Positions 1 to 64,000 of a stretch of DNA of 64,000 bases are shown here, piece by piece. The position numbers and the translations under genes are program-made. The stretch covers positions 1-64,000 of the forward strand of contig JAFYUS010000055.1 in the NCBI GenBank assembly GCA_017549505.1, given 5' to 3'. The number at the start of each line of letters is the position of its first letter. The stretch's first letter is position 1. The DNA is from Bacteroidales bacterium (GTDB taxonomy: Bacteria; Bacteroidota; Bacteroidia; Bacteroidales; UBA932). A model generated the notes under the pieces. It did no database searches. It was not told where the DNA came from and was given only the letters and a program-made list of their open reading frames with translations.

Positions 1-159
1 GCTGCTACTGCACAGAAGGTGCTTGACGGTACTGTAGAGGTGCTTGTTGAAGGAGATAACCTTGTCATCAAGCTTAAGTCTTCAGTTGTTAACGCCAAGT
101 TCACTTACCCTGTAGCAGACTTCAAGGACGGACAGAAGAATCCAATTGAAGTAATCTAA
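1..159 (+). CDS. C-terminal end of an unidentified protein (5' end outside window)
   Basis: Frame 1 is open from the first base to a TAA at 157-159, giving the last 52 residues of a protein. The tail alternates hydrophobic and polar residues (for example VEVLVEGDNLVIKLKSS), as in a beta-sandwich. No catalytic motif can be seen and I cannot assign a family. A hairpin follows the stop, so this is probably the end of a transcription unit that may belong to the same carbohydrate locus as the genes that follow. Confidence 0.6.
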   Translation, partial: AATAQKVLDGTVEVLVEGDNLVIKLKSSVVNAKFTYPVADFKDGQKNPIEVI

Positions 160-177
160 CATATAATACACTCTCTG

Positions 178-210
178 CAGGCCGTCTATATCTATGGGCG
201 GCCTGTATTT
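178..210 (+). terminator. Hairpin between the partial gene and the first esterase
   Basis: Perfect 7-bp stem CAGGCCG (178-184) / CGGCCTG (199-205) with a 14-base loop, followed by a short weak T-run (TATTT). It lies only 15 bases before the esterase ATG at 225, which leaves no room for a promoter after it. It may therefore be a leaky terminator or an mRNA-processing or stabilising hairpin. Confidence 0.5.
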
Positions 211-224
211 AACCACATAACTAT

Positions 225-1370
225 ATGAAACGAATTCTTATTGCCCTTGCGTCTTTTGCAATGACAACAGGCGCTCTCTGTGCACAGGAGTTGACAAACT
301 TCGCATTCTGGGGCCAGAAACCAGTGGTTTCTCCTGAGATCCAGAATGACAGCGTAACATTCAGACTTAAAGCAGATTATGCTACAGTTGTGAAGCTCAG
401 CGGCTCATGGATGCCAAACCCTTGGGGCGACACTATCGACATGACTCGTGGCGAGAACAACGTATGGGAAGTAACCATTCCACTCCCAGAGCCAGAGATC
501 TACACTTATAACTTTGTTGCTGACGGCGTTTCTGTAAACGATCCTCAGAATGTAATGGTTCAGCGTGACGGTTCACGTTATCTCAACATGCTTCTCGTAG
601 ATGGAGAGCGCACAGAAAACTACAAGTCTGCAAACAAAAGAGGTACTGTAAGCAATCCTTGGTATGACAGCAAGATCCTCGGTATCAACCGTCGTCTTAC
701 AGTCTATACTCCATATGGATATGAGACAAATACAAAGACAAAATATCCGGTTCTTTACCTCCTTCACGGAGCAGGTGGAGACGAGGAGGCTTGGTCATCA
801 ATGGGACGTACAGCCCAGATTCTTGACAACCTTATCGAGAAGGGCCTTGCAGAGCCAATGATCGTCGTAATGCCAAACGGCAACCCTGACCAGCAGGCAG
901 CTCAGACATTCGGTCTTCCAACAACTGAGATGGACTGGAGAAACCCTGACAACCGCAACAATTACGTAAGAAGCCTCGTTGAGGAGATCGTGCCTTTCAT
1001 CGAGAAGAACTATCGAGTAGTTGCGAAGAAGTCACACCGCGCTGTTGCAGGACTTTCAATGGGTGGCGGTCATACCATCACAGCTTCAGGCATGTATCCT
1101 GACAAATTTGACTATATTTGTCCGCTCTCGATGGGTGCTCAGAGGACTCCTGAACTTGATGCTCAGCTTCAGGGCATCAAGAAGGCCGGCTACAAGCTTT
1201 ACTGGCTTGCATGCGGCAATACAGACTTCCTCTTCGAGAACGCAAATGAGCTTGACAAGGCTCTCACAGCAAACGGACTCGAGCACACTTACTATGTAAG
1301 CGAAGGCGGACACGTATGGGCTAACTGGAGACTTTACCTGAACACATTCGCACCACTTCTCTTTAAATAA
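225..1370 (+). CDS. Secreted CE1-type carbohydrate esterase (feruloyl/acetyl-xylan esterase-like)
   Basis: A Sec signal peptide covers residues 1-20 (MKRILIALASFAMTTGALCA). Residues about 25-125 look like the early-set/CBM48-like domain that precedes the catalytic domain in Bacteroidota Fae1-type esterases (PEIYTYNFVADG). The alpha/beta-hydrolase follows from about 145. [17 protein letters not shown] carries the oxyanion-hole region. The nucleophile is Ser278 in GLSMGGG; the likely Asp is 334 in CGNTDF and the likely His is 363 in GGHVW. The family cleaves ferulate or acetyl esters from xylan side chains; the exact substrate cannot be read from sequence. It is first of a tandem run with two more esterases and a GH3 enzyme on the same strand, so periplasmic or surface hemicellulose processing is inferred. 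Confidence 0.85.
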   Translation: MKRILIALASFAMTTGALCAQELTNFAFWGQKPVVSPEIQNDSVTFRLKADYATVVKLSGSWMPNPWGDTIDMTRGENNVWEVTIPLPEPEIYTYNFVADGVSVNDPQNVMVQRDGSRYLNMLLVDGERTENYKSANKRGTVSNPWYDSKILGINRRLTVYTPYGYETNTKTKYPVLYLLHGAGGDEEAWSSMGRTAQILDNLIEKGLAEPMIVVMPNGNPDQQAAQTFGLPTTEMDWRNPDNRNNYVRSLVEEIVPFIEKNYRVVAKKSHRAVAGLSMGGGHTITASGMYPDKFDYICPLSMGAQRTPELDAQLQGIKKAGYKLYWLACGNTDFLFENANELDKALTANGLEHTYYVSEGGHVWANWRLYLNTFAPLLFK

Positions 1371-1372
1371 TC

Positions 1373-1380
1373 TATATTTG
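1373..1380 (+). promoter_or_regulatory. Possible -7 promoter element before the second esterase
   Basis: TATATTTG matches TAnnTTTG and lies 36 bases before the ATG at 1416. No good TTTG is visible at the -33 position (TTCG at 1347-1350, spacing 22). It could be an internal promoter within the esterase operon. Confidence 0.35.
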
Positions 1381-1415
1381 TAATCCTGAACCTAGGATAT
1401 CAGACAATAAAAAGA

Positions 1416-2621
1416 ATGAAGAAGATATTTTCAATAGCGGCTGCCCTCCTTATGGCGGGCACCGCATTTGCCCAGCAGGCACTCTGGGGCGGCGCATCGA
1501 CCGAATCCCCAGTTGTAAACGAAGACGGAACGGTAACATTCCGTTATCAGGCTCCCAAGGCTGTAAAGGTTACAGTATCAGGTGACTTCCTCCCTACCCA
1601 GCAGCTCAAGTTCAAGATGGGCGACCAGGAGATTACATACGATGCCCCAGGCGTAGGCGAACTCAAGGAAGGAAGAAACGGTGTATGGGAATACACCACT
1701 GACTTCAAGGTTGAGCCGGAAATGTACACCTATACATTCAATGTTGACGGCAACACAGTCATCGACAATAACAACATGTGGGTGAATCGTGACGTTTCTT
1801 CTCTTACAAGCGCATTCATCGTTCCCGGCGGACGCGCAGACCTCTACACAATCCAGGACGTACCTCACGGAACAGTATCAAAGGTGTGGTATGAGAGCGA
1901 GACTGCAGGCTTCGACCGCAGACTCAGCGTCTACACTCCAGCAGGATACAACCCTACAGGCAAGACACGTTATCCAGTCCTCTACGTTCTCCACGGTATC
2001 GGTGGTGACGAGGATGCATGGATCGCACAGGGACGTGCAGCTCAGATCCTTGACAACCTTATCGCAAAGGGCGAGGCTAAGCCTATGATCGTTGTCTTCA
2101 CAAACGGAAACATCTCTCAGGAGGCTGCTCCAGGTGAGAACTCAACAGGTTACACACGTCCTACAATGGACCTTCCTAAGACTATGGAAGGTACATTCGA
2201 GACCGCATTCCCTGAGATCGTGAAGTTCGTGGACAGCAACTACAAGACAATCGCGAAGAAGCAGAGCCGTGCTATCTGCGGTCTGTCAATGGGTGGTTTC
2301 CACACTCTTTACATCAGCCTCAACAACCCTGACATGTTCGGATATTCAGGTATGTTCTCTGCTGCAATCGGCGTGAACGACACTACAGTATCTCCTATCT
2401 ATCAGGATTTCGACCAGAAACTCGCTACTTACTTCAGCAAGAAGCCAGAACTCCTCTGGATCGGCTGCGGAAACACAGACTTCCTCATCCAGGCAAACCA
2501 GGAGTTCGTGAAAAAACTTCAGGACAACAACTATCCACACGAGTATCTTGAGAATGGCGGTGGCCATATCTGGAGAAACTGGAGAATCTATCTGACGGAG
2601 TTTATACCTAAACTCTTCTAA
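1416..2621 (+). CDS. Secreted CE1-type carbohydrate esterase, second of the tandem
   Basis: Signal peptide at residues 1-19 (MKKIFSIAAALLMAGTAFA), then an early-set/CBM48-like domain (about 25-150; PEMYTYTFNVDG) and an alpha/beta-hydrolase domain. YPVLYVLHGIGGDEDAW is the oxyanion region, Ser291 in GLSMGGF is the nucleophile, and His384 in GGGHIW completes the triad with a likely Asp in CGNTDF. It is clearly paralogous to the preceding gene, with the same domain order and near-identical motif blocks (RRLSVYTPAGY, ILDNLIAKGEAKPMIVV). Its stop codon shares one base with the next start (TAATG), which implies translational coupling. Probable role is removing ester decorations from hemicellulose; substrate preference is unknown. 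Confidence 0.85.
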   Translation: MKKIFSIAAALLMAGTAFAQQALWGGASTESPVVNEDGTVTFRYQAPKAVKVTVSGDFLPTQQLKFKMGDQEITYDAPGVGELKEGRNGVWEYTTDFKVEPEMYTYTFNVDGNTVIDNNNMWVNRDVSSLTSAFIVPGGRADLYTIQDVPHGTVSKVWYESETAGFDRRLSVYTPAGYNPTGKTRYPVLYVLHGIGGDEDAWIAQGRAAQILDNLIAKGEAKPMIVVFTNGNISQEAAPGENSTGYTRPTMDLPKTMEGTFETAFPEIVKFVDSNYKTIAKKQSRAICGLSMGGFHTLYISLNNPDMFGYSGMFSAAIGVNDTTVSPIYQDFDQKLATYFSKKPELLWIGCGNTDFLIQANQEFVKKLQDNNYPHEYLENGGGHIWRNWRIYLTEFIPKLF

Positions 2622-3838
2622 TGATGTTGAAAAGAATTTCAATACTTTTGTCTTCTCTACTGCTCTTATGGGCATGTGGAGAAGACAATAATACTCCTCA
2701 GGAACAATTGCCGACTGGATTTGATTTCAATATGGTAACAATAGATAACGTTTCCGAACCGACCGAGGATGGACTCAGAACAATAGTTCTGAACTTCAAG
2801 GACAAGGAAGGAAATGCACTTAAGCTTACCGCATTGAGTTGGTATTGTCATCTTGAGACAGGAAAATACGAGATTGCACAGGAAGCAGATGCAAAGCATA
2901 AGGCTTCTGCAGTGCTCTCACTCGGAGATGAGAAGCTGAATGTTACCGGAGGTACCATAACCGTCAGCAAATGGAACTACGAATATGACATCATATTCAA
3001 TCTGGAAACAGAAAAAGGACATTTTGCAGCAATTGCAGACAACAAGAAGATCTACTTCGAAACTCAGAAGTACAGTTCGCTCTCAAAGGGAGCCAATGAA
3101 ATCTATCAGAAGGATCTCACTGTACGAAGCGATCTGATGAATACTGATGTAAAGTATTCGATCTATTTACCTGAAAGCTATGACGGCACAAAAAAATATC
3201 CTGTGCTTTACATATTACATGGATATGGCGGCAACAACAACGACTGGCTTCAGGACAACACCGGTTCAATCTGGGCCGGAGGTGGAACAATGCCTGCATA
3301 CGCAAGGGAATATGCTGAAAAGACCGGCAAGGAGCTGATTATTGTAGCTCCAGACGGTGGCAATAACTTCTATTGCGACGGATTCAATGGTGGTCCGAAA
3401 TATATGTCTTTCTTCTTCCAGGAATTTATCCCATACATTGAATCGACCTACGCCATCAAGGCAGAAAAGAAGTCACGTGCCATAGGCGGTCTTTCAATGG
3501 GAGGATATGGCTCGCTCTATTATGGAACTCTCCATCCTGAGATGTTCTGCTATGTATATGCTTGCTCTGCAGCTATAAACGTGGGAGTGTCTGCACCAGA
3601 TCCAGCAGATCTCATCGCTAAGGCGGTGAGCGCAGGCAAGGCGAACGAATTGCCTGGATTCACGCTCGAAATCGGAACAGAAGATACAACAGTAGGCAGC
3701 AATGATCCATTCATCAACATGCTTGCCAGCTATGGAATCCCATACGAGTACATCACTCGTTCTGGCTCGCATGACTGGCCTTTCTGGAATGCATGCAGTC
3801 CGAAAATCATCCACAAGGTACTTACAACATTTGAATAA
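2621..3838 (+). CDS. Lipoprotein CE1-type esterase with a distinct N-terminal domain
   Basis: The N-terminus is a lipoprotein signal with the lipidated Cys at residue 19 (LLLLWAC). The following GEDNN is acidic, reminiscent of the Bacteroidota lipoprotein surface-export signal, so the protein may be surface exposed (inference). Residues about 30-155 form an all-beta-looking domain without the motifs of the neighbouring esterases' N-terminal domain; I do not recognise it. The catalytic domain has YPVLYILHGYGG, Ser292 in GLSMGGY and His384 in GSHDW. A second ATG directly follows the first (MMLKR), so the start could be one codon later. It overlaps the previous stop by one base and sits 16 bases before the GH3 gene, so it belongs to the same operon. 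Confidence 0.82.
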   Translation: MMLKRISILLSSLLLLWACGEDNNTPQEQLPTGFDFNMVTIDNVSEPTEDGLRTIVLNFKDKEGNALKLTALSWYCHLETGKYEIAQEADAKHKASAVLSLGDEKLNVTGGTITVSKWNYEYDIIFNLETEKGHFAAIADNKKIYFETQKYSSLSKGANEIYQKDLTVRSDLMNTDVKYSIYLPESYDGTKKYPVLYILHGYGGNNNDWLQDNTGSIWAGGGTMPAYAREYAEKTGKELIIVAPDGGNNFYCDGFNGGPKYMSFFFQEFIPYIESTYAIKAEKKSRAIGGLSMGGYGSLYYGTLHPEMFCYVYACSAAINVGVSAPDPADLIAKAVSAGKANELPGFTLEIGTEDTTVGSNDPFINMLASYGIPYEYITRSGSHDWPFWNACSPKIIHKVLTTFE

Positions 3839-3854
3839 CGCTAAATAAAGACTG

Positions 3855-6194
3855 ATGAAGAAAATTTTAATTGCAGGCGCTCTCCTATTAGGCGCAAGCG
3901 CACTTTTCGCTCAGCCACAGCTGAGCAAAGACAACATTGATGAAGTTCTTGGTGCCATGACCCTCGAAGAGAAGGCTACGCTTCTGGTAGGCGGTGGCTG
4001 GGGCAGCATGACTGCCGGCAGCATGACCGCATCGAGTGAGGTTCTCGTTGCAGGTGCAGCAGGAACAACCCGCGGCATCGACCGCCTCGGCATCCCTCAG
4101 ACTGTCCTCGCTGACGGTCCTGCAGGTCTCCGTATCAGCCCTACAAGAACAAACGATCCTAACACATACTATTGTACTGGTTTCCCTGTGGGAACAGTCA
4201 TGGCAAGTATGTGGGATACAGAGCGCGTACAGGAACTCACTACTGCAATGGGTAATGAGGTTCTCGAGTATGGTGCTGACGTTCTCCTCGCACCAGGTAT
4301 GAACCTTCACAGAAACCCACTCTGCGGCCGTAACTTCGAGTATTTCTCAGAGGACCCGTTCCTTACAGGTAAGACTGCAGCTGCATATATCAAGGGTGTT
4401 CAGAGCAATGGTGTAGGCGTAAGCGTAAAGCACTATGCTGTAAACAACCAGGAGGTAAACCGTATGGAAAACGATTCACGCGTGAGCCAGCGCGCCCTCC
4501 GCGAGCTCTACCTCAAGGGATTTGAGATCGCAGTCAAGGAAGCTGACCCATGGACAGTGATGTCATCTTACAACAAGCTCAACGGCGAGTATACACAGCA
4601 GTCACATGGTCTTCTTACAACAGTTCTCCGCGACGAGTGGGGCTTTGACGGCATCGTAATGACTGACTGGGGCACAAAGCAGGGTACAGTAAAGGCTGTA
4701 AAGGCAGGAAATGACCTCATGGAGCCAGGTACTGATGTCGAGATCCAGCGTATCATCGAAGCTGTAAAGAAGGGAGAGATCTCTCAGGAAGAGCTTGACA
4801 GAAACGTACGCAACATGCTCGAGTACATCGTGAGGACTCCTCGTTTCAACAAGTACAAGTATTCTGACAAGCCAGACCTCAAGGCACATGCCGAGCTCGT
4901 TCGCGCAGCTGCTCCAGAGGGCATGGTACTCCTCGAGAACAACGGTGCTCTTCCGCTCAAGGACGTGAAGAATGTTGCCCTCTATGGTACAGGTTCATAC
5001 GATTTCATCGCTGGCGGTACAGGTTCAGGTAACGTTAACAAGCCATACATCCGCAATGTCGCTGAAGGTCTTGCAGTAAACGGTCTCGAGGTTAACCAGG
5101 CTATCCAGACATGGTACGAGCAGTACATCTCTCTTGCAAAGACAAACCTCAAGAACAACAGCCAGGGCGGAAGCTCAGTTCTCCTGGGAGATCCTGTAAT
5201 CTCTGAAATGGAAGTAAGCCGTGACTTCATCGAGAAGATGGAGCCTATGACTGACGTTGCTGTCTTCACACTTTCGAGAAATGCAGGTGAAGGCGGTGAC
5301 CGTTACGCTAAGGATGGTGACTGGACACTCACAGGTCAGGAGCGCGAGCTCATGCAGAACCTTGCCGACATCTACCACGCAGCTGGCAAGAAGTTCATCG
5401 TAGTCCTCAACATCGGCGGTGTCATCGAGACAGCTTCATGGAAGCATATTCCAGATGCAGTCCTCCTCGCATGGACTCCGGGACAGGAAGGTGGCTACGC
5501 AGTAGCTGACATCCTTTGCGGCAAGGCAAATCCTTCAGGAAAGCTTCCTATGACATTCCCTGTAAGCTACCTTGACATCCCTTCATCAGCAAACTTCCCT
5601 TACTACCACAAGAACGTACAGAGAGGTGAGTGGGATTTCCTTTGGGGCGGTCCTCAGAGAAAGGCAAAGAACGTTGACTATACAGAGTACAACGAAGGCA
5701 TCTATGTAGGTTACAGATACTTCCAGAGCGCGGGTGTTCCTGTTTCATACCCATTCGGATACGGAAAGTCTTATACTACATTCGAGTACAGCAAGCCTGT
5801 AGTAAAGGCTGCTGCTGACGGATTCACAGCAACAATCACTGTAAAGAACACTGGTTCTGTTGCAGGTAAGGAGGCTGTCCAGCTTTACGTTGCAGCTCCT
5901 GCAGGCGGACTTGAGAAGCCAGCATTCGAGCTCAAGGGCTATGCAAAGACCAAGGAACTTGCTCCTGGCGAATCACAGACTCTCACAATCGCAGTCGACG
6001 CCTACACATTGGCATCATTCAATGAGGTTACATCTGCATGGGAGACAGCAGCAGGTACATATAAGGTCATGTTCGGCGCGAATGCCGCCGACATCCGCGG
6101 TACAGGTGAGTACAAGGTCAAGAAGGTACAGAGCTGGAAGGTAAACAACGTGCTCGCACCTGCACAGCCACTTAACGAACTTTCGCTCAAGTAG
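3855..6194 (+). CDS. Secreted GH3 beta-glycosidase (beta-glucosidase/beta-xylosidase type)
   Basis: Signal peptide at residues 1-19. The GH3 N-terminal barrel carries VSVKHYAVNNQE and the nucleophile Asp271 in IVMTDWG. The C-terminal sandwich domain starts near 345 (EGMVLLENNGALPL) and offers Glu479 in GEGGDRY as a candidate general acid/base. A fibronectin III-like domain closes the protein (about 690-765; AVQLYVA). Length (779) and order fit BglX-like enzymes without a PA14 insertion. GH3 members of this form release terminal beta-glucosyl or beta-xylosyl residues; which one cannot be settled here. It is last of a four-gene run with three esterases and is followed by a hairpin, which suggests that deacylation and exo-hydrolysis are coupled. 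Confidence 0.88.
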   Translation: MKKILIAGALLLGASALFAQPQLSKDNIDEVLGAMTLEEKATLLVGGGWGSMTAGSMTASSEVLVAGAAGTTRGIDRLGIPQTVLADGPAGLRISPTRTNDPNTYYCTGFPVGTVMASMWDTERVQELTTAMGNEVLEYGADVLLAPGMNLHRNPLCGRNFEYFSEDPFLTGKTAAAYIKGVQSNGVGVSVKHYAVNNQEVNRMENDSRVSQRALRELYLKGFEIAVKEADPWTVMSSYNKLNGEYTQQSHGLLTTVLRDEWGFDGIVMTDWGTKQGTVKAVKAGNDLMEPGTDVEIQRIIEAVKKGEISQEELDRNVRNMLEYIVRTPRFNKYKYSDKPDLKAHAELVRAAAPEGMVLLENNGALPLKDVKNVALYGTGSYDFIAGGTGSGNVNKPYIRNVAEGLAVNGLEVNQAIQTWYEQYISLAKTNLKNNSQGGSSVLLGDPVISEMEVSRDFIEKMEPMTDVAVFTLSRNAGEGGDRYAKDGDWTLTGQERELMQNLADIYHAAGKKFIVVLNIGGVIETASWKHIPDAVLLAWTPGQEGGYAVADILCGKANPSGKLPMTFPVSYLDIPSSANFPYYHKNVQRGEWDFLWGGPQRKAKNVDYTEYNEGIYVGYRYFQSAGVPVSYPFGYGKSYTTFEYSKPVVKAAADGFTATITVKNTGSVAGKEAVQLYVAAPAGGLEKPAFELKGYAKTKELAPGESQTLTIAVDAYTLASFNEVTSAWETAAGTYKVMFGANAADIRGTGEYKVKKVQSWKVNNVLAPAQPLNELSLK

Positions 6195-6205
6195 TCGGTA
6201 GTTAG

Positions 6206-7471
<1,266 letters not shown>

Positions 7472-7510
7472 GCCAAGCAGTCAAATAGCTAAGCTTCAAT
7501 ATTTTACACA

Positions 7511-7548
7511 ATCAAGGGTCGGTAAATTCCCCGACCCTTGATTATTTA
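7511..7548 (+). terminator. Strong bidirectional terminator between convergent genes
   Basis: Perfect 12-bp stem ATCAAGGGTCGG (7511-7522) / CCGACCCTTGAT (7531-7542) with an 8-base loop and a T-rich tail. It separates the plus-strand esterase from the convergent GH3 gene. Confidence 0.8.
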
Positions 7549-7587
7549 TATAACTATATATCACGCAGTTAAGTGGCTGCATCCAAT

Positions 7588-9903
7588 TTACCTTACACCG
7601 TATTTATGAACACGGGCATCATCGATACGGCCGGACCAGTTGAGTCCGAAGGCTAAATCATATGCGTTGCCGTCTGAATCCACATAGCATTCCATATCGA
7701 AAGGAACGTCCTCCTTCTGGAGCTCTACGGTCTTCATGTCTGCAGGAAGCTGCATAGGAAGAAGGGCAGAAGGCTCTACAGCACCGCTGATAAGGTCCAG
7801 AAGAGCCTGATTCTGACAGCCGAAGCTGACAAGGATTGCGTCAGAATACGGTTCAAATTCAGGAACGAAAGGTTTTCCTGTACTTACGATTGTAATGACC
7901 GGTTTTGAACCCATGGCTTTCTTGGTATCCATCACAGTCTGAAGATCAGCCTTGTTGGCAGTCTTGACAGACTTACCCTTATAAGAACGGTTTGCAGACT
8001 TCTCAAGACGGTCGCCACCTGCAAGAGATACCTCACGGGCATGATTTGCAGTATAGTCGCTATACTGAAGGCTGATAGGAATGTATCCGTTACCTCCATT
8101 CTTCACATCCTCGGTACTATATCCGTTACCTGATGTCGGCCCATCAATAACGACAACAGCAAAATCTGCCAGAGACGGATCGGTTACAGGTTCATAATAC
8201 TTTGAAAGCAGCGCCTGATCAAATGTATCCTCCCATCTTTCAGGAGTTACCATACCGAAGAAGTTGACCAACTGAGGATAATATCTCTGAGGTACATATA
8301 CCTTAGGTTTATCATCAGCCTTGACCGGAAGCACATCGGAGGAGTTCTTCACCATCACGACAGACTTCAGCTGTGCCTGATATCCTTTCTCCATGAACTC
8401 AGGTTTTCCTACCACTTCTGCAGAAACCTCAGGATCGAGGTAAGGATTCTCAAAAAGTCCTGTACGGAATGAGTTCATGAGCAGACGTCTTGCAGATTCC
8501 CTGAAACGTGCATCAGCGGACTCCTGACCAAACTCATCTACCCACATAGCATATGCTTCAAGAACAGGACCCTTGTCATTGTTTCCACCGAACTGGTCTA
8601 CACCTGCCTTGAGACACACGTAATGTCTCTGAGCCACGGTGAGTCCCTCTACTCCCCAGCACTTTCCGTCGAACTTGTCGATTCCGGCGTTGTCATATGT
8701 GATGTTCCAGTCCGTACAAACCACTCCGTCATATGAATACTTTTCACGAAGCAGATCCGTGATTATGTATTTGCTGAAACTGTTTCCTACGTTCTTGCCT
8801 GAAGGATCGATGCCTGTAGATATTGTATAATATGGCATTACTGCTGATGCCTTGCCAGTTGCTCCGTTAAGCTTGAATGCTCCTTCAGTGAACGGCTTGA
8901 GATGGGTCTCGAATGCACCGCCAGGATATACGGCATATTTTCCATAATTGTAGTGGGCGTCGCGACCTGCCTCTTCAGGACCGCCGCTAGGCCAATGCTT
9001 CACCATCGCATTCACACTGTGATAGCCCCATCCGTCTGCAATCTCGGACTTGCCGGTGCTGGTCTGGAAGCCATCCACATAAGCACGGGCCATATCGGTA
9101 TCTAGCTCCGGACTCTCTCCGAAAGTACCATAGAAACGTGTCCATCTAGGCTCGGTTGCGAGGTCGATCTGCGGAGAAAGAGCAGTCGCTATACCAAGAG
9201 CGCGGTATTCCTGAGAAGCGATCTGGCCGAACTCCTCTACAAGAGCAGGATCGAATGTTGCCGCCAGGCCAAGCGATGTAGGCCAGTGAGAGATCTCGCC
9301 ACCTGCACCATAGTTGTATTCCGCTGTGGCCGATGTCTCGTGACGAGGGTCGGAAGATGTGTTGACCGGAACTCCGTGTCCCATACCTTCGACCAGCATC
9401 TGCATGTTATTGTTCCAGCGGGCAGCAACTTCTGGAGATTCTACGGTAGTCACCAGAACCGCCCTGAGGTTATCCTCTGTCAGGAACTTCCTCTGGGCAT
9501 CAGAAAGATCGGAAGCCTGTGCTCCGCTCTGTGCATAAGGTTTCCCTCCATATGTAGCACCACCGAACATTCCGCCGCCTGATGGCACAGACTGATGCGA
9601 GCTGTAAAGCATCATTCCCGCAATCTCCTCTACAGACAGACGCTCCGCAAGGTCTGCAGCGCGTACTTCAGCTGGCAGACGCCAGTCTTCGTACGGATCC
9701 AGAACACCGTTACGGTTCATGTCCTTGAAGGCATAGCCCTTGTCCTCGAGAATAACGACTCCGGAGGTCGACGAATATCCAAGGGTCTGTCCCTTCTTCT
9801 GGGTGATGACATTGAAACCGTCATCTGTTGACGTTTCGTTCCATTTCGGCCCGGCACATGAAGCCAGGGCCAGAAGGAACAATGGCAGAAAGGTTCTTTT
9901 CAT
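7588..9903 (-). CDS. Lipoprotein GH3 glycosidase (beta-glucan/beta-glucosidase type)
   Basis: A lipoprotein signal ends in LASC (Cys about residue 16). The GH3 barrel shows AMVKHWPSGG followed by GRDAHYNYGKYAVYPGG, the variant of the KHFPGGGP block seen in a branch of large GH3 beta-glucosidases/glucan exohydrolases. The nucleophile is Asp398 in VVCTDWN. The C-terminal sandwich domain runs from about 520 and the protein ends in AFGLNWSGRIDD. I could not place the acid/base residue with confidence. The gene stands alone on the minus strand between a strong terminator and the divergent promoter region it shares with the next GH3 gene. It is only distantly related to the other two GH3 enzymes here, so a different linkage specificity is likely (inference). 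Confidence 0.83.
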   Translation of the reverse strand: MKRTFLPLFLLALASCAGPKWNETSTDDGFNVITQKKGQTLGYSSTSGVVILEDKGYAFKDMNRNGVLDPYEDWRLPAEVRAADLAERLSVEEIAGMMLYSSHQSVPSGGGMFGGATYGGKPYAQSGAQASDLSDAQRKFLTEDNLRAVLVTTVESPEVAARWNNNMQMLVEGMGHGVPVNTSSDPRHETSATAEYNYGAGGEISHWPTSLGLAATFDPALVEEFGQIASQEYRALGIATALSPQIDLATEPRWTRFYGTFGESPELDTDMARAYVDGFQTSTGKSEIADGWGYHSVNAMVKHWPSGGPEEAGRDAHYNYGKYAVYPGGAFETHLKPFTEGAFKLNGATGKASAVMPYYTISTGIDPSGKNVGNSFSKYIITDLLREKYSYDGVVCTDWNITYDNAGIDKFDGKCWGVEGLTVAQRHYVCLKAGVDQFGGNNDKGPVLEAYAMWVDEFGQESADARFRESARRLLMNSFRTGLFENPYLDPEVSAEVVGKPEFMEKGYQAQLKSVVMVKNSSDVLPVKADDKPKVYVPQRYYPQLVNFFGMVTPERWEDTFDQALLSKYYEPVTDPSLADFAVVVIDGPTSGNGYSTEDVKNGGNGYIPISLQYSDYTANHAREVSLAGGDRLEKSANRSYKGKSVKTANKADLQTVMDTKKAMGSKPVITIVSTGKPFVPEFEPYSDAILVSFGCQNQALLDLISGAVEPSALLPMQLPADMKTVELQKEDVPFDMECYVDSDGNAYDLAFGLNWSGRIDDARVHKYGVR

Positions 9904-9951
9904 AATGATATTATTTTTCTGTGAATTTCATATTTCACGATGACACAGGTA

Positions 9952-9959
9952 CAAATTTA
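9952..9959 (-). promoter_or_regulatory. -7 element for the minus-strand GH3 gene
   Basis: Read on the minus strand this is TAAATTTG (TAnnTTTG), about 50 bases before the ATG at 9903. No convincing TTTG occurs at the -33 spacing. It shares the intergenic space with the divergent promoter at 10022-10052. Confidence 0.4.
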
Positions 9960-10021
9960 ATCAATTATGAAAATGAATTTTTATGTGTGCGTTCATATAT
10001 GTTTCAGATTTGTTCATCAGC

Positions 10022-10052
10022 TTGATAAAGTCCGCAAACGGATGTATATTTG
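10022..10052 (+). promoter_or_regulatory. Bacteroidota-type promoter for the plus-strand GH3 gene
   Basis: TTGA (10022-10025), 19 bases, then TATATTTG (10045-10052), matching TAnnTTTG. Transcription would begin near 10058, leaving a leader of about 25 bases before the ATG at 10084. Confidence 0.5.
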
Positions 10053-10083
10053 AGAATCAAATATAATCACTAACTGCATTTTC

Positions 10084-12342
10084 ATGAAAAAGTATCTTTA
10101 TTCTGCGGCACTGCTTATTTTGGCTGCAGGCTGCGCAAGTCTGTCTCCTCAGGACAGACTTACTGTCAATGACAAGAAGATCAACAAGATCATCGCACAG
10201 ATGACTCTTGAGGAGAAGGTGGAGATGCTCCATAGCAAGACAAACATGTCTTCGGAGGGAGTTCCACGCCTCGGAATCCAGGACATCAAGTACACCGACG
10301 GACCTTTCGGTATCAGAGAGGAGAACGGAGACGGTTTCCGCTCGCTCGGCTGGACACTCGACTCAGCGACCTACTTCCCTACCGGATCTGCACTCGCAGC
10401 TACATGGTCAAAGGAGATGGCCTATAAGAACGGATGGGCGATGGGTAAGGAAGGACGTCTCAGAGGAAAGGACATCATCCTCGGTCCTGCAATCAACATC
10501 CAGCGTCTTCCTGTAGGAGGACGTACATACGAGTATCTCAGCGAGGACCCTGTTCTCAGCGCCAGACTTTCTGTCGAATACACCAAGGGTTCACAGGACG
10601 CCGGTACTGCTGTCTGCCTCAAGCACTATGCGCTCAACAACCAGGAGACTGACCGCGGAAGCGTTGACGTGATCGCTGACGAGCGTACAATGCGCGAGAT
10701 CTACCTAAAGCCTTTTGAAGCTGCCATCAAGGAAGGTGGTGCAATGTGCGTTATGCCTGCATACAACAAGGTCAACGGTTTCTACTGCTCTGAGAACGCC
10801 CACCTCAACAACGAGATCCTCCGCGACGAATGGGGATTCAAGGGTATGACAGTATCTGACTGGGGCGGTACCCACAGCACAATGGGCGCAGCTCTCGGCG
10901 GACTCTGCGTACAGATGACAGGTGACAACTACTTCGGCCAGGCCCTCATCGACTCTGTAAGAAACGGCGCTCTTGACGAGGCTGTAGTTGACGCAAAGGT
11001 CCGCGAAATCCTTCGTCTTCGCTTCGCTATCGAGCCGGTTCCTGAGGATGTAGCAAACACAATCATGACATCTCAGCCTGAGACCCAGAAGATCGCATAC
11101 GAAATCGCACAGAAGTCTATCGTCCTCCTCAAGAACGAGGCAGGCAATCTCCCTATCGCAAAAGATGTGAAGAAGATTGCTGTAATCGGTCAGAACGCAG
11201 TCCTCACTACAGCTGCCGGCGGTATCGGAGCAGGCGTGAAGACTCTCTATGAAATCAGCCCTCTCGAAGGTATTCAGGCAAGAGCTGAAAAGGCTGGCGT
11301 CGAGGTCGTATACGCACCTGGTTACAAGAACTACCAGATGAGAATGGGTTGGGGAAGACCTTCGGCAGGTCCTGTCAATCCACTCGTTGCAAATTCTATC
11401 GACGAGCCTGCAGACCCTGCACTCCTTGCTGAGGCAGTTGCTCTCGCAAAGGACGCTGACATGGTGATCTTCTTCGGCGGTACCAACAAGTCTATCGAGA
11501 CTGAGGGAAGCGACAGAAAGAACATCGATCTCCCATGCGGACAGAATGAGGTCATCAAGGCCCTCTACGAGGCTAACCCTAATGTTGCTACAGTCCTCAT
11601 TTCAGGCGGTCCTACAGACCTCCGTTACCTTGCACCATATTCACCTGCAATCGTACAGGGATGGTGGAACGGTCTTGAAGGCGGTACAGCACTTGCTGAA
11701 GTCCTCTTCGGCGACATCGCACCTTCTGGAAAGCTTCCTTTCACATTCCCTCTCAAGCTAGAGGATTCACCTGCATACGCAACTGGCAGCTTCCCTGGCG
11801 AAGGCTCAGGCGAAGACCTTTTCACCCTCATGTACCGCCTCGACGCTACCGGTTATACCCGCGAGCAGATCCAGGAGTACATCGCAAGTCTCCCTGATCC
11901 TGTATCAGAGTACAGAGAAGGTATCCTCGTAGGTTACAGATGGTTTGACACTAAGGACGTTCCTGTAATGTACGCATTCGGACACGGTCTCTCATACGTT
12001 GACTTCGAGTACGGCGCACTTACATGCAAGCAGAAGAAGGACAAGATCCAGGTAAGCTTCGACCTCAAGAACCTCGGCAACATGGAGGCTGACGAAGTTG
12101 CACAGCTTTATGTGAAGAGACTTGATTCAAAGGTCGAGCGTGCAGAGAAGGAGCTTGAAGCATTCGAAAGAGTTGCTCTCAAGGCTGGCGAAACCAAGAA
12201 CGTGACTCTCGAATTCCCTGTAAGCGAGCTTGCACACTGGGACAACGAGACCAACGGCTGGGTACTCGAGCCAGGCAAGATCGAGATCCTCGTAGGTTCT
12301 GCTTCAAACGACATCCGCCAGAGCATCCACACAGAAATCTAA
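10084..12342 (+). CDS. Lipoprotein GH3 beta-glycosidase
   Basis: A lipoprotein signal ends in AAGC (Cys about residue 18). The barrel domain carries CLKHYALNNQETDRG and the nucleophile Asp259 in VSDWGG. The sandwich domain begins near 345 (KSIVLLKNEAGNLPI) and holds Glu474 in IETEGSDR as candidate acid/base. The extension around 570-610 (SFPGEGSGEDLFTLMYRLD) and the C-terminal fibronectin III-like domain (VAQLYV) fit bacterial beta-glucosidases of about 750 residues. The gene is transcribed divergently from the previous GH3 gene and ends at its own strong terminator, so it is a single-gene unit. Outer-membrane or periplasmic trimming of beta-linked oligosaccharides is the likely job. Confidence 0.87.
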   Translation: MKKYLYSAALLILAAGCASLSPQDRLTVNDKKINKIIAQMTLEEKVEMLHSKTNMSSEGVPRLGIQDIKYTDGPFGIREENGDGFRSLGWTLDSATYFPTGSALAATWSKEMAYKNGWAMGKEGRLRGKDIILGPAINIQRLPVGGRTYEYLSEDPVLSARLSVEYTKGSQDAGTAVCLKHYALNNQETDRGSVDVIADERTMREIYLKPFEAAIKEGGAMCVMPAYNKVNGFYCSENAHLNNEILRDEWGFKGMTVSDWGGTHSTMGAALGGLCVQMTGDNYFGQALIDSVRNGALDEAVVDAKVREILRLRFAIEPVPEDVANTIMTSQPETQKIAYEIAQKSIVLLKNEAGNLPIAKDVKKIAVIGQNAVLTTAAGGIGAGVKTLYEISPLEGIQARAEKAGVEVVYAPGYKNYQMRMGWGRPSAGPVNPLVANSIDEPADPALLAEAVALAKDADMVIFFGGTNKSIETEGSDRKNIDLPCGQNEVIKALYEANPNVATVLISGGPTDLRYLAPYSPAIVQGWWNGLEGGTALAEVLFGDIAPSGKLPFTFPLKLEDSPAYATGSFPGEGSGEDLFTLMYRLDATGYTREQIQEYIASLPDPVSEYREGILVGYRWFDTKDVPVMYAFGHGLSYVDFEYGALTCKQKKDKIQVSFDLKNLGNMEADEVAQLYVKRLDSKVERAEKELEAFERVALKAGETKNVTLEFPVSELAHWDNETNGWVLEPGKIEILVGSASNDIRQSIHTEI

Positions 12343-12365
12343 ACCACTGACAATTAACTTATTGA

Positions 12366-12406
12366 AAAGCCATGGTGAAATTTAAATCACCATGGCTTTA
12401 ATTTTG
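12366..12406 (+). terminator. Strong terminator after the GH3 gene
   Basis: Perfect 13-bp stem AAAGCCATGGTGA (12366-12378) / TCACCATGGCTTT (12387-12399), 8-base loop, then a T-rich tail (AATTTT). Confidence 0.8.
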
Positions 12407-12455
12407 GCATAATGCTTGGTTAAGGGGCGTATTACGAATAATTGACAAAGTCCCT

Positions 12456-12629
12456 ATGAGAACCTTTATTGAGGATTATCTTTATGATCCGTCGGCAGCA
12501 ATAGCTTCTGCAGCAGAAGCATCAGCAAGCCTTGATTGGGCAAACGACATAGATGATGAAATCATCTGGTCACAACTCGCCAGCGGCGAATTCAAAATGT
12601 ACGAAGAAATCGTTAAACCCCTGTCCTAA
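12456..12629 (+). CDS. Small acidic hypothetical protein (57 aa)
   Basis: An ATG-to-TAA frame of 57 codons starting MRTFIEDYLYDPSAAIASAA and ending in EEIVKPLS. The product is acidic and Ala-rich, with Trp residues in LDWAND and IIWSQL, and could be helical. There is no signal peptide or membrane segment. It lies between a strong terminator and the convergent esterase, whose stop codon is only 2 bases away. I see no clear promoter. I do not recognise a family. It may be a real small gene or a remnant of a larger one; the non-random composition favours coding. Confidence 0.4.
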   Translation: MRTFIEDYLYDPSAAIASAAEASASLDWANDIDDEIIWSQLASGEFKMYEEIVKPLS

Positions 12630-12631
12630 GT

Positions 12632-13747
12632 CTATTTGAAGAGTCTCTGCGCAAGAGCGTGAAGGTTCTGTCTCCATGCCTCCCAGCTGTGACCGCCAGT
12701 AACGTCATGGTATTCATACCTGATACCGGCTTCGTCAAAAAGCTTGAGAGTCTCCTTGCAGTTGTTGTATGCGATATCTGACGGGCCACCCTGGGTGAAT
12801 ACAAGCTGCTTGAAATTCCTGTTATAGCGGTCAGCTTCCTTCTTCAGACGCACACGTTCAAATTCATATACCTCCTTGTTTCCAGGGGCGAAGCTTGCAC
12901 TGAGCACCCACACGTGGCTGAACATCTCAGGATTGTTCAATGTGGTCTCCAGTGTCTCCATTCCACCCATGGAAAGACCTGCCATGGCACGGTTAGCCTG
13001 GTCTGTATGGACACGGTAATTATCCTCGATGAACGGGATGATGCTCTTGACCATATCCTCTGCGAATACAGGTACCTCGCCCATCATGTTGCCGTCAGGC
13101 ATTTCAATCGAACCGTTAGGCATGACCACGACCATCGGCACCATCTTACCTTCGGCCATGAGATTATCCAGAATAAGACCTGCTGCACCTACGCCCGGCC
13201 ATGAGACATCGGTATCACCACCGCCATGGACAAGATAAAGCACCGGAAGAGTATCTGTAGACTTTTCGTAACCGGCAGGGGTCCATACATGAAGACGGCG
13301 GAGCTGTCCGAGAGGCTCGGACCAGTAATACCTTTCAGCCACGGCACCATGAGGCACATTCTTCATGGCGAAGAACTCGTTTCCTGATGGATCTACAGTC
13401 AGAAGAGCGGATGTCTCGGATGCATCCGGTGCCTTCGGGTCGTATACCTGAATGCCGTCGACCATGAACTTGTAACGATATACACCGCTGACCATCTTTG
13501 AAATTCTTCCTTTCCATACGCCATTCTCCTCCTTTGTGAAAGTTACCGGCTTATCCCACGGAAGGTCACCTGTCACAGCGACTTTCTCAGCCTTCGGGGC
13601 ATAGATCTGGAAGACCACAGATTTGTCTGGAAGTACGACTGTCGAACGAAGAGTATCGTTCGGGGTAGGCTGACGGAACCATCCCTGGGCACCGGCAGCA
13701 CCGGCGAGCATAAGCATCGCACAAAGAGTAGAAATGATCTTTTTCAT
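12632..13747 (-). CDS. Secreted CE1-type carbohydrate esterase, fifth of the region
   Basis: I place the start at 13747 (MKKIIS) rather than the in-frame ATG three codons upstream (13756), because a TAAATTTG -7 element at 13774-13767 would leave almost no leader for the longer form. A signal peptide ends at GAAGAQ. An early-set/CBM48-like domain (GVYRYKFMVDG) precedes the alpha/beta-hydrolase. LPVLYLVHGGGDTDVSW replaces the paralogues' GGDEDAW version, the nucleophile is Ser259 in GLSMGGM, and the triad His lies in TGGHSW. It is the most divergent of the four early-set esterases. It is a stand-alone minus-strand gene facing away from the main cluster, so it may be regulated separately. Confidence 0.84.
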   Translation of the reverse strand: MKKIISTLCAMLMLAGAAGAQGWFRQPTPNDTLRSTVVLPDKSVVFQIYAPKAEKVAVTGDLPWDKPVTFTKEENGVWKGRISKMVSGVYRYKFMVDGIQVYDPKAPDASETSALLTVDPSGNEFFAMKNVPHGAVAERYYWSEPLGQLRRLHVWTPAGYEKSTDTLPVLYLVHGGGDTDVSWPGVGAAGLILDNLMAEGKMVPMVVVMPNGSIEMPDGNMMGEVPVFAEDMVKSIIPFIEDNYRVHTDQANRAMAGLSMGGMETLETTLNNPEMFSHVWVLSASFAPGNKEVYEFERVRLKKEADRYNRNFKQLVFTQGGPSDIAYNNCKETLKLFDEAGIRYEYHDVTGGHSWEAWRQNLHALAQRLFK

Positions 13748-13766
13748 AGAAAACATATGTTTAGGA

Positions 13767-13774
13767 CAAATTTA
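13767..13774 (-). promoter_or_regulatory. -7 element for the minus-strand esterase
   Basis: Minus-strand TAAATTTG (TAnnTTTG), 20 bases before the ATG at 13747. No clear TTTG at -33. Its position decides in favour of the downstream start codon. Confidence 0.4.
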
Positions 13775-13820
13775 ACCGAAATGCATTTACACCGGTTATC
13801 GGTCCGTTCAATAATGTTTT

Positions 13821-15035
13821 CTATTTGTTCATGTCATCGGAAAGAGTCTCTTCGAGCTCTTCCATACCGACTTCCGGAGGAAGAGGTTTTTTCGGATTCT
13901 TCGGGATGCCGTAGCTTATCAGCCTGTTGGCGGCACCGACGATGCTCTGTCCTCTCTCGCGAAGTTTCCTGTCGCATGCATCATAATATTTCAGGGCATC
14001 CTCAAGCTTCTCGCCCATCTTCGCATGGGCGGTGCAGAAGTCTGACACACGAGCGAGCATCATCTCGGCAGCAGCTATTATCTGCTGCTGGTTCGCCACC
14101 TGCTCGTGGTGTTTCCACGCTATGCTTATCATACGAAGGAACGGCATGATGGTCTCCTCAGTAGTGATGAGAACCTTCTGCTCATATGCTTCCTGCCATA
14201 GATTGCGGTCAGCCTCGTATGCCAGTCTCAGTGCCGAGTATACCGGCACGAACATGATCACGAAATCCAGCATCCTGTGACCAGGCTTCAGATACCTGCT
14301 GTAATCCTTCTTCGAGAGCCTGCGCACCTGCTCCTTCATGGCCGCAAGGTTGCGGGCCATGGCCTCGGCCTTGACGACTTCGTCGTCGGCCGAGTAATAG
14401 TCGTACATCGCAGTAAGTACGACCTTCGAATCGACGATGATGTCATTACCGTCAGGATAATGGAGGATGAAGTCCGGACGCATCCTGCGGTCCGTATCTT
14501 CATTGTAGATTATGTTTCCGTGCTCATCACGAAGGGTCTCCTCCTTGTCGTAGTCGCGTCCTTCGCGAAGGCCCTCGGAAGTGAAGAGATTGTCTAGAAT
14601 CACCTCACCCCAGTTGCCCTGGGCCTTGTTACGGCCCTTGAGGGCTTCGGCAAGATTGTCCGCCTTGTCACCTATGGACATGGTCTGTTCACGAAGGTTC
14701 CTTACAGCATTGTCGATGTTCTCCTTCAAGGTCTGCGAGGCTGCGACATGCGCCATGCGGTTCTTCTCGAACGCATCCTTCATGCTGTTGATGTCCTTGT
14801 CCAGCCCTGCAGAAAGGTTCTCGAACAGGGCCGAGGCCCTCTGTTCGAGCTCCTGCTCGCGTGCCTTCAGCACCCGCTCGCTTTCAGAGGTCATCTGCGC
14901 CTTCAGCATCTCCATCATGAGAGAAGTATCCATAGTATTCTTCCTTGCTGACACCAATGCAGCAACAAGATACGCAAGCAGTGCCGTAAGTAGCACTGCC
15001 GACGCTATTATGATTATCAAAGTCGTGGTTGTCAT
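13821..15035 (-). CDS. rmuC: DNA recombination protein RmuC
   Basis: Residues 5-28 form a membrane-anchoring helix (LIIIIASAVLLTALLAYLV). A long coiled coil follows (about 35-125), then the RmuC core with NWGEVILDNLF, RPDFILHYPDG and IIVDSKV, which resembles restriction-endonuclease-like nuclease motifs. The family limits certain recombination events such as inversions at short inverted repeats and is predicted to be a nuclease. The length of 404 residues is typical. It is followed by the divergent space before the esterase promoter; a -7 element at 15070-15063 suggests its own transcript. Confidence 0.9.
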   Translation of the reverse strand: MTTTTLIIIIASAVLLTALLAYLVAALVSARKNTMDTSLMMEMLKAQMTSESERVLKAREQELEQRASALFENLSAGLDKDINSMKDAFEKNRMAHVAASQTLKENIDNAVRNLREQTMSIGDKADNLAEALKGRNKAQGNWGEVILDNLFTSEGLREGRDYDKEETLRDEHGNIIYNEDTDRRMRPDFILHYPDGNDIIVDSKVVLTAMYDYYSADDEVVKAEAMARNLAAMKEQVRRLSKKDYSRYLKPGHRMLDFVIMFVPVYSALRLAYEADRNLWQEAYEQKVLITTEETIMPFLRMISIAWKHHEQVANQQQIIAAAEMMLARVSDFCTAHAKMGEKLEDALKYYDACDRKLRERGQSIVGAANRLISYGIPKNPKKPLPPEVGMEELEETLSDDMNK

Positions 15036-15062
15036 GGTTACAAATCAGTAAAGAGACACGTT

Positions 15063-15070
15063 CAAATCTA
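15063..15070 (-). promoter_or_regulatory. -7 element upstream of rmuC
   Basis: Minus-strand TAGATTTG (TAnnTTTG), 28 bases before the rmuC ATG at 15035. The -33 position falls inside the end of the upstream gene and shows no clear TTTG. Confidence 0.35.
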
Positions 15071-15071
15071 T

Positions 15072-16562
15072 CTAAAGCAGCATATATCTTCGATATATCC
15101 TGGATTTACTGCCAGCTTTCAAAATAAACGGCAACGTAGAAAGATCAAACGCGTCAAAAAGAGCATCAGAAAGTGACGGATTGGAAGCTATTACGTCATC
15201 TACGTTAATAATAAGCACTTTAGCCTTGGCATTCCCGGCAACAAGACGGCGCGCGGCCTCTTTCTGCTCAGCACAGACATTGCAGCCGTCCGTAACGAAC
15301 ATGATGTAGTTCTGATCTCCGCGCAATCCGCGGAGTCTGAACTCACCGGTACGCGTCTTTTTCGAAGTCAGCAAAGTACCGGGAAGCTTGAGATCCGGAA
15401 GCCTTTTTCCCGGGGTGGATTTCGACAGAAGGTCGTCATACATCTGCGCCATTCCGACGACTTTCAGAGAGTCGTCCTGGGTCTTCCAGACATCCGGTCT
15501 AGACAGGATCTTCTCCTTGATCAGACGGTCCATTCCTTCCTTGAAACCTTCTCCTCTCTGGAGGCTGAGATAGTACATCAGGTCGCCGGTCATCTGTCGG
15601 AACATCAGTGTATCACCTTTAAACAAAGTATTGGCTTCTATATAGTTAGAGACATCATCCACTTCTTTTGCAGAGACCTCACCTGAACCGAAAAGACTGT
15701 CATAAAGTTCGATAGACTCATCGTTTCCGTACTCAAGTTCCACCTCCTCAAAAACAGGACTGAGCATCTGCGACAGTGCATGCGCATCAAGACCTCTGCC
15801 AAGTATCGTCCCGTCTGGAGCGATGAGGAACATACGTGGAGTCTGGATGACCCCGTACTTCCTCTGGAAATCGTAGCTCAGGTCAGGATCCCAAAGATGG
15901 CGGACACGCGTTTTCCTGACGTCGAGATCCAGCTGTTCAGCCACATATTTCCGCCAGCTTTCTTCATCATCGGAGGCATATACGGCAATGAAATCGACAG
16001 GATAATCTTCATCCTCTAAAAGGTTCCTCAACAATATCGTCTGAACCTTGCAGGTCGCACATGAAGTATCATAGAAATACAGGACGGAGAATCTGTCGGA
16101 CTGTTCGTCGAACAGGGTTACAGGGTCACCTTCCATATCGTAAAGATGGAGTTCCGGAGCGCTGTTTCCAATGAGGGACTGACGGTTGAATTCGGCAAAG
16201 ACACGGGCTGCAAGGAGCTCCGTTTCATTCCTCATCTTCACCTTTCCGGAAGCTATCCATCTGTCAAAAACATGGATGGCCACAGCCTCTGAACCCATGA
16301 CATGAGAGTCCCTGTAATGCTCATATGCCGACAATGTAACATGCTGACGCATAAGGGAATCCAGACAGGTTTCAATCAGAAAGTCACACTCCCCTTTCTG
16401 TACCCCGGGCCCATCAAACTCTATCGCCTCAAAGTACTCCGCCAGTCTCGTATCCAAAGCCTTCCGTACAGTAGAATCAAGCTGCGCAAACGCCTCCCCC
16501 GCCACCGTCAAAAACAGCAGCGCCACCCCCAGAAAATACCTCATCTTTTGTCTAATCCGCAT
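15072..16562 (-). CDS. Secreted protein with two thioredoxin-like CxxC domains (DUF5106/TlpA-like)
   Basis: A signal peptide ends near AFAQ. The better start may be MRYFLG (residue 7), which puts the hydrophobic core directly after the initiator. A helical region (about 30-130) resembles the DUF5106 segment of Bacteroidota TlpA-like proteins. The first thioredoxin-like domain has CATC at residues 168-171 (YFYDTSCATCK) and a cis-Pro region near TPRMFL. A second redox-like segment near the C-terminus carries CNVC at residues 427-430 and ends in LSTLPFILKAG. The likely role is periplasmic disulfide exchange or envelope redox control. The start is 9 bases after the coaD stop, so the two are probably co-transcribed. 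Confidence 0.72.
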   Translation of the reverse strand: MRIRQKMRYFLGVALLFLTVAGEAFAQLDSTVRKALDTRLAEYFEAIEFDGPGVQKGECDFLIETCLDSLMRQHVTLSAYEHYRDSHVMGSEAVAIHVFDRWIASGKVKMRNETELLAARVFAEFNRQSLIGNSAPELHLYDMEGDPVTLFDEQSDRFSVLYFYDTSCATCKVQTILLRNLLEDEDYPVDFIAVYASDDEESWRKYVAEQLDLDVRKTRVRHLWDPDLSYDFQRKYGVIQTPRMFLIAPDGTILGRGLDAHALSQMLSPVFEEVELEYGNDESIELYDSLFGSGEVSAKEVDDVSNYIEANTLFKGDTLMFRQMTGDLMYYLSLQRGEGFKEGMDRLIKEKILSRPDVWKTQDDSLKVVGMAQMYDDLLSKSTPGKRLPDLKLPGTLLTSKKTRTGEFRLRGLRGDQNYIMFVTDGCNVCAEQKEAARRLVAGNAKAKVLIINVDDVIASNPSLSDALFDAFDLSTLPFILKAGSKSRIYRRYMLL

Positions 16563-16571
16563 CCTTGTTGA

Positions 16572-17030
16572 TTATAGTTCAACACCTTCGGGGACAAACA
16601 GAGAAGTATCACCCCCATGCTTGAGAAGATCCCTGACAGCCGTAGAGGAAATATGAGCATACTCCTGAGCCGTAGGAATGATGATGGTCTCGATATCCGG
16701 TGCAAGCTTACGGTTCGCATCCGCAATCGACCTCTCAGTCTCGAAGTCTATCATGTTCCTGACTCCACGCACGATGTGTCTGATGCCAAGTTCACGACAC
16801 TTGTCGATAGTCAGATTATCATACTGGATGATGCTGACACCTTCGAGCCCTGCAGTCGCCTGGCTTATTATCTCCAGTCTCTTCTCATTAGGAAAGAAGC
16901 CCCTCTTGTCTATATTGATACCGATAGCCACGACGACTTCATCGAACATCGTGAGAGCCCTCTTCAGAATATTGAGATGGCCCGCGGTGAAAGGATCGAA
17001 CGATCCCGGAAACATTGCAACTCTCTTCAT
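16572..17030 (-). CDS. coaD: Phosphopantetheine adenylyltransferase
   Basis: The protein opens with MKRVAMFPGSFDPFTAGHLN, holding the nucleotidyltransferase TxGH motif at residues 15-18, and later shows RGVRNMIDFETE and HISSTAVRDLL. It transfers AMP from ATP to 4'-phosphopantetheine, the penultimate step of coenzyme A synthesis, in the cytoplasm. Its 152 residues are the normal length. It is followed at 9 bases by the double-thioredoxin gene. Upstream lies a repeat-rich gap separating it from ung. Confidence 0.96.
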   Translation of the reverse strand: MKRVAMFPGSFDPFTAGHLNILKRALTMFDEVVVAIGINIDKRGFFPNEKRLEIISQATAGLEGVSIIQYDNLTIDKCRELGIRHIVRGVRNMIDFETERSIADANRKLAPDIETIIIPTAQEYAHISSTAVRDLLKHGGDTSLFVPEGVEL

Positions 17031-17036
17031 ATTGAT

Positions 17037-17125
17037 TCAAAAGCACAAAAATGTACCTGTTTTGTTCTTTTACCCTATAATTTCAGGGTCAAAAGCACAA
17101 ATCAGGGGGATTTTGTGCTTTTGAC
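17037..17125. repeat. Triplicated 13-bp element between ung and coaD
   Basis: TCAAAAGCACAAA occurs at 17037-17049 and 17089-17101 in direct orientation and at 17112-17124 inverted. The last two copies make a hairpin with a 14-bp stem and a 10-base loop. A small inverted repeat CCCT...AGGG lies next to it (17073-17088). It may act as the ung transcript end or as a protein-binding site; no T-run follows the stem on the minus strand. Confidence 0.5.
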
Positions 17126-17137
17126 GTTACCTGGCGT

Positions 17138-17809
17138 CTAAAGCTGCCAGTCAATCGGAGCCTTGCCCTGAGCCGACAGGAATGCGTTGGCCCGGGAGAA
17201 GTGGCGGCAGCCGAAGAACGCTCCGCGAGCGAGCGGAGACGGGTGCGCCGCTTCCAGCACATGGTGTCTCGAATGGTCTATCAATGCACTTTTAGACCTT
17301 GCGAAATTTCCCCACAGCATGAACACGATGCCTTCACAATTATCTGATATATATTTGATTACTGCATCAGTAAACTCTTCCCAACCTATCTTCCCGTGGG
17401 AAGTAGGGGCGCCTGCACGGACAGTCAGGACGGCGTTCAGAAGAAGCACTCCCTGACGGGCCCATTTCTCAAGGTCAGGGTATCCGCTCATCTTGACGCC
17501 TAGGTCAGACTCGATCTCCTTGAAGATGTTCTTCAGAGAAGGTGGTGCAGTAACCGAGGCGGGCACCGAGAATGAAAGTCCATGGGCCTGACCGGGACCA
17601 TGGTATGGATCCTGCCCTAAAATGACGACCTTAAGCTTATCGAGGGGCGTCAGGTCAAAAGCCCTGAAAATCTGGCTTCCGGGGGGATAGATCACCTGTC
17701 CTTCAGCCTTTTCCTTATGCAGAAAACGCACCAGCGACTCGAAATACGGTTTCCCGAATTCGCCCGCCAGCGCGTCCTTCCAGCTCTTTTCTATGCGCAC
17801 TTCTGCCAT
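17138..17809 (-). CDS. ung: Uracil-DNA glycosylase
   Basis: Family 1 UDG. The catalytic Asp67 sits in GQDPYHGPGQAHGL and the second conserved block is AAHPSPLARGAFFG, with a His for the active site and the DNA-intercalating loop; FSRAN follows. I start at MAEVRIEKSWK (17809) because the frame's further 17 upstream codons encode a sequence unlike the family and the shorter form gives the usual 223 residues. The enzyme removes uracil from DNA in base-excision repair. A GC-rich repeat separates it from the upstream lon gene. Confidence 0.95.
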   Translation of the reverse strand: MAEVRIEKSWKDALAGEFGKPYFESLVRFLHKEKAEGQVIYPPGSQIFRAFDLTPLDKLKVVILGQDPYHGPGQAHGLSFSVPASVTAPPSLKNIFKEIESDLGVKMSGYPDLEKWARQGVLLLNAVLTVRAGAPTSHGKIGWEEFTDAVIKYISDNCEGIVFMLWGNFARSKSALIDHSRHHVLEAAHPSPLARGAFFGCRHFSRANAFLSAQGKAPIDWQL

Positions 17810-17850
17810 AAAAGTCTTGATGGTAATTTGATTGATTGACCGATGTAAGT

Positions 17851-17899
17851 GACATGCCACCCCCGGCTAGGGGGTGCCTGCCAAGCAGGCGGGGGTCAC
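17851..17899. repeat. GC-rich nested inverted repeat between lon and ung
   Basis: Two adjacent hairpins, CACCCCC/GGGGGTG (17859-17865 with 17869-17876) and GCCTGC/GCAGGC, are enclosed by GTGAC...GTCAC. The compact cloverleaf-like fold with a GTCA-type end resembles a repetitive extragenic palindrome. It has no T-run, so a simple terminator is less likely. Confidence 0.5.
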
Positions 17900-17911
17900 T
17901 GGAATCGGCGA

Positions 17912-20314
17912 TTAATCAAATATATAACTGATTACTTCCTGAATATTGTCAACATAGACAAAGGTAAGACCTTTTATGTAAATTTCCTTGATATCCTCGA
18001 CATCTTTTCGGTTCTCCTGAGAGATGACGATGGTATGGATGCCGGACCTCTTTGCAGCCAGGATCTTCTCCTTGATGCCTCCGACAGGAAGCACACGACC
18101 GCGAAGGGTCATCTCTCCAGTCATCGCGATGCCGCTCCTGACCTTCTGGCCGCGGTATGCCGACACCATCGAGCTCACCATCGTGATACCTGCAGAAGGA
18201 CCGTCCTTCGGCACTGCACCTTCAGGGACATGGACATGGATATCCTTCTCGATGAACTCCTCGTACGAAAGACCGGTAAGTTCAGGATGGGCCTTGATGT
18301 ACTGGTATGCGATCTGCGCAGACTCCTTCATCACGTCTCCGAGGTTACCTGTCATGGAAAGAGCGCCCTTGCCCTTGCTGACAGAGCTCTCGATGAAGAG
18401 GATCTCTCCTCCCATCGATGTCCATGCCAGACCGGTCACCACTCCAGGAGCCTCGTTACCCTTCTGAACATCATGAGAATTGGTAGGAAGTCCCAGATAA
18501 TCACGAAGATGCGACGGTTTTATGGTCTTGTAATACTTCTCGCCGAGAGTCAGTTTCTTCACAGTCACACGGCATATCTTGGCAATCTGCTTCTCAAGTC
18601 CACGCACTCCCGATTCACGGGTATAATCCTCGATGATACGGGTCAACGTATCCTTTCCAAGACGGAGATAGTCGCCCGGAAGACCATGTTCCTCCTGCTG
18701 CTTCGGAAGGAGATATCGCTTCGCGATCTCCATCTTCTCCTCAGCAAGGTAACCGCTGACGTTTATCATCTCCATACGGTCCCTGAGGGCCGGCTGGATG
18801 GTCTCTATATTGTTTGCAGTCGTGATGAACAGCACATTCGAAAGATCGTAGTCGATGTCCAGATAATTGTCGTGGAAAGCGGTGTTCTGCTCCGGATCGA
18901 GAGCCTCGAGAAGAGCTGATGAAGGATCACCCTTGAAGTCACTGCTGAGTTTGTCGATCTCGTCGAGGACGATTACAGGATTGGATGTACCCGCACGGTT
19001 GATTCCGTTCAGGATACGGCCCGGAAGCGCTCCCACGTATGTCTTTCTATGTCCGCGGATCTCGGACTCGTCATGCACACCTCCGAGGGCGATACGCACA
19101 TACTTGCGTCCCAAGGCCCTTGCTATCGACTTTCCGAGGCTTGTCTTACCTACGCCCGGAGGGCCGTAGAGACAGAGGATCGGCGACTTGAGGTCGCCCT
19201 TCAGCTTGAGGACAGCGAGGTACTCGATGATTCTTTCCTTTACCTTCTCCAGGCCGAAATGGTCTTCGTCAAGTACATTCTGCGCATTCTGCATGTCAAG
19301 GTTATCGACAGACTTCTTTCCCCAAGGAAGGTCAAGCATGAAGTTGATGTAGTTGTACTGGATGCTGTAGTCCGGCGAGCTCGGATTGTATCTCTCAAGC
19401 TTTGCCATCTCCTTTTCGAAGATATCCTGGATATCCTGGGTCCATTCCTTCTGTTCGGCACGGGCCCTGAGCTGGGTAAACTCCTCCATCTCGTCCATGC
19501 CGAGCTCTTCCTGGATCGTCTTGAGCTGGTTGTTCAGATAGTATTCCCTCTGCTGCTGGTCGATCTCCGTCTTCACCTTCTGGTTGATCTCCTGCTTGAT
19601 CTTCTGGAGCTCGACCTGAGTGTCAAGGACAGAAAGGAGGTTCATGGCCCTTGCCTTCAGGTCTCCATACTGAAGCAGCTCGACCTTGTCCATGAAGTTG
19701 TCGACTTCGATTGTCGTTGCGATGAAGTTGAAGAGGAACTCGAAGTTATCGATACCTTTCAAGGCATTAGCAGCCTCGCGAGGAACCAGCGACGAAGACT
19801 TGATGATCTGCATCGCCTTCTCCTTCAGAGACTCGGCGATCATGCGGGTCTGCACATCAGGTTCCGGAACGGTATCGTTCAAATAGCGGACGCGGCCTAT
19901 CAGGTAAGGTTCGTAATCGAATATGTCATCCAGTTCGAAGCGCTTGTAGCCCTGCAGGATAGCTGTCACGGTACCGTCCGGCATCTCGAGGGTCTTCACG
20001 ATCTTCGCAACAGTACCGAAAGTATAAAGATCCTCCCTTACAGGGTCTTCGACCGAAAGGTCGTTCTGCGGAACGGCGCCAATGTAGGCATTGGCGCGTT
20101 CCGCATCTTCGATAAGGCGGATCGACTTCTCTCTACCTATGGTTATAGGGAATACCGCACCGGGGAAAAGTACGGCGTTCCTCAATGCAAGAATCGGCAA
20201 TGAATCCGGCAGCTGCGACTCATCGATCTTCATGACCCCTTCCCCCTGCATCACCGGAATGATGCTCACCTCTGCGCCTGCGGCGGATAAAATGTCATTC
20301 ATTATATGCTTCAT
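17912..20314 (-). CDS. lon: ATP-dependent Lon protease
   Basis: A LON substrate-binding domain (about 30-230; LPILALRNAVLFPG) is followed by a coiled region, an AAA+ module with Walker A GPPGVGKTS (Lys390) and Walker B VIVLDEIDK, and a serine-lysine protease domain. The catalytic Ser707 is in PKDGPSAGITM and the catalytic Lys, near residue 750, in GGIKEKIL. The cytoplasmic hexamer degrades misfolded and regulatory proteins. Its 800 residues are normal. An alternative start at Met5 is possible. It is the first gene of its strand block after the divergent space it shares with HU. Confidence 0.96.
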   Translation of the reverse strand: MKHIMNDILSAAGAEVSIIPVMQGEGVMKIDESQLPDSLPILALRNAVLFPGAVFPITIGREKSIRLIEDAERANAYIGAVPQNDLSVEDPVREDLYTFGTVAKIVKTLEMPDGTVTAILQGYKRFELDDIFDYEPYLIGRVRYLNDTVPEPDVQTRMIAESLKEKAMQIIKSSSLVPREAANALKGIDNFEFLFNFIATTIEVDNFMDKVELLQYGDLKARAMNLLSVLDTQVELQKIKQEINQKVKTEIDQQQREYYLNNQLKTIQEELGMDEMEEFTQLRARAEQKEWTQDIQDIFEKEMAKLERYNPSSPDYSIQYNYINFMLDLPWGKKSVDNLDMQNAQNVLDEDHFGLEKVKERIIEYLAVLKLKGDLKSPILCLYGPPGVGKTSLGKSIARALGRKYVRIALGGVHDESEIRGHRKTYVGALPGRILNGINRAGTSNPVIVLDEIDKLSSDFKGDPSSALLEALDPEQNTAFHDNYLDIDYDLSNVLFITTANNIETIQPALRDRMEMINVSGYLAEEKMEIAKRYLLPKQQEEHGLPGDYLRLGKDTLTRIIEDYTRESGVRGLEKQIAKICRVTVKKLTLGEKYYKTIKPSHLRDYLGLPTNSHDVQKGNEAPGVVTGLAWTSMGGEILFIESSVSKGKGALSMTGNLGDVMKESAQIAYQYIKAHPELTGLSYEEFIEKDIHVHVPEGAVPKDGPSAGITMVSSMVSAYRGQKVRSGIAMTGEMTLRGRVLPVGGIKEKILAAKRSGIHTIVISQENRKDVEDIKEIYIKGLTFVYVDNIQEVISYIFD

Positions 20315-20364
20315 AAATATCTTTTAAGTATGTATTCCTATTCCATATCTGACATCTTGTCGGG

Positions 20365-20399
20365 GATTGCCACGTCGCTACGCTCCTCGCAATGACGTA
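20365..20399. repeat. Short extragenic repeat, copy A (lon-HU gap)
   Basis: GATTGCCACGTCGC...CTCCTCGCAATGACGTA. A close relative, with a few substitutions and one length change, occurs at 50192-50227. On the minus strand it begins TACGTCATTGCGAGG. The ends ATTGC/GCAAT can pair. Read with other GTCAT-ended palindromes here, it looks like a dispersed REP-type element. Confidence 0.6.
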
Positions 20400-20492
20400 T
20401 CCCACTGCCAAAATGGCAGAGTTTCCCCTATAACGGGGCTTTCATATATATGGTCAATCTCTGTGCCAAGGTAAAGACAGACAAAAACCTGA

Positions 20493-20500
20493 CAAATTTA
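20493..20500 (-). promoter_or_regulatory. Possible -7 element for lon
   Basis: Minus-strand TAAATTTG, about 180 bases before the lon start; the leader would contain the extragenic repeat. No -33 match. Confidence 0.25.
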
Positions 20501-20520
20501 ATGATTTTTAACGACTTGAC

Positions 20521-20551
20521 TTGTCTAATTGAAAAATTCGCTCTATCTTTG
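20521..20551 (+). promoter_or_regulatory. Promoter for the HU gene
   Basis: TTGT (20521-20524), 19 bases, TATCTTTG (20544-20551). The latter is an exact TAnnTTTG. The start point would be near 20558, about 47 bases before the ATG. Confidence 0.6.
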
Positions 20552-20604
20552 CGAGCTATATCGACAAAAATTTTTGGATTTAACATAATAAAAGTAAATA
20601 AGTT

Positions 20605-20877
20605 ATGACAAAGGCAGAGATCGTAAACGAAGTTGCTAAGGCAACCGGCATCGAGAAGGCGACAGTACAGATTGTCGTAGAGGCGTTCATGGAGAGCGTA
20701 AAGGGCTCTCTCGCAAAGGGTAACCCAGTATACCTCCGTGGATTCGGCAGCTTCATCATCAAGCACAGAGCTGAGAAGGCAGCAAGAAACATCACAAAGA
20801 ACACAACAATGACCATCCCGGCTCACAACATCCCGGCGTTCAAGCCAGCTAAGGTGTTCGTTAACGAAGTGAAATAA
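20605..20877 (+). CDS. hup: HU-family DNA-binding protein
   Basis: A 90-residue HU/IHF fold: MTKAEIVNEVAKATG at the N-terminal helices, GFGSFIIKHRAEKAARN leading into the DNA-embracing beta arm, and IPAFKPAKVFVNEVK at the end. It bends and compacts DNA as a nucleoid protein. It has its own well-formed promoter and is followed within 36 bases by a very small basic protein gene and then a terminator, so these two probably form one strongly expressed transcript. Confidence 0.95.
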   Translation: MTKAEIVNEVAKATGIEKATVQIVVEAFMESVKGSLAKGNPVYLRGFGSFIIKHRAEKAARNITKNTTMTIPAHNIPAFKPAKVFVNEVK

Positions 20878-20912
20878 TTATAGCAACAATAATATTTTAA
20901 ACCTTTTTAATT

Positions 20913-21005
20913 ATGCCAAACGGAAAGAAGCATAAAAGGCACAAGATGGCTACGCACAAGCGCAAGAAGCGCCTGCGTAAGAACAGACACAAGAAGAGAA
21001 AGTAA
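20913..21005 (+). CDS. 30-residue highly basic protein, COX24/AURKAIP1-like
   Basis: ATG-to-TAA frame of 30 codons: MPNGKKHKRHKMATHKRKKR, then LRKNRHKKRK. About two thirds of the residues are Lys, Arg or His. The KRKKRLRKNRHKK core resembles the C-terminal domain of AURKAIP1/COX24 (mitochondrial ribosomal protein mS38), for which short bacterial relatives exist, so a ribosome-associated role is likely but inferred. The position between HU and RNase G supports a translation or RNA context. It is easily missed because of its length. Confidence 0.75.
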   Translation: MPNGKKHKRHKMATHKRKKRLRKNRHKKRK

Positions 21006-21038
21006 TTTCTCACAGTGTCTGCCATTTTAGCAGTCCGC

Positions 21039-21076
21039 TAAAGAGGCTGACCAGGTTGGTCGGCCTCTTTATTTTG
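21039..21076 (+). terminator. Terminator after the HU-COX24-like unit
   Basis: Stem TAAAGAGGCTGACC with GGTCGGCCTCTTTA (14 bp, one G-U pair, 5-base loop), followed by TTTT. It lies 27 bases before the rng start. Confidence 0.75.
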
Positions 21077-21102
21077 AAATAATCTTATCACTGAAATTCC
21101 TG

Positions 21103-22659
21103 ATGGAGTCTGTAAAAGATCTGATCGTTGACGTCAATTCAACGGAAGTCTCGATAGCGCTGATGGAAAACAGCAGGCTCATCGAGCTGAACAAGGAGTC
21201 GAGCCAGGGTCACAGCTTTTCCGTAGGAGATGTATATCTCGGAAAAGTGAAGAAGATTCTTCCGTCCCTGAACGCAGCCTTCGTCGACATCGGAGACGAG
21301 AAGGAGGCATTTGTCCACTATCTTGATCTGGGACTTTACTTTGAAGCCTTTGACGAGTTCGTCAAGAGGATCAACCCCAACACAGATGCAAAGGGAATCT
21401 ACAAGCACATCAAGCCAGGCAAGATCCTCGAGAAGGAAGGCCGCATAGAGAATGTGCTCAGTCCCGGACAGATGATCATAGTCCAGATCGTAAAGGAACC
21501 GATTTCGACAAAAGGATCACGACTGACTGCAGAAATTTCATTGGCAGGACGAAACATCGTACTGCTCCCCTTTGCCGAGAAGGTGAGCGTATCCCAGAAA
21601 ATCTCTTCAAAAGAGGAGAAAAGAAGACTGGAGACACTTGTAAGGAGCATCCTCCCGAAGAATTACGGAGCGATCATCCGCACGGCCGCTGAAGGAAAGA
21701 ACGCGGCGATTCTCGATGCGGAAGTCATATCGCTCATAGAGAAATGGGAAAACTCCTGGAAGAAACTGGCGAAATCCAAGGGCGTACAGCTGCTCTTTAC
21801 AGAGTACAGCAAGACGACCACGATCCTCAGAGACCTTCTCAACGACTCGTTCACAAACGTCTACGTGAACAACGAGACCATCTATGAGGAAATCCGCAAG
21901 TACATCTCTCTGATCTCACCGGAGCAGGAGAAGATCGTGAAGCTCTACAAAGACAAGGCACCGATCTTCGACCACTTCGAAGTAACGAGACAGATAAAGA
22001 GTTCATTCGGAAAGGTCGTGCCTATCAAACAGGGCGCATACCTTGTGATCGAGCACACAGAAGCACTGCATGTGATAGACGTCAACAGCGGCACACGCTC
22101 CAAGAACAAGGAGCAGGAGCAGAACACATTCGACGTCAACTGCTATGCAGCCGAAGAGATAGCGCGACAGCTGCGACTCAGAGATATGGGAGGCATCGTC
22201 ATCGTGGACTTCATCGACATGGATTCCAACGAGCACAGAAACGCCCTCTACAAGAAGATGGTCGAGCTGATGGAGACTGACAGGGCAAAGCACAACGTCC
22301 TCCCGCTTACGAAATTCGGCCTCATGCAGATCACAAGACAGAGGGTCCGTCCCGCAACCGAGATCAATACCCAGGAGGTTTGTCCGGTCTGCAACGGTAC
22401 CGGAAAGATAGCATCAAGTGTCGTGATAGACGAGGCGATAGAGAGAAGACTTGCCTACTATGTCATGGAGAAGAAGATCACCAATCTGACATTGAAGGTC
22501 AACCCGATCCTCGGAGCCTATCTGACAAGGGGTCTGTTCTCCTCGATAGCAGGAAAATGGAAGAAGAAGTACAGATGTAAGATCGAGATAGTCGAAACAA
22601 CCGACTTCACGGTCCTGCAGAATGAATTTTACAATGAAAAAGGAGAGAAGCTCGACTAG
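21103..22659 (+). CDS. rng: Ribonuclease E/G family endoribonuclease
   Basis: An S1-type RNA-binding domain (about residues 35-125; GDVYLGKVKKILPSLNAAFV) is followed by the RNase E/G catalytic domain with DVNSG and IVIVDFIDMD carrying the metal-binding Asp residues. The Zn-link CPVCNGTGK stands near residue 427. The 518 residues and the absence of a long disordered tail fit RNase G rather than RNase E. It processes rRNA precursors and initiates mRNA decay. The stop codon lies inside the loop and stem of its terminator. Confidence 0.94.
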   Translation: MESVKDLIVDVNSTEVSIALMENSRLIELNKESSQGHSFSVGDVYLGKVKKILPSLNAAFVDIGDEKEAFVHYLDLGLYFEAFDEFVKRINPNTDAKGIYKHIKPGKILEKEGRIENVLSPGQMIIVQIVKEPISTKGSRLTAEISLAGRNIVLLPFAEKVSVSQKISSKEEKRRLETLVRSILPKNYGAIIRTAAEGKNAAILDAEVISLIEKWENSWKKLAKSKGVQLLFTEYSKTTTILRDLLNDSFTNVYVNNETIYEEIRKYISLISPEQEKIVKLYKDKAPIFDHFEVTRQIKSSFGKVVPIKQGAYLVIEHTEALHVIDVNSGTRSKNKEQEQNTFDVNCYAAEEIARQLRLRDMGGIVIVDFIDMDSNEHRNALYKKMVELMETDRAKHNVLPLTKFGLMQITRQRVRPATEINTQEVCPVCNGTGKIASSVVIDEAIERRLAYYVMEKKITNLTLKVNPILGAYLTRGLFSSIAGKWKKKYRCKIEIVETTDFTVLQNEFYNEKGEKLD

Positions 22660-22677
22660 GAGCTTCTCTCTTTTTTC
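22643..22677 (+). terminator. Terminator overlapping the rng stop codon
   Basis: Perfect 11-bp stem GAGAGAAGCTC (22643-22653) / GAGCTTCTCTC (22660-22670), 6-base loop, then TTTTTT. The stem starts inside the coding sequence. It also separates rng from the convergent rluD, which ends at 22678. Confidence 0.85.
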
Positions 22678-23790
22678 TTATTCTTCAGTTTCCAGGAACT
22701 GTGACATGTTTTCCGAGTATTTGCGCCACTTGTCGATCAGGGCCTGCATGTCGTCCGGGAGCTTCGAGTCGAAGCGGACCATCTGCCTGGTGCGAGGGTG
22801 GACGAAGCCCAGGGTCTTGGCATGGAGAGCCTGTCGAGGGAGGAGCTTGAAGCAGTTCTCTATGAACTGGCGGTATTTTGCGTATATCGTTCCCTTGCGG
22901 ATCTCCGATCCGTCGTAGCGCTCGTCGTTGAAGAGCGGGTGTCCGATCCAGTTGAAATGGACACGGATCTGGTGGGTACGGCCGGTCTCGAGACGACATT
23001 CGACAACAGTCACATATCCGAATCTCTCGAGGACCTTATAGTGGGTGACTGCATGCTTTCCATGGTCGCCTTCAGGGAAGACCTTGAACCTCATGCGGTC
23101 ATTAGGGTCGCGGCCTATATTGCCTGTAATCGTTCCTTCATCCTCCTTGAGGTTACCCCATACTATAGCTACATAGCGACGCTCGATCGAATGCACGAAG
23201 AACTGCTTTGCCAGGTCAAGCTGGGCCTCGTCGTTCTTTGCCACAACCAGAAGTCCTGAGGTATCCTTGTCGATGCGATGTACAAGGACTCCCATCCTTT
23301 CATCCTCAGCATCAGGACCTTGCGAGATGCCGAGATGATGGGCAAGAGCGTTTACGAGGGTACCGCTGAAGTGTCCGTGGCCAGGGTGGACCACCATTCC
23401 GGCTTCCTTGTTGATTACAAGAACATCGTCGTCTTCATGTACCACATTGAGCGGAATCGCCTCCGGCAGGATCTCGAGTCCGCGGCGCTGATAAGGCATC
23501 ACGAACTTGATCACATCGCCCGGACGGATCACATAATTCGCCTTGACGATCTTTTCGTTCACACGGATATATTCAGCCTTGATGGCGAGCTGGATACGGT
23601 GGCGCGAGGTGTACTCCATATGGGTCGCAAGATACTTGTCGACACGCATAGGCACCTGACCTGCAGAAATGTCGAACCTGTAATGTTCGAACATTTCCTG
23701 CTGTTCGTCCTCATATGCGACTTCGTCGCCGGCTCCGCCGAGATCTATGTCCTTTATAGGGTCGTCTTCGAATTCGAGGTAATTATTCAT
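22678..23790 (-). CDS. rluD: RluD-type 23S rRNA pseudouridine synthase
   Basis: An S4 RNA-binding domain (about 55-120; MRVDKYLATHMEYTSR) precedes the pseudouridine synthase catalytic domain with Asp174 in HRIDKDTSGLLVVAK. The conserved RTHQIRVHF block is present. The family modifies helix 69 and related positions of 23S rRNA. The 370 residues include an acidic N-terminal extension of about 40 residues. It overlaps the upstream PASTA gene by 8 bases and is the last gene of the lysE-like, DUF362, PASTA, rluD run. Confidence 0.92.
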   Translation of the reverse strand: MNNYLEFEDDPIKDIDLGGAGDEVAYEDEQQEMFEHYRFDISAGQVPMRVDKYLATHMEYTSRHRIQLAIKAEYIRVNEKIVKANYVIRPGDVIKFVMPYQRRGLEILPEAIPLNVVHEDDDVLVINKEAGMVVHPGHGHFSGTLVNALAHHLGISQGPDAEDERMGVLVHRIDKDTSGLLVVAKNDEAQLDLAKQFFVHSIERRYVAIVWGNLKEDEGTITGNIGRDPNDRMRFKVFPEGDHGKHAVTHYKVLERFGYVTVVECRLETGRTHQIRVHFNWIGHPLFNDERYDGSEIRKGTIYAKYRQFIENCFKLLPRQALHAKTLGFVHPRTRQMVRFDSKLPDDMQALIDKWRKYSENMSQFLETEE

Positions 23791-24598
23791 CGGTAGTCTT
23801 CTTTACAGGGATTTTGGAAGTGTCAATAGTCAGGTAAAGCATCACTTCTTCACCCATTACAACGCTGACAGAGTCAGACGGCTCAGGAACCGTACGGTAT
23901 ACCATTGCGTTAAGGCTGTCGTCGTAGTCCTTTACAGTGTCGTCAAACTTGAGGCCCTTGACATTGAGGGAGTGGTCAAAGATCGCATCCACGGCGCTCA
24001 TGTTCTTGAGTCCTGTCACATCCGGCACATATGCCTTGTTGTCCATATGATTCAGTCCAAGCACGAGGTCTATTTCAGACTCGCTGTCTACCATGGTACC
24101 TGGTTCGATCTCCCTGTTGCCTCTGAGCTGGCGGAGTACATTGTTCGTCGCCATATCCTGCACATAGACAAGTCTGTTCAGGACAAGTCCCCTGGACAGA
24201 AGCTCTGCCTTCGCCTGGCGAAGGGACAGACCTACAAGGTTCGGCATCGTCACCTTCTTGGCATTGACGGCGTTGATGGTCAGCACGATTCTACGTCCTT
24301 TCTTCACCTTGGCTCCAGGAGCCGGGTTCTGTCTGTACACCGCTCCCCTCTGCATCCTCTTCACGAACACAGAGTCGGTAACCTCTACCCTCATACCAGC
24401 CTGAGAGGCTGCATATTCAGCCTCCTCAACGCTCATGTTCGAGAAATCGGGAACCGATATCTCCTTGCCGTGCTGGGTAACGGCATTGAGGAAAACCATG
24501 GCACCTACTACAAGGGCCGCTACAATACATACCGCAATCAGCAGATTACGTACTATCCAATTACTGAAAAAAGATTTCTTTTGTGTCTTACCTGCCAT
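23783..24598 (-). CDS. Membrane-anchored protein with PASTA domains
   Basis: A transmembrane helix at about residues 17-38 (NLLIAVCIVAALVVGAMVFL) is followed by three PASTA-type repeats on the outer side (about 45-110, 112-180, 185-262), recognisable from VPDFSNMSVEEAEYAASQAG, MPNLVGLSLRQAKAELLSRG and VPDVTGLKNMSAVDAIF. PASTA domains bind peptidoglycan fragments in kinases and PBPs; here no kinase or transpeptidase domain is attached. It overlaps rluD by 8 bases and follows the DUF362 gene by 4. In Bacteroidota a stand-alone PASTA protein next to rluD is a usual arrangement. Its function is unproven. Confidence 0.85.
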   Translation of the reverse strand: MAGKTQKKSFFSNWIVRNLLIAVCIVAALVVGAMVFLNAVTQHGKEISVPDFSNMSVEEAEYAASQAGMRVEVTDSVFVKRMQRGAVYRQNPAPGAKVKKGRRIVLTINAVNAKKVTMPNLVGLSLRQAKAELLSRGLVLNRLVYVQDMATNNVLRQLRGNREIEPGTMVDSESEIDLVLGLNHMDNKAYVPDVTGLKNMSAVDAIFDHSLNVKGLKFDDTVKDYDDSLNAMVYRTVPEPSDSVSVVMGEEVMLYLTIDTSKIPVKKTTDE

Positions 24599-24602
24599 TA
24601 TA

Positions 24603-25739
24603 TCAGACTTTTATCAATTCATATTCACGGCATCCCAGGCCGATCTTCTCGCCGTACTCGAGACCTGACTGCCAGTTGGTGTCAGGGTGGACGATACGGA
24701 ACTTGTCCTCGCCCTTATGATGGTGGTGTCCGCATCCGCACTCATGGTCGTGGTCCTTGTCGGCGATGGCATTGCCCTTGAGACTAGGAGCCGCCACTAC
24801 CATGTCGGCACATGCCTGGTCGAGAGCAACAGGGTCGAACGAAGCTGCGATTCCGATATCAGGAACGAGGGCAGCATCGTTATGGTTCCAGCAGTCGCAG
24901 TTAGGAGAAACGTTCATGATGAAGCTTATATGAAACGAAGGTTTTCCGTTCACTACTGCATATGCGTATTCCGCGATCTTCCTGTTGAGCATCTCAGATG
25001 TCTCATAATCCTTTACCACAGCGGCATCCTTCTGGCACACAGCCACGCACTGTCCGCAGCCGACGCACTTGGTATAATCGATGACCGCCTTGCGGTCCAC
25101 TACCTTCACCGCATCATGGCGGCAGTATTTCTCGCATATGCGGCAGCCTATGCAGTTGTCGACATTTATGCATGGCTGGGACGACGAGTGAAGCTCGAGC
25201 TTTCCACCGACGCTTGCCGAGCCCATTCCGAGGTTCTTGAGGGCTCCGCCGAATCCGCTCTGCTCATGACCCTTGAAGTGGTTCATGGAGATGACGATGT
25301 CTGCATCAGCGATGGCTGCACCGATCTTCGGAGACGGGCAGTAATATCCACCTGACGGAACTTCCTTGTAGTTGGTTCCCTTGAGGCCGTCGGCGATGAT
25401 CACGTCCGCATGGGCGCCGATCCTGTTGAAGCCGTTCTCCATTGCGGCATCGAGATGGTCGACCGCATTGGAACGGCCGCCGGTATAAAGGGTATTGCTG
25501 TCAGTGAGGAAGACCTTGCCTCCGAGCGAACGGATGACGTCCACTACGCGTGCCGCGTAGTTCGGACGGATGTAGGCCATGTTGCCCGGCTCGCCGAAAT
25601 GGATCTTTATCGCAGTGAACTTGCCTTCGAAATCGACGTCAGCTATTCCCGCCTTTCTTATAAGTTTCTCGAGTTTTGTGAGAAGGTCGTTTCCCGGCAC
25701 AGTCCTTAGGTCTGTGAAATACACCTTAGATTTTTCCAT
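24603..25739 (-). CDS. DUF362 protein with two 4Fe-4S clusters and a His-rich insert
   Basis: The DUF362 domain (about residues 1-180) is followed by a bacterial-ferredoxin module with CIGCRICEKYC and CVGCGQCVAVC, each followed by a distant Cys or Asp context typical of 4Fe-4S binding. Near residues 330-350 a metal-binding-looking insert reads DHDHECGCGHHHHKGED. The protein has no signal peptide, so it is cytoplasmic. The family is thought to be a redox or iron-sulfur protein without an established substrate. Its neighbours (LysE-like exporter, PASTA protein) do not define a pathway. Confidence 0.85.
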   Translation of the reverse strand: MEKSKVYFTDLRTVPGNDLLTKLEKLIRKAGIADVDFEGKFTAIKIHFGEPGNMAYIRPNYAARVVDVIRSLGGKVFLTDSNTLYTGGRSNAVDHLDAAMENGFNRIGAHADVIIADGLKGTNYKEVPSGGYYCPSPKIGAAIADADIVISMNHFKGHEQSGFGGALKNLGMGSASVGGKLELHSSSQPCINVDNCIGCRICEKYCRHDAVKVVDRKAVIDYTKCVGCGQCVAVCQKDAAVVKDYETSEMLNRKIAEYAYAVVNGKPSFHISFIMNVSPNCDCWNHNDAALVPDIGIAASFDPVALDQACADMVVAAPSLKGNAIADKDHDHECGCGHHHHKGEDKFRIVHPDTNWQSGLEYGEKIGLGCREYELIKV

Positions 25740-25751
25740 AGTATTATCAGT

Positions 25752-26399
25752 TTACATTACAGGCAAGCCCTTGAAACATACGTTGAAGAGTCCCTGTCCG
25801 AGCAGGGCTATGCCGATTATGACTATCAATGCTCCTGTGATCCTGCTGATCCACAGTATCGTTCTCATCCTGAAGTTGCCACGGAAACGACTCAGAAGCC
25901 ATGACATGCTGAACCAGTATGTCACCGAACCGGCACTCACGGCAAGGATTATCGGGGTCACCTTCCATGTATGGGGCGCGTCATCCGCAAGGCCGAAGAA
26001 GGCGAACAGAGTGAACATGATGAAGATCGCCATCGGATTGGAAAGGCCCAGGGCTACAGCCTGGCCGAAGTCCTTCGGAGAAACCGACGACTCGCCGTCG
26101 GCCTTGAGCTTTCGGAAAGGATTGGAGAAAGCCATGGAGATGCCTACGGCGATGAGGACCGCACCTCCGGCAAGGAGGATCATGTTCTGATGCTCGTCGA
26201 TGAACTTCTGGGCAAAGGCGAGAGCGAAGATCGCGATCGAAGCGTATAACGTGTCGACAACACTGGCTCCCAGGCCGGAAACGAAACCGGCCTTATGTCC
26301 CTTGCTCAAGGATTTCTGGACCACGAGGATGGCTATCGGTCCTATCGGGGCCGACGCACACATGCCTACTGCAAATCCTTTGAGTATATCTATCCACAT
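25752..26399 (-). CDS. LysE-family transporter
   Basis: 215 residues with about six hydrophobic helices. It opens MWIDILKGFAVGMCASAPIG, the conserved N-terminal APIGP block of LysE/RhtB exporters, and GLSNPMAIFIMF matches the second conserved NP motif. The family exports amino acids or related metabolites through the inner membrane; the substrate here is unknown. A TACCTTTG element on the minus strand at 26413-26406 would start transcription almost at the ATG, so the message may be leaderless. The downstream DUF362 gene follows by 12 bases. Confidence 0.85.
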   Translation of the reverse strand: MWIDILKGFAVGMCASAPIGPIAILVVQKSLSKGHKAGFVSGLGASVVDTLYASIAIFALAFAQKFIDEHQNMILLAGGAVLIAVGISMAFSNPFRKLKADGESSVSPKDFGQAVALGLSNPMAIFIMFTLFAFFGLADDAPHTWKVTPIILAVSAGSVTYWFSMSWLLSRFRGNFRMRTILWISRITGALIVIIGIALLGQGLFNVCFKGLPVM

Positions 26400-26425
26400 A
26401 TCTTACAAAGGTAGTAATTTTTCCT

Positions 26426-26433
26426 TATCTTTG
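26426..26433 (+). promoter_or_regulatory. -7 element for lnt
   Basis: TATCTTTG (exact TAnnTTTG), 24-31 bases before the lnt ATG at 26457. The -33 position has no good TTTG. It stands back-to-back with the minus-strand element of the LysE-like gene. Confidence 0.45.
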
Positions 26434-26456
26434 TCTGTGTTAAGCGTTCATGGACG

Positions 26457-28085
26457 ATGAAAAAGGAAAATATGATACTCTGGGGAATGGTACTGCTCTT
26501 CGCAGTGATGATGTCCGTTCCGTTTCTTGTACCACATACAGGTCTTCTCGCACTCTTCGGCTTCCTGCCTCTTCTGGCAATGGAGAGGATAGCCACATTG
26601 CTTGAGAAGAAGAGGGTCTGGATATACCACTACAGCGCATTCGTCCTCTGGAACGCCTTCACCACCTTCTGGGTATGCAACGCTACCGTAGGAGGCGGCA
26701 TCTTCGCTATACTTGCAAATTCCCTGCAGATGTCCCTTGTGTTCGGACTTTTCCGCTGGAGCAAGAGGAGGTTCACAGGAGCCTTGCCATATATCTTCCT
26801 GATGGTCACATGGATAGCATGGGAAAGATTCTATTTTGACGCAGAGATCTCATGGCCTTGGCTCGTGCTCGGAAACTCTTTCGCACGCACGACATGGGCG
26901 ATCCAGTGGTATGAAGCCACAGGTGCCCTCGGAGGTTCCCTCTGGATATGGCTCTGCAACCTCAGCGTCTTCGGAATGCTGGTCAGCGCCTCCGACGGAA
27001 GCCTCTTCAGGTGGAACATCAAGGCAAAGGCGGCATCTGTCGCAGGACTCTGCATCCTCTTCGCAGCGCCGCTGATTATCTCCGGAGCCATCGGAAACAG
27101 ATACAGGGACTGCATGGATCTTTCAGGCGAAAGCCTTGACGTAGTCATAGTCCAGCCGAACATCGACCCATACCACAAGTTCCAGGCACTGACCCAGGCG
27201 CAGCAGAACGGCATCCTGCTTCAGCAGGCCGAAAAGGCACTGAAGCACCGCAAGGCGGACTCTACAGCAGGTCCTCTGCTGCTGCTCGCACCGGAGACAT
27301 TCACAAACGACATCACATGCGGAGACTACCCGAGAAGCCGTACATGGAGAGGATTCACATCCTTCCTGAAGGATTATCCGGGAGTGAACCTGCTGTTCGG
27401 AGCATCCTCGTATGAATATATCCGTTCCGAAGAAGCCCCTTCATACACAGCCAGGAACATCGACGGTCCGCTGTGGTATGAATCCCATAACTCAGCTCTG
27501 ATTACAGACGGCAGCGCACGTACCGAGATCTACCACAAGAGCAAGCTCGTGGTAGGAGTCGAGCATACTCCGTATCCTCGCATCTTCTGCCCTATAGACA
27601 ACATGCTGGGAGGCGTCATGGGAAGATGTGTCGGCCAGGAAGAGGCAGGCCTGCTGAATGTGCAGGCAGAAGGCCGCACCATCCCTCTGGGATGTGCGGT
27701 ATGTTATGAATCCGTATATGGAGAATACTTCACCGAATATGTACGCAAGGGAGCACAGGCGATGACGATCATCACCAACGACGCATGGTGGGGAAACACA
27801 CCGGGCTACAGGCAGCATCTGAGCTATGCCTCCCTCCGCGCCATCGAGACCCGTCGTGCCATCGCACGTTGCGCCAATACAGGAATCTCCGCCATCATCA
27901 GCCCCGAGGGTAAAATATTACAGCCCACTCCATGGTGGGAGCAGGCTGTAATCTCAAGTTCGATACCTCTTCGCGAGGACATCACCTTTTATGTAAGCCA
28001 CGGAGACATCACCGGACGTATATGCACGTTCCTGTTCATTCTCCTTCTGCTGGCTCTTGTGGTAAGGGGCACCACTGAGAGATAA
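26457..28085 (+). CDS. lnt: Apolipoprotein N-acyltransferase
   Basis: The N-terminal half has about six membrane helices. The nitrilase-like periplasmic domain starts near residue 220 (LDVVIVQPNIDPYHK). Its catalytic triad is visible as Glu280 in LAPETFT, Lys361 in YHKSKLV and Cys416 in CAVCYESVYGEY, and a final helix stands at the C-terminus. It adds the third acyl chain to lipoproteins, fitting a genome with many lipoproteins such as the GH3 enzymes here. The gene ends 3 bases before the convergent S41 protease gene, with no hairpin in between. Confidence 0.94.
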   Translation: MKKENMILWGMVLLFAVMMSVPFLVPHTGLLALFGFLPLLAMERIATLLEKKRVWIYHYSAFVLWNAFTTFWVCNATVGGGIFAILANSLQMSLVFGLFRWSKRRFTGALPYIFLMVTWIAWERFYFDAEISWPWLVLGNSFARTTWAIQWYEATGALGGSLWIWLCNLSVFGMLVSASDGSLFRWNIKAKAASVAGLCILFAAPLIISGAIGNRYRDCMDLSGESLDVVIVQPNIDPYHKFQALTQAQQNGILLQQAEKALKHRKADSTAGPLLLLAPETFTNDITCGDYPRSRTWRGFTSFLKDYPGVNLLFGASSYEYIRSEEAPSYTARNIDGPLWYESHNSALITDGSARTEIYHKSKLVVGVEHTPYPRIFCPIDNMLGGVMGRCVGQEEAGLLNVQAEGRTIPLGCAVCYESVYGEYFTEYVRKGAQAMTIITNDAWWGNTPGYRQHLSYASLRAIETRRAIARCANTGISAIISPEGKILQPTPWWEQAVISSSIPLREDITFYVSHGDITGRICTFLFILLLLALVVRGTTER

Positions 28086-28088
28086 ATC

Positions 28089-29675
28089 TTAATCTACAGT
28101 TGCAGGGTTTTCCATCGCCGCCTTTATAGTATCGTCTATCGGTATATAGAAGCGGTAGAAAGCCTCGTCATCCAGTTTGGAGAAACGTCCTACAAGGGCC
28201 TTGAGCTGCGGCATCATATAGGTCCTGCTCTCCTCCCATTCTCCCGGTTTCAGCTTTATACCGTCGACATGCTCGGCATATGAGATGAACTGGCCTGCCA
28301 GGTCTATCTGGTCGAGATAGGTATCAAGTTTTCCGAAATCATCGATCTGGGCAAGCGAACCGCGGTATTTGTCGAACATGGTCTGCGCGAAACGCATCTG
28401 GGTCGCCTTCCTGTTGCACTGGATATAGAAGTTTGTGGCTCTGGTCGTATCGATAGGAACGAAGATGTCGGGGATGATACCTCCGCCGCCGTAGACGCGG
28501 CGGCCTCTCATGGTATAGAATACAGCTGTCGTATCAACCTTCATGCTGTCGGCATGGGTCATCTCGCCGTGTTCATAACGTTCATAGATATCATAATCGT
28601 AGTCCTTGTCGTAAGGCTTCTGGATGCACCTGCCCGAAGGAGTGTGGAAACGTGCCACAGTAAGGCGTATTCCTGAGCCGTCAGTAAAGTTGACAGGTTC
28701 CTGGACAAGGCCCTTTCCGAACGAACGTCTGCCCACTATGACACCTCTGTCGTTATCCTGGATGGCACCGGCGAATATCTCGCTGGACGAAGCTGTGCCT
28801 TCGTCGATGAGCACGGATATCTCCACATCCTTGAGCGATCCCCTTCCGTCTGCATCAAAGTCCTGACGAGGACGATGCAGACCTTCCATGTAGACCACCT
28901 GGTCTCCCTTCTGGAGGAACTCGTTGGACAGAAGCAGGGCCTGGTCAAAATAACCGCCTGTATTGTCCCTGAGGTCAAATATCAGCTTCTTCATTCCCAT
29001 GGCCAGGAGTTTCTCGGCTGCCGCCCGAAACTCGGTATAGGTCGTTCTGGTAAATTTGGAAAGTTTGATGTATCCGGTAGTCTCGTCGATCATGAATGAC
29101 GCGTCGACGCAATGTACAGGTATCTTGTCGCGGATTATGTCGAAAGGTATGAGAGTGCCGTTGCGGTTGACCGTTATCTTGACCTTGGTACCCTTCGGGC
29201 CTTTCATCAGACGGATCATGCTGTCCTGAGGCATCTTGACACCTGCAACGACCTTCTCGTCGACCTTTACGATCCTGTCTCCCTGGAGAAGACCGGCCTT
29301 TTCGGACGGTCCACCGATTATGGGATTCAGGACAATCGCAGTGTCATTAGGGACATTGAAGGTAATGCCTATACCCTCGAAGTTGCCCGAAAGCTCAGTT
29401 TCGGACTCTTCGAGCTCCACTGGAGGCAGGTACACTGAATGCGGATCCAGCTTTGCAAGGGCTGCTACTACGGCAGCATCTGTCATGCCCTCCATGTCGA
29501 TGGTATCTACATAATGCTTCTGCACCTCCTGCAGGATAAGGTTCAGCTTACGCCAACGGTTGTAATCTCCGTCGAATTCCTTCTTCTCGAATACCTTGCC
29601 TGAAACCAAGGTAAGAAGCACTCCCAGGACTATTCCCAGGAGTGCCGCCATTATAGAATTGTCGATTCTCTTCAT
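28089..29675 (-). CDS. S41-family C-terminal processing protease
   Basis: An N-terminal membrane anchor (about 8-27), then a PDZ domain (about 95-175; GIGITFNVPNDTAIVLNPIIG) and the S41 catalytic domain with the Ser in GTASSSEIFAGA and the Lys in RSFGKGLVQ. The protein acts in the periplasm, trimming C-terminal tails of envelope proteins. The 528 residues and the C-terminal helical extension are usual for Bacteroidota members. It follows comEB by 4 bases, a pairing that recurs in the phylum. Confidence 0.92.
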   Translation of the reverse strand: MKRIDNSIMAALLGIVLGVLLTLVSGKVFEKKEFDGDYNRWRKLNLILQEVQKHYVDTIDMEGMTDAAVVAALAKLDPHSVYLPPVELEESETELSGNFEGIGITFNVPNDTAIVLNPIIGGPSEKAGLLQGDRIVKVDEKVVAGVKMPQDSMIRLMKGPKGTKVKITVNRNGTLIPFDIIRDKIPVHCVDASFMIDETTGYIKLSKFTRTTYTEFRAAAEKLLAMGMKKLIFDLRDNTGGYFDQALLLSNEFLQKGDQVVYMEGLHRPRQDFDADGRGSLKDVEISVLIDEGTASSSEIFAGAIQDNDRGVIVGRRSFGKGLVQEPVNFTDGSGIRLTVARFHTPSGRCIQKPYDKDYDYDIYERYEHGEMTHADSMKVDTTAVFYTMRGRRVYGGGGIIPDIFVPIDTTRATNFYIQCNRKATQMRFAQTMFDKYRGSLAQIDDFGKLDTYLDQIDLAGQFISYAEHVDGIKLKPGEWEESRTYMMPQLKALVGRFSKLDDEAFYRFYIPIDDTIKAAMENPATVD

Positions 29676-29679
29676 ATCA

Positions 29680-30084
29680 CTATTCGACCTGTTCCACTTC
29701 TATGCCGGCTCTGACCAGGAGGTCGATGCCGTCCGTAAGACGGTATGCATCGCGGTAGACTACCCTCTTGATGCCCGCCTGTATTATCAGCTTTGCACAT
29801 TCCAGGCAAGGAGAAGCGGTCACATAAAGAGTGGCATCCTTGCTGCTGTTGCCGGACTGTGCTACTTTGGAAATGGCATTTGCCTCAGCATGAAGGACAT
29901 AGGGTTTGGTAACCCCGTTCTCATCCTCACATATGTTCTCGAATCCTGACGGTGTACCGTTGTAACCGTCTGAAATTATCATCCTGTCCTTTACGAGAAG
30001 TGCTCCGACCTGACGGCGCTTGCAGTATGAATTATGCGCCCAGACTCCTGCCATCTCGATGTAGCTGCGGTCAAACTTTTCCAT
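29680..30084 (-). CDS. comEB: dCMP/cytidine deaminase family protein
   Basis: 134 residues with the zinc-binding deaminase signature: HAEANAI with the catalytic Glu, and PCLECAKLI with the two Cys ligands. An extra Cys (NSYCKRRQVGA) near residue 21 fits dCMP deaminases of the ComEB type. The enzyme converts dCMP to dUMP, feeding dTMP synthesis. It sits 4-5 bases from its neighbours on both sides, inside the ridA-led operon. Confidence 0.88.
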   Translation of the reverse strand: MEKFDRSYIEMAGVWAHNSYCKRRQVGALLVKDRMIISDGYNGTPSGFENICEDENGVTKPYVLHAEANAISKVAQSGNSSKDATLYVTASPCLECAKLIIQAGIKRVVYRDAYRLTDGIDLLVRAGIEVEQVE

Positions 30085-30089
30085 AATAA

Positions 30090-31745
30090 TTATCTTTGAT
30101 ACAGATATCTCTTGATACTCTTCTTAGGGGTACGCTCGAAGTCTTCCGACATAACCTCTATCTTCTTGAGCTTCGCATAGTTAGGGAGTTCCTTATTGAG
30201 TTCAGGAAGAGTAGCCTCGATGAACTTGACGAAAGCGCTCTGGTTCATTCCTTCCTTGGCACCCTGGGCAAAATCCGGATAGATCAGTGCTGTAAGTCCG
30301 CCGTCATCCTCAACCACGAGCGAATCCACGACGTAAGGCTGGCTGTTGATCACGGTTTCAACTTCCTCCGGATAGATGTTCTGACCGCTTGGTCCAAGAA
30401 TCATGCACTTCGTACGTCCCTTGATGAACAAGCATCCGTCTTCATCCAGAATACCCATGTCACCGGTACGGAACCATCCGTCTTCTGTGAATACTTCTGC
30501 CGTAGCCTCTTCATTCTTATAATATCCGAGGAATACATTGGCACCCTTGATCTGGATTTCTCCCGGTACGTTCACAGGGTCAGTGGATGCAATCCTCACC
30601 TCCATGTTAGGAGCAGCCTTTCCGCATGAGTAGAGTTTCTCCTCCTTCCAGTCATCGTATGTGATGATAGGAGCGCACTCGGTCATTCCGTAACCGACCG
30701 TGAACGGGAAGTTCATCTTCTTGAAGAATGCCTCGACCTCCTTGTTGAAAGCCGCGCCTCCGATAATGACTTCATAGAATTCACCACCAAAAGCATTCAC
30801 AAGTTCCTCGCGTACCTTATTGAGGACTACCTGATTAAGACCAGGAAGCTTCATAAGGAACTTGATTCCCTCCTTCTCAAGCACAGGCTTTACCTTGCTC
30901 TTGTAAATCTTCTCAATGACAAGCGGCACAGCGATCACGACGCTAGGCTTGACCTCTGCAAGAGCCTGCATGATGATCTTAGGGCTCGGGAGTCTTGAAA
31001 GGAAATGCACGTGGCATCCTACAGACAACTCATACAGAACCTCGAACATGAGTCCATACATATGCGCACAAGGGAGCATTGAAACGACCCTTGACTTGCT
31101 GTTGAGCTGAGGGAGCACCTTCGTACCGAACTCCAGATTAGAGAAGATTGCGCGATATGGGATCATGACACCCTTTGAGAATCCTGAAGTTCCTGAAGTG
31201 TAGTTGATGACAGCGAGTTCATCAGCAGAATCCTCATAATAGTTCAGCATTTCAGGCTCGAACGCTTCCGGATATTTTCTTCCGAAGAGTTCGTTGAGAT
31301 GGACCTTGGCATCATAAATCTTCTCGTCCGCCGCATAGAGGATCTTGAACGTATTGACCTGTATGATAGCCTGCACATCCGGCATTTCGCTTTCTGAGAG
31401 TCCTTCCCAGATAACCTCGTCGACAAAGAGGATCTTTGCTTCGGAGTGATTTACCAGATGGTGGATATTGGCTGACTTGAACTCGTGAAGAAGGGGAACA
31501 GGGACTGCTCCGTATGTCATAGTCGCAAGAAAGGCAACTGCCCAGTTGGCCTGGTTTCTTGAACATATGGCCACCTTATGTCCCTTTTCGAGGCCGCACT
31601 CCTCAAACATGATGTGCAGCTTCTCCATTCTTCTGGCTACGTCTCTGAAGCATAGGGTCTCACCCTGATAATTTGAGATCGCAGGGCGAACCCAATTCTT
31701 CTTGAAGGATGCTTCAAAGATCTTGTTTACTGATTTGAATTCCAT
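30090..31745 (-). CDS. AMP-forming acyl-CoA synthetase (long-chain type)
   Basis: ANL superfamily: P-loop-like YTSGTSGFSKGVM near residue 180, GYGMTECAPI (A5), GWFRTGDMGILDEDG (A7) and KCMILGPSGQNIYPEEVE (A8), ending with a Lys in RTPKKSIKRYLY (A10). It activates a carboxylic acid to an acyl-adenylate and then the CoA thioester; the similarity is closest to long-chain fatty-acid ligases. No other fatty-acid genes are adjacent. It follows the unknown envelope protein gene by 21 bases and precedes comEB by 5. Confidence 0.88.
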   Translation of the reverse strand: MEFKSVNKIFEASFKKNWVRPAISNYQGETLCFRDVARRMEKLHIMFEECGLEKGHKVAICSRNQANWAVAFLATMTYGAVPVPLLHEFKSANIHHLVNHSEAKILFVDEVIWEGLSESEMPDVQAIIQVNTFKILYAADEKIYDAKVHLNELFGRKYPEAFEPEMLNYYEDSADELAVINYTSGTSGFSKGVMIPYRAIFSNLEFGTKVLPQLNSKSRVVSMLPCAHMYGLMFEVLYELSVGCHVHFLSRLPSPKIIMQALAEVKPSVVIAVPLVIEKIYKSKVKPVLEKEGIKFLMKLPGLNQVVLNKVREELVNAFGGEFYEVIIGGAAFNKEVEAFFKKMNFPFTVGYGMTECAPIITYDDWKEEKLYSCGKAAPNMEVRIASTDPVNVPGEIQIKGANVFLGYYKNEEATAEVFTEDGWFRTGDMGILDEDGCLFIKGRTKCMILGPSGQNIYPEEVETVINSQPYVVDSLVVEDDGGLTALIYPDFAQGAKEGMNQSAFVKFIEATLPELNKELPNYAKLKKIEVMSEDFERTPKKSIKRYLYQR

Positions 31746-31766
31746 TTATATCAAAGTTAAAGTACA

Positions 31767-33899
31767 TTATTTCACTGTTACAGTCCTGGTTTTGCCGTCA
31801 TAGCAGACAGCCTCGACTGTGGTACCGTCAACAACCTTTATTTCGCTGTCCGGTCTTATCATCTGATCTCCCTCGAATTTCGTGAGGGCGTCACCTCCAT
31901 AGAACGGGAAGATCTCTGTCCTGAGAGATGTCCTGACAACCCAGAAAGAGTTTCCGCCTACGGTTATCCTTTCCGGAAGGGACTTGATTGTCTCCTTGCC
32001 TTTGATACCTTTCCATGAGGCAGGCTTCTCGCCCTTGAGGTTGTACATCTCTATCGTATTGTCCTTATGAAGGACCATTATGTTATATCTCTTCGTACCG
32101 TTGAAGTCGTACACATCCGGTCCGAGAAGTATTTCCTTCTTAAGATCTACCGGAAATCCTGACACGTATCGTCCCAATCGGTCAATCAGGTAAATCCTGC
32201 TTCCGGCGCCGAAGATTATCTGCAGCTTGCCGTTGGCATAATAATCCACATTATATGCTGTACCGCAAAGAGGTTCCTTGAACGGTATGCCCCAAAGATC
32301 CTTTCCGTCTTCGCGCAGACACAGGGAAAGATGGGAGTTCTGGTAGAAGGAGTTCATCTTTCCTGTACCCGAATTCTTTACCTCGAACGGTCCCTTAGGG
32401 ATGATTACAGTTGTATCTCTCTCAAAGGTCGGCGCCTTGGTCTTCTGGAGTTGAAGCTTGTGGATGTCAAGAGAGAGTGACGGAGATGACTTGCCCGGAG
32501 ATACCGAAAAGACTGCCGGACTGTATTCGGCATCTGCATATAAAGATGATATCATATCCAAGAAAGCAGTCTTGAATGCTCCGTCAAGGATCTTATAATC
32601 CTCTGAGAATGAGAAATATGAAACAAAAGTAGACTTTCTTTCCGCAAGGAGGTCAGGCTGCATGGCATCTGCCATGTATTGTGTCAATGTATATCCGAGA
32701 GCTCTGCCGCTGACATACTCTTCCACCGCCTTCATGCTGCCGGAAATCACCCATCCGTTCATCCATGTGAAACAGGTTTCATCCTTACGGGAAAAGAGGT
32801 TTCCGAATACGGAAGCCGTAAAGCCGGCATATGGCCACGAATGGACAGCCGGTACATAATTCTTTTTTGAGAAGCCTTCAGTACCCTTGAAAAGCACCTC
32901 AGGAATATCCTTGCCGGTTCTGAGAAGGTTTACTGTCTCAAGCTTACCGCCCGCCATGAATGAAGCGACAGCAACCTCACGGACTCCTATCGACGCCATC
33001 AGGTCGTCAGGATGGACACCGGCCTTACCTGAAAGGGATTTCTTTGCTACGTTGTTCTTCTGGAGCATCTGGCGGGAATCCAGATATGAATCATATGCAT
33101 CCGTATAAGCCTCGAGCCCGCCGAGAGGCAGGGATGCCGCGAATACGGTATACGAAGGAAGGATTCCTGAAAGAGACGACACCGACGGCTGCGATTTCTG
33201 TAGCACCGTCATGAATTCAGATGCATCAGAATCATAGACGACGGAGCCATCCATTGAAAACACATTTCCCGATTCTGTGATATCGAATGCAGTCCATTCG
33301 GACAGACGCGACACGAATCCGGAATATGACGTATAAGCTCTTGTGAATACGGCAGGCATCAGGTAAGCAGCATGTTCATTGGAAACGAACAGGAGATCAT
33401 CTCCGCCAACGAGGCTGCATGCATCAGCAAACCCAGGAGCATCCATGACTGACATGGACTTTCCCAAATGTCGGATCGATGACTGCACAAGGACTTCAGA
33501 CTGTGAAGCGACCACTATTGTACGGCCCACAGTCGCGTTACGTACGACAAGCCCTTTGTCTTCAAGTTCACGTATAAGTTGTGACGCCTCGTCTGAAAGG
33601 CCACCTGTCTCCCCCGGGAGACCTGCATCATAGACATAAAGAGGGAGCAGTTTTCCGGAATAATGCATGGACACGGCCATCGGGCGCTCCTGCGGTCCCT
33701 TGTCTGAAAAACAAGCTACAAGAACAGCGTCAGAAGGCACTGCCGCAAGAAGCCTGTAACGGTCTTGCGACACCACCTTCGACGTCTTTTTTCCATTGTC
33801 CGGCTCTACTCCTTTATAAAGAAACGCAACGGCTATACCCGTTCCGACAATCAGAGCAGCTAAAATCGAAAGACAAAGTATGAGAGACTTTCTGCCCAT
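31767..33899 (-). CDS. Large membrane-anchored hypothetical protein
   Basis: 710 residues beginning with a single membrane helix (about 5-28; LILCLSILAALIVGTGIAV) and otherwise apparently extracytoplasmic. Residues about 45-470 contain repeated motifs of the kind PSDAVLVACF and VHPDDLMASIGVREVAVASF, somewhat like DUF3352-type proteins. Residues about 500-710 look like a partial beta-propeller (IIFGAGSRIYLIDRLGRYVS, YNIMVLHKDNTIEMYNLKGE). No catalytic motif is evident. It starts 2 bases after the ridA stop, so it is co-transcribed with ridA and the acyl-CoA synthetase. Function unknown; an envelope scaffold or ligand-binding role is only a guess. Confidence 0.75.
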   Translation of the reverse strand: MGRKSLILCLSILAALIVGTGIAVAFLYKGVEPDNGKKTSKVVSQDRYRLLAAVPSDAVLVACFSDKGPQERPMAVSMHYSGKLLPLYVYDAGLPGETGGLSDEASQLIRELEDKGLVVRNATVGRTIVVASQSEVLVQSSIRHLGKSMSVMDAPGFADACSLVGGDDLLFVSNEHAAYLMPAVFTRAYTSYSGFVSRLSEWTAFDITESGNVFSMDGSVVYDSDASEFMTVLQKSQPSVSSLSGILPSYTVFAASLPLGGLEAYTDAYDSYLDSRQMLQKNNVAKKSLSGKAGVHPDDLMASIGVREVAVASFMAGGKLETVNLLRTGKDIPEVLFKGTEGFSKKNYVPAVHSWPYAGFTASVFGNLFSRKDETCFTWMNGWVISGSMKAVEEYVSGRALGYTLTQYMADAMQPDLLAERKSTFVSYFSFSEDYKILDGAFKTAFLDMISSLYADAEYSPAVFSVSPGKSSPSLSLDIHKLQLQKTKAPTFERDTTVIIPKGPFEVKNSGTGKMNSFYQNSHLSLCLREDGKDLWGIPFKEPLCGTAYNVDYYANGKLQIIFGAGSRIYLIDRLGRYVSGFPVDLKKEILLGPDVYDFNGTKRYNIMVLHKDNTIEMYNLKGEKPASWKGIKGKETIKSLPERITVGGNSFWVVRTSLRTEIFPFYGGDALTKFEGDQMIRPDSEIKVVDGTTVEAVCYDGKTRTVTVK

Positions 33900-33901
33900 T
33901 A

Positions 33902-34276
33902 TTATTTAACGGCGATAGCCTCGATCTCCACCTTTACACCAAGAGGGAGCGCTGCCGCCTGATAACATGCTCTTGCAGGCTTGTCACCTGTGAAATACTC
34001 TGCATAAACCTCGTTAACAGCCTTGAAATCAGCTATGTCTGCAAGGAGAACAGTGGTCTTCACCACATTGTCATAATCCATTCCGGCTTCCTTGAGGATT
34101 GCGCCGATATTCTTGAGGGACTGATGTGCAGCCGCCACGATATCCTCCTGCACCTTTCCATCAACCGGATTGACAGGAATCTGGCCTGAGATATAAAGAG
34201 TTCCGTTTACTTCAATAGCCTGTGAATATGGACCTACCGCCTTTGGCGCATCTGGAGTTGCAATTACCTTTTTCAT
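33902..34276 (-). CDS. ridA: RidA-family enamine/imine deaminase
   Basis: 124 residues with the YjgF/YER057c signature: APKAVGPYSQAIEVNG at the start, LYISGQIPVNP and, near the end, the substrate-binding Arg in PARACYQAAALP. The enzyme hydrolyses reactive 2-aminoacrylate and related imines made by PLP enzymes. It is first gene of the run with the unknown envelope protein, acyl-CoA synthetase, comEB and S41 protease, and it has the best-formed promoter in the window. Confidence 0.94.
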   Translation of the reverse strand: MKKVIATPDAPKAVGPYSQAIEVNGTLYISGQIPVNPVDGKVQEDIVAAAHQSLKNIGAILKEAGMDYDNVVKTTVLLADIADFKAVNEVYAEYFTGDKPARACYQAAALPLGVKVEIEAIAVK

Positions 34277-34303
34277 TTTCTATCTGATGTTTGGTTAAAC
34301 ACA

Positions 34304-34334
34304 CAAAGATAACAATTATTTGCTTATAAGCAAA
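34304..34334 (-). promoter_or_regulatory. Consensus Bacteroidota promoter for ridA
   Basis: On the minus strand TTTG (34334-34331), exactly 19 bases, then TATCTTTG (34311-34304). Both halves match the consensus perfectly. Transcription would begin near 34297, about 20 bases before the ridA ATG. Confidence 0.75.
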
Positions 34335-34343
34335 GACACCTGA

Positions 34344-34712
34344 TTATGCGAAGGCATCGAAACGACCGTCATCATCAGGTTCCTGGAGCTCCCAATATAT
34401 CTCATCAAAACGGTCCCACAGTTCCTGCTGCCTGTCATTCATCTCTCCTTCGGCTGTGGCAAGATCATACAATATATCCTGCGCCCACATGTACTCCTCG
34501 TGTCCAAGATTGCAGACAGCTGCAGCCGCGGTGTCAAAATCCAGCAGATCCGCTATATTCATGACCGGACCCAGCTGTTCATCAGAAACAAAAGGTTTGA
34601 ACGAATATATGAATTTACGTATTGCCGCTTCATTCTGAGGATTATCGCTCTCCTGAAAAAGAGTGATTCCCATCTTCATGACGGCACTGAAATCTCTCAT
34701 CATGAATTCCAT
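34344..34712 (-). CDS. Small TerB-like helical protein (second of a tandem)
   Basis: I start at MEFMMRDFSAV (34712), 4 bases after the stop of the upstream gene; the frame's longer N-terminus would overlap that gene and is rich in Arg, Cys and Trp unlike the rest. The 122-residue product is all-helical and acidic. RKFIYSFKPFVSDEQLGPVM parallels RKFIYRFEGFTREEVNEVM in the upstream protein, and IADLLDFDTAAAAVC and LATAEGEMNDRQQELWD fit the later helices of TerB-like folds. It appears to be a diverged duplicate. Function unknown. Confidence 0.7.
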   Translation of the reverse strand: MEFMMRDFSAVMKMGITLFQESDNPQNEAAIRKFIYSFKPFVSDEQLGPVMNIADLLDFDTAAAAVCNLGHEEYMWAQDILYDLATAEGEMNDRQQELWDRFDEIYWELQEPDDDGRFDAFA

Positions 34713-34716
34713 AGTC

Positions 34717-35496
34717 CTACTCCTCCAATGTAAGCATCCCGCTGACCGCATCGTTGATGGCATCGAATATCTCCATTGCCTTCTTCATGGATTCTATTCC
34801 AACCACATTATACCCTTCATCAGTTTCAAGACAGAATGCTATGTTACCCATGATTTCATATCCGGTACCGTAAAGGACAGTACCTGTCATATTGTCACGT
34901 GCATCTTCCTTCAAAGCCGCATTTCTGTCCATCAGGAACACAAGATGGCTACGTACAAGACCCAGATCATAAGTCAGCTGCTTAAGGCGAGTGGTAAAAC
35001 GCACCACCTCAAGTCTCTCGGCACCGATGGCCGGAGCCACTGCCGCTTCAACATCACTCCACTCATTGCTGTCAGCCACGCATAGATTGACTTTACCATT
35101 TGTCTTTACAACTATGAAAAGCGGTGGAATCTGGTCTTCGCCCTGTCCTTCTATTACAGGCTGCGGAAGTCCGCACGCCTCTACCATAGCATTCAGCAGT
35201 TCCTCTTCCTTTGCAGAATATTCTCCGTTTATGACCGCAACCTCTGCAAGAAGATTTGCTACTTCTACCTTGGTCTCGTCATCAAAGGCAGTAATCAGCT
35301 GAAGTGCCCGCTGATCGGAAACTTCCTGCTGTCCAATCCTCATGACCTCATTGACTTCCTCCCGGGTAAAACCCTCGAAACGATAGATGAATTTACGGAA
35401 AGGGACTACCTCTTCCGGTGTGATTCCGCCATCGGCGTTCATCACGTAGACGCATACTCTGAAGATAGCGCCAAGTTCTTCATACGTAAGTGACAT
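34717..35496 (-). CDS. TerB-like domain protein with a C-terminal extension
   Basis: Residues 1-115 form a helical TerB/DjlA-like domain with the acidic signatures YVMNADGGITPEEV and LAEVAVINGEYSAKEEELL, which in TerB-fold proteins bind divalent metal. Residues about 125-255 are a separate alpha/beta region (PPLFIVVKTNGKVNLCVADS) with no family I recognise. There is no signal peptide. It is followed at 4 bases by the smaller paralogue, so the two probably act together, perhaps in stress signalling (inference). A TATATTTG element lies just upstream. Confidence 0.7.
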   Translation of the reverse strand: MSLTYEELGAIFRVCVYVMNADGGITPEEVVPFRKFIYRFEGFTREEVNEVMRIGQQEVSDQRALQLITAFDDETKVEVANLLAEVAVINGEYSAKEEELLNAMVEACGLPQPVIEGQGEDQIPPLFIVVKTNGKVNLCVADSNEWSDVEAAVAPAIGAERLEVVRFTTRLKQLTYDLGLVRSHLVFLMDRNAALKEDARDNMTGTVLYGTGYEIMGNIAFCLETDEGYNVVGIESMKKAMEIFDAINDAVSGMLTLEE

Positions 35497-35519
35497 AATA
35501 CTTGGGATTTAAACAATGA

Positions 35520-35527
35520 CAAATATA
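35520..35527 (-). promoter_or_regulatory. -7 element for the TerB-like pair
   Basis: Minus-strand TATATTTG (TAnnTTTG), 24 bases before the ATG at 35496. A TTGT lies 17 bases further up (35548-35545), slightly closer than usual. Confidence 0.45.
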
Positions 35528-35559
35528 ATGAATTTAAGAGAAATACAAGGGCGTAAACG

Positions 35560-35593
35560 CGACGAAGCCAGGCTTTTCAGCCTGGCTTCGTCG
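35560..35593 (-). terminator. 15-bp hairpin directly abutting tRNA-Arg
   Basis: Perfect stem CGACGAAGCCAGGCT / AGCCTGGCTTCGTCG with a 4-base loop that reads GAAA on the minus strand. It begins at the base after the tRNA discriminator. No strong T-run follows, so it may serve as both transcript end and 3'-processing landmark. Confidence 0.65.
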
Positions 35594-35665
35594 TAGCCCC
35601 GAGCAGAATCGAACTGCTATCTAAAGTTTAGGAAACTTCCATTCTATCCGTTGAACTACAGGGCC
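35594..35665 (-). tRNA. tRNA-Arg (anticodon CCU)
   Basis: Read on the minus strand: acceptor GGCCCTG pairs with CGGGGCT (two G-U pairs), D arm GTTC/GAAT, anticodon stem GAAGT/ACTTT with loop TTCCTAA giving anticodon CCT, 4-base variable loop, and T arm AGCAG-TTCGATT-CTGCT, discriminator A. It is 72 bases long and CCA is not encoded. It decodes the arginine codon AGG. It lies downstream of rpmF on the same strand and is followed at once by a 15-bp hairpin. Confidence 0.93.
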
Positions 35666-35680
35666 CAGTCGAGAAACTGA

Positions 35681-35863
35681 TTACTCAGCGTTCTTCTCGA
35701 TGATCTGACGACCTCTATAGTAGCCGCACTCTGGGCATACTCTGTGGTACATGATAGTTGCACCGCAGTTTGAACATGTAGCGAGCGTTGGAACTACTGC
35801 AACGTCGTGTGTTCTTCTCTTGTCTCGTCTCTGCTTAGAGACCCTGTGTTTTGGATGTGCCAT
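35681..35863 (-). CDS. rpmF: 50S ribosomal protein L32
   Basis: 60 residues opening MAHPKHRVSKQRRDKRRTH, with a zinc ribbon from Cys30, Cys33, Cys43 and Cys46 (CSNC and CPEC). It is a structural protein of the large ribosomal subunit. It follows the yceD-like gene by 27 bases, the usual yceD-rpmF pairing, but the fatty-acid genes plsX/fabH that often come next are replaced by tRNA-Arg and the TerB-like genes. Confidence 0.97.
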   Translation of the reverse strand: MAHPKHRVSKQRRDKRRTHDVAVVPTLATCSNCGATIMYHRVCPECGYYRGRQIIEKNAE

Positions 35864-35890
35864 TGTTCTATATTTTTAAATTATTAATAA

Positions 35891-36409
35891 TCATTTAAAC
35901 ATGTCCTTCAAAGCGGAGAAAGGATTGTTCTCCCCAGTTTCCGCTTCAACCGGTTCACCTGCTGCGAGATGCGCCATAGCGTCAGGATTACAGTCACCTT
36001 CTTCATGAACCCTCTGCATAGGAAGAGCCAGGCATACATAGTCATATATTATCTGACTCATGTCGAATTCCGCATCCGTCTCAGGGATGAAAACGACTTC
36101 ACGTTCTCCCTCACGATGCTCTTCAGACGACTCCTCATCACCATACTTGACACTCAGTTTCACCTCGACTTCCACCGGCATGATCAGGTCATCAAGACAC
36201 CTGTCACACTCTACCGTTACATCTCCCGTCACATCGCAATCGATACCGAGATAACGTCCCGACTTCTCCACAACCACCGATGCAACCAATTCTGCATCAA
36301 GTATTTCAGAGTTTTCAAAACTTTCGAAGAACTCTTTGCCGACCCTCCATTCATATTCATGATTTCCGGTCGTCAATCCATTTAGAGGTATTATAAATTC
36401 ACCGTTCAT
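35891..36409 (-). CDS. YceD/DUF177-family protein
   Basis: I start at MNGEFIIPLNGL (36409) because a well-formed promoter (36468-36438) lies downstream of the frame's first possible Met and would leave a leader of about 20 bases. The 172-residue product has the family's VECDRCLDDL block (CxRCL-like) and an acidic middle. DUF177 members are linked to 23S rRNA accumulation and are encoded before rpmF, as here. Cytoplasmic; mechanism unknown. Confidence 0.88.
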   Translation of the reverse strand: MNGEFIIPLNGLTTGNHEYEWRVGKEFFESFENSEILDAELVASVVVEKSGRYLGIDCDVTGDVTVECDRCLDDLIMPVEVEVKLSVKYGDEESSEEHREGEREVVFIPETDAEFDMSQIIYDYVCLALPMQRVHEEGDCNPDAMAHLAAGEPVEAETGENNPFSALKDMFK

Positions 36410-36437
36410 TCTGACCCATAAATAGATTTGAGCCCGC

Positions 36438-36468
36438 AAAGGTAACAAAAACTTTTGTCATTAGCAAT
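36438..36468 (-). promoter_or_regulatory. Promoter for yceD-rpmF
   Basis: Minus-strand TTGC (36468-36465), 19 bases, TACCTTTG (36445-36438; exact TAnnTTTG). The upstream half overlaps the end of typA. It decides the yceD start codon. Confidence 0.6.
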
Positions 36469-38269
36469 TTATCTCAGAACTTTTTCTTTTCCTATCAAGT
36501 TCACTGAGTAATATCTTCCTGAGTCTCATTGACTTAGGGGTTACTTCAACGAGCTCATCCTCCTGAATATACTCCAATGCTTCTTCAAGAGAGAAAACTA
36601 CTGGAGGAGGAAGCATGACCTTGTCATCACTGCCGGACGCACGCATGTTCGTAAGCTTCTTTGTCTTGCAGATATTGATGGTAAGGTCACGTTCACGAGT
36701 ATGTTCGCCGACAACCTGTCCCTCATATATATCCACACCAGGCTCAATGAAGAAACGTCCTCTGTCCTGGAGCTTATCCATCGAATATGCAACAGAGAGA
36801 CCTGTCTCCAGAGACACAAGCGATCCGTTTGTACGACGTTCTATATCACCCTTGTAAGGTTCATATCCTTTAAGACGATGAGCGACTACAGCCTCTCCCT
36901 GAGTTGCAGTAAGAAGATTGCTTCTGAGTCCCATAAGACCTCTTGAAGGGATGTCGAATTCGAGGTGGGTTCTGTCTCCTCTTCCTTCCATCTGGATCAG
37001 GGCACCCTTTCTACGGGTCACCATCTCGATCGCCCTTCCTACAAATTCCTCAGGAAGATCGATTGTCAGGTTTTCGATAGGCTCGCAACGCTGTCCGCCT
37101 ATCATCTTGTCAAGTACCTTTGGCTGTCCTACCTGAAGTTCAAATCCCTCGCGGCGCATGGTCTCGATGAGGACTGAAAGATGGAGGACACCACGTCCGT
37201 AGACGATGAATGAATCCGCATTCGGACCTGGCTTTACCCTGAGAGCAAGGTTCTTTTCAAGTTCCTTCTCCAGGCGCTCCTTCAGATGGCGCGAAGTCAC
37301 GAACTTGCCTTCTCTTCCGAAGAAAGGAGAGTTGTTGATGCAGAAGAGCATGCTCATGGTTGGCTCATCTACCTCGATAGGAGGAAGCGCCTCCGGATTT
37401 TCGAAGTCTGCAATGGTATCTCCGATCTCAAATCCTTCGACTCCGACAACCGCACAGATGTCTCCGCACTCGACTTCGTCAACCTTTGACTTTCCGAGTC
37501 CGTCGAATATCATCAGTTCCTTTATCTTCTGCTTCTGCAGGATATCATATCTTTTACAAAGAGTGATATTCATACCGGCCTTCAGAGAGCCGCGGGTCAC
37601 TCTTCCTACAGCGATACGGCCTACATATGGAGAGTACTCCAATGATGAAATCAGCATCTGCGGCGTTCCTTCAACCTTCTCCGGTGCAGGGATGACTTCA
37701 AGGATAGTATCAAGAAGAGGGGTGATATCCTCGGTCGGCTGTCTCCAGTCGTATGACATCCATCCCTGTTTTGCACTGCCGTATATGGTACGGAAGTCAA
37801 GCTGATCTTCTGTTGCTCCAAGAGAGAACATAAGGTCAAACACCTCTTCCTGTACTTCATCCGGACGACAGTTCAGCTTATCTACCTTATTTATTACCAG
37901 AACAGGTTTCTTGCCCATCTCGATGGCCTTCTGAAGAACGAAACGGGTCTGCGGCATACAGCCTTCAAATGCATCCACAAGAAGAATCACTCCGTCTGCC
38001 ATGTTGAGCACTCGTTCCACTTCTCCACCGAAGTCGCTGTGGCCCGGAGTGTCGATGACGTTTATCTTCACACCTTTGTATACCACAGACACATTCTTCG
38101 CGAGAATGGTGATGCCTCTTTCTCTTTCAAGATCGTTGTTGTCAAGGATCAGTTCTCCCAACTTCTCCTGCTCGCGCGCCTGACGCGCCTGGTAGATCAT
38201 GCGGTCGACGATGGTTGTCTTGCCATGGTCGACATGGGCGATGATCGCAATGTTTCTTATATCCTGCAT
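36461..38269 (-). CDS. typA: Translational GTPase TypA/BipA
   Basis: The GTPase domain has G1 HVDHGKT at residues 12-18, G3 [11 protein letters not shown] and G4 NKVDK. EF-G-like domains II, III and V follow, and the TypA-specific C-terminal domain ends the 602-residue protein. The ribosome-associated GTPase supports 50S assembly and stress adaptation. It is divergently transcribed from guaA with its own -33/-7 elements and an 86-base leader that includes a small hairpin (CGACCGG/CCGGTCG, 38332-38349). Confidence 0.96.
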
Positions 38270-38360
38270 AATATGCTAATAATTAATCTTCTCAAAGTTC
38301 AGTCACGTCCGGGACTGTGCATAAAAATCCACGACCGGCCAACCGGTCGAAAAAGATTTG

Positions 38361-38392
38361 CAAAAGTAGATATTTTTATAAAAAATTTGAAA
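38361..38392 (-). promoter_or_regulatory. Promoter for typA
   Basis: Minus-strand TTTC (38392-38389), 20 bases, TACTTTTG (38368-38361; exact TAnnTTTG). Start near 38354, so the leader is about 85 bases. Confidence 0.55.
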
Positions 38393-38401
38393 CACTTTTT
38401 T

Positions 38402-38409
38402 TATTTTTG
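38402..38409 (+). promoter_or_regulatory. -7 element for guaA
   Basis: TATTTTTG (exact TAnnTTTG), 26-33 bases before the guaA ATG at 38435. No good -33 match; the region overlaps the divergent typA promoter. It supports the short guaA start. Confidence 0.45.
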
Positions 38410-38434
38410 CGCCCGAATTAAATTATCAGAAACT

Positions 38435-39742
38435 ATGAAGCAGGACATGATCGTCATTCTGGATCTCGGAAGTCACGAGAACACCGTGGTAGCCAGAGCC
38501 ATCCGCGCACTGGGAGTATATAGTGAAATATACCCTCACGACATCACAGCAGCAGAGCTGAAGGCTCTGCCTAACGTAAAGGGAATCATCATCAACGGTG
38601 GTCCTAACAATGTAATCGACGGCGTTGCCATCGATGTACTTCCTGAAATCTATGAAGCAGGTTATCCTGTAATGGCGGCAGGTCATGACAAGGCTCTATG
38701 CGAAGTGAAGCTTCCTGAGTTCGGAAACGATGAGGAATTCATCAAGAACGCTGTGAAGGATTTCGTATTCGACACATGCAAGGCTGAGGCAAACTGGAAC
38801 ATGAAGAACTTCGTTGCTGACCAGGTAGAGCTCATCCGCAAGCAGGTGGGTGACCGCAAGGTTCTTCTCGCCCTTTCGGGCGGAGTGGACAGCTCAGTCG
38901 TAGCAGCTCTTCTCCTCAAGGCAATCGGAGAAAACCTCGTATGTGTACATGTGAACCATGGTCTCATGCGTAAGGGTGAGTCTGAGAATGTAGTAGAGGT
39001 GTTCAGAAACCAGCTTTGTGCAAATCTCGTATATGTAGATGCTACAGACCGTTTCCTCGGTCTTCTCGAAGGCGTTGCAGATCCTGAGCAGAAGAGAAAG
39101 ATCATCGGCGGTGAGTTCATCCGCGTATTCGAGGAAGAGGCCCGCAAGCTTGACGGTATCGACTTCCTCGGTCAGGGAACAATCTATCCTGACATCGTGG
39201 AGAGCGGTACAAAGACTGCAAAGATGGTGAAGTCACATCACAACGTAGGTGGCCTTCCTGAAGACATGAAGTTTGAACTCGTCGAGCCTATCAAGCAGCT
39301 CTTCAAGGATGAGGTCCGCGCATGTGGCGTTGAGCTCGGTCTTCCATACGAAATGGTTTACCGCCAGCCGTTCCCTGGCCCAGGTCTCGGAGTACGTTGT
39401 CTTGGAGCCATCACACGCGACCGTCTCCACTCTCTCCGCGAGGCTGATGCAATCCTCCGTGAAGAATTTGCAGCAACCGGTCTCGACAAGAAGGTATGGC
39501 AGTATTTCACTGTAGTTCCGGACTTCAAGTCAGTAGGTGTACGCAACAACGCCCGCTCATACGACTGGCCTGTGATCATCCGCGCCGTAAACACAATCGA
39601 CGCGATGACCGCAAGCATCGAACAGATCGACTGGCCTATCCTCATGAAGATTACTGACCGTATCCTCGCTGAGGTTCCGAACGTGAACCGTGTATGCTAC
39701 GACCTCTCTCCGAAGCCGTCAGCAACCATCGAGTGGGAGTAA
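38435..39742 (+). CDS. guaA: GMP synthase with a truncated, apparently dead glutaminase domain
   Basis: I start at MKQDMIVILDLGSHENTVVA (38435), which aligns with the usual GuaA N-terminus and follows a -7 element. The ATP-pyrophosphatase domain is intact: LSGGVDSSV near residue 147, GQGTIYPDIVESG, SHHNVGGLPE, QPFPGPGLGVR, and the C-terminal YDLSPKPSATIEWE. The class I glutaminase domain is only about 125 residues instead of about 190-200. At the nucleophile elbow the usual GICYGMQ-like motif is replaced by PVMAAGHDKAL, with Gly83 where the Cys should be. The sequence then passes straight to VKLPEFGNDEEFIKN, which aligns with the end of the domain (VQFHPE...LLKN) but lacks the His. The enzyme should make GMP from XMP with free ammonia, or with a separate glutaminase (inference). 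Confidence 0.9.
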   Translation: MKQDMIVILDLGSHENTVVARAIRALGVYSEIYPHDITAAELKALPNVKGIIINGGPNNVIDGVAIDVLPEIYEAGYPVMAAGHDKALCEVKLPEFGNDEEFIKNAVKDFVFDTCKAEANWNMKNFVADQVELIRKQVGDRKVLLALSGGVDSSVVAALLLKAIGENLVCVHVNHGLMRKGESENVVEVFRNQLCANLVYVDATDRFLGLLEGVADPEQKRKIIGGEFIRVFEEEARKLDGIDFLGQGTIYPDIVESGTKTAKMVKSHHNVGGLPEDMKFELVEPIKQLFKDEVRACGVELGLPYEMVYRQPFPGPGLGVRCLGAITRDRLHSLREADAILREEFAATGLDKKVWQYFTVVPDFKSVGVRNNARSYDWPVIIRAVNTIDAMTASIEQIDWPILMKITDRILAEVPNVNRVCYDLSPKPSATIEWE

Positions 39743-39761
39743 TCCTTTAGAAACATATGTC

Positions 39762-39833
39762 ATGCCCGGCTCGACCGGGCATCCCATACCGATCCCCGGA
39801 TGCGCGCGCGAACCACATCCGGGGATCGGTATG
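39762..39833. repeat. Double hairpin between guaA and the ORF6N gene
   Basis: Hairpin 1 is ATGCCCGG/CCGGGCAT (39762-39782). Hairpin 2 is a perfect 18-bp stem, 39785-39802 with 39816-39833, and a 13-base loop that begins with alternating CG. Both ends carry GTCAT. It probably terminates the convergent transcripts and resembles a repetitive extragenic palindrome. Confidence 0.65.
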
Positions 39834-40421
39834 TCATTTAAAGCCTATCTTCTTCGGTTCTGGTCTGTGTTCATGGTTTCCGGCATGCATTTCCGCCAAT
39901 GATTCATTTATAAGTTGTAATTGAAGCATGGTTTCTTCATTGATGTCATTCTGGTCCCTCAACACATCCTCCAAATAATGATTAAGCTCTGAAATACGCG
40001 ACTTCAAATGTTCAATGTCAGCAGTTATTCTATCAATTGTTACCAATGAGGTACGCATATGTACAAATGCTCGCATTATGTAAATATTGGCTTGAACTGC
40101 GACCTCACTTCGTAACAAACCAGAAAGCATGGCGATCCCTTCCTGCGTGAATGCATAGGGCATATAGCGGGTACCACCACGACCGTTTGAGGTGAAATTT
40201 CTGCACCTCAGAAAATCAAATTCATCCTTAGTCAATTCGAACATGAAGTCTGAAGGGAATCTGTTCATATTGGCCTTGACTGCCCTCTTGAGATTTTTGG
40301 TTTCTACCCCATAAAGAACAGCCAACTGATAATCCAACATGACCCTTCGCCCACGTAACTCAACAATCCATTCTGACAAGTTACGGTTTTCTATACTTTC
40401 TGGTAAAACAACATTTCCCAT
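39834..40421 (-). CDS. ORF6N domain-containing protein (phage-type KilA-N relative)
   Basis: I prefer the start MGNVVLPESIENRNL (40421) over the in-frame Met 14 codons upstream, whose extension is basic and unlike the family. Residues about 10-95 form the ORF6N DNA-binding domain: LRGRRVMLDYQLAVLYGVET, NRFPSDFMFELT, GGTRYMPYAFTQEGIAMLSG. The remaining 90 residues are helical and probably dimerising. The family is typical of phages and integrated elements but also occurs singly in Bacteroidota chromosomes. It is flanked by a double hairpin and a gene-poor AT-rich stretch, which suggests an acquired segment. Confidence 0.85.
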   Translation of the reverse strand: MGNVVLPESIENRNLSEWIVELRGRRVMLDYQLAVLYGVETKNLKRAVKANMNRFPSDFMFELTKDEFDFLRCRNFTSNGRGGTRYMPYAFTQEGIAMLSGLLRSEVAVQANIYIMRAFVHMRTSLVTIDRITADIEHLKSRISELNHYLEDVLRDQNDINEETMLQLQLINESLAEMHAGNHEHRPEPKKIGFK

Positions 40422-40490
40422 ACACTTGACTTTTTTCAATAAATTTCTGCATATAAGAAACATCTGTCAAATAAAAGTGACAAATTTCAT

Positions 40491-40649
40491 ATGATTATAA
40501 AAAACATTTTTCCTTTTTTTATAATCATCGCACTTTTCTTTGCATCGATGCGTCATTTCTTCTTTTTGAAAAGTCTCGAAAGGAAGAAGCCGCCGGATGT
40601 TGAAACAGAGGTGTCACTTAATATTTACTCCTGCGGAGCGAGCAATTGA
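40491..40649 (+). CDS. Possible small membrane protein (52 aa)
   Basis: ATG-to-TGA frame of 52 codons. Residues 1-27 are strongly hydrophobic (MIIKNIFPFFIIIALFFASM), followed by the basic stretch KSLERKKPP and a short polar tail. This is the usual look of a single-pass small membrane protein. No promoter element is clear, and AT-rich DNA can produce such frames by chance, so support is modest. A terminator-like hairpin with a T-run lies 190 bases downstream on the same strand. Confidence 0.3.
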   Translation: MIIKNIFPFFIIIALFFASMRHFFFLKSLERKKPPDVETEVSLNIYSCGASN

Positions 40650-40838
40650 TGAGGTTTGGCATATCCTGTAAAGTGATGATAGTCCCCCCATTTGCAATCA
40701 AGTGTATAAGATGATATGCACGCCTGTCGGCGGAATGCGACTTTTATTGCACTCTGTCGACAAATGGTGATAGTGTGGATATGAATTGTTGTGCAGTTGT
40801 AAGCTTCCCCTTTCACATTGATTATCAATCAGATTCAC

Positions 40839-40874
40839 AAAATCGCCTGCGTCAAATGACGCAGGCGATTTTTG
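40839..40874. terminator. Bidirectional terminator
   Basis: Perfect 15-bp stem AAAATCGCCTGCGTC (40839-40853) / GACGCAGGCGATTTT (40858-40872), 4-base loop, with T-runs in both directions. On the minus strand it can end the long operon that finishes with the histidine phosphatase; on the plus strand it could end a transcript over the small frame at 40491. Confidence 0.75.
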
Positions 40875-40936
40875 CTATCACACTGAATATCAGCTTATTA
40901 AAAATCATTACCCATAACTAATTATCAACCAACACA

Positions 40937-40982
40937 TTATGCAAACTGCGTGCTGCCAAAGGGGAGCACGCAGTTTGCATAA
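40937..40982. terminator. 18-bp perfect hairpin downstream of the histidine phosphatase gene
   Basis: TTATGCAAACTGCGTGCT (40937-40954) / AGCACGCAGTTTGCATAA (40965-40982) with a 10-base loop. No T-run on the minus strand, so it may protect the mRNA end or work with the terminator 65 bases further on. Confidence 0.6.
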
Positions 40983-41025
40983 ATTATTAAGAATCAATAC
41001 CTTACAGAGTGTATAAAGCAGGTAA

Positions 41026-41568
41026 TCAATCGGAGTAAACAAGCTGACAGCCGCAGTTAGGCATGGCGAAGGTTATGAACTCTTCGTTTTCCATATCGCG
41101 GAAGTAGCTGGAGATGACGCGGCAGATTCCGCCGTGGGAGACGATGAGAACCGTCTTGTCCTGCAGGGCAGGATCGTCAAGCAGACCCTTTATGAACGGG
41201 TATACTCTGGCAGCAACGTCCAGAAAGGACTCGCCGCCGGGATATCTCTTGAAGCACTTTCTCTTCTCGCTCTGGTATTCTTCAGACAGTCTGTCCTTGC
41301 CTTCGAATTCACCGAAATCATTCTCGTTAAGACAGGCTTCATGAAATACCTGACAGTCTTCCTGAAGAGCGGCAACAGCGAGACCGGTCTCCTTTGCACG
41401 ACTGAGAAGTGAAGTGTAGATCATATCAAAATGCGTATCCTTAAGTTCCCTGGCAGCGATTCGAGCCTGCTCTCTTCCCTTCTCGTTAAGGGGTATATCG
41501 GTGCTGCCCAGAATGCGGTTTTCCGCATTCCAGGCAGTCTCACCGTGTCTCATCATATAGATCTTCAT
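41026..41568 (-). CDS. Histidine phosphatase (phosphoglycerate mutase family)
   Basis: 180 residues with the phosphohistidine motif RHGET at residues 7-11, then LNEKGREQA, the acid loop near NENDFGEFEGKD and the second His in VSHGGICRV. Members hydrolyse or transfer phosphate on small metabolites (2,3-bisphosphoglycerate-like, cobalamin precursors, sugar phosphates); which one is not readable. It starts 9 bases after the GH2 gene stop, so it may dephosphorylate a sugar linked to that pathway (inference). Confidence 0.87.
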   Translation of the reverse strand: MKIYMMRHGETAWNAENRILGSTDIPLNEKGREQARIAARELKDTHFDMIYTSLLSRAKETGLAVAALQEDCQVFHEACLNENDFGEFEGKDRLSEEYQSEKRKCFKRYPGGESFLDVAARVYPFIKGLLDDPALQDKTVLIVSHGGICRVISSYFRDMENEEFITFAMPNCGCQLVYSD

Positions 41569-41577
41569 AGCAGACCA

Positions 41578-47369
<5,792 letters not shown>

Positions 47370-47385
47370 ATATTCCTTTCTTCTG

Positions 47386-48180
47386 TTACCAATTCTTTTC
47401 CTTCTGTCTCGACTTCAGGGCCTCGGCCTTCTGCTTGTTCACCTTGTCCTGAGTCTCCTTTTCCTTTGCCTGGATGGCCTGCAGCATCTGCTGGGCAGCC
47501 TGCGGGCTTATCTTAGGCTGCTGACCCTGATTCTGATCCTGCTTCTGCTGGTCGTTCTGATTGTTATTCTGGTTCTGATTCTGGTCCTGCTGATCCTTGT
47601 TCTGGTCCTGCTGGTCCTGATTCTGATCATCGTTCTGGTCCTGATTCTGATCCTGATTCTGATCCTGATCCTGCTCCTGATCCTGATTCTGATCCTGGTT
47701 CTGATCGTTGTTCTGGTTCTGATCCTGATTCTGCTGATTCTGCTGGTCTTCCAGCTTCTTCTTTGCGTAGATGTAATTTTCCTTCGCATCAAGATCTCCA
47801 GGATTCCTCAACAGAGATTCCTTGAACGCATCGACAGCAGCCTGCCAATCCTCGCATGCGATGGCAGCATCTCCCAGATTATAGAAATAATCAGCCGCAG
47901 AAGCACTTGCCGGAGCTACATCCTTGACAGTCTCCATGACCTTCCTGGCCTGTTCAAAGTCACCTTCACGGTAAAGTGTATTGGCAAGATTATAGTTCGC
48001 AGCCACAGAAAGGGAATCCTTCACAAGAGCCTTGCGGTAATCGATCTCCGCCTCCCTCCAGTTCTCTTTCTTGAAGTCACGGTTACCCCTGCGGACATCC
48101 TTCCTGTCCACCTGCGCCTGCATCTCCTGAGCGAACCCCACCCCCAGCAGTACAAACAATATGTATAATATTCTCTTCAT
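47386..48180 (-). CDS. batC: BatC, TPR protein with Gln/Asn/Asp-rich tail
   Basis: A signal peptide ends near MQAQ. TPR motifs fill about residues 25-125 (NYNLANTLYREGDFEQA, DYFYNLGDAAIACEDWQAAV). Residues about 140-225 are an extreme low-complexity tract built from QNQD, DQNQ and QQDQ units, followed by a Lys-rich helix (QAKEKETQDKVNKQKAEALK). BatC-type proteins sit in the periplasm with BatA/B. The tract is encoded by near-tandem trinucleotide-rich DNA that is prone to length change. The gene lies 2 bases from batB and 16 from batD/E. Confidence 0.88.
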   Translation of the reverse strand: MKRILYILFVLLGVGFAQEMQAQVDRKDVRRGNRDFKKENWREAEIDYRKALVKDSLSVAANYNLANTLYREGDFEQARKVMETVKDVAPASASAADYFYNLGDAAIACEDWQAAVDAFKESLLRNPGDLDAKENYIYAKKKLEDQQNQQNQDQNQNNDQNQDQNQDQEQDQDQNQDQNQDQNDDQNQDQQDQNKDQQDQNQNQNNNQNDQQKQDQNQGQQPKISPQAAQQMLQAIQAKEKETQDKVNKQKAEALKSRQKEKNW

Positions 48181-48182
48181 CT

Positions 48183-49187
48183 CTATCTGTTAAACAAATG
48201 CCTCTTTGATCTTCTGTCGCCTATAAGCATTTCGAGAACAAAGAAGAACAATGCGATACCGAGGAAATACATGAACTGCTCATCATACTCCTCGAAAACG
48301 ATCGAACTGTACTTCTCATCCTCCATCCTGTCAATATTCTCGATTATCGGATTAAGACCGAATTCACTGTTTCCTGCACGAACATACAATCCGTTACCTG
48401 CCTGAGCCACATCCTGAAGCACCTTCTCGTCAAGTCTTGTCACGACGATCTCACCATCCTTATCCTTGAGAAGTTCTCCATCCATCGGAATCGGCTTGCC
48501 TTCCGGCGAACCGACTCCGATGGTATATACCCTGACACCCATTTCGGCAGCCTGCTTTGCAGCAGCCACAGGGTCATCCTCATGGTTCTCACCGTCAGTG
48601 ATGACAATCACGGCACGGCTCTTCTCGCTCTGGACGCTGAAACTGCGCATGGCGGTATTGATGGCCTCGCCGATGGCTGTACCCTGCACAGGAACTGAAC
48701 CGGTCGTGATGGAATTCAGGAACATCTTCGCAGATACATAGTCTGTCGTGATAGGAAGCTGGACAAAAGAGTTTCCGGCAAAGACTATAAGACCTATCCT
48801 GTCTTCGCGAAGCTTGTCCACAAGACGGGAAATGGCCAGCTTTGCTCTTTCAAGTCTGTTTGGCGAATAATCTTCCGCAAGCATCGAATTCGACACGTCA
48901 AGCACTATCATGATTTCCGCTCCCTTGGTCTCGTGTTCCTTCAGCTTTGCTCCGATCTGAGGTCTTGAAAGTCCTATGACAAAGAAGAAGAAACCGATGG
49001 AGAACAGTACCAGACGTACCCATACCTTTCCCTTCGAATAAGAAGGCATCAGCTGCGAAACAAGCGCTTCATCTCCGAATTTCCTGATCCTGTTCCTCCT
49101 CATCTTGAGCACAAGCGCCTGTATGACAAAGAAGAACGGTATAAGTAAAAGAAGCAGCAGATATTGAGACTGAGCAAAATTTAACAT
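48183..49187 (-). CDS. batB: BatB, membrane-anchored von Willebrand A protein
   Basis: 334 residues: two N-terminal membrane helices (about 8-27 and 57-75), a VWA domain with the MIDAS motif DVSNSM and the later TDGENHEDD, and a C-terminal helix (QFMYFLGIALFFFVLEMLIG). VWA domains bind a metal-coordinated partner; BatB is thought to form a periplasm-facing complex with BatA. Its start overlaps the end of batA by 7 bases. Confidence 0.92.
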   Translation of the reverse strand: MLNFAQSQYLLLLLLIPFFFVIQALVLKMRRNRIRKFGDEALVSQLMPSYSKGKVWVRLVLFSIGFFFFVIGLSRPQIGAKLKEHETKGAEIMIVLDVSNSMLAEDYSPNRLERAKLAISRLVDKLREDRIGLIVFAGNSFVQLPITTDYVSAKMFLNSITTGSVPVQGTAIGEAINTAMRSFSVQSEKSRAVIVITDGENHEDDPVAAAKQAAEMGVRVYTIGVGSPEGKPIPMDGELLKDKDGEIVVTRLDEKVLQDVAQAGNGLYVRAGNSEFGLNPIIENIDRMEDEKYSSIVFEEYDEQFMYFLGIALFFFVLEMLIGDRRSKRHLFNR

Positions 49188-50173
49188 GGCAACCTCCTTA
49201 TTACAAACCAGTTAAGCAAAAGTTCCAACATCAGTGCCAGCAATGCCATAAGAGCATAGACACCGAAAAGTTCCTTATAAATAGGGAAACTGTCCACTGT
49301 AGTACGGGCCTTCTCCATCTTGTTGATCTCGCTGTATATCTCAGCGAGCTTGGTATTGTCAGTAGCCCTGAAGTAACGGCCTCCCGTAGACTCTGCTATC
49401 TCTGAAAGAAGAGCCTCGTCTATCTCGACCTTGACATTCTGGACCTCCACACCCCAAGGCGTCATCACCGGATATGGAGCCATTCCCTCCTTTCCTACAC
49501 CGATAGTATAGACACGTATGCCGTAGGTCTTTGCGATTTCAGCCGCCATCTGCGGAGAAATCTCTCCCCTGTTGTTCACACCATCTGTAAGAAGTATCAC
49601 TACACGGCTCTTCGCATCGGAATCCTTCATCCTTGCCACCGCTGTCGCAAGACCGTTTCCGATAGCTGTACCATCCTCGATGATATCCGTCTGAACTTCC
49701 TTCATCAGATTGATGAGCGTCGCACGGTCGGTTGTAAGAGGACACTGGGTAAAACTCTCACCGGCGAAGACCACGATTCCCATCCTGTCCGTAGGACGCT
49801 GCGCGATGAATTCTATCGCGATGTCCTTGGATGCATTGATACGGTCAGGAGTAAGGTCACGGGCAAGCATCGAAGTCGATACGTCCATAGCAAGAATGAT
49901 GTCAATACCCTCGGTATCAACCCTTTCCATCTGCTCCGAGGACCTCGGACGTGCGATAGCGACGATCACCATCGAAAGGGCGAAGATCCTGAGCACGAAA
50001 GGTACATGGCGCAGGAGCGCCATCAGCGGGCTGCGCTTCAACGTCCATGGAACCGACGTCGACACTCTCAGATGAGGATGTCTTCCGGCCAGTTCCAGAT
50101 ATATGTAGTGCAATACCAGCAGGGCAGGTATCACCAGAAGCCACAAAAGTTTCGGATACTCGAAATACATCAC
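49181..50173 (-). CDS. batA: BatA, membrane-anchored von Willebrand A protein
   Basis: 330 residues with membrane helices at about 8-27 and 57-75, a VWA domain with the MIDAS motif DVSTSM and TDGVNNRGE, and a C-terminal helix (FGVYALMALLALMLELLLNW). It is paralogous to BatB but keeps the fuller MIDAS context. It overlaps the upstream gene by 4 bases (ATGA) and batB by 7, indicating strong translational coupling in the Bat operon. Confidence 0.92.
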   Translation of the reverse strand: MMYFEYPKLLWLLVIPALLVLHYIYLELAGRHPHLRVSTSVPWTLKRSPLMALLRHVPFVLRIFALSMVIVAIARPRSSEQMERVDTEGIDIILAMDVSTSMLARDLTPDRINASKDIAIEFIAQRPTDRMGIVVFAGESFTQCPLTTDRATLINLMKEVQTDIIEDGTAIGNGLATAVARMKDSDAKSRVVILLTDGVNNRGEISPQMAAEIAKTYGIRVYTIGVGKEGMAPYPVMTPWGVEVQNVKVEIDEALLSEIAESTGGRYFRATDNTKLAEIYSEINKMEKARTTVDSFPIYKELFGVYALMALLALMLELLLNWFVIRRLPC

Positions 50174-51258
50174 TCGTTCCCTCCATCTTTAGATTGCCGC
50201 GTCGCCTCAGCTCCTCGCGATGACGTACCGTCGACCGTGTCATGACTGTCTGCCTCGACATCAGTCTGATATGTTTCTGTGACGAACCTTACCGCAAGCG
50301 GAAGCACGGATGCATTGTCATCGTCAGATGCCACAAACTTGGCGAACTTGACGAAATCCGCACGTTCAAAAAGTTCACGGACCTCGTCAAGGAGTTCCTT
50401 CGGCACATCCTTGGACTTCATGTCATCAAAGATCTCTGCAGTGGTCATCTCCATCGCAGACACGCCGTAGCGGGCATCCATATATTCTCTGAGCGCATCA
50501 GTGACTCCGGAGTAGAAAGTCTTCTGCTTCTCCGGTGCCCACATCTTGCTGCCACGATACTTGTCAAGCTCACGGAGCGCCACGATATGGGCAGGGTCCT
50601 TACGTTCGTAAGCTGGATCATTCTTCCTCTTGTGCATGATTACAAGACATGCGACAACTATAATGATTACAGCCAGAACCCAGAAGCCCGCAAGCCATGG
50701 GAGGACTTCGTTGAATGTTACCGGATACTTTATCTGCCCCTTTATGTCATGCGGCACGAACGTCGCCGTATCGACAGGCATGGTCTTCACTTCCAGACGC
50801 ATAGGGTCGAAGACGAGGGTATCTATTACACCGTCCTTCGAAAGACGTCCCACCATGATCGGAGGAAGATCGTATACTCCTTCATCAAAGGATGTGACAA
50901 TGAGTCCGCTCCTTAAGTCCAGAAGCCTCGGCATGCCCTTCTTCTGTTTAGTAACCTTCAGGGTATCGACAAACCACGGGCTTATAGCCTGAACCCCTCC
51001 CCTCTCGTCGTTCTTCCACTCGGGAAGAGCGAAACGCGTACCTTCTTCGACCTGCCTGAGCTCGAATCCGTACATCAGCTGGTCTGCGACCAGGACGGAG
51101 TCCCTTTCCTGCAGTGGCTGCAGGAAGACTCCGTTCATCCTGATGGACTTTCCGGAAGGAACGTCCACGGAATCCGTTACGGACAACGTGTCGGCCTCCT
51201 GGGCGGAAACCGACATGCATCCTAAGAGCAAAGTCAAATATATCAATGCTTTACGCAT
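50170..51258 (-). CDS. Bat-operon membrane protein of unknown function
   Basis: A signal peptide at residues 1-19 (MRKALIYLTLLLGCMSVSA), a periplasmic beta-rich region (about 25-180), one membrane helix (about 187-212; FWVLAVIIIVVACLVIM) and a cytoplasmic helical region with YERKDPAHIVALRELDKYRG, resembling the DUF4381-like proteins encoded between DUF58 and batA. The final dozen residues (GTSSRGAEATRQSKDGG) are encoded by a short extragenic-type repeat at 50192-50227, so the native tail has been replaced or extended. It starts 5 bases after the DUF58 gene and overlaps batA by 4. Confidence 0.8.
   Translation of the reverse strand: MRKALIYLTLLLGCMSVSAQEADTLSVTDSVDVPSGKSIRMNGVFLQPLQERDSVLVADQLMYGFELRQVEEGTRFALPEWKNDERGGVQAISPWFVDTLKVTKQKKGMPRLLDLRSGLIVTSFDEGVYDLPPIMVGRLSKDGVIDTLVFDPMRLEVKTMPVDTATFVPHDIKGQIKYPVTFNEVLPWLAGFWVLAVIIIVVACLVIMHKRKNDPAYERKDPAHIVALRELDKYRGSKMWAPEKQKTFYSGVTDALREYMDARYGVSAMEMTTAEIFDDMKSKDVPKELLDEVRELFERADFVKFAKFVASDDDNASVLPLAVRFVTETYQTDVEADSHDTVDGTSSRGAEATRQSKDGGNE
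50192..50227. repeat. Short dispersed repeat, copy B, inside a coding region
   Basis: GATTGCCGCGTCGC...CTCCTCGCGATGACGTA, a close match to copy A at 20365-20399. It lies in frame within the last codons of the Bat-operon membrane protein gene. Confidence 0.65.
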
Positions 51259-51263
51259 AAAAA

Positions 51264-52154
51264 CTATCTGTTTTTGAACAAGGTCATCAGTCCCTTGACA
51301 TAATCGTCATTCAAAGCTATGCTGACCTTGTCGACATTATATTTCATGAAAAGACGCGAAGCCGTCTGTTCGACATTACGGAACCATTCCTCGTATGCAA
51401 GCCTCATCTTCCTGTCGGAAGTATTGACCCATCCTGTCTGTCCCGACTCCGAGTCCTTGATATGGACCATACCGATATCGGGTATACTTCTTTCGCGCGG
51501 GTCATATACCTCAATCACGGACAGGTCGTGGCGGTTGACCGCCACCTTGAGCGCTTCTTCGTAGCGCGGACTTCCGTCCTTGTTCACATCGATCATGTCA
51601 GAAAGAAGAAAGGCAGTGCATTTCTTCTTGATGGCATTGGTCAGATAGCGCAATGCCTCCGAAATGTCGGTACCGTCTGTTGTCGGCTCGAATTCGATGA
51701 TCTCCCTGATGATATGCAGGAGATGGCTGCGTCCCTTCTTCGGAGGTATGAACTTCTCGACCTTGTCGCTGAAGAACAGTGCTCCGACCTTGTCGTTGTT
51801 GATGATGGCAGAGAAAGAGAGCACGGCTGCGATCTCTGCAAGCATGTCCTTCCTGCTGGTTCCGACCGTACCGAAAAGGCGCGAACGGCTCACATCCACA
51901 AGAAGCACGACAGTCAGCTCTCTCTCCTCTTCGAAGACCTTGACATACGGCGCACGCAGACGCGCCGTGACATTCCAGTCCATGTTTCGCACGTCGTCGC
52001 CATACTGGTACTCGCGCACCTCGCTGAATGCCATACCACGGCCCTTGAAGGCCGAATGGTATTCACCGGCGAATATCTGATGCGACAGAGCCCTGGTCTT
52101 GATCTCTATCTTCCTTACCTTCTTAAGAAGGTCATTTGCTGATAAACTGCTCAC
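51264..52154 (-). CDS. DUF58 (VWA-like) protein of the Bat operon
   Basis: 296 residues without a signal peptide. The DUF58 signature FSEVREYQYGDDVRNMDWNV is followed by VVLLVDVSRSRLFG, a VWA-like fold with a variant MIDAS. The family works with MoxR ATPases, perhaps as their co-factor or client adaptor. It begins 2 bases after moxR and ends 5 before the next gene. Confidence 0.92.
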   Translation of the reverse strand: MSSLSANDLLKKVRKIEIKTRALSHQIFAGEYHSAFKGRGMAFSEVREYQYGDDVRNMDWNVTARLRAPYVKVFEEERELTVVLLVDVSRSRLFGTVGTSRKDMLAEIAAVLSFSAIINNDKVGALFFSDKVEKFIPPKKGRSHLLHIIREIIEFEPTTDGTDISEALRYLTNAIKKKCTAFLLSDMIDVNKDGSPRYEEALKVAVNRHDLSVIEVYDPRERSIPDIGMVHIKDSESGQTGWVNTSDRKMRLAYEEWFRNVEQTASRLFMKYNVDKVSIALNDDYVKGLMTLFKNR

Positions 52155-52156
52155 TA

Positions 52157-53149
52157 TTAAGGAACTTCTACTGCGTTGATGATTTCAGAAATGATCTGGT
52201 CAGTCGTCATGTTCTCGGCCTCGGCCTCGTATGTGAGTCCGATACGGTGGCGGAGCACTTCATAACATACTGCACGTACATCCTCAGGTATCACATAACC
52301 TCTCCTCTTGATGAACGCATATGCCTTTGCAGCCGCTGCAAGCGAGATGCTGGCACGAGGAGATGCACCATATGATATCAGGTTTGCAAGTTTGCCGAGG
52401 TTATAGTCCTTAGGGGTACGGGTAGCGTAGACGATGTCCACGATGTATCTTTCGATCTTTTCGTCCATGTACACGTCCTTCACAACCTCGCGCGCCCTTA
52501 CGATATCCTCGGGCTTGAGGACAGGAGTCGCCTTAGGGAACGAACCGGTATTGTTCATACGGATGATCATTCGCTCCTCTTCCTTCTTCGGATAGGTAAC
52601 GACGACCTTGAGCATGAAACGGTCGAGCTGGGCCTCAGGAAGCGGATATGTTCCCTCCTGCTCGATAGGGTTCTGGGTAGCCATCACGAGGAACGGCTCA
52701 GGAAGCTTGAAAGTCTCGTCACCGATTGTAACCTGACGCTCCTGCATGGCCTCGAGAAGGGCTGACTGTACTTTTGCAGGGGAACGGTTGATCTCATCCG
52801 CAAGAACAAAGTTTGCGAAGATAGGACCTTTCTTGATCTGGAACTGCTCGCTCTTCTGGGAGTAGATCAGAGTACCGATCACATCGGCAGGAAGAAGGTC
52901 CGGAGTAAACTGGATACGGCTGAATTTAGAGTCCACAGCCTGAGACAATGTATTGATCGCCAATGTCTTTGCTAGACCAGGAACACCTTCAAGAAGGATA
53001 TGTCCGTTGGCAAGGAGACCGATCAGAAGATTCTCCACGAGATGTTTCTGGCCCACGATGACCTTGTTCATCTCCATCGTCAGGATATCTACAAACGAAC
53101 TCTCTCTCTGGATGCGGTCGTTCAATTCTTTGATGTTTATGCTCTCCAT
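52157..53149 (-). CDS. MoxR-family AAA+ ATPase
   Basis: Walker A GVPGLAKT around residues 53-61 (Ala in place of the usual Gly), Walker B VLADEINRSPAK, sensor region MATQNPIEQEGTYPLPEAQL and the C-terminal lid domain. MoxR ATPases act as chaperones that insert metals or activate VWA-protein complexes. It is the first gene of the operon with DUF58, the unknown membrane protein, batA, batB, batC and batD/E, with a TAACTTTG element just upstream. Confidence 0.94.
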   Translation of the reverse strand: MESINIKELNDRIQRESSFVDILTMEMNKVIVGQKHLVENLLIGLLANGHILLEGVPGLAKTLAINTLSQAVDSKFSRIQFTPDLLPADVIGTLIYSQKSEQFQIKKGPIFANFVLADEINRSPAKVQSALLEAMQERQVTIGDETFKLPEPFLVMATQNPIEQEGTYPLPEAQLDRFMLKVVVTYPKKEEERMIIRMNNTGSFPKATPVLKPEDIVRAREVVKDVYMDEKIERYIVDIVYATRTPKDYNLGKLANLISYGASPRASISLAAAAKAYAFIKRRGYVIPEDVRAVCYEVLRHRIGLTYEAEAENMTTDQIISEIINAVEVP

Positions 53150-53164
53150 AAATATGTTTTTTGA

Positions 53165-53172
53165 TATTTTTG
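53165..53172 (+). promoter_or_regulatory. -7 element for truA
   Basis: TATTTTTG (TAnnTTTG), 38-45 bases before the truA ATG at 53210. No TTTG at the usual -33 spacing. Confidence 0.4.
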
Positions 53173-53186
53173 CATTTTAAAACCTA

Positions 53187-53194
53187 CAAAGTTA
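53187..53194 (-). promoter_or_regulatory. -7 element for the moxR-bat operon
   Basis: Minus-strand TAACTTTG (TAnnTTTG), 38 bases before the moxR ATG at 53149. Its -33 region would overlap the start of truA; no TTTG seen. Confidence 0.45.
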
Positions 53195-53209
53195 CTCAAT
53201 TATTTTGAT

Positions 53210-53986
53210 ATGCGATATAAAATCAGGCTCTCATACGACGGCAGCGCATTCTGCGGCTGGCAGATCCAGAACAATGCACGTACCCTGCAAGGGGAACTGG
53301 AAAAGGCTTTGTCTACACTGCTCGGATCCCCTGTTCAGTTAACCGGTGCCGGCAGGACAGATTCAGATGTCAATGCCATAGGTTATATCGCCCACTTCGA
53401 CGTTCCTGACGAAGTCAGCGTCGAAGCGGCTCATCTTTGCTACAAATTAAATGCCATGCTTCCCAGAGAGATGGCCGTACACGAAGTAAGCGTGGCGTCT
53501 GAAGACTTCCACGCACGCTTTGACGCGAGGATGAGGGAGTACCATTACTTCATCCACTTCCGCAAGGACCCGTTCTGCGAAAAATACTCATACAGAATGC
53601 GTTATCCTCTGGATATCGAGAAGATGAACGAGGCGGCGGGGCACCTTCTCGGAGAGCATGACTTCAACTGTTTCGAAAAGGTAGGAGGAAATAATGCGAC
53701 ATCCATCTGCACGGTTACCGAAGCCGTCTGGAGCACCTACCGGCCGATGCATGCCGACATGATGGGCTTCCCTTGCGAAGAGGGCGATTACATCGTGTTC
53801 CGCATACGCGCCAACCGGTTTCTGCGCAACATGGTAAGAGCGGTCGTAGGCTCACTTATCGAGGTCGGAAGAGGCAAGAAGGAGCCATCATGGATCGCAC
53901 AGCTGATCGAATCCGGCAGCCGTTCCGATGCCGGCTCATCGGTACCTGGCAACGCACTCTTCTTCACGGGTGCCGAGTACAAATAA
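53210..53986 (+). CDS. truA: tRNA pseudouridine synthase A
   Basis: 258 residues with the catalytic Asp51 in GAGRTDSDVNA and an N-terminal KIRLSYDGSAFCGWQ block. MVRAVVGSLIEVGRGK matches the C-terminal conserved region. The enzyme isomerises uridines 38-40 in the anticodon arm of tRNAs. It is the first plus-strand gene after the Bat operon, divergent from moxR. Confidence 0.95.
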   Translation: MRYKIRLSYDGSAFCGWQIQNNARTLQGELEKALSTLLGSPVQLTGAGRTDSDVNAIGYIAHFDVPDEVSVEAAHLCYKLNAMLPREMAVHEVSVASEDFHARFDARMREYHYFIHFRKDPFCEKYSYRMRYPLDIEKMNEAAGHLLGEHDFNCFEKVGGNNATSICTVTEAVWSTYRPMHADMMGFPCEEGDYIVFRIRANRFLRNMVRAVVGSLIEVGRGKKEPSWIAQLIESGSRSDAGSSVPGNALFFTGAEYK

Positions 53987-53987
53987 A

Positions 53988-54019
53988 TTTCATTTATTCC
54001 GATTTTATACTTACTTTTG
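53988..54019 (+). promoter_or_regulatory. Promoter for exbB-exbD-tonB
   Basis: TTTC (53988-53991), 20 bases, TACTTTTG (54012-54019; exact TAnnTTTG). The start would be near 54026, giving a leader of about 80 bases that includes a GTCAT-type repeat. Confidence 0.5.
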
Positions 54020-54044
54020 CACGATTATGCGCGCTTGCGTAGCA

Positions 54045-54072
54045 AGTCATCCCGAGCATAGTCGAGGGATCT
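54045..54072. repeat. GTCAT-type extragenic repeat in the exbB leader
   Basis: AGTCATCCCGAGCATAGTCG followed by AGGGATCT. ATCCC and GGGAT can pair. The GTCATnCCG opening is shared with the element at 39759-39782 and, on the other strand, resembles those at 20365 and 50192. Confidence 0.45.
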
Positions 54073-54105
54073 TTATACGAGAGTATTTAAAAGTAAGATA
54101 TAATT

Positions 54106-54804
54106 ATGATTTTCAATCTTTTACAGGCAGGAGACACCGAACTCCTGGAAACCGGAGTCGAGGCAGTGGCACAGGCCAAGACCATGAATCTCATCGACAT
54201 GGCCCTTGCGGGCGGATGGCTCATGCTCGTACTCCTCATCCTTTCGGTAATGGCGATCTATATCTTCGGCAACAAGTGGTGGATGATCCGCAAGGCCGGC
54301 AAGATCGACAAGAACTTCATGAACGACATCCATGACTTCATCCATGACGGAAAGATCAAGTCTGCGATCGATCTCTGCCAGAAATATGACTCGCCTGTCG
54401 CAAGACTCGTCGAGAAGGGCATCGAGAGAATCGGACGTCCTCTTCAGGACATCCAGACAGCAGTCGAGAACATGGGCAACGTCGAAGTGGCAAGACTCGA
54501 GAAAGGTCTCCCGATGCTGGCGACCATCGCCGGTGGAGCACCGATGATCGGATTCCTCGGTACCGTGACCGGTATGATCCAGGCATTCTTCAGGATGTCG
54601 ACAGCCGGCAACAACATCGATATCACCCTCCTCTCGGGAGGTATCTATGAAGCGATGGTGACAACAGTAGGCGGTCTTTTCGTAGGTATCATCGCATACT
54701 TCGGCTACAACTTCCTCACTTCGCAGATCTCGAATCTCGTGTTCAAGATGGAAAGCACGACCATCGAGTTCATCGACATGCTTCACGAACCTGCAGGAAA
54801 ATAA
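54106..54804 (+). CDS. exbB: ExbB/TolQ-type proton channel protein
   Basis: 232 residues with three membrane helices (about 32-52, 138-160 and 180-205), the cytoplasmic region between the first two, and the conserved GTVTGMIQAFFRM and AMVTTVGGLFVGI blocks of the MotA/TolQ/ExbB family. With ExbD it forms the inner-membrane motor that uses proton flow to drive TonB. exbD follows at 12 bases and a TonB-like gene after that. Confidence 0.94.
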   Translation: MIFNLLQAGDTELLETGVEAVAQAKTMNLIDMALAGGWLMLVLLILSVMAIYIFGNKWWMIRKAGKIDKNFMNDIHDFIHDGKIKSAIDLCQKYDSPVARLVEKGIERIGRPLQDIQTAVENMGNVEVARLEKGLPMLATIAGGAPMIGFLGTVTGMIQAFFRMSTAGNNIDITLLSGGIYEAMVTTVGGLFVGIIAYFGYNFLTSQISNLVFKMESTTIEFIDMLHEPAGK

Positions 54805-54816
54805 ATCCGGAAGAAT

Positions 54817-55230
54817 ATGGCAATCAAAAGGACAACAAGAGTGGATTCAGGATTCTCGATGTCGTCGATGACCGACATCGTGTTCCTGCTTCTTATCTTC
54901 TTCCTGGTGACATCGACACTGATCAACCCGAACGCTCTTAAGCTCCTGCTTCCGAAGAGTACAGGTCAGGTATCGGCAAAGGCGACTGTCAGCGTATCGA
55001 TCAAGCATTGGCATGACACAGACACATTCTCGTACCACATAAACGGAGACGAGACGCCGATAAGGTTCGACAGGATAGAGGATGAGCTGATCGACCTCCT
55101 TCAGACGGAGGAAGACCCTACTTTCTCGATATATGCAGACGAAACCGTTCCGATCAAGGAGGTCGTGGCGGTAATGAACATAGCAAAGAGAAACCACTAC
55201 AAGGTAATCATGGCGACGTCTCCGGAATAA
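54817..55230 (+). CDS. exbD: ExbD/TolR-type protein
   Basis: 137 residues: a short cytoplasmic N-terminus, one membrane helix with the conserved channel Asp (SMTDIVFLLLIFFLV) and a periplasmic domain. The Asp in MTDIVF is the proton-relay residue of the family. It is the partner of the preceding ExbB and is followed at 29 bases by the TonB-like protein. Only one ExbD is present in this cluster, whereas many Bacteroidota clusters have two. Confidence 0.94.
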   Translation: MAIKRTTRVDSGFSMSSMTDIVFLLLIFFLVTSTLINPNALKLLLPKSTGQVSAKATVSVSIKHWHDTDTFSYHINGDETPIRFDRIEDELIDLLQTEEDPTFSIYADETVPIKEVVAVMNIAKRNHYKVIMATSPE

Positions 55231-55259
55231 GCCGGTAAACACATCATAAGGTCAGGAAA

Positions 55260-56042
55260 ATGAAGTATCTGCAGGAAAGGGAAAGGCAGGAAAAAAGGTC
55301 AAGGGCGACAGGCATCGTCCTTACGGTCGTCCTGCATGCCGGTCTGGCCGGCTGCCTCTTCGTGACCGGCTTCACCTACCTTGACCCTCCCCCACCTGAG
55401 AAGGAGATGATCATCATCGACTTCGAGGAACCAACAATCGAGAAGCCTAAGCAGATATGGAACGGAACCAGGCCGCAGGCAGTGAATCCTGATCCTACGC
55501 AGCCAATAAATCTGGTCCAGCAGTCTGAAGCCCAGAACGAGGGTACCAAAAGCAATGAGGCTCCCGAAGCACAGGTAGACGACTTCGGAGATGTGGACAT
55601 CAAGGACCCAGCTCCTAAGAAGGAAATCGACAGGAGAGCACTTTTCAGGACCGCTGACAACAAGACCAACAAGGACACATTGGCGGCACAGACAGCACGC
55701 GAGGTAAGCGACGCTCTCAAGGCAGGACATGCCCAAGGAAACACAAGAACCGGAGAGACTTCCGGGGAGCCAAATGCTAAACTCGCAGGAAGAAGCGTAA
55801 ACGGAACACTTCCGCGTCCTTCATACAATGTACAGAAATCCGGAAAAGTGGTCGTACAGATATGGGTGGACAACTACGGACAGGTACAGAAGGCGGTTGC
55901 GGGCGCAGAAGGCACGACGGTGACAGACCAGAATCTCTGGCAGGCGGCACGAAAGGCTGCATTGGGAGCGCACTTCAACATGAGTGCAGATGCTCCTGCG
56001 ATGCAGGAAGGAACAATTACATACATCTTTAACTTGAAATAG
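55260..56042 (+). CDS. TonB-like energy transducer
   Basis: A 260-residue protein with a basic N-terminus, one membrane helix (about 18-40), a Pro/Glu-rich start of the periplasmic part (LDPPPPEKEMIIIDFEEP), a long flexible middle (about 75-190) and a TonB C-terminal domain (GKVVVQIWVDNYGQVQKAVA). It transmits the ExbB-ExbD proton-motive force to TonB-dependent outer-membrane transporters. The cluster order exbB-exbD-tonB and the short spacings support one operon. Confidence 0.88.
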   Translation: MKYLQERERQEKRSRATGIVLTVVLHAGLAGCLFVTGFTYLDPPPPEKEMIIIDFEEPTIEKPKQIWNGTRPQAVNPDPTQPINLVQQSEAQNEGTKSNEAPEAQVDDFGDVDIKDPAPKKEIDRRALFRTADNKTNKDTLAAQTAREVSDALKAGHAQGNTRTGETSGEPNAKLAGRSVNGTLPRPSYNVQKSGKVVVQIWVDNYGQVQKAVAGAEGTTVTDQNLWQAARKAALGAHFNMSADAPAMQEGTITYIFNLK

Positions 56043-56123
56043 GTCCGACATTTGTCGGCAAGAGAAATTGGCGTGAGCCAAGTATATTATTAATCACATT
56101 AATGGCCGGGAAGGCATAAGAAA

Positions 56124-57461
56124 ATGGAAGACAACAGAAGAGGCGGCAATGGCCGCAGAACAGAAGGCCGTAGAGAGTACGGCAGCAGAAGCAACAATTC
56201 AAACGGCGGTGACAGACCGCGCAGACCACGTATCGGCGGCGGCGACAGACCACGCAGACCGTTCGGTGAGAACAACGGCGAAAGAAGAAGTTTCGGCGGT
56301 GAAAGAAGGTCATTCGGAGAGAACAACGGCGAAAGAAGAAGCTACAGCAGCGACAGACCACGTCGTTCATCCGGTGACAACAACTCAGAAAGAAGAAGTT
56401 TCGGTGGCGACAGACCACGCAGATCTTTCGGAGAGAACAACGGTGAAAGAAGGTCATTCGGAAGCGACAGACCACGTCGTTCATTCGGTGACAACAATGG
56501 TGAAAGAAGAAGTTTCGGTGGTGACAGACCACGTCGCTCATTCGGAGAGAACAATGGCGAGAGAAGATCATTCGGCGGCGACAGGGCACGCAGACCTTTC
56601 GGCGACAAGCCAAGGGGCCAGAGAAGAGACTTCAGCCACTTCCGCAGCGAAGACGAGAGCGGAATCAACAGAATGATCAGCAGAAGACCTCAGCTTGACA
56701 ACCAGGCTTATTCTGACAACGACACAGTAAAGGCACCTGTAAAGGAGGAGATCCGCCTCAACAAGTACATCGCGAATTCAGGAGTATGCTCACGCCGTGA
56801 GGCTGACAACTTCATCCTCGCAGGAGTAGTTACAGTAAACGGAGAAGTGGTTACTGAACTCGGCACTAAAGTAAACATTTATACAGACGATGTAAGATTC
56901 AACGGCGAGCGTCTCAAGGGAGAGGAGAAGGTTTACATCGTGATGAACAAGCCTAAGGGCTATGTGACCACAGCAAGCGACCCACATGCAGACAAGACCG
57001 TAATGGATCTTCTCAAGGGCTGCGGCGCGAGAGTATTCCCTGTAGGACGTCTTGACAAGAACACTACCGGTGTCCTCATGTTCACAAACGACGGAGAGAT
57101 TGCAGAGAAGCTCACCCACCCTTCATACGACAAGAAGAAGATCTATCAGGTATCCCTCGACGGCAAGCTCAAGAGAGAAGACTATGAAAAGATCCTCAGC
57201 GGAGTGGAGCTTTCAGACGGAGTGATTGCTGCTGACGAACTCGAGTACATCGAGGAAGACGACCACCGCAAGCTCGGCATCGAGATCCATTCAGGAAAGA
57301 ACCGCATCGTAAGAAGGATCTTCGAATCTCTCGGATACGAGGTGAAGGCTCTTGACCGCGTATATTTCGCAGGTCTTACCAAGAAGGGTCTCAAGAGAGG
57401 CGAATGGCGTTTCCTCACTGAAGGAGAGATCAACCTTCTCAGAATGGGAGCATATATTTAA
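56124..57461 (+). CDS. RluB-type pseudouridine synthase with Arg/Gly-rich repeat tail at the N-terminus
   Basis: Residues 1-185 are low complexity: at least eight imperfect units of the type ERRSFGGDRPRRSFGENNG, basic and probably disordered and RNA-binding. An S4 domain follows (about 210-270; IRLNKYIANSGVCSRREAD), then the RsuA/RluB/E/F catalytic domain with FPVGRLDKNTTGVLMFTN, in which the Asp of GRLD is catalytic. The synthase core is full length. The substrate is probably 23S rRNA position 2605 or a neighbour (family knowledge). It is followed 6 bases later by era. Confidence 0.92.
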   Translation: MEDNRRGGNGRRTEGRREYGSRSNNSNGGDRPRRPRIGGGDRPRRPFGENNGERRSFGGERRSFGENNGERRSYSSDRPRRSSGDNNSERRSFGGDRPRRSFGENNGERRSFGSDRPRRSFGDNNGERRSFGGDRPRRSFGENNGERRSFGGDRARRPFGDKPRGQRRDFSHFRSEDESGINRMISRRPQLDNQAYSDNDTVKAPVKEEIRLNKYIANSGVCSRREADNFILAGVVTVNGEVVTELGTKVNIYTDDVRFNGERLKGEEKVYIVMNKPKGYVTTASDPHADKTVMDLLKGCGARVFPVGRLDKNTTGVLMFTNDGEIAEKLTHPSYDKKKIYQVSLDGKLKREDYEKILSGVELSDGVIAADELEYIEEDDHRKLGIEIHSGKNRIVRRIFESLGYEVKALDRVYFAGLTKKGLKRGEWRFLTEGEINLLRMGAYI

Positions 57462-57467
57462 TATAAT

Positions 57468-58364
57468 ATGAGCGAACAGACCAAAAGACATAGAGCAGGA
57501 TTTGTCAACATCATCGGTAATCCGAATGTCGGCAAATCCACTCTTATGAATGCCCTCGTGGGCGAAAAGCTGTCCATCGTGACAGCAAAGGCACAGACGA
57601 CAAGACACAGGATCATGGGTATCGTCAACGGCGACGACTACCAGATCGTGTACTCAGACACTCCAGGTATCCTGAAGCCTAACTACAGGCTTCAGCAGAG
57701 CATGATGAACTTCGTGGACACCGCCATAGGTGACGCCGACATAATCCTTTATGTCACAGACACCATCGAAAAGGGCGACAAGAACGAAGAGTACATCGCC
57801 AAGCTCCAGAAGATAGAATGTCCTGTCGTCCTGGTCATAAACAAGATAGACATCAGCAGCCAGGACCAGGTTCTGGAACTGATGGGATGGTGGAAGGAAC
57901 AGCTTCCGAACGCCATCATCTTCCCTGCTTCGGCACAGGAGAAGTTCAACCTTGACAACATCTTCGATGCAATCGTGGGCAATCTCCCATATGCACCGGC
58001 ATGGTATGACAAGGATGTGTTTACCGACAAGAACCTCAGATTCTTCGCTTCGGAGATCGTACGCGAAAAGATCTTCCTCAACTATAAGGAAGAGATACCT
58101 TACAGCTGCGAGGTAGTGGTGGAAGAATTCAAGGAAGGAGCTGAAAGATATGACATAAGCGCTGTAATCTATGTCATGCGTGATACCCAGAAGGGCATCA
58201 TCATCGGCAAGGGAGGACAGTCCCTCAAGAAGGTCGGAACGCAGGCACGTATAGACATGGAAGATTTCTTCCAGAAGAAGGTATTCCTCAGTCTGTATGT
58301 AAAGGTTGATCCTGACTGGAGGGAAAGCAAGAAGGAATTGAGAAGGTTCGGATACGAATACTAG
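57468..58364 (+). CDS. era: GTPase Era
   Basis: 298 residues with G1 GNPNVGKST (17-25), G3 DTPG, G4 NKID and the C-terminal KH domain with IIIGKGGQSLKKVG. It binds the 3' end of 16S rRNA and is needed for 30S maturation. It starts 6 bases after the pseudouridine synthase gene, a sensible rRNA-maturation pair. Confidence 0.96.
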   Translation: MSEQTKRHRAGFVNIIGNPNVGKSTLMNALVGEKLSIVTAKAQTTRHRIMGIVNGDDYQIVYSDTPGILKPNYRLQQSMMNFVDTAIGDADIILYVTDTIEKGDKNEEYIAKLQKIECPVVLVINKIDISSQDQVLELMGWWKEQLPNAIIFPASAQEKFNLDNIFDAIVGNLPYAPAWYDKDVFTDKNLRFFASEIVREKIFLNYKEEIPYSCEVVVEEFKEGAERYDISAVIYVMRDTQKGIIIGKGGQSLKKVGTQARIDMEDFFQKKVFLSLYVKVDPDWRESKKELRRFGYEY

Positions 58365-58403
58365 AATGCGGCAAGCCGCTAACCATATACACACGGAAAA
58401 ACT

Positions 58404-61109
58404 ATGAGTTTTGAAGAAACCGATCTTCCTGAAGAGGAAATCAACGATATCGAAAACGAAGAACAGGAACTGGCGGAAGATGCCTCCCCTACCGGAAAAT
58501 TCGAAAGACTTCTGGGAGAAGGAGGTAAGAAATACAAGCTTTCAGGAATGTTCAAGGAGTGGTACATCGACTACTCCTCATATACCGTACTCTACAGGGC
58601 GGTACCATATCTGATCGACGGATTGAAGCCGGTTCAGAGGCGCGTTCTCCACGCCATGTGGAGGATGGACGACGGAAGCTACACCAAGGTGGCCAACATC
58701 GTCGGACAGGCAATGCAGTTCCATCCTCACGGAGACTCATCAATCCTCGGCGCCCTCGTATGGCTCGGCCAGAGAAACTATCTGGTGGACTGCCAGGGAA
58801 ACTGGGGTAACATACTTACCGGCGACTCGAACGCTGCGCCGCGATATATCGAGGCGCGTCTGAGCAAGTTCGGTAAAGAGGTGGTGTTCAATCCTAAGAC
58901 TACCAACTGGATGACATCATACGACGGCAGAAACCAGGAGCCTGTGGAGCTTCCTGTAAAGTTCCCAATCCTTCTGGCTCAGGGAACGGAAGGTATCGGC
59001 GCCGGCTTCGCGTCAAAGATTCTTCCACATAACTTCAATGAACTCATCGATGCTTCCATCGCCATCCTTCAGGGAAAGGATTTCGAGATCTACCCTGACT
59101 TCCTCACCGGAGGTGCAGCAGACTGCTCGAAATACAGCAGCAAGCGCAAGGGAGGAAAGATAAAGATCCGTGCAAAGATCGAGAAGATCGACAAGAACAC
59201 TCTCGCTATCACTGAAGTTCCATACAGCAAGACTACTCCAGTGGTGATCGAGACCATCCTTAAGGCAAAGGAGACAGGAAAGATCAAGATCAAGAAGATC
59301 GATGACCTTACCACAGACAAGGTCAACATCATCATCCATCTTCCTAACGACGTATCTCCGGACAAGACCATAGATGCATTGTATGCATTTACAGCATGTG
59401 AGGTATCCATCACTCCGAACACCTGCGTGATCCTCGACAACAAGCCTCAGGTCTTGAGCGTGAACGATATGCTCCGTTACAGCACAGAGCATACAAAGTC
59501 GCTTCTTGGACAGGAGCTTTCAATAAGACTCAGCGAACTTGAGAATGACTGGCATTACAATTCCCTTGAAAAGATCTTCTTCGAGAACAAGGTCTACAAG
59601 ATACTCGAAGGAGACGCAAAGACATGGGAGGCCCAGCTCCAGGAGGTATTCGAGAAGATGCTCGAATATCAGAAGTTCCTCAAGCGCCCTATCCTGATGG
59701 AAGACATCCACAAGCTCGTGGAGAAACCTGTAAGGAAGATTTCAAAGTTCGACACAAAGGCGGTCGATGAGAAGCTCAAGGGCATAGAGGCGGAAATGGA
59801 AGAGGTACAGAACCACCTTGACCACCTCAACGACTACACCATCAACTACTTCAAGAACCTTAAGAAGAAATACGGAAAGGCATACCCAAGACTTACCGAG
59901 CTTGTGGAGTTCGAGAACATCGAGACCACAAAGGTAGTAAGCAACAATGCCAAGCTTTACGCAAACAAGGCAGAAGGATTCGTCGGCATCGCCCTCAAGA
60001 AGGAGGATAACGCAGAGTTCATCTGCGACTGTTCTGACCTTTCAGAGATCATCGTCATCCACAAGGACGGAAAATACCGCGTCACCAAGGTTTCGGAGAA
60101 GGCATTCTTCGGAAAGGACATCATGTACGTGGGACTCTTCGACAGGAACGACCAGAGAACCATATATAATGTAATATACCGTGAAGGCAAGACAGCGGTA
60201 AGCTATGCGAAGAGATTTGCCGTGACAAGCGTCACACGCGACAAGGAGTATGACATAACTCAAGGAACCCCTGGCTCACAGATACTCTGGCTTACAGTCA
60301 ACCACAACGGCGAGGCCGAGACTGTCAAGATATACTTCAGGCAGAGAGCAAAGCTGAAGAAGCTCATCGACGAGTACGACTTCTCCCAGCTTCTGATAAA
60401 GGGACGTGCTTCGAGAGGTAACCTCGTGTCAAAGAACCCAATCCAGAAGATCCAGCTCAAGTCAAAAGGTATCTCGACCATCGGAGGCAAGGACATCTGG
60501 TTCGATGAGGACATCCAGAGGCTCAATGAGGACGGACGCGGACTCCATCTCGGTCAGTTCAACACAGGAGACCACATTCTGGCCATCTGCAAGGACGGTA
60601 CATATTATACGACTACATTTGACCTGAGCAGCAGATATCAGGGAGAATTGATCAAGATCGAGAAGCTTGATACCAACAAGGTATATACAGTATTGTATTA
60701 TGACAAGTCGGTAACTTCGTTCTATGTCAAGAGATTCTCGTTCGACATCAGCGACAATACTCCAGTCAGCTTCATATCTGACTCAAAGGGTTCATACCTT
60801 GTAGACATCAGCGATGACCTGCATCCGCAGTTCGAGATCATCTTCGGAGGAAAGAATGTCAACCGCGACCCTGAGACTGTAGACGCTGAGGAGTTCATCG
60901 CGAAGAAGGGACTTCAGGCAAAGGGCAAGAGGGTGAGCGCACTTGACGTGAAGGAGGTTCATTTCGTGGAGCCTATACACAAGCCGGAGGATGAAGCGAA
61001 GCCTGAAGAGTCAGAAGCGGAGAACCTGGCAGGAGAGATCGACAACAGCGATGTAGAGGATCCTATCGACATCGAACTTGACGAGGATACACAGCTGACG
61101 TTATTCTAA
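58404..61109 (+). CDS. parC: DNA topoisomerase IV subunit A
   Basis: 901 residues. An acidic N-terminus (about 1-35) precedes the breakage-reunion domain with the catalytic Tyr148 in AAPRYIEARLSKFG, HPHGDSSI, and the QGTEGIGAGFA region. A C-terminal domain of beta-pinwheel type follows, with a strongly acidic tail (EPEESEAENLAGEIDNSDVE-like). It is type IIA topoisomerase, assigned to ParC rather than GyrA by the form of the N-terminal region and the lack of a clear GyrA box; that assignment is not certain. The usual partner parE is not adjacent. Confidence 0.88.
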   Translation: MSFEETDLPEEEINDIENEEQELAEDASPTGKFERLLGEGGKKYKLSGMFKEWYIDYSSYTVLYRAVPYLIDGLKPVQRRVLHAMWRMDDGSYTKVANIVGQAMQFHPHGDSSILGALVWLGQRNYLVDCQGNWGNILTGDSNAAPRYIEARLSKFGKEVVFNPKTTNWMTSYDGRNQEPVELPVKFPILLAQGTEGIGAGFASKILPHNFNELIDASIAILQGKDFEIYPDFLTGGAADCSKYSSKRKGGKIKIRAKIEKIDKNTLAITEVPYSKTTPVVIETILKAKETGKIKIKKIDDLTTDKVNIIIHLPNDVSPDKTIDALYAFTACEVSITPNTCVILDNKPQVLSVNDMLRYSTEHTKSLLGQELSIRLSELENDWHYNSLEKIFFENKVYKILEGDAKTWEAQLQEVFEKMLEYQKFLKRPILMEDIHKLVEKPVRKISKFDTKAVDEKLKGIEAEMEEVQNHLDHLNDYTINYFKNLKKKYGKAYPRLTELVEFENIETTKVVSNNAKLYANKAEGFVGIALKKEDNAEFICDCSDLSEIIVIHKDGKYRVTKVSEKAFFGKDIMYVGLFDRNDQRTIYNVIYREGKTAVSYAKRFAVTSVTRDKEYDITQGTPGSQILWLTVNHNGEAETVKIYFRQRAKLKKLIDEYDFSQLLIKGRASRGNLVSKNPIQKIQLKSKGISTIGGKDIWFDEDIQRLNEDGRGLHLGQFNTGDHILAICKDGTYYTTTFDLSSRYQGELIKIEKLDTNKVYTVLYYDKSVTSFYVKRFSFDISDNTPVSFISDSKGSYLVDISDDLHPQFEIIFGGKNVNRDPETVDAEEFIAKKGLQAKGKRVSALDVKEVHFVEPIHKPEDEAKPEESEAENLAGEIDNSDVEDPIDIELDEDTQLTLF

Positions 61110-61147
61110 ATCGGTATTATACCACCTTATAATATCGAACATCTGAT

Positions 61148-61663
61148 ATGATAATCAGTCTGACAGGATTTATGGGATGCGGCAAGAGCAGCGTCGGGAG
61201 GGAACTCTCGAGACTGCTCTGCTGTCCTTTTATGGACCTGGATTCTGTCATCGAAGAACGGGAAGGCCGCAAGATTCCTGAAATCTTCGCCACGGAGGGC
61301 GAAGCTGCCTTCCGCCGTATGGAGGCGGAAGCACTGAGAAAATGCATATACGGGCAGGCATCTGACAAGCTTGTAGTAGCTCTAGGTGGAGGAACGGTTA
61401 TGACCGAGGAATGTGCGAAGATAGTGCATGAAAAGACAGTATGCATCTATCTACGGGCTTCGGTGGAAACTTTGATGGACCATCTTGCAGGTGAGGTTGA
61501 TAATCGTCCGATGTTGGCAGGCAACCTGAGGACACGGATCGAAGAACTGATGTCGATACGCTCAGCCACATATGAAAAGACAGCTCATATCATGATCGAT
61601 ACTAACGGGAAGACAATAGATGAGATTGCCAGGGAAATCAGCATAAAAGGACTTTTTATTTAG
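61148..61663 (+). CDS. aroK: Shikimate kinase
   Basis: 171 residues with Walker A GFMGCGKSS at residues 7-15, DLDSVIEEREGRKIPEIF with the shikimate-binding Asp/Arg region, and VVALGGGTVM. It phosphorylates shikimate in aromatic amino acid synthesis. Its TAG stop lies inside the palindromic operator next to the ferritin promoter, so the next gene's control region overlaps its end. Confidence 0.95.
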   Translation: MIISLTGFMGCGKSSVGRELSRLLCCPFMDLDSVIEEREGRKIPEIFATEGEAAFRRMEAEALRKCIYGQASDKLVVALGGGTVMTEECAKIVHEKTVCIYLRASVETLMDHLAGEVDNRPMLAGNLRTRIEELMSIRSATYEKTAHIMIDTNGKTIDEIAREISIKGLFI

Positions 61664-61674
61664 AATAATTCTAA
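61660..61674. promoter_or_regulatory. Fur/PerR-like 7-1-7 palindrome upstream of ferritin
   Basis: TTAGAAT A ATTCTAA is a perfect 7-1-7 inverted repeat, the architecture of PerR/Fur-family operators (the classic PerR box is TTATAATnATTATAA). It ends 5 bases before the -33 element of the ferritin promoter and includes the aroK stop codon. Confidence 0.55.
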
Positions 61675-61679
61675 TTTAT

Positions 61680-61711
61680 TTTGGATATTCGGAAAATTAT
61701 TCCCATATTTG
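61680..61711 (+). promoter_or_regulatory. Ferritin promoter
   Basis: TTTG (61680-61683), 20 bases, CATATTTG (61704-61711), one mismatch to TAnnTTTG. Start near 61718, about 30 bases before the first ATG at 61748. Confidence 0.55.
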
Positions 61712-61747
61712 TATCAGTTAATGATTAAGTAGATAATAACCTTTTAA

Positions 61748-62278
61748 ATGTCTTTCAATATGTTGAGCACTAAATTACACCAGGCTATCAATACTCAGGT
61801 AAATGCCGAGCTTTGGTCGGCATATCTTTATCTTGCAATGTCACTCGATGCTGAGGCAAAAGGATACAAAGGAGTTGCCAACTGGTTCTATGTGCAGTTC
61901 CAGGAAGAGCAGGCTCACGCACGCATCTTCATGAATTATCTCAACTCACGAGATGCAAAGGTGGAGCTCCTCCCTATCGAAGGCGTTCCTTCAGAGTGGC
62001 CGACTGTACTTGACATGTTCAAGCAGACTCTCCAGCACGAGAAGAAGGTGACATCGCTTATCAATGAACTTGCATTCATCGCGAACGAAGACCGCGACTA
62101 TGCATCGATCAACCGCCTGAACTGGTTCATCGACGAGCAGGTTGAAGAGGAAGAGTCAGCAAGAGATATGATCGCAAACGTTGAGGCTGTCGAGGACAAC
62201 AAGTACGGAATGTACATGCTCGACAAGGAACTTGCAGCTAGAGTATACAACGTACCATCCCCTCTCGTAACAGCATAA
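61748..62278 (+). CDS. ftnA: Non-haem ferritin
   Basis: 176 residues, a four-helix bundle. The ferroxidase-centre Glu and His residues lie in NAELWSAYLYLA and QFQEEQAHARIF, and FIDEQVEEEESARDM carries the third-helix ligands. The start could be the second Met (MLSTKL, 61760), since MSFN precedes the usual family beginning. It stores iron as a mineral core in the cytoplasm and protects against iron-driven oxidative damage. It is a single-gene unit with its own promoter, an upstream palindrome and a strong terminator. Confidence 0.95.
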   Translation: MSFNMLSTKLHQAINTQVNAELWSAYLYLAMSLDAEAKGYKGVANWFYVQFQEEQAHARIFMNYLNSRDAKVELLPIEGVPSEWPTVLDMFKQTLQHEKKVTSLINELAFIANEDRDYASINRLNWFIDEQVEEEESARDMIANVEAVEDNKYGMYMLDKELAARVYNVPSPLVTA

Positions 62279-62299
62279 TCAATCAGGATATATAGTAAG

Positions 62300-62335
62300 C
62301 CGCCCACCTCGAAACGAGGTGGGCGGTATTTTTTA
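62300..62335. terminator. Strong terminator between ferritin and recJ
   Basis: Perfect 12-bp stem CCGCCCACCTCG (62300-62311) / CGAGGTGGGCGG (62315-62326), 3-base loop, then TATTTTTT. Works for the plus-strand ferritin; the convergent recJ ends at 62333 inside the T-run. Confidence 0.88.
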
Positions 62336-64000
62336 GACCAGTTCTTCACGACCTCTGAGGTCCTTGACACGGAGCTGGGTATTTGCTGTACCTCGATAGT
62401 AGTTCTCGACGATCGAGTAGCAGACATCTATAGGATTACCTGCCTTGATGTGGTCAAAGAAGTCGGCCATATTGAAGGCAATTGCCGAAATATGGTGGTA
62501 TGGGTGAGACTCCTGGATAAGTTCAAGCTTGAGGTGTCCTCCTTCAGCACCTACCTTGCGTCCCATTCCGTTATCGTAAACGTTCTCTGTAAGGAATACA
62601 GGAGCACTGTTGCCGGGACCGAACGGCTGGAACTGCTTGAGGATGCGGAGGAACTTCGGCGTGATCTGCGAGAAATTCAGCTTTGCATCTATATCTACTA
62701 CCGGAGTCTGCATGGCAGGGATGATGGTTCCGGAAATAGCTTTTTCTATTCTCTCGCAGAATGCAGGAATATTCTCTTCCTTCAGGGTAAGACCTGCAGC
62801 ATAGAGATGACCTCCGAAGTTTTCAAGAAGATCTGCACAACTCTCTATGGCATCATAGAGGTCGAATCCGTGGACACTTCGTGCAGAACCAGTGACCAGA
62901 CCGCCCTGCGACATGGTGAACACTATCGTAGGCTTATAGAAGGCTTCGACAAGACGCGATGCTACAATTCCTACGACACCTTTATGCCACTGCGGGTTAT
63001 ATACGATGGTCGCGTTAGCGCAAGAGAGACAGTTGCCCGAACGCACCATTTCCAGGGCTTCCTGGGTAATGCGGCGGTCGATGTTCTTTCTCTCGTTGTT
63101 ATGTTCATTGATTTCAGTGCCGATGCGGACTGCTTCCGCAGAGTCCTGCGCCGTCAGGAGTTCCACGGCCATTCGGCCGGACTCCATACGGCCTGCCGCA
63201 TTGATGCGGGGGCCGATCTTGAAGACGATGTCGTCGATGGTCAGATGTCCAGGTTCCAGACCTGAAAGCTGAATCATCGCAAAAAGGCCTTCGCGCGGAG
63301 CGACGTTCAGCTGCTTGAGGCCGAAGTGCGCGAGAATGCGGTTCTCTCCTGTTACGGAAACGAGGTCCGAGGCGATGCTGACAACCAGAAGGTCAAGAAG
63401 CGGAATCAGACTGTCGAAAGGTATGTCATATCTCTGAGAATAAGCCTGAACAAGCTTGAAACCCACGCCGCAACCGGAAAGGTCATCGAAAGGATAATGA
63501 CAGTCTTCTCTTTTAGGGTCAAGGACAGCAACCGCCCTAGGGAGTTCATTCTCCGGAAGATGGTGGTCGCAGATGATCATGTCGATGCCCTTCTCACGTG
63601 CATACTCCACCTTCTCGTTGGCCTTGATGCCGCAGTCAAGGGTAATGATGAGACCGAATCCGCTTTCTGCTGCCCAGTCGATACCCTTGTATGACACTCC
63701 ATATCCTTCATCATAACGTTCAGGAATATAGAAGTCTATCTGTCTTGTGAGACGGCGTAGGAAGGAATATACAAGAGAAACTGCTGTAGTTCCGTCCACA
63801 TCATAGTCGCCATATACCAGGATCTTCTCTCCTGTGACAACCGCCTGGCGTACTCTTTCGACCGCCTTGTCCATATCCTGCATCAGGAACGGATCGTGGA
63901 GGTCCGCCAGGTTAGGACGGAAGAAGGCACGGGCCTGCTCGAAGGTACGCACGTCCCTCTGGACCAGAAGTTCCGCCAATACCGGATCCACTCCCAGTTC
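62333..64000 (-). CDS. recJ: Single-stranded-DNA exonuclease RecJ (5' end outside window)
   Basis: At least 556 residues; the frame continues open to the window edge (ELGVDPVLAELLVQ...), so the GTG at 63991 is not the real start. The DHH phosphoesterase domain has YGDYDVDGTTAV and ICDHHLPENELP, the DHHA1 domain has GRINAAGRM and GSARSVHGFD, and the C-terminal OB-fold ends with RVKDLRGREELV. RecJ degrades single-stranded DNA 5' to 3' in recombination and mismatch repair. Its 3' end touches the ferritin terminator. Confidence 0.93.
   Translation of the reverse strand, partial: ELGVDPVLAELLVQRDVRTFEQARAFFRPNLADLHDPFLMQDMDKAVERVRQAVVTGEKILVYGDYDVDGTTAVSLVYSFLRRLTRQIDFYIPERYDEGYGVSYKGIDWAAESGFGLIITLDCGIKANEKVEYAREKGIDMIICDHHLPENELPRAVAVLDPKREDCHYPFDDLSGCGVGFKLVQAYSQRYDIPFDSLIPLLDLLVVSIASDLVSVTGENRILAHFGLKQLNVAPREGLFAMIQLSGLEPGHLTIDDIVFKIGPRINAAGRMESGRMAVELLTAQDSAEAVRIGTEINEHNNERKNIDRRITQEALEMVRSGNCLSCANATIVYNPQWHKGVVGIVASRLVEAFYKPTIVFTMSQGGLVTGSARSVHGFDLYDAIESCADLLENFGGHLYAAGLTLKEENIPAFCERIEKAISGTIIPAMQTPVVDIDAKLNFSQITPKFLRILKQFQPFGPGNSAPVFLTENVYDNGMGRKVGAEGGHLKLELIQESHPYHHISAIAFNMADFFDHIKAGNPIDVCYSIVENYYRGTANTQLRVKDLRGREELV

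Follow-up and report, generated by a model that had tools for sequence, protein, structure and literature searches.

Results

The short guaA gene and its product

The window, that is, the whole stretch of 64,000 nucleotides of Bacteroidales DNA that was analysed, carries a gene for a short GMP synthase (GuaA) beside a divergent typA/bipA gene (Table 1). The reading frame opens with an ATG at 38435, its stop codon ends at 39742, and its 435 codons contain no internal stops. In Pfam searches the dimerisation domain was found whole (GMP_synt_C, PF00958, residues 343-434, 125.6 bits), and the class I glutaminase profile (GATase, PF00117) aligned to residues 7-80 with positions 1-76 of its 190. With the NCBIfam models, the synthetase part scored 454.5 bits against a cut-off of 338.75 (guaA_Cterm, TIGR00884) and the glutaminase part 50.1 bits against a cut-off of 172.15, matching positions 1-75 of 188 only (guaA_Nterm). 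The P-loop and the DxxES, KSHHN and KDEVR motifs are all intact; the ATP-pyrophosphatase and dimerisation domains are thus complete, as the preliminary description of this locus had held.

Table 1. Features of the short guaA locus, in window positions.
Feature	Position	Strand	Basis
typA/bipA, divergent neighbour marking the replacement site	36461..38269	-	Genus comparison
CDS, short GMP synthase, 435 aa plus stop	38435..39742	+	ORF, Pfam, NCBIfam
N-terminal class I glutaminase part kept, residues 1-82, no catalytic residues	38435..38680	+	PF00117 at 7-80; dN/dS 0.029
Helix alpha1 interface motif RAIRA, residues 21-25, instead of (K/R)(K/R)XRE	38495..38509	+	92 sequences; motif per PMC10526850
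Deletion junction, residues 83-104; nucleophile elbow to HPE region gone	38681..38746	+	Alignments; dN/dS 0.102
Linker helix and ATP-pyrophosphatase domain, residues 105-342	38747..39460	+	TIGR00884, 454.5 bits; dN/dS 0.048
P-loop SGGVDSS, residues 148-154	38876..38896	+	S148-S153 invariant in a 46-row alignment
alpha11 motif DxxES, residues 253-257	39191..39205	+	Alignment; motif per PMC10526850
Lid-loop motif KSHHN, residues 266-270	39230..39244	+	Alignment; role per PMC10526850
alpha12 motif KDEVR, residues 291-295	39305..39319	+	Alignment; motif per PMC10526850
XMP-binding and dimerisation domain, residues 343-435	39461..39739	+	PF00958, 125.6 bits

Short GuaA aligned to the E. coli enzyme (PDB 1gpm) in two blocks, residues 5-86 to 9-89 and 95-435 to 183-525, with about 93 residues of 1gpm swapped for 8. 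The net loss of about 85 residues is close to the 75-80 first estimated. Neither the catalytic Cys nor the HPE motif is left in the short protein, whichever alignment is used, and both the guaA_Nterm score and the alignments place it outside the class I glutaminases with a Cys-His-Glu triad. The claim that the glutaminase had lost its catalytic core within a clean in-frame architecture was therefore confirmed by Pfam, NCBIfam and the 1gpm alignment. The placement of Gly83 at the Cys position stood in part: the Cys is gone and the Gly is kept in all 92 distinct short sequences, but MAFFT sets GHDKAL opposite the MSHGDTI segment, so that this assignment depends on the alignment. Full-length Bacteroidales relatives have 504-527 aa, another set has about 530-541 aa counted from the conserved start, and some full-length Bacteroidales GuaA proteins have an insertion at another place. 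The short protein also scores 543 bits against a cut-off of 400 with the equivalog model NF000848, "glutamine-hydrolyzing GMP synthase", and since it passes this model with no glutaminase site, automatic annotation is likely to mislabel it.

Just downstream lies a lone ORF6N-domain gene (window 39834-40463, minus strand), which does not follow guaA in the closest syntenic relative (L048). A tRNA gene (window 35594-35665, minus strand) sits between a TerB-like gene and yceD, and an Rfam search at the gathering threshold over window positions 30000-48000 returned nothing besides one tRNA.

Distribution of the short form

A survey of related genomes for the same deletion, as proposed in the preliminary description, found that the short form recurs in the family, in the order and in the genus group of Bacteroides clarus. 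Full-span matches with 83-93% identity were present in 10 of 198 other genomes of the family, in a search that gave best matches only and left out the second, weaker matches of four genomes (G166, G031, G011 and G049). Across the order, 8 of 392 genomes, the window's own included, carry the short form, in families f1, f21, f24, f80 and f95. The named strain B. clarus YIT 12056 carries it as well, 89% identical to that of the window, and so do 27 of the 119 genomes of its genus group over residues 1-435, with three more partial matches (G677, G629, G687). This group (the genus of G199) spans genomes of 1.7-7.1 Mb and may exceed Bacteroides sensu stricto; metagenome-assembled genomes (MAGs) bear the organism labels given by their submitters. 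At least 80 loci in public genomes have the short form, the best 80 all matching over residues 1-435 with 89-97% identity. Altogether at least 92 distinct short sequences were gathered; among these full-span matches, 85 are 435 aa long and 7 are 436 aa long. According to the record titles, 63 of the best 80 public loci come from the caecum, colon or rectum of ruminants and deer, which points to the hindgut rather than the rumen as the habitat; the other titles give no site.

Absence of a GuaA-type glutaminase in most short-form genomes

One GMP_synt_C match was found in the window's genome, which is 77.8% complete, and thus the proposed check for a second full-length guaA turned up none. No guaA_Nterm match above cut-off was found there either, with a second guaA possible at this completeness, and the only other class I glutaminase match was CarA. 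The same absence of guaA_Nterm above cut-off was seen in 15 of 21 short-form genomes, the window's own included; the six with such a match were G172, G199, G280, G365, G295 and G446. As a control, guaA_Nterm was above cut-off in 14 of 14 named genomes. Thirteen of the 15 genomes have a known completeness, on average 92.1% (99% in G004, G466 and G326), giving a probability of about 3e-17 that all 13 miss the gene by incompleteness alone, a figure that assumes independence, while related genomes are not strictly independent. PF00117 was run on 24 genomes, and in G004, 99% complete, it found no class I glutaminase besides CarA (419.9 bits, cut-off 307.35) and the stump. In several short-form genomes there are further class I glutaminase-like proteins, whose open frames measure 196-287 aa. 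No separate glutaminase gene of the kind found in two-subunit GMP synthases was thus above cut-off in 15 of 21 short-form genomes, and the guaA_Nterm and PF00117 searches found no glutaminase committed to the short enzyme, either fused or acting in trans. IMP dehydrogenase was above cut-off in 23 of 26 genomes, G000 and G004 among them (below it in G166, G172 and G023), so that XMP can be made.

Phylogeny and independent losses

A tree built from 83 ATP-pyrophosphatase domains included 29 of the 92 distinct short sequences, and these made up one group, with support of 94/84, just under the tool's mark for strong support. Seventeen stand-alone forms of about 330 aa with no glutaminase made up another (100/99), and the two groups were sisters (100/99), with a warning from the tool that long branches meet at their base. 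Among 18 genomes of the stand-alone sister group, guaA_Nterm was above cut-off in 14 and not in G026, G044, G193 and G382. Elsewhere, six stand-alone proteins (G023, G059, G036, G027, G188, G080) lie together inside the ordinary GuaA clade (96/92), and the pair of G106 and G117 (100/100) falls, together with five full-length proteins, inside a group that is itself supported (98/87). The G117 protein is a stand-alone form in the ordinary clade; that of G106 (L173:3083-4345, 420 aa) has an internal deletion of its own, which kept the N-terminal strands and helix alpha1 and lost the Cys/HPE region. None of these eight ordinary-clade genomes had guaA_Nterm above cut-off, two of them being only 80% complete. 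The losses in the sister pair, in the six-protein group and in the G106/G117 pair indicate at least three independent losses of the glutaminase. The short form did not arise, as had been assumed, by deletion within the native guaA of the organism; it is an old paralogue, one group in the tree, which apparently displaced the full-length gene.

The stand-alone ATP-pyrophosphatase GuaA proteins at L174, L175, L176, L177, L178, L179 and L181 are 314-369 aa long and come from genomes where no glutaminase of the GuaA type passed the cut-off. Two other apparent stand-alone forms, G042 (L029) and G462 (L180), were not counted as losses, because contig ends cut their genes.

Transfer between families and replacement at the typA site

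Within families, short and full-length proteins diverge about equally (short/full identities of 95/94, 94/93 and 93/93%; 94/90 and 94/91% for the L072 pairs), which rules out slow evolution as the cause of high identity between families. Across families, short forms share 89-92% identity, whereas the full-length proteins of the same genomes share 71-77%, and this difference points to horizontal spread. The short GuaA of the window is 86-91% identical to those short forms, and full-length proteins of its family are 66-69% identical to their full-length ones. The short gene has apparently moved between families. Full-length genes can be mobile as well, which weakens the argument: the full-length GuaA of G172 shares 74% identity with its B. 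clarus counterpart and 63% with that of G022, a member of its own family, and this gene may have moved too.

In 14 of 18 genomes of the same genus, typA stands divergent beside a full-length guaA frame (G022, G041, G058, G072, G084, G107, G118, G139, G157, G165, G177, G183, G189, G195; judged from coordinates and open-frame length only in G084, G157 and G195); the pairing is absent from G096, G129, G149 and G171. The window's TypA is 88-90% identical to that of 11 of the 14, 81-83% to that of G084, G157 and G195, and 69% to that of B. clarus, whose short GuaA is by contrast 89% identical to the window's. Since the short gene occupies this site in the window and its close relatives, such as L032 and L048, it has apparently displaced the full-length guaA beside typA in the window's lineage.

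Other loci show both genes together. The short gene lies directly behind the full-length guaA in B. clarus and at six further loci, namely in two more MAGs labelled Bacteroides and in four f80 and f95 genomes. Among the 27 short-bearing genomes of the B. clarus genus group, 8 have the genes in tandem by coordinates, 17 have them not adjacent and 2 have the short gene only. At 15 of 89 loci gapA and mscL stand just before the guaA site; both forms are present at two of these (L072, L107) and the short gene is alone at 13 (L044, L049, L051, L054, L058, L076, L078, L080, L087, L105, L108, L228, L229), two of which, L228 (G622) and L229 (G693), belong to genomes where only the short form was found. 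Loss of the full-length partner is thus visible at this site, and the tandem of full-length and short genes shows how replacement can start. One short copy in G629 (C1:3460004-3460828), matched over residues 161-435 only, has an in-frame TAG, as if decaying, in a genome that also has full-length GuaA.

Selection on the remaining glutaminase segment

The dN/dS ratio, taken from 152 non-independent pairs of 85 sequences with pS of 0.05-0.55, was 0.029 for residues 1-82 (codon bootstrap 0.018-0.042), 0.048 for residues 105-342 (0.034-0.062) and 0.059 for residues 343-435 (0.035-0.088); the least constrained segment was the junction at residues 83-104, with 0.102 (0.053-0.169). The ratio of amino-acid divergence in the N-terminal part to that in the ATP-pyrophosphatase domain was 1.21 both in 20 short and in 21 full-length proteins. 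At helix alpha1, the short forms read RAIRA (83 of 92), RAVRA (6 of 92) or RAIRS (3 of 92); all 92 retain the first basic residue of (K/R)(K/R)XRE but have lost both the second one and the Glu.

Discussion

Our results point to a GMP synthase that has the synthetase part of the enzyme and lacks the glutamine-hydrolysing one, and the short GuaA may accordingly be classed as a variant of a known enzyme. It resembles GuaA (EC 6.3.5.2; 1gpm) in its complete ATP-pyrophosphatase and dimerisation domains, in the named motifs and in the glutaminase strands and helix alpha1 that it retains, but differs in missing about 90 residues that hold the catalytic Cys, His and Glu and in its altered alpha1 motif. 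NadE is not known to carry a dead glutaminase stump. Single-domain NadE is comparable in being a synthetase of the same ATP-pyrophosphatase type with no glutaminase, and it uses ammonia in vivo (PMC3376133), an ammonia-only form of NAD synthetase being argued for in the same source. Unlike short GuaA it acts on another substrate, and its single-domain form has been proposed as the ancestral one, whereas short GuaA looks derived by loss. The archaeal two-subunit GMP synthase (2dpl, 6jp9) is similar in that its ATP-pyrophosphatase subunit takes external ammonia in vitro (PMC10526850), but it has its own glutaminase subunit, of which 15 of the 21 short-form genomes show no counterpart, and the short form has the stump fused on. 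The figure of 15 genomes also contrasts with a survey of 730 genomes whose Table 1 gives guaA as fused to a glutaminase in 100% and as lacking one in none (PMC3376133). Among the papers listed from the open-licence literature, none described a bacterial GMP synthase without glutaminase, as judged by titles and the beginnings of abstracts.

The nitrogen donor of short GuaA is most likely free ammonia. ATP would adenylate XMP in the usual pyrophosphatase site, and ammonia from the ammonia-rich gut would attack the adenyl-XMP directly. Both the two-domain GMP synthases studied and isolated archaeal ATP-pyrophosphatase subunits accept external ammonia in vitro, with an ammonium Km of 26 to 174 mM (PMC10526850), and in rumen bacteria ammonium has been termed the preferred nitrogen source (PMC5552732). 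With so high a Km, the short enzyme would have to run below saturation or have an improved Km. Of the two sources first suggested, free ammonia or a separate subunit, ammonia is thus the likelier, and the subunit is disfavoured by the 15 genomes lacking a GuaA-type glutaminase and by G004, which has CarA only.

The dN/dS of 0.029 reflects strong purifying selection, and hence the stump is kept for something, in agreement with the earlier proposal that the remnant serves a non-catalytic purpose; a role as structural lid fits the selection data. In published structures the alpha1 motif (K/R)(K/R)XRE of the glutaminase docks on alpha11 and alpha12, and in the Plasmodium enzyme Lys24 pairs with Asp412/413 on alpha12 (PMC10526850). 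The stump is perhaps retained for such docking: its first strands and helix alpha1 probably sit on alpha11/alpha12 and help to place the lid over the intermediate, and the docked stump would do so without rotating and gating as a functional glutaminase must. We infer that it still docks with no need for allosteric coupling to a working glutaminase.

Taken as a whole, the explanation that short GuaA aminates XMP with free ammonia, that its stump docks, and that its gene was acquired horizontally and replaced the full-length gene by typA is, in our judgement, very probable on the strength of these comparisons. Several observations tell against it. Six of the 21 short-form genomes also have full-length GuaA, and there the short form is perhaps not the main enzyme; the stand-alone proteins of the sister group show that a stump is dispensable in principle; the docking motif is changed in every short sequence; and the window's genome, 77.8% complete, is on its own insufficient with regard to a second guaA. 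A wider version, in which a mobile ammonia-only GMP synthase with a dead half-glutaminase as its docking or lid module repeatedly takes the place of the glutamine-dependent enzyme in Bacteroidales of the gut, the G106 lineage having reached a similar deletion independently, is put forward tentatively, as slightly less than an even bet.

For genomes with both forms there is a different reading, in which the short protein assists the full-length one, as a regulatory or low-glutamine partner, for example in a mixed dimer through the dimerisation domain. The tandem genes of B. clarus, of two Bacteroides-labelled MAGs and of four f80 and f95 genomes, and of 8 of the 27 short-bearing genomes in the B. 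clarus group, agree with such a partnership, but 15 of 21 genomes have no full-length partner, 17 of the 27 have the two genes apart and 2 have the short one only, and the short copy of G629 carries an in-frame stop, which together make this role unlikely. If the stump were instead a landing pad for a glutaminase acting in trans, the enzyme would stay glutamine-dependent. Its very strong conservation, the two-subunit nature of archaeal GMP synthases (PMC10526850, PMC9312489) and the glutaminase-like frames of 196-287 aa in several short-form genomes would agree with that, and yet 15 genomes, 99%-complete G004 with its lone CarA among them, show no GuaA-type glutaminase above cut-off. Nor is there a glutaminase among the recurrent neighbours identified in 80 loci (YceD, TypA, M23 peptidase, phosphomannomutase, peptide deformylase, GAPDH and MscL), and we regard a trans-acting partner as quite improbable.

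Proteins with no glutaminase domain at all occur in the sister group and in two other lineages, which could mean that the stump is a neutral vestige, slowly disappearing on the way to a stand-alone form. Such drift is hard to square with a dN/dS no higher in the stump than in the catalytic domain, with relaxation confined to the junction, or with the length of 435 or 436 aa seen among full-span matches, and it seems to us very doubtful. An artefact of sequencing, assembly or binning might be suspected in a genome of 69 contigs at 77.8% completeness; its chances are negligible. A sequencing, assembly or frameshift error is ruled out because 92 distinct sequences and the assembly of B. clarus YIT 12056 show this form, and a mis-binned contig is ruled out by the adjoining typA, which fits the genus (88-90% identity to 11 members), and by an upstream gene order common to close relatives.

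If the reading as a mobile ammonia-only enzyme is true, the nitrogen donor has been switched at a central step of nucleotide synthesis. Short GuaA would then be an example of a change of nitrogen donor, possibly connected with an ammonia-rich habitat, and a natural experiment on how GMP synthases retain their intermediate and let ammonia in with no glutaminase rotating or gating.

As a side observation, CTP synthase (PF06418) was not found in 11 of 25 genomes, of which one is 99% complete (G000, G004, G140, G086, G166, G145, G125, G027, G080, G200, G201), nor in 6 of 49 further ones. Among genomes at least 90% complete, PyrG was absent from 7 of 15 without full-length GuaA and from 5 of 48 with it (Fisher p 0.005, kinship ignored; of the 48, 8 were checked by guaA_Nterm and 40 by open frame only). 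We do not claim a link in which an ammonia-loving lineage also sheds CTP synthase, as 4 of the 5 and 2 of the 7 PyrG-less genomes share genus g16. The genomes in which CTP synthase was not found may live by cytidine salvage or by an unknown route.
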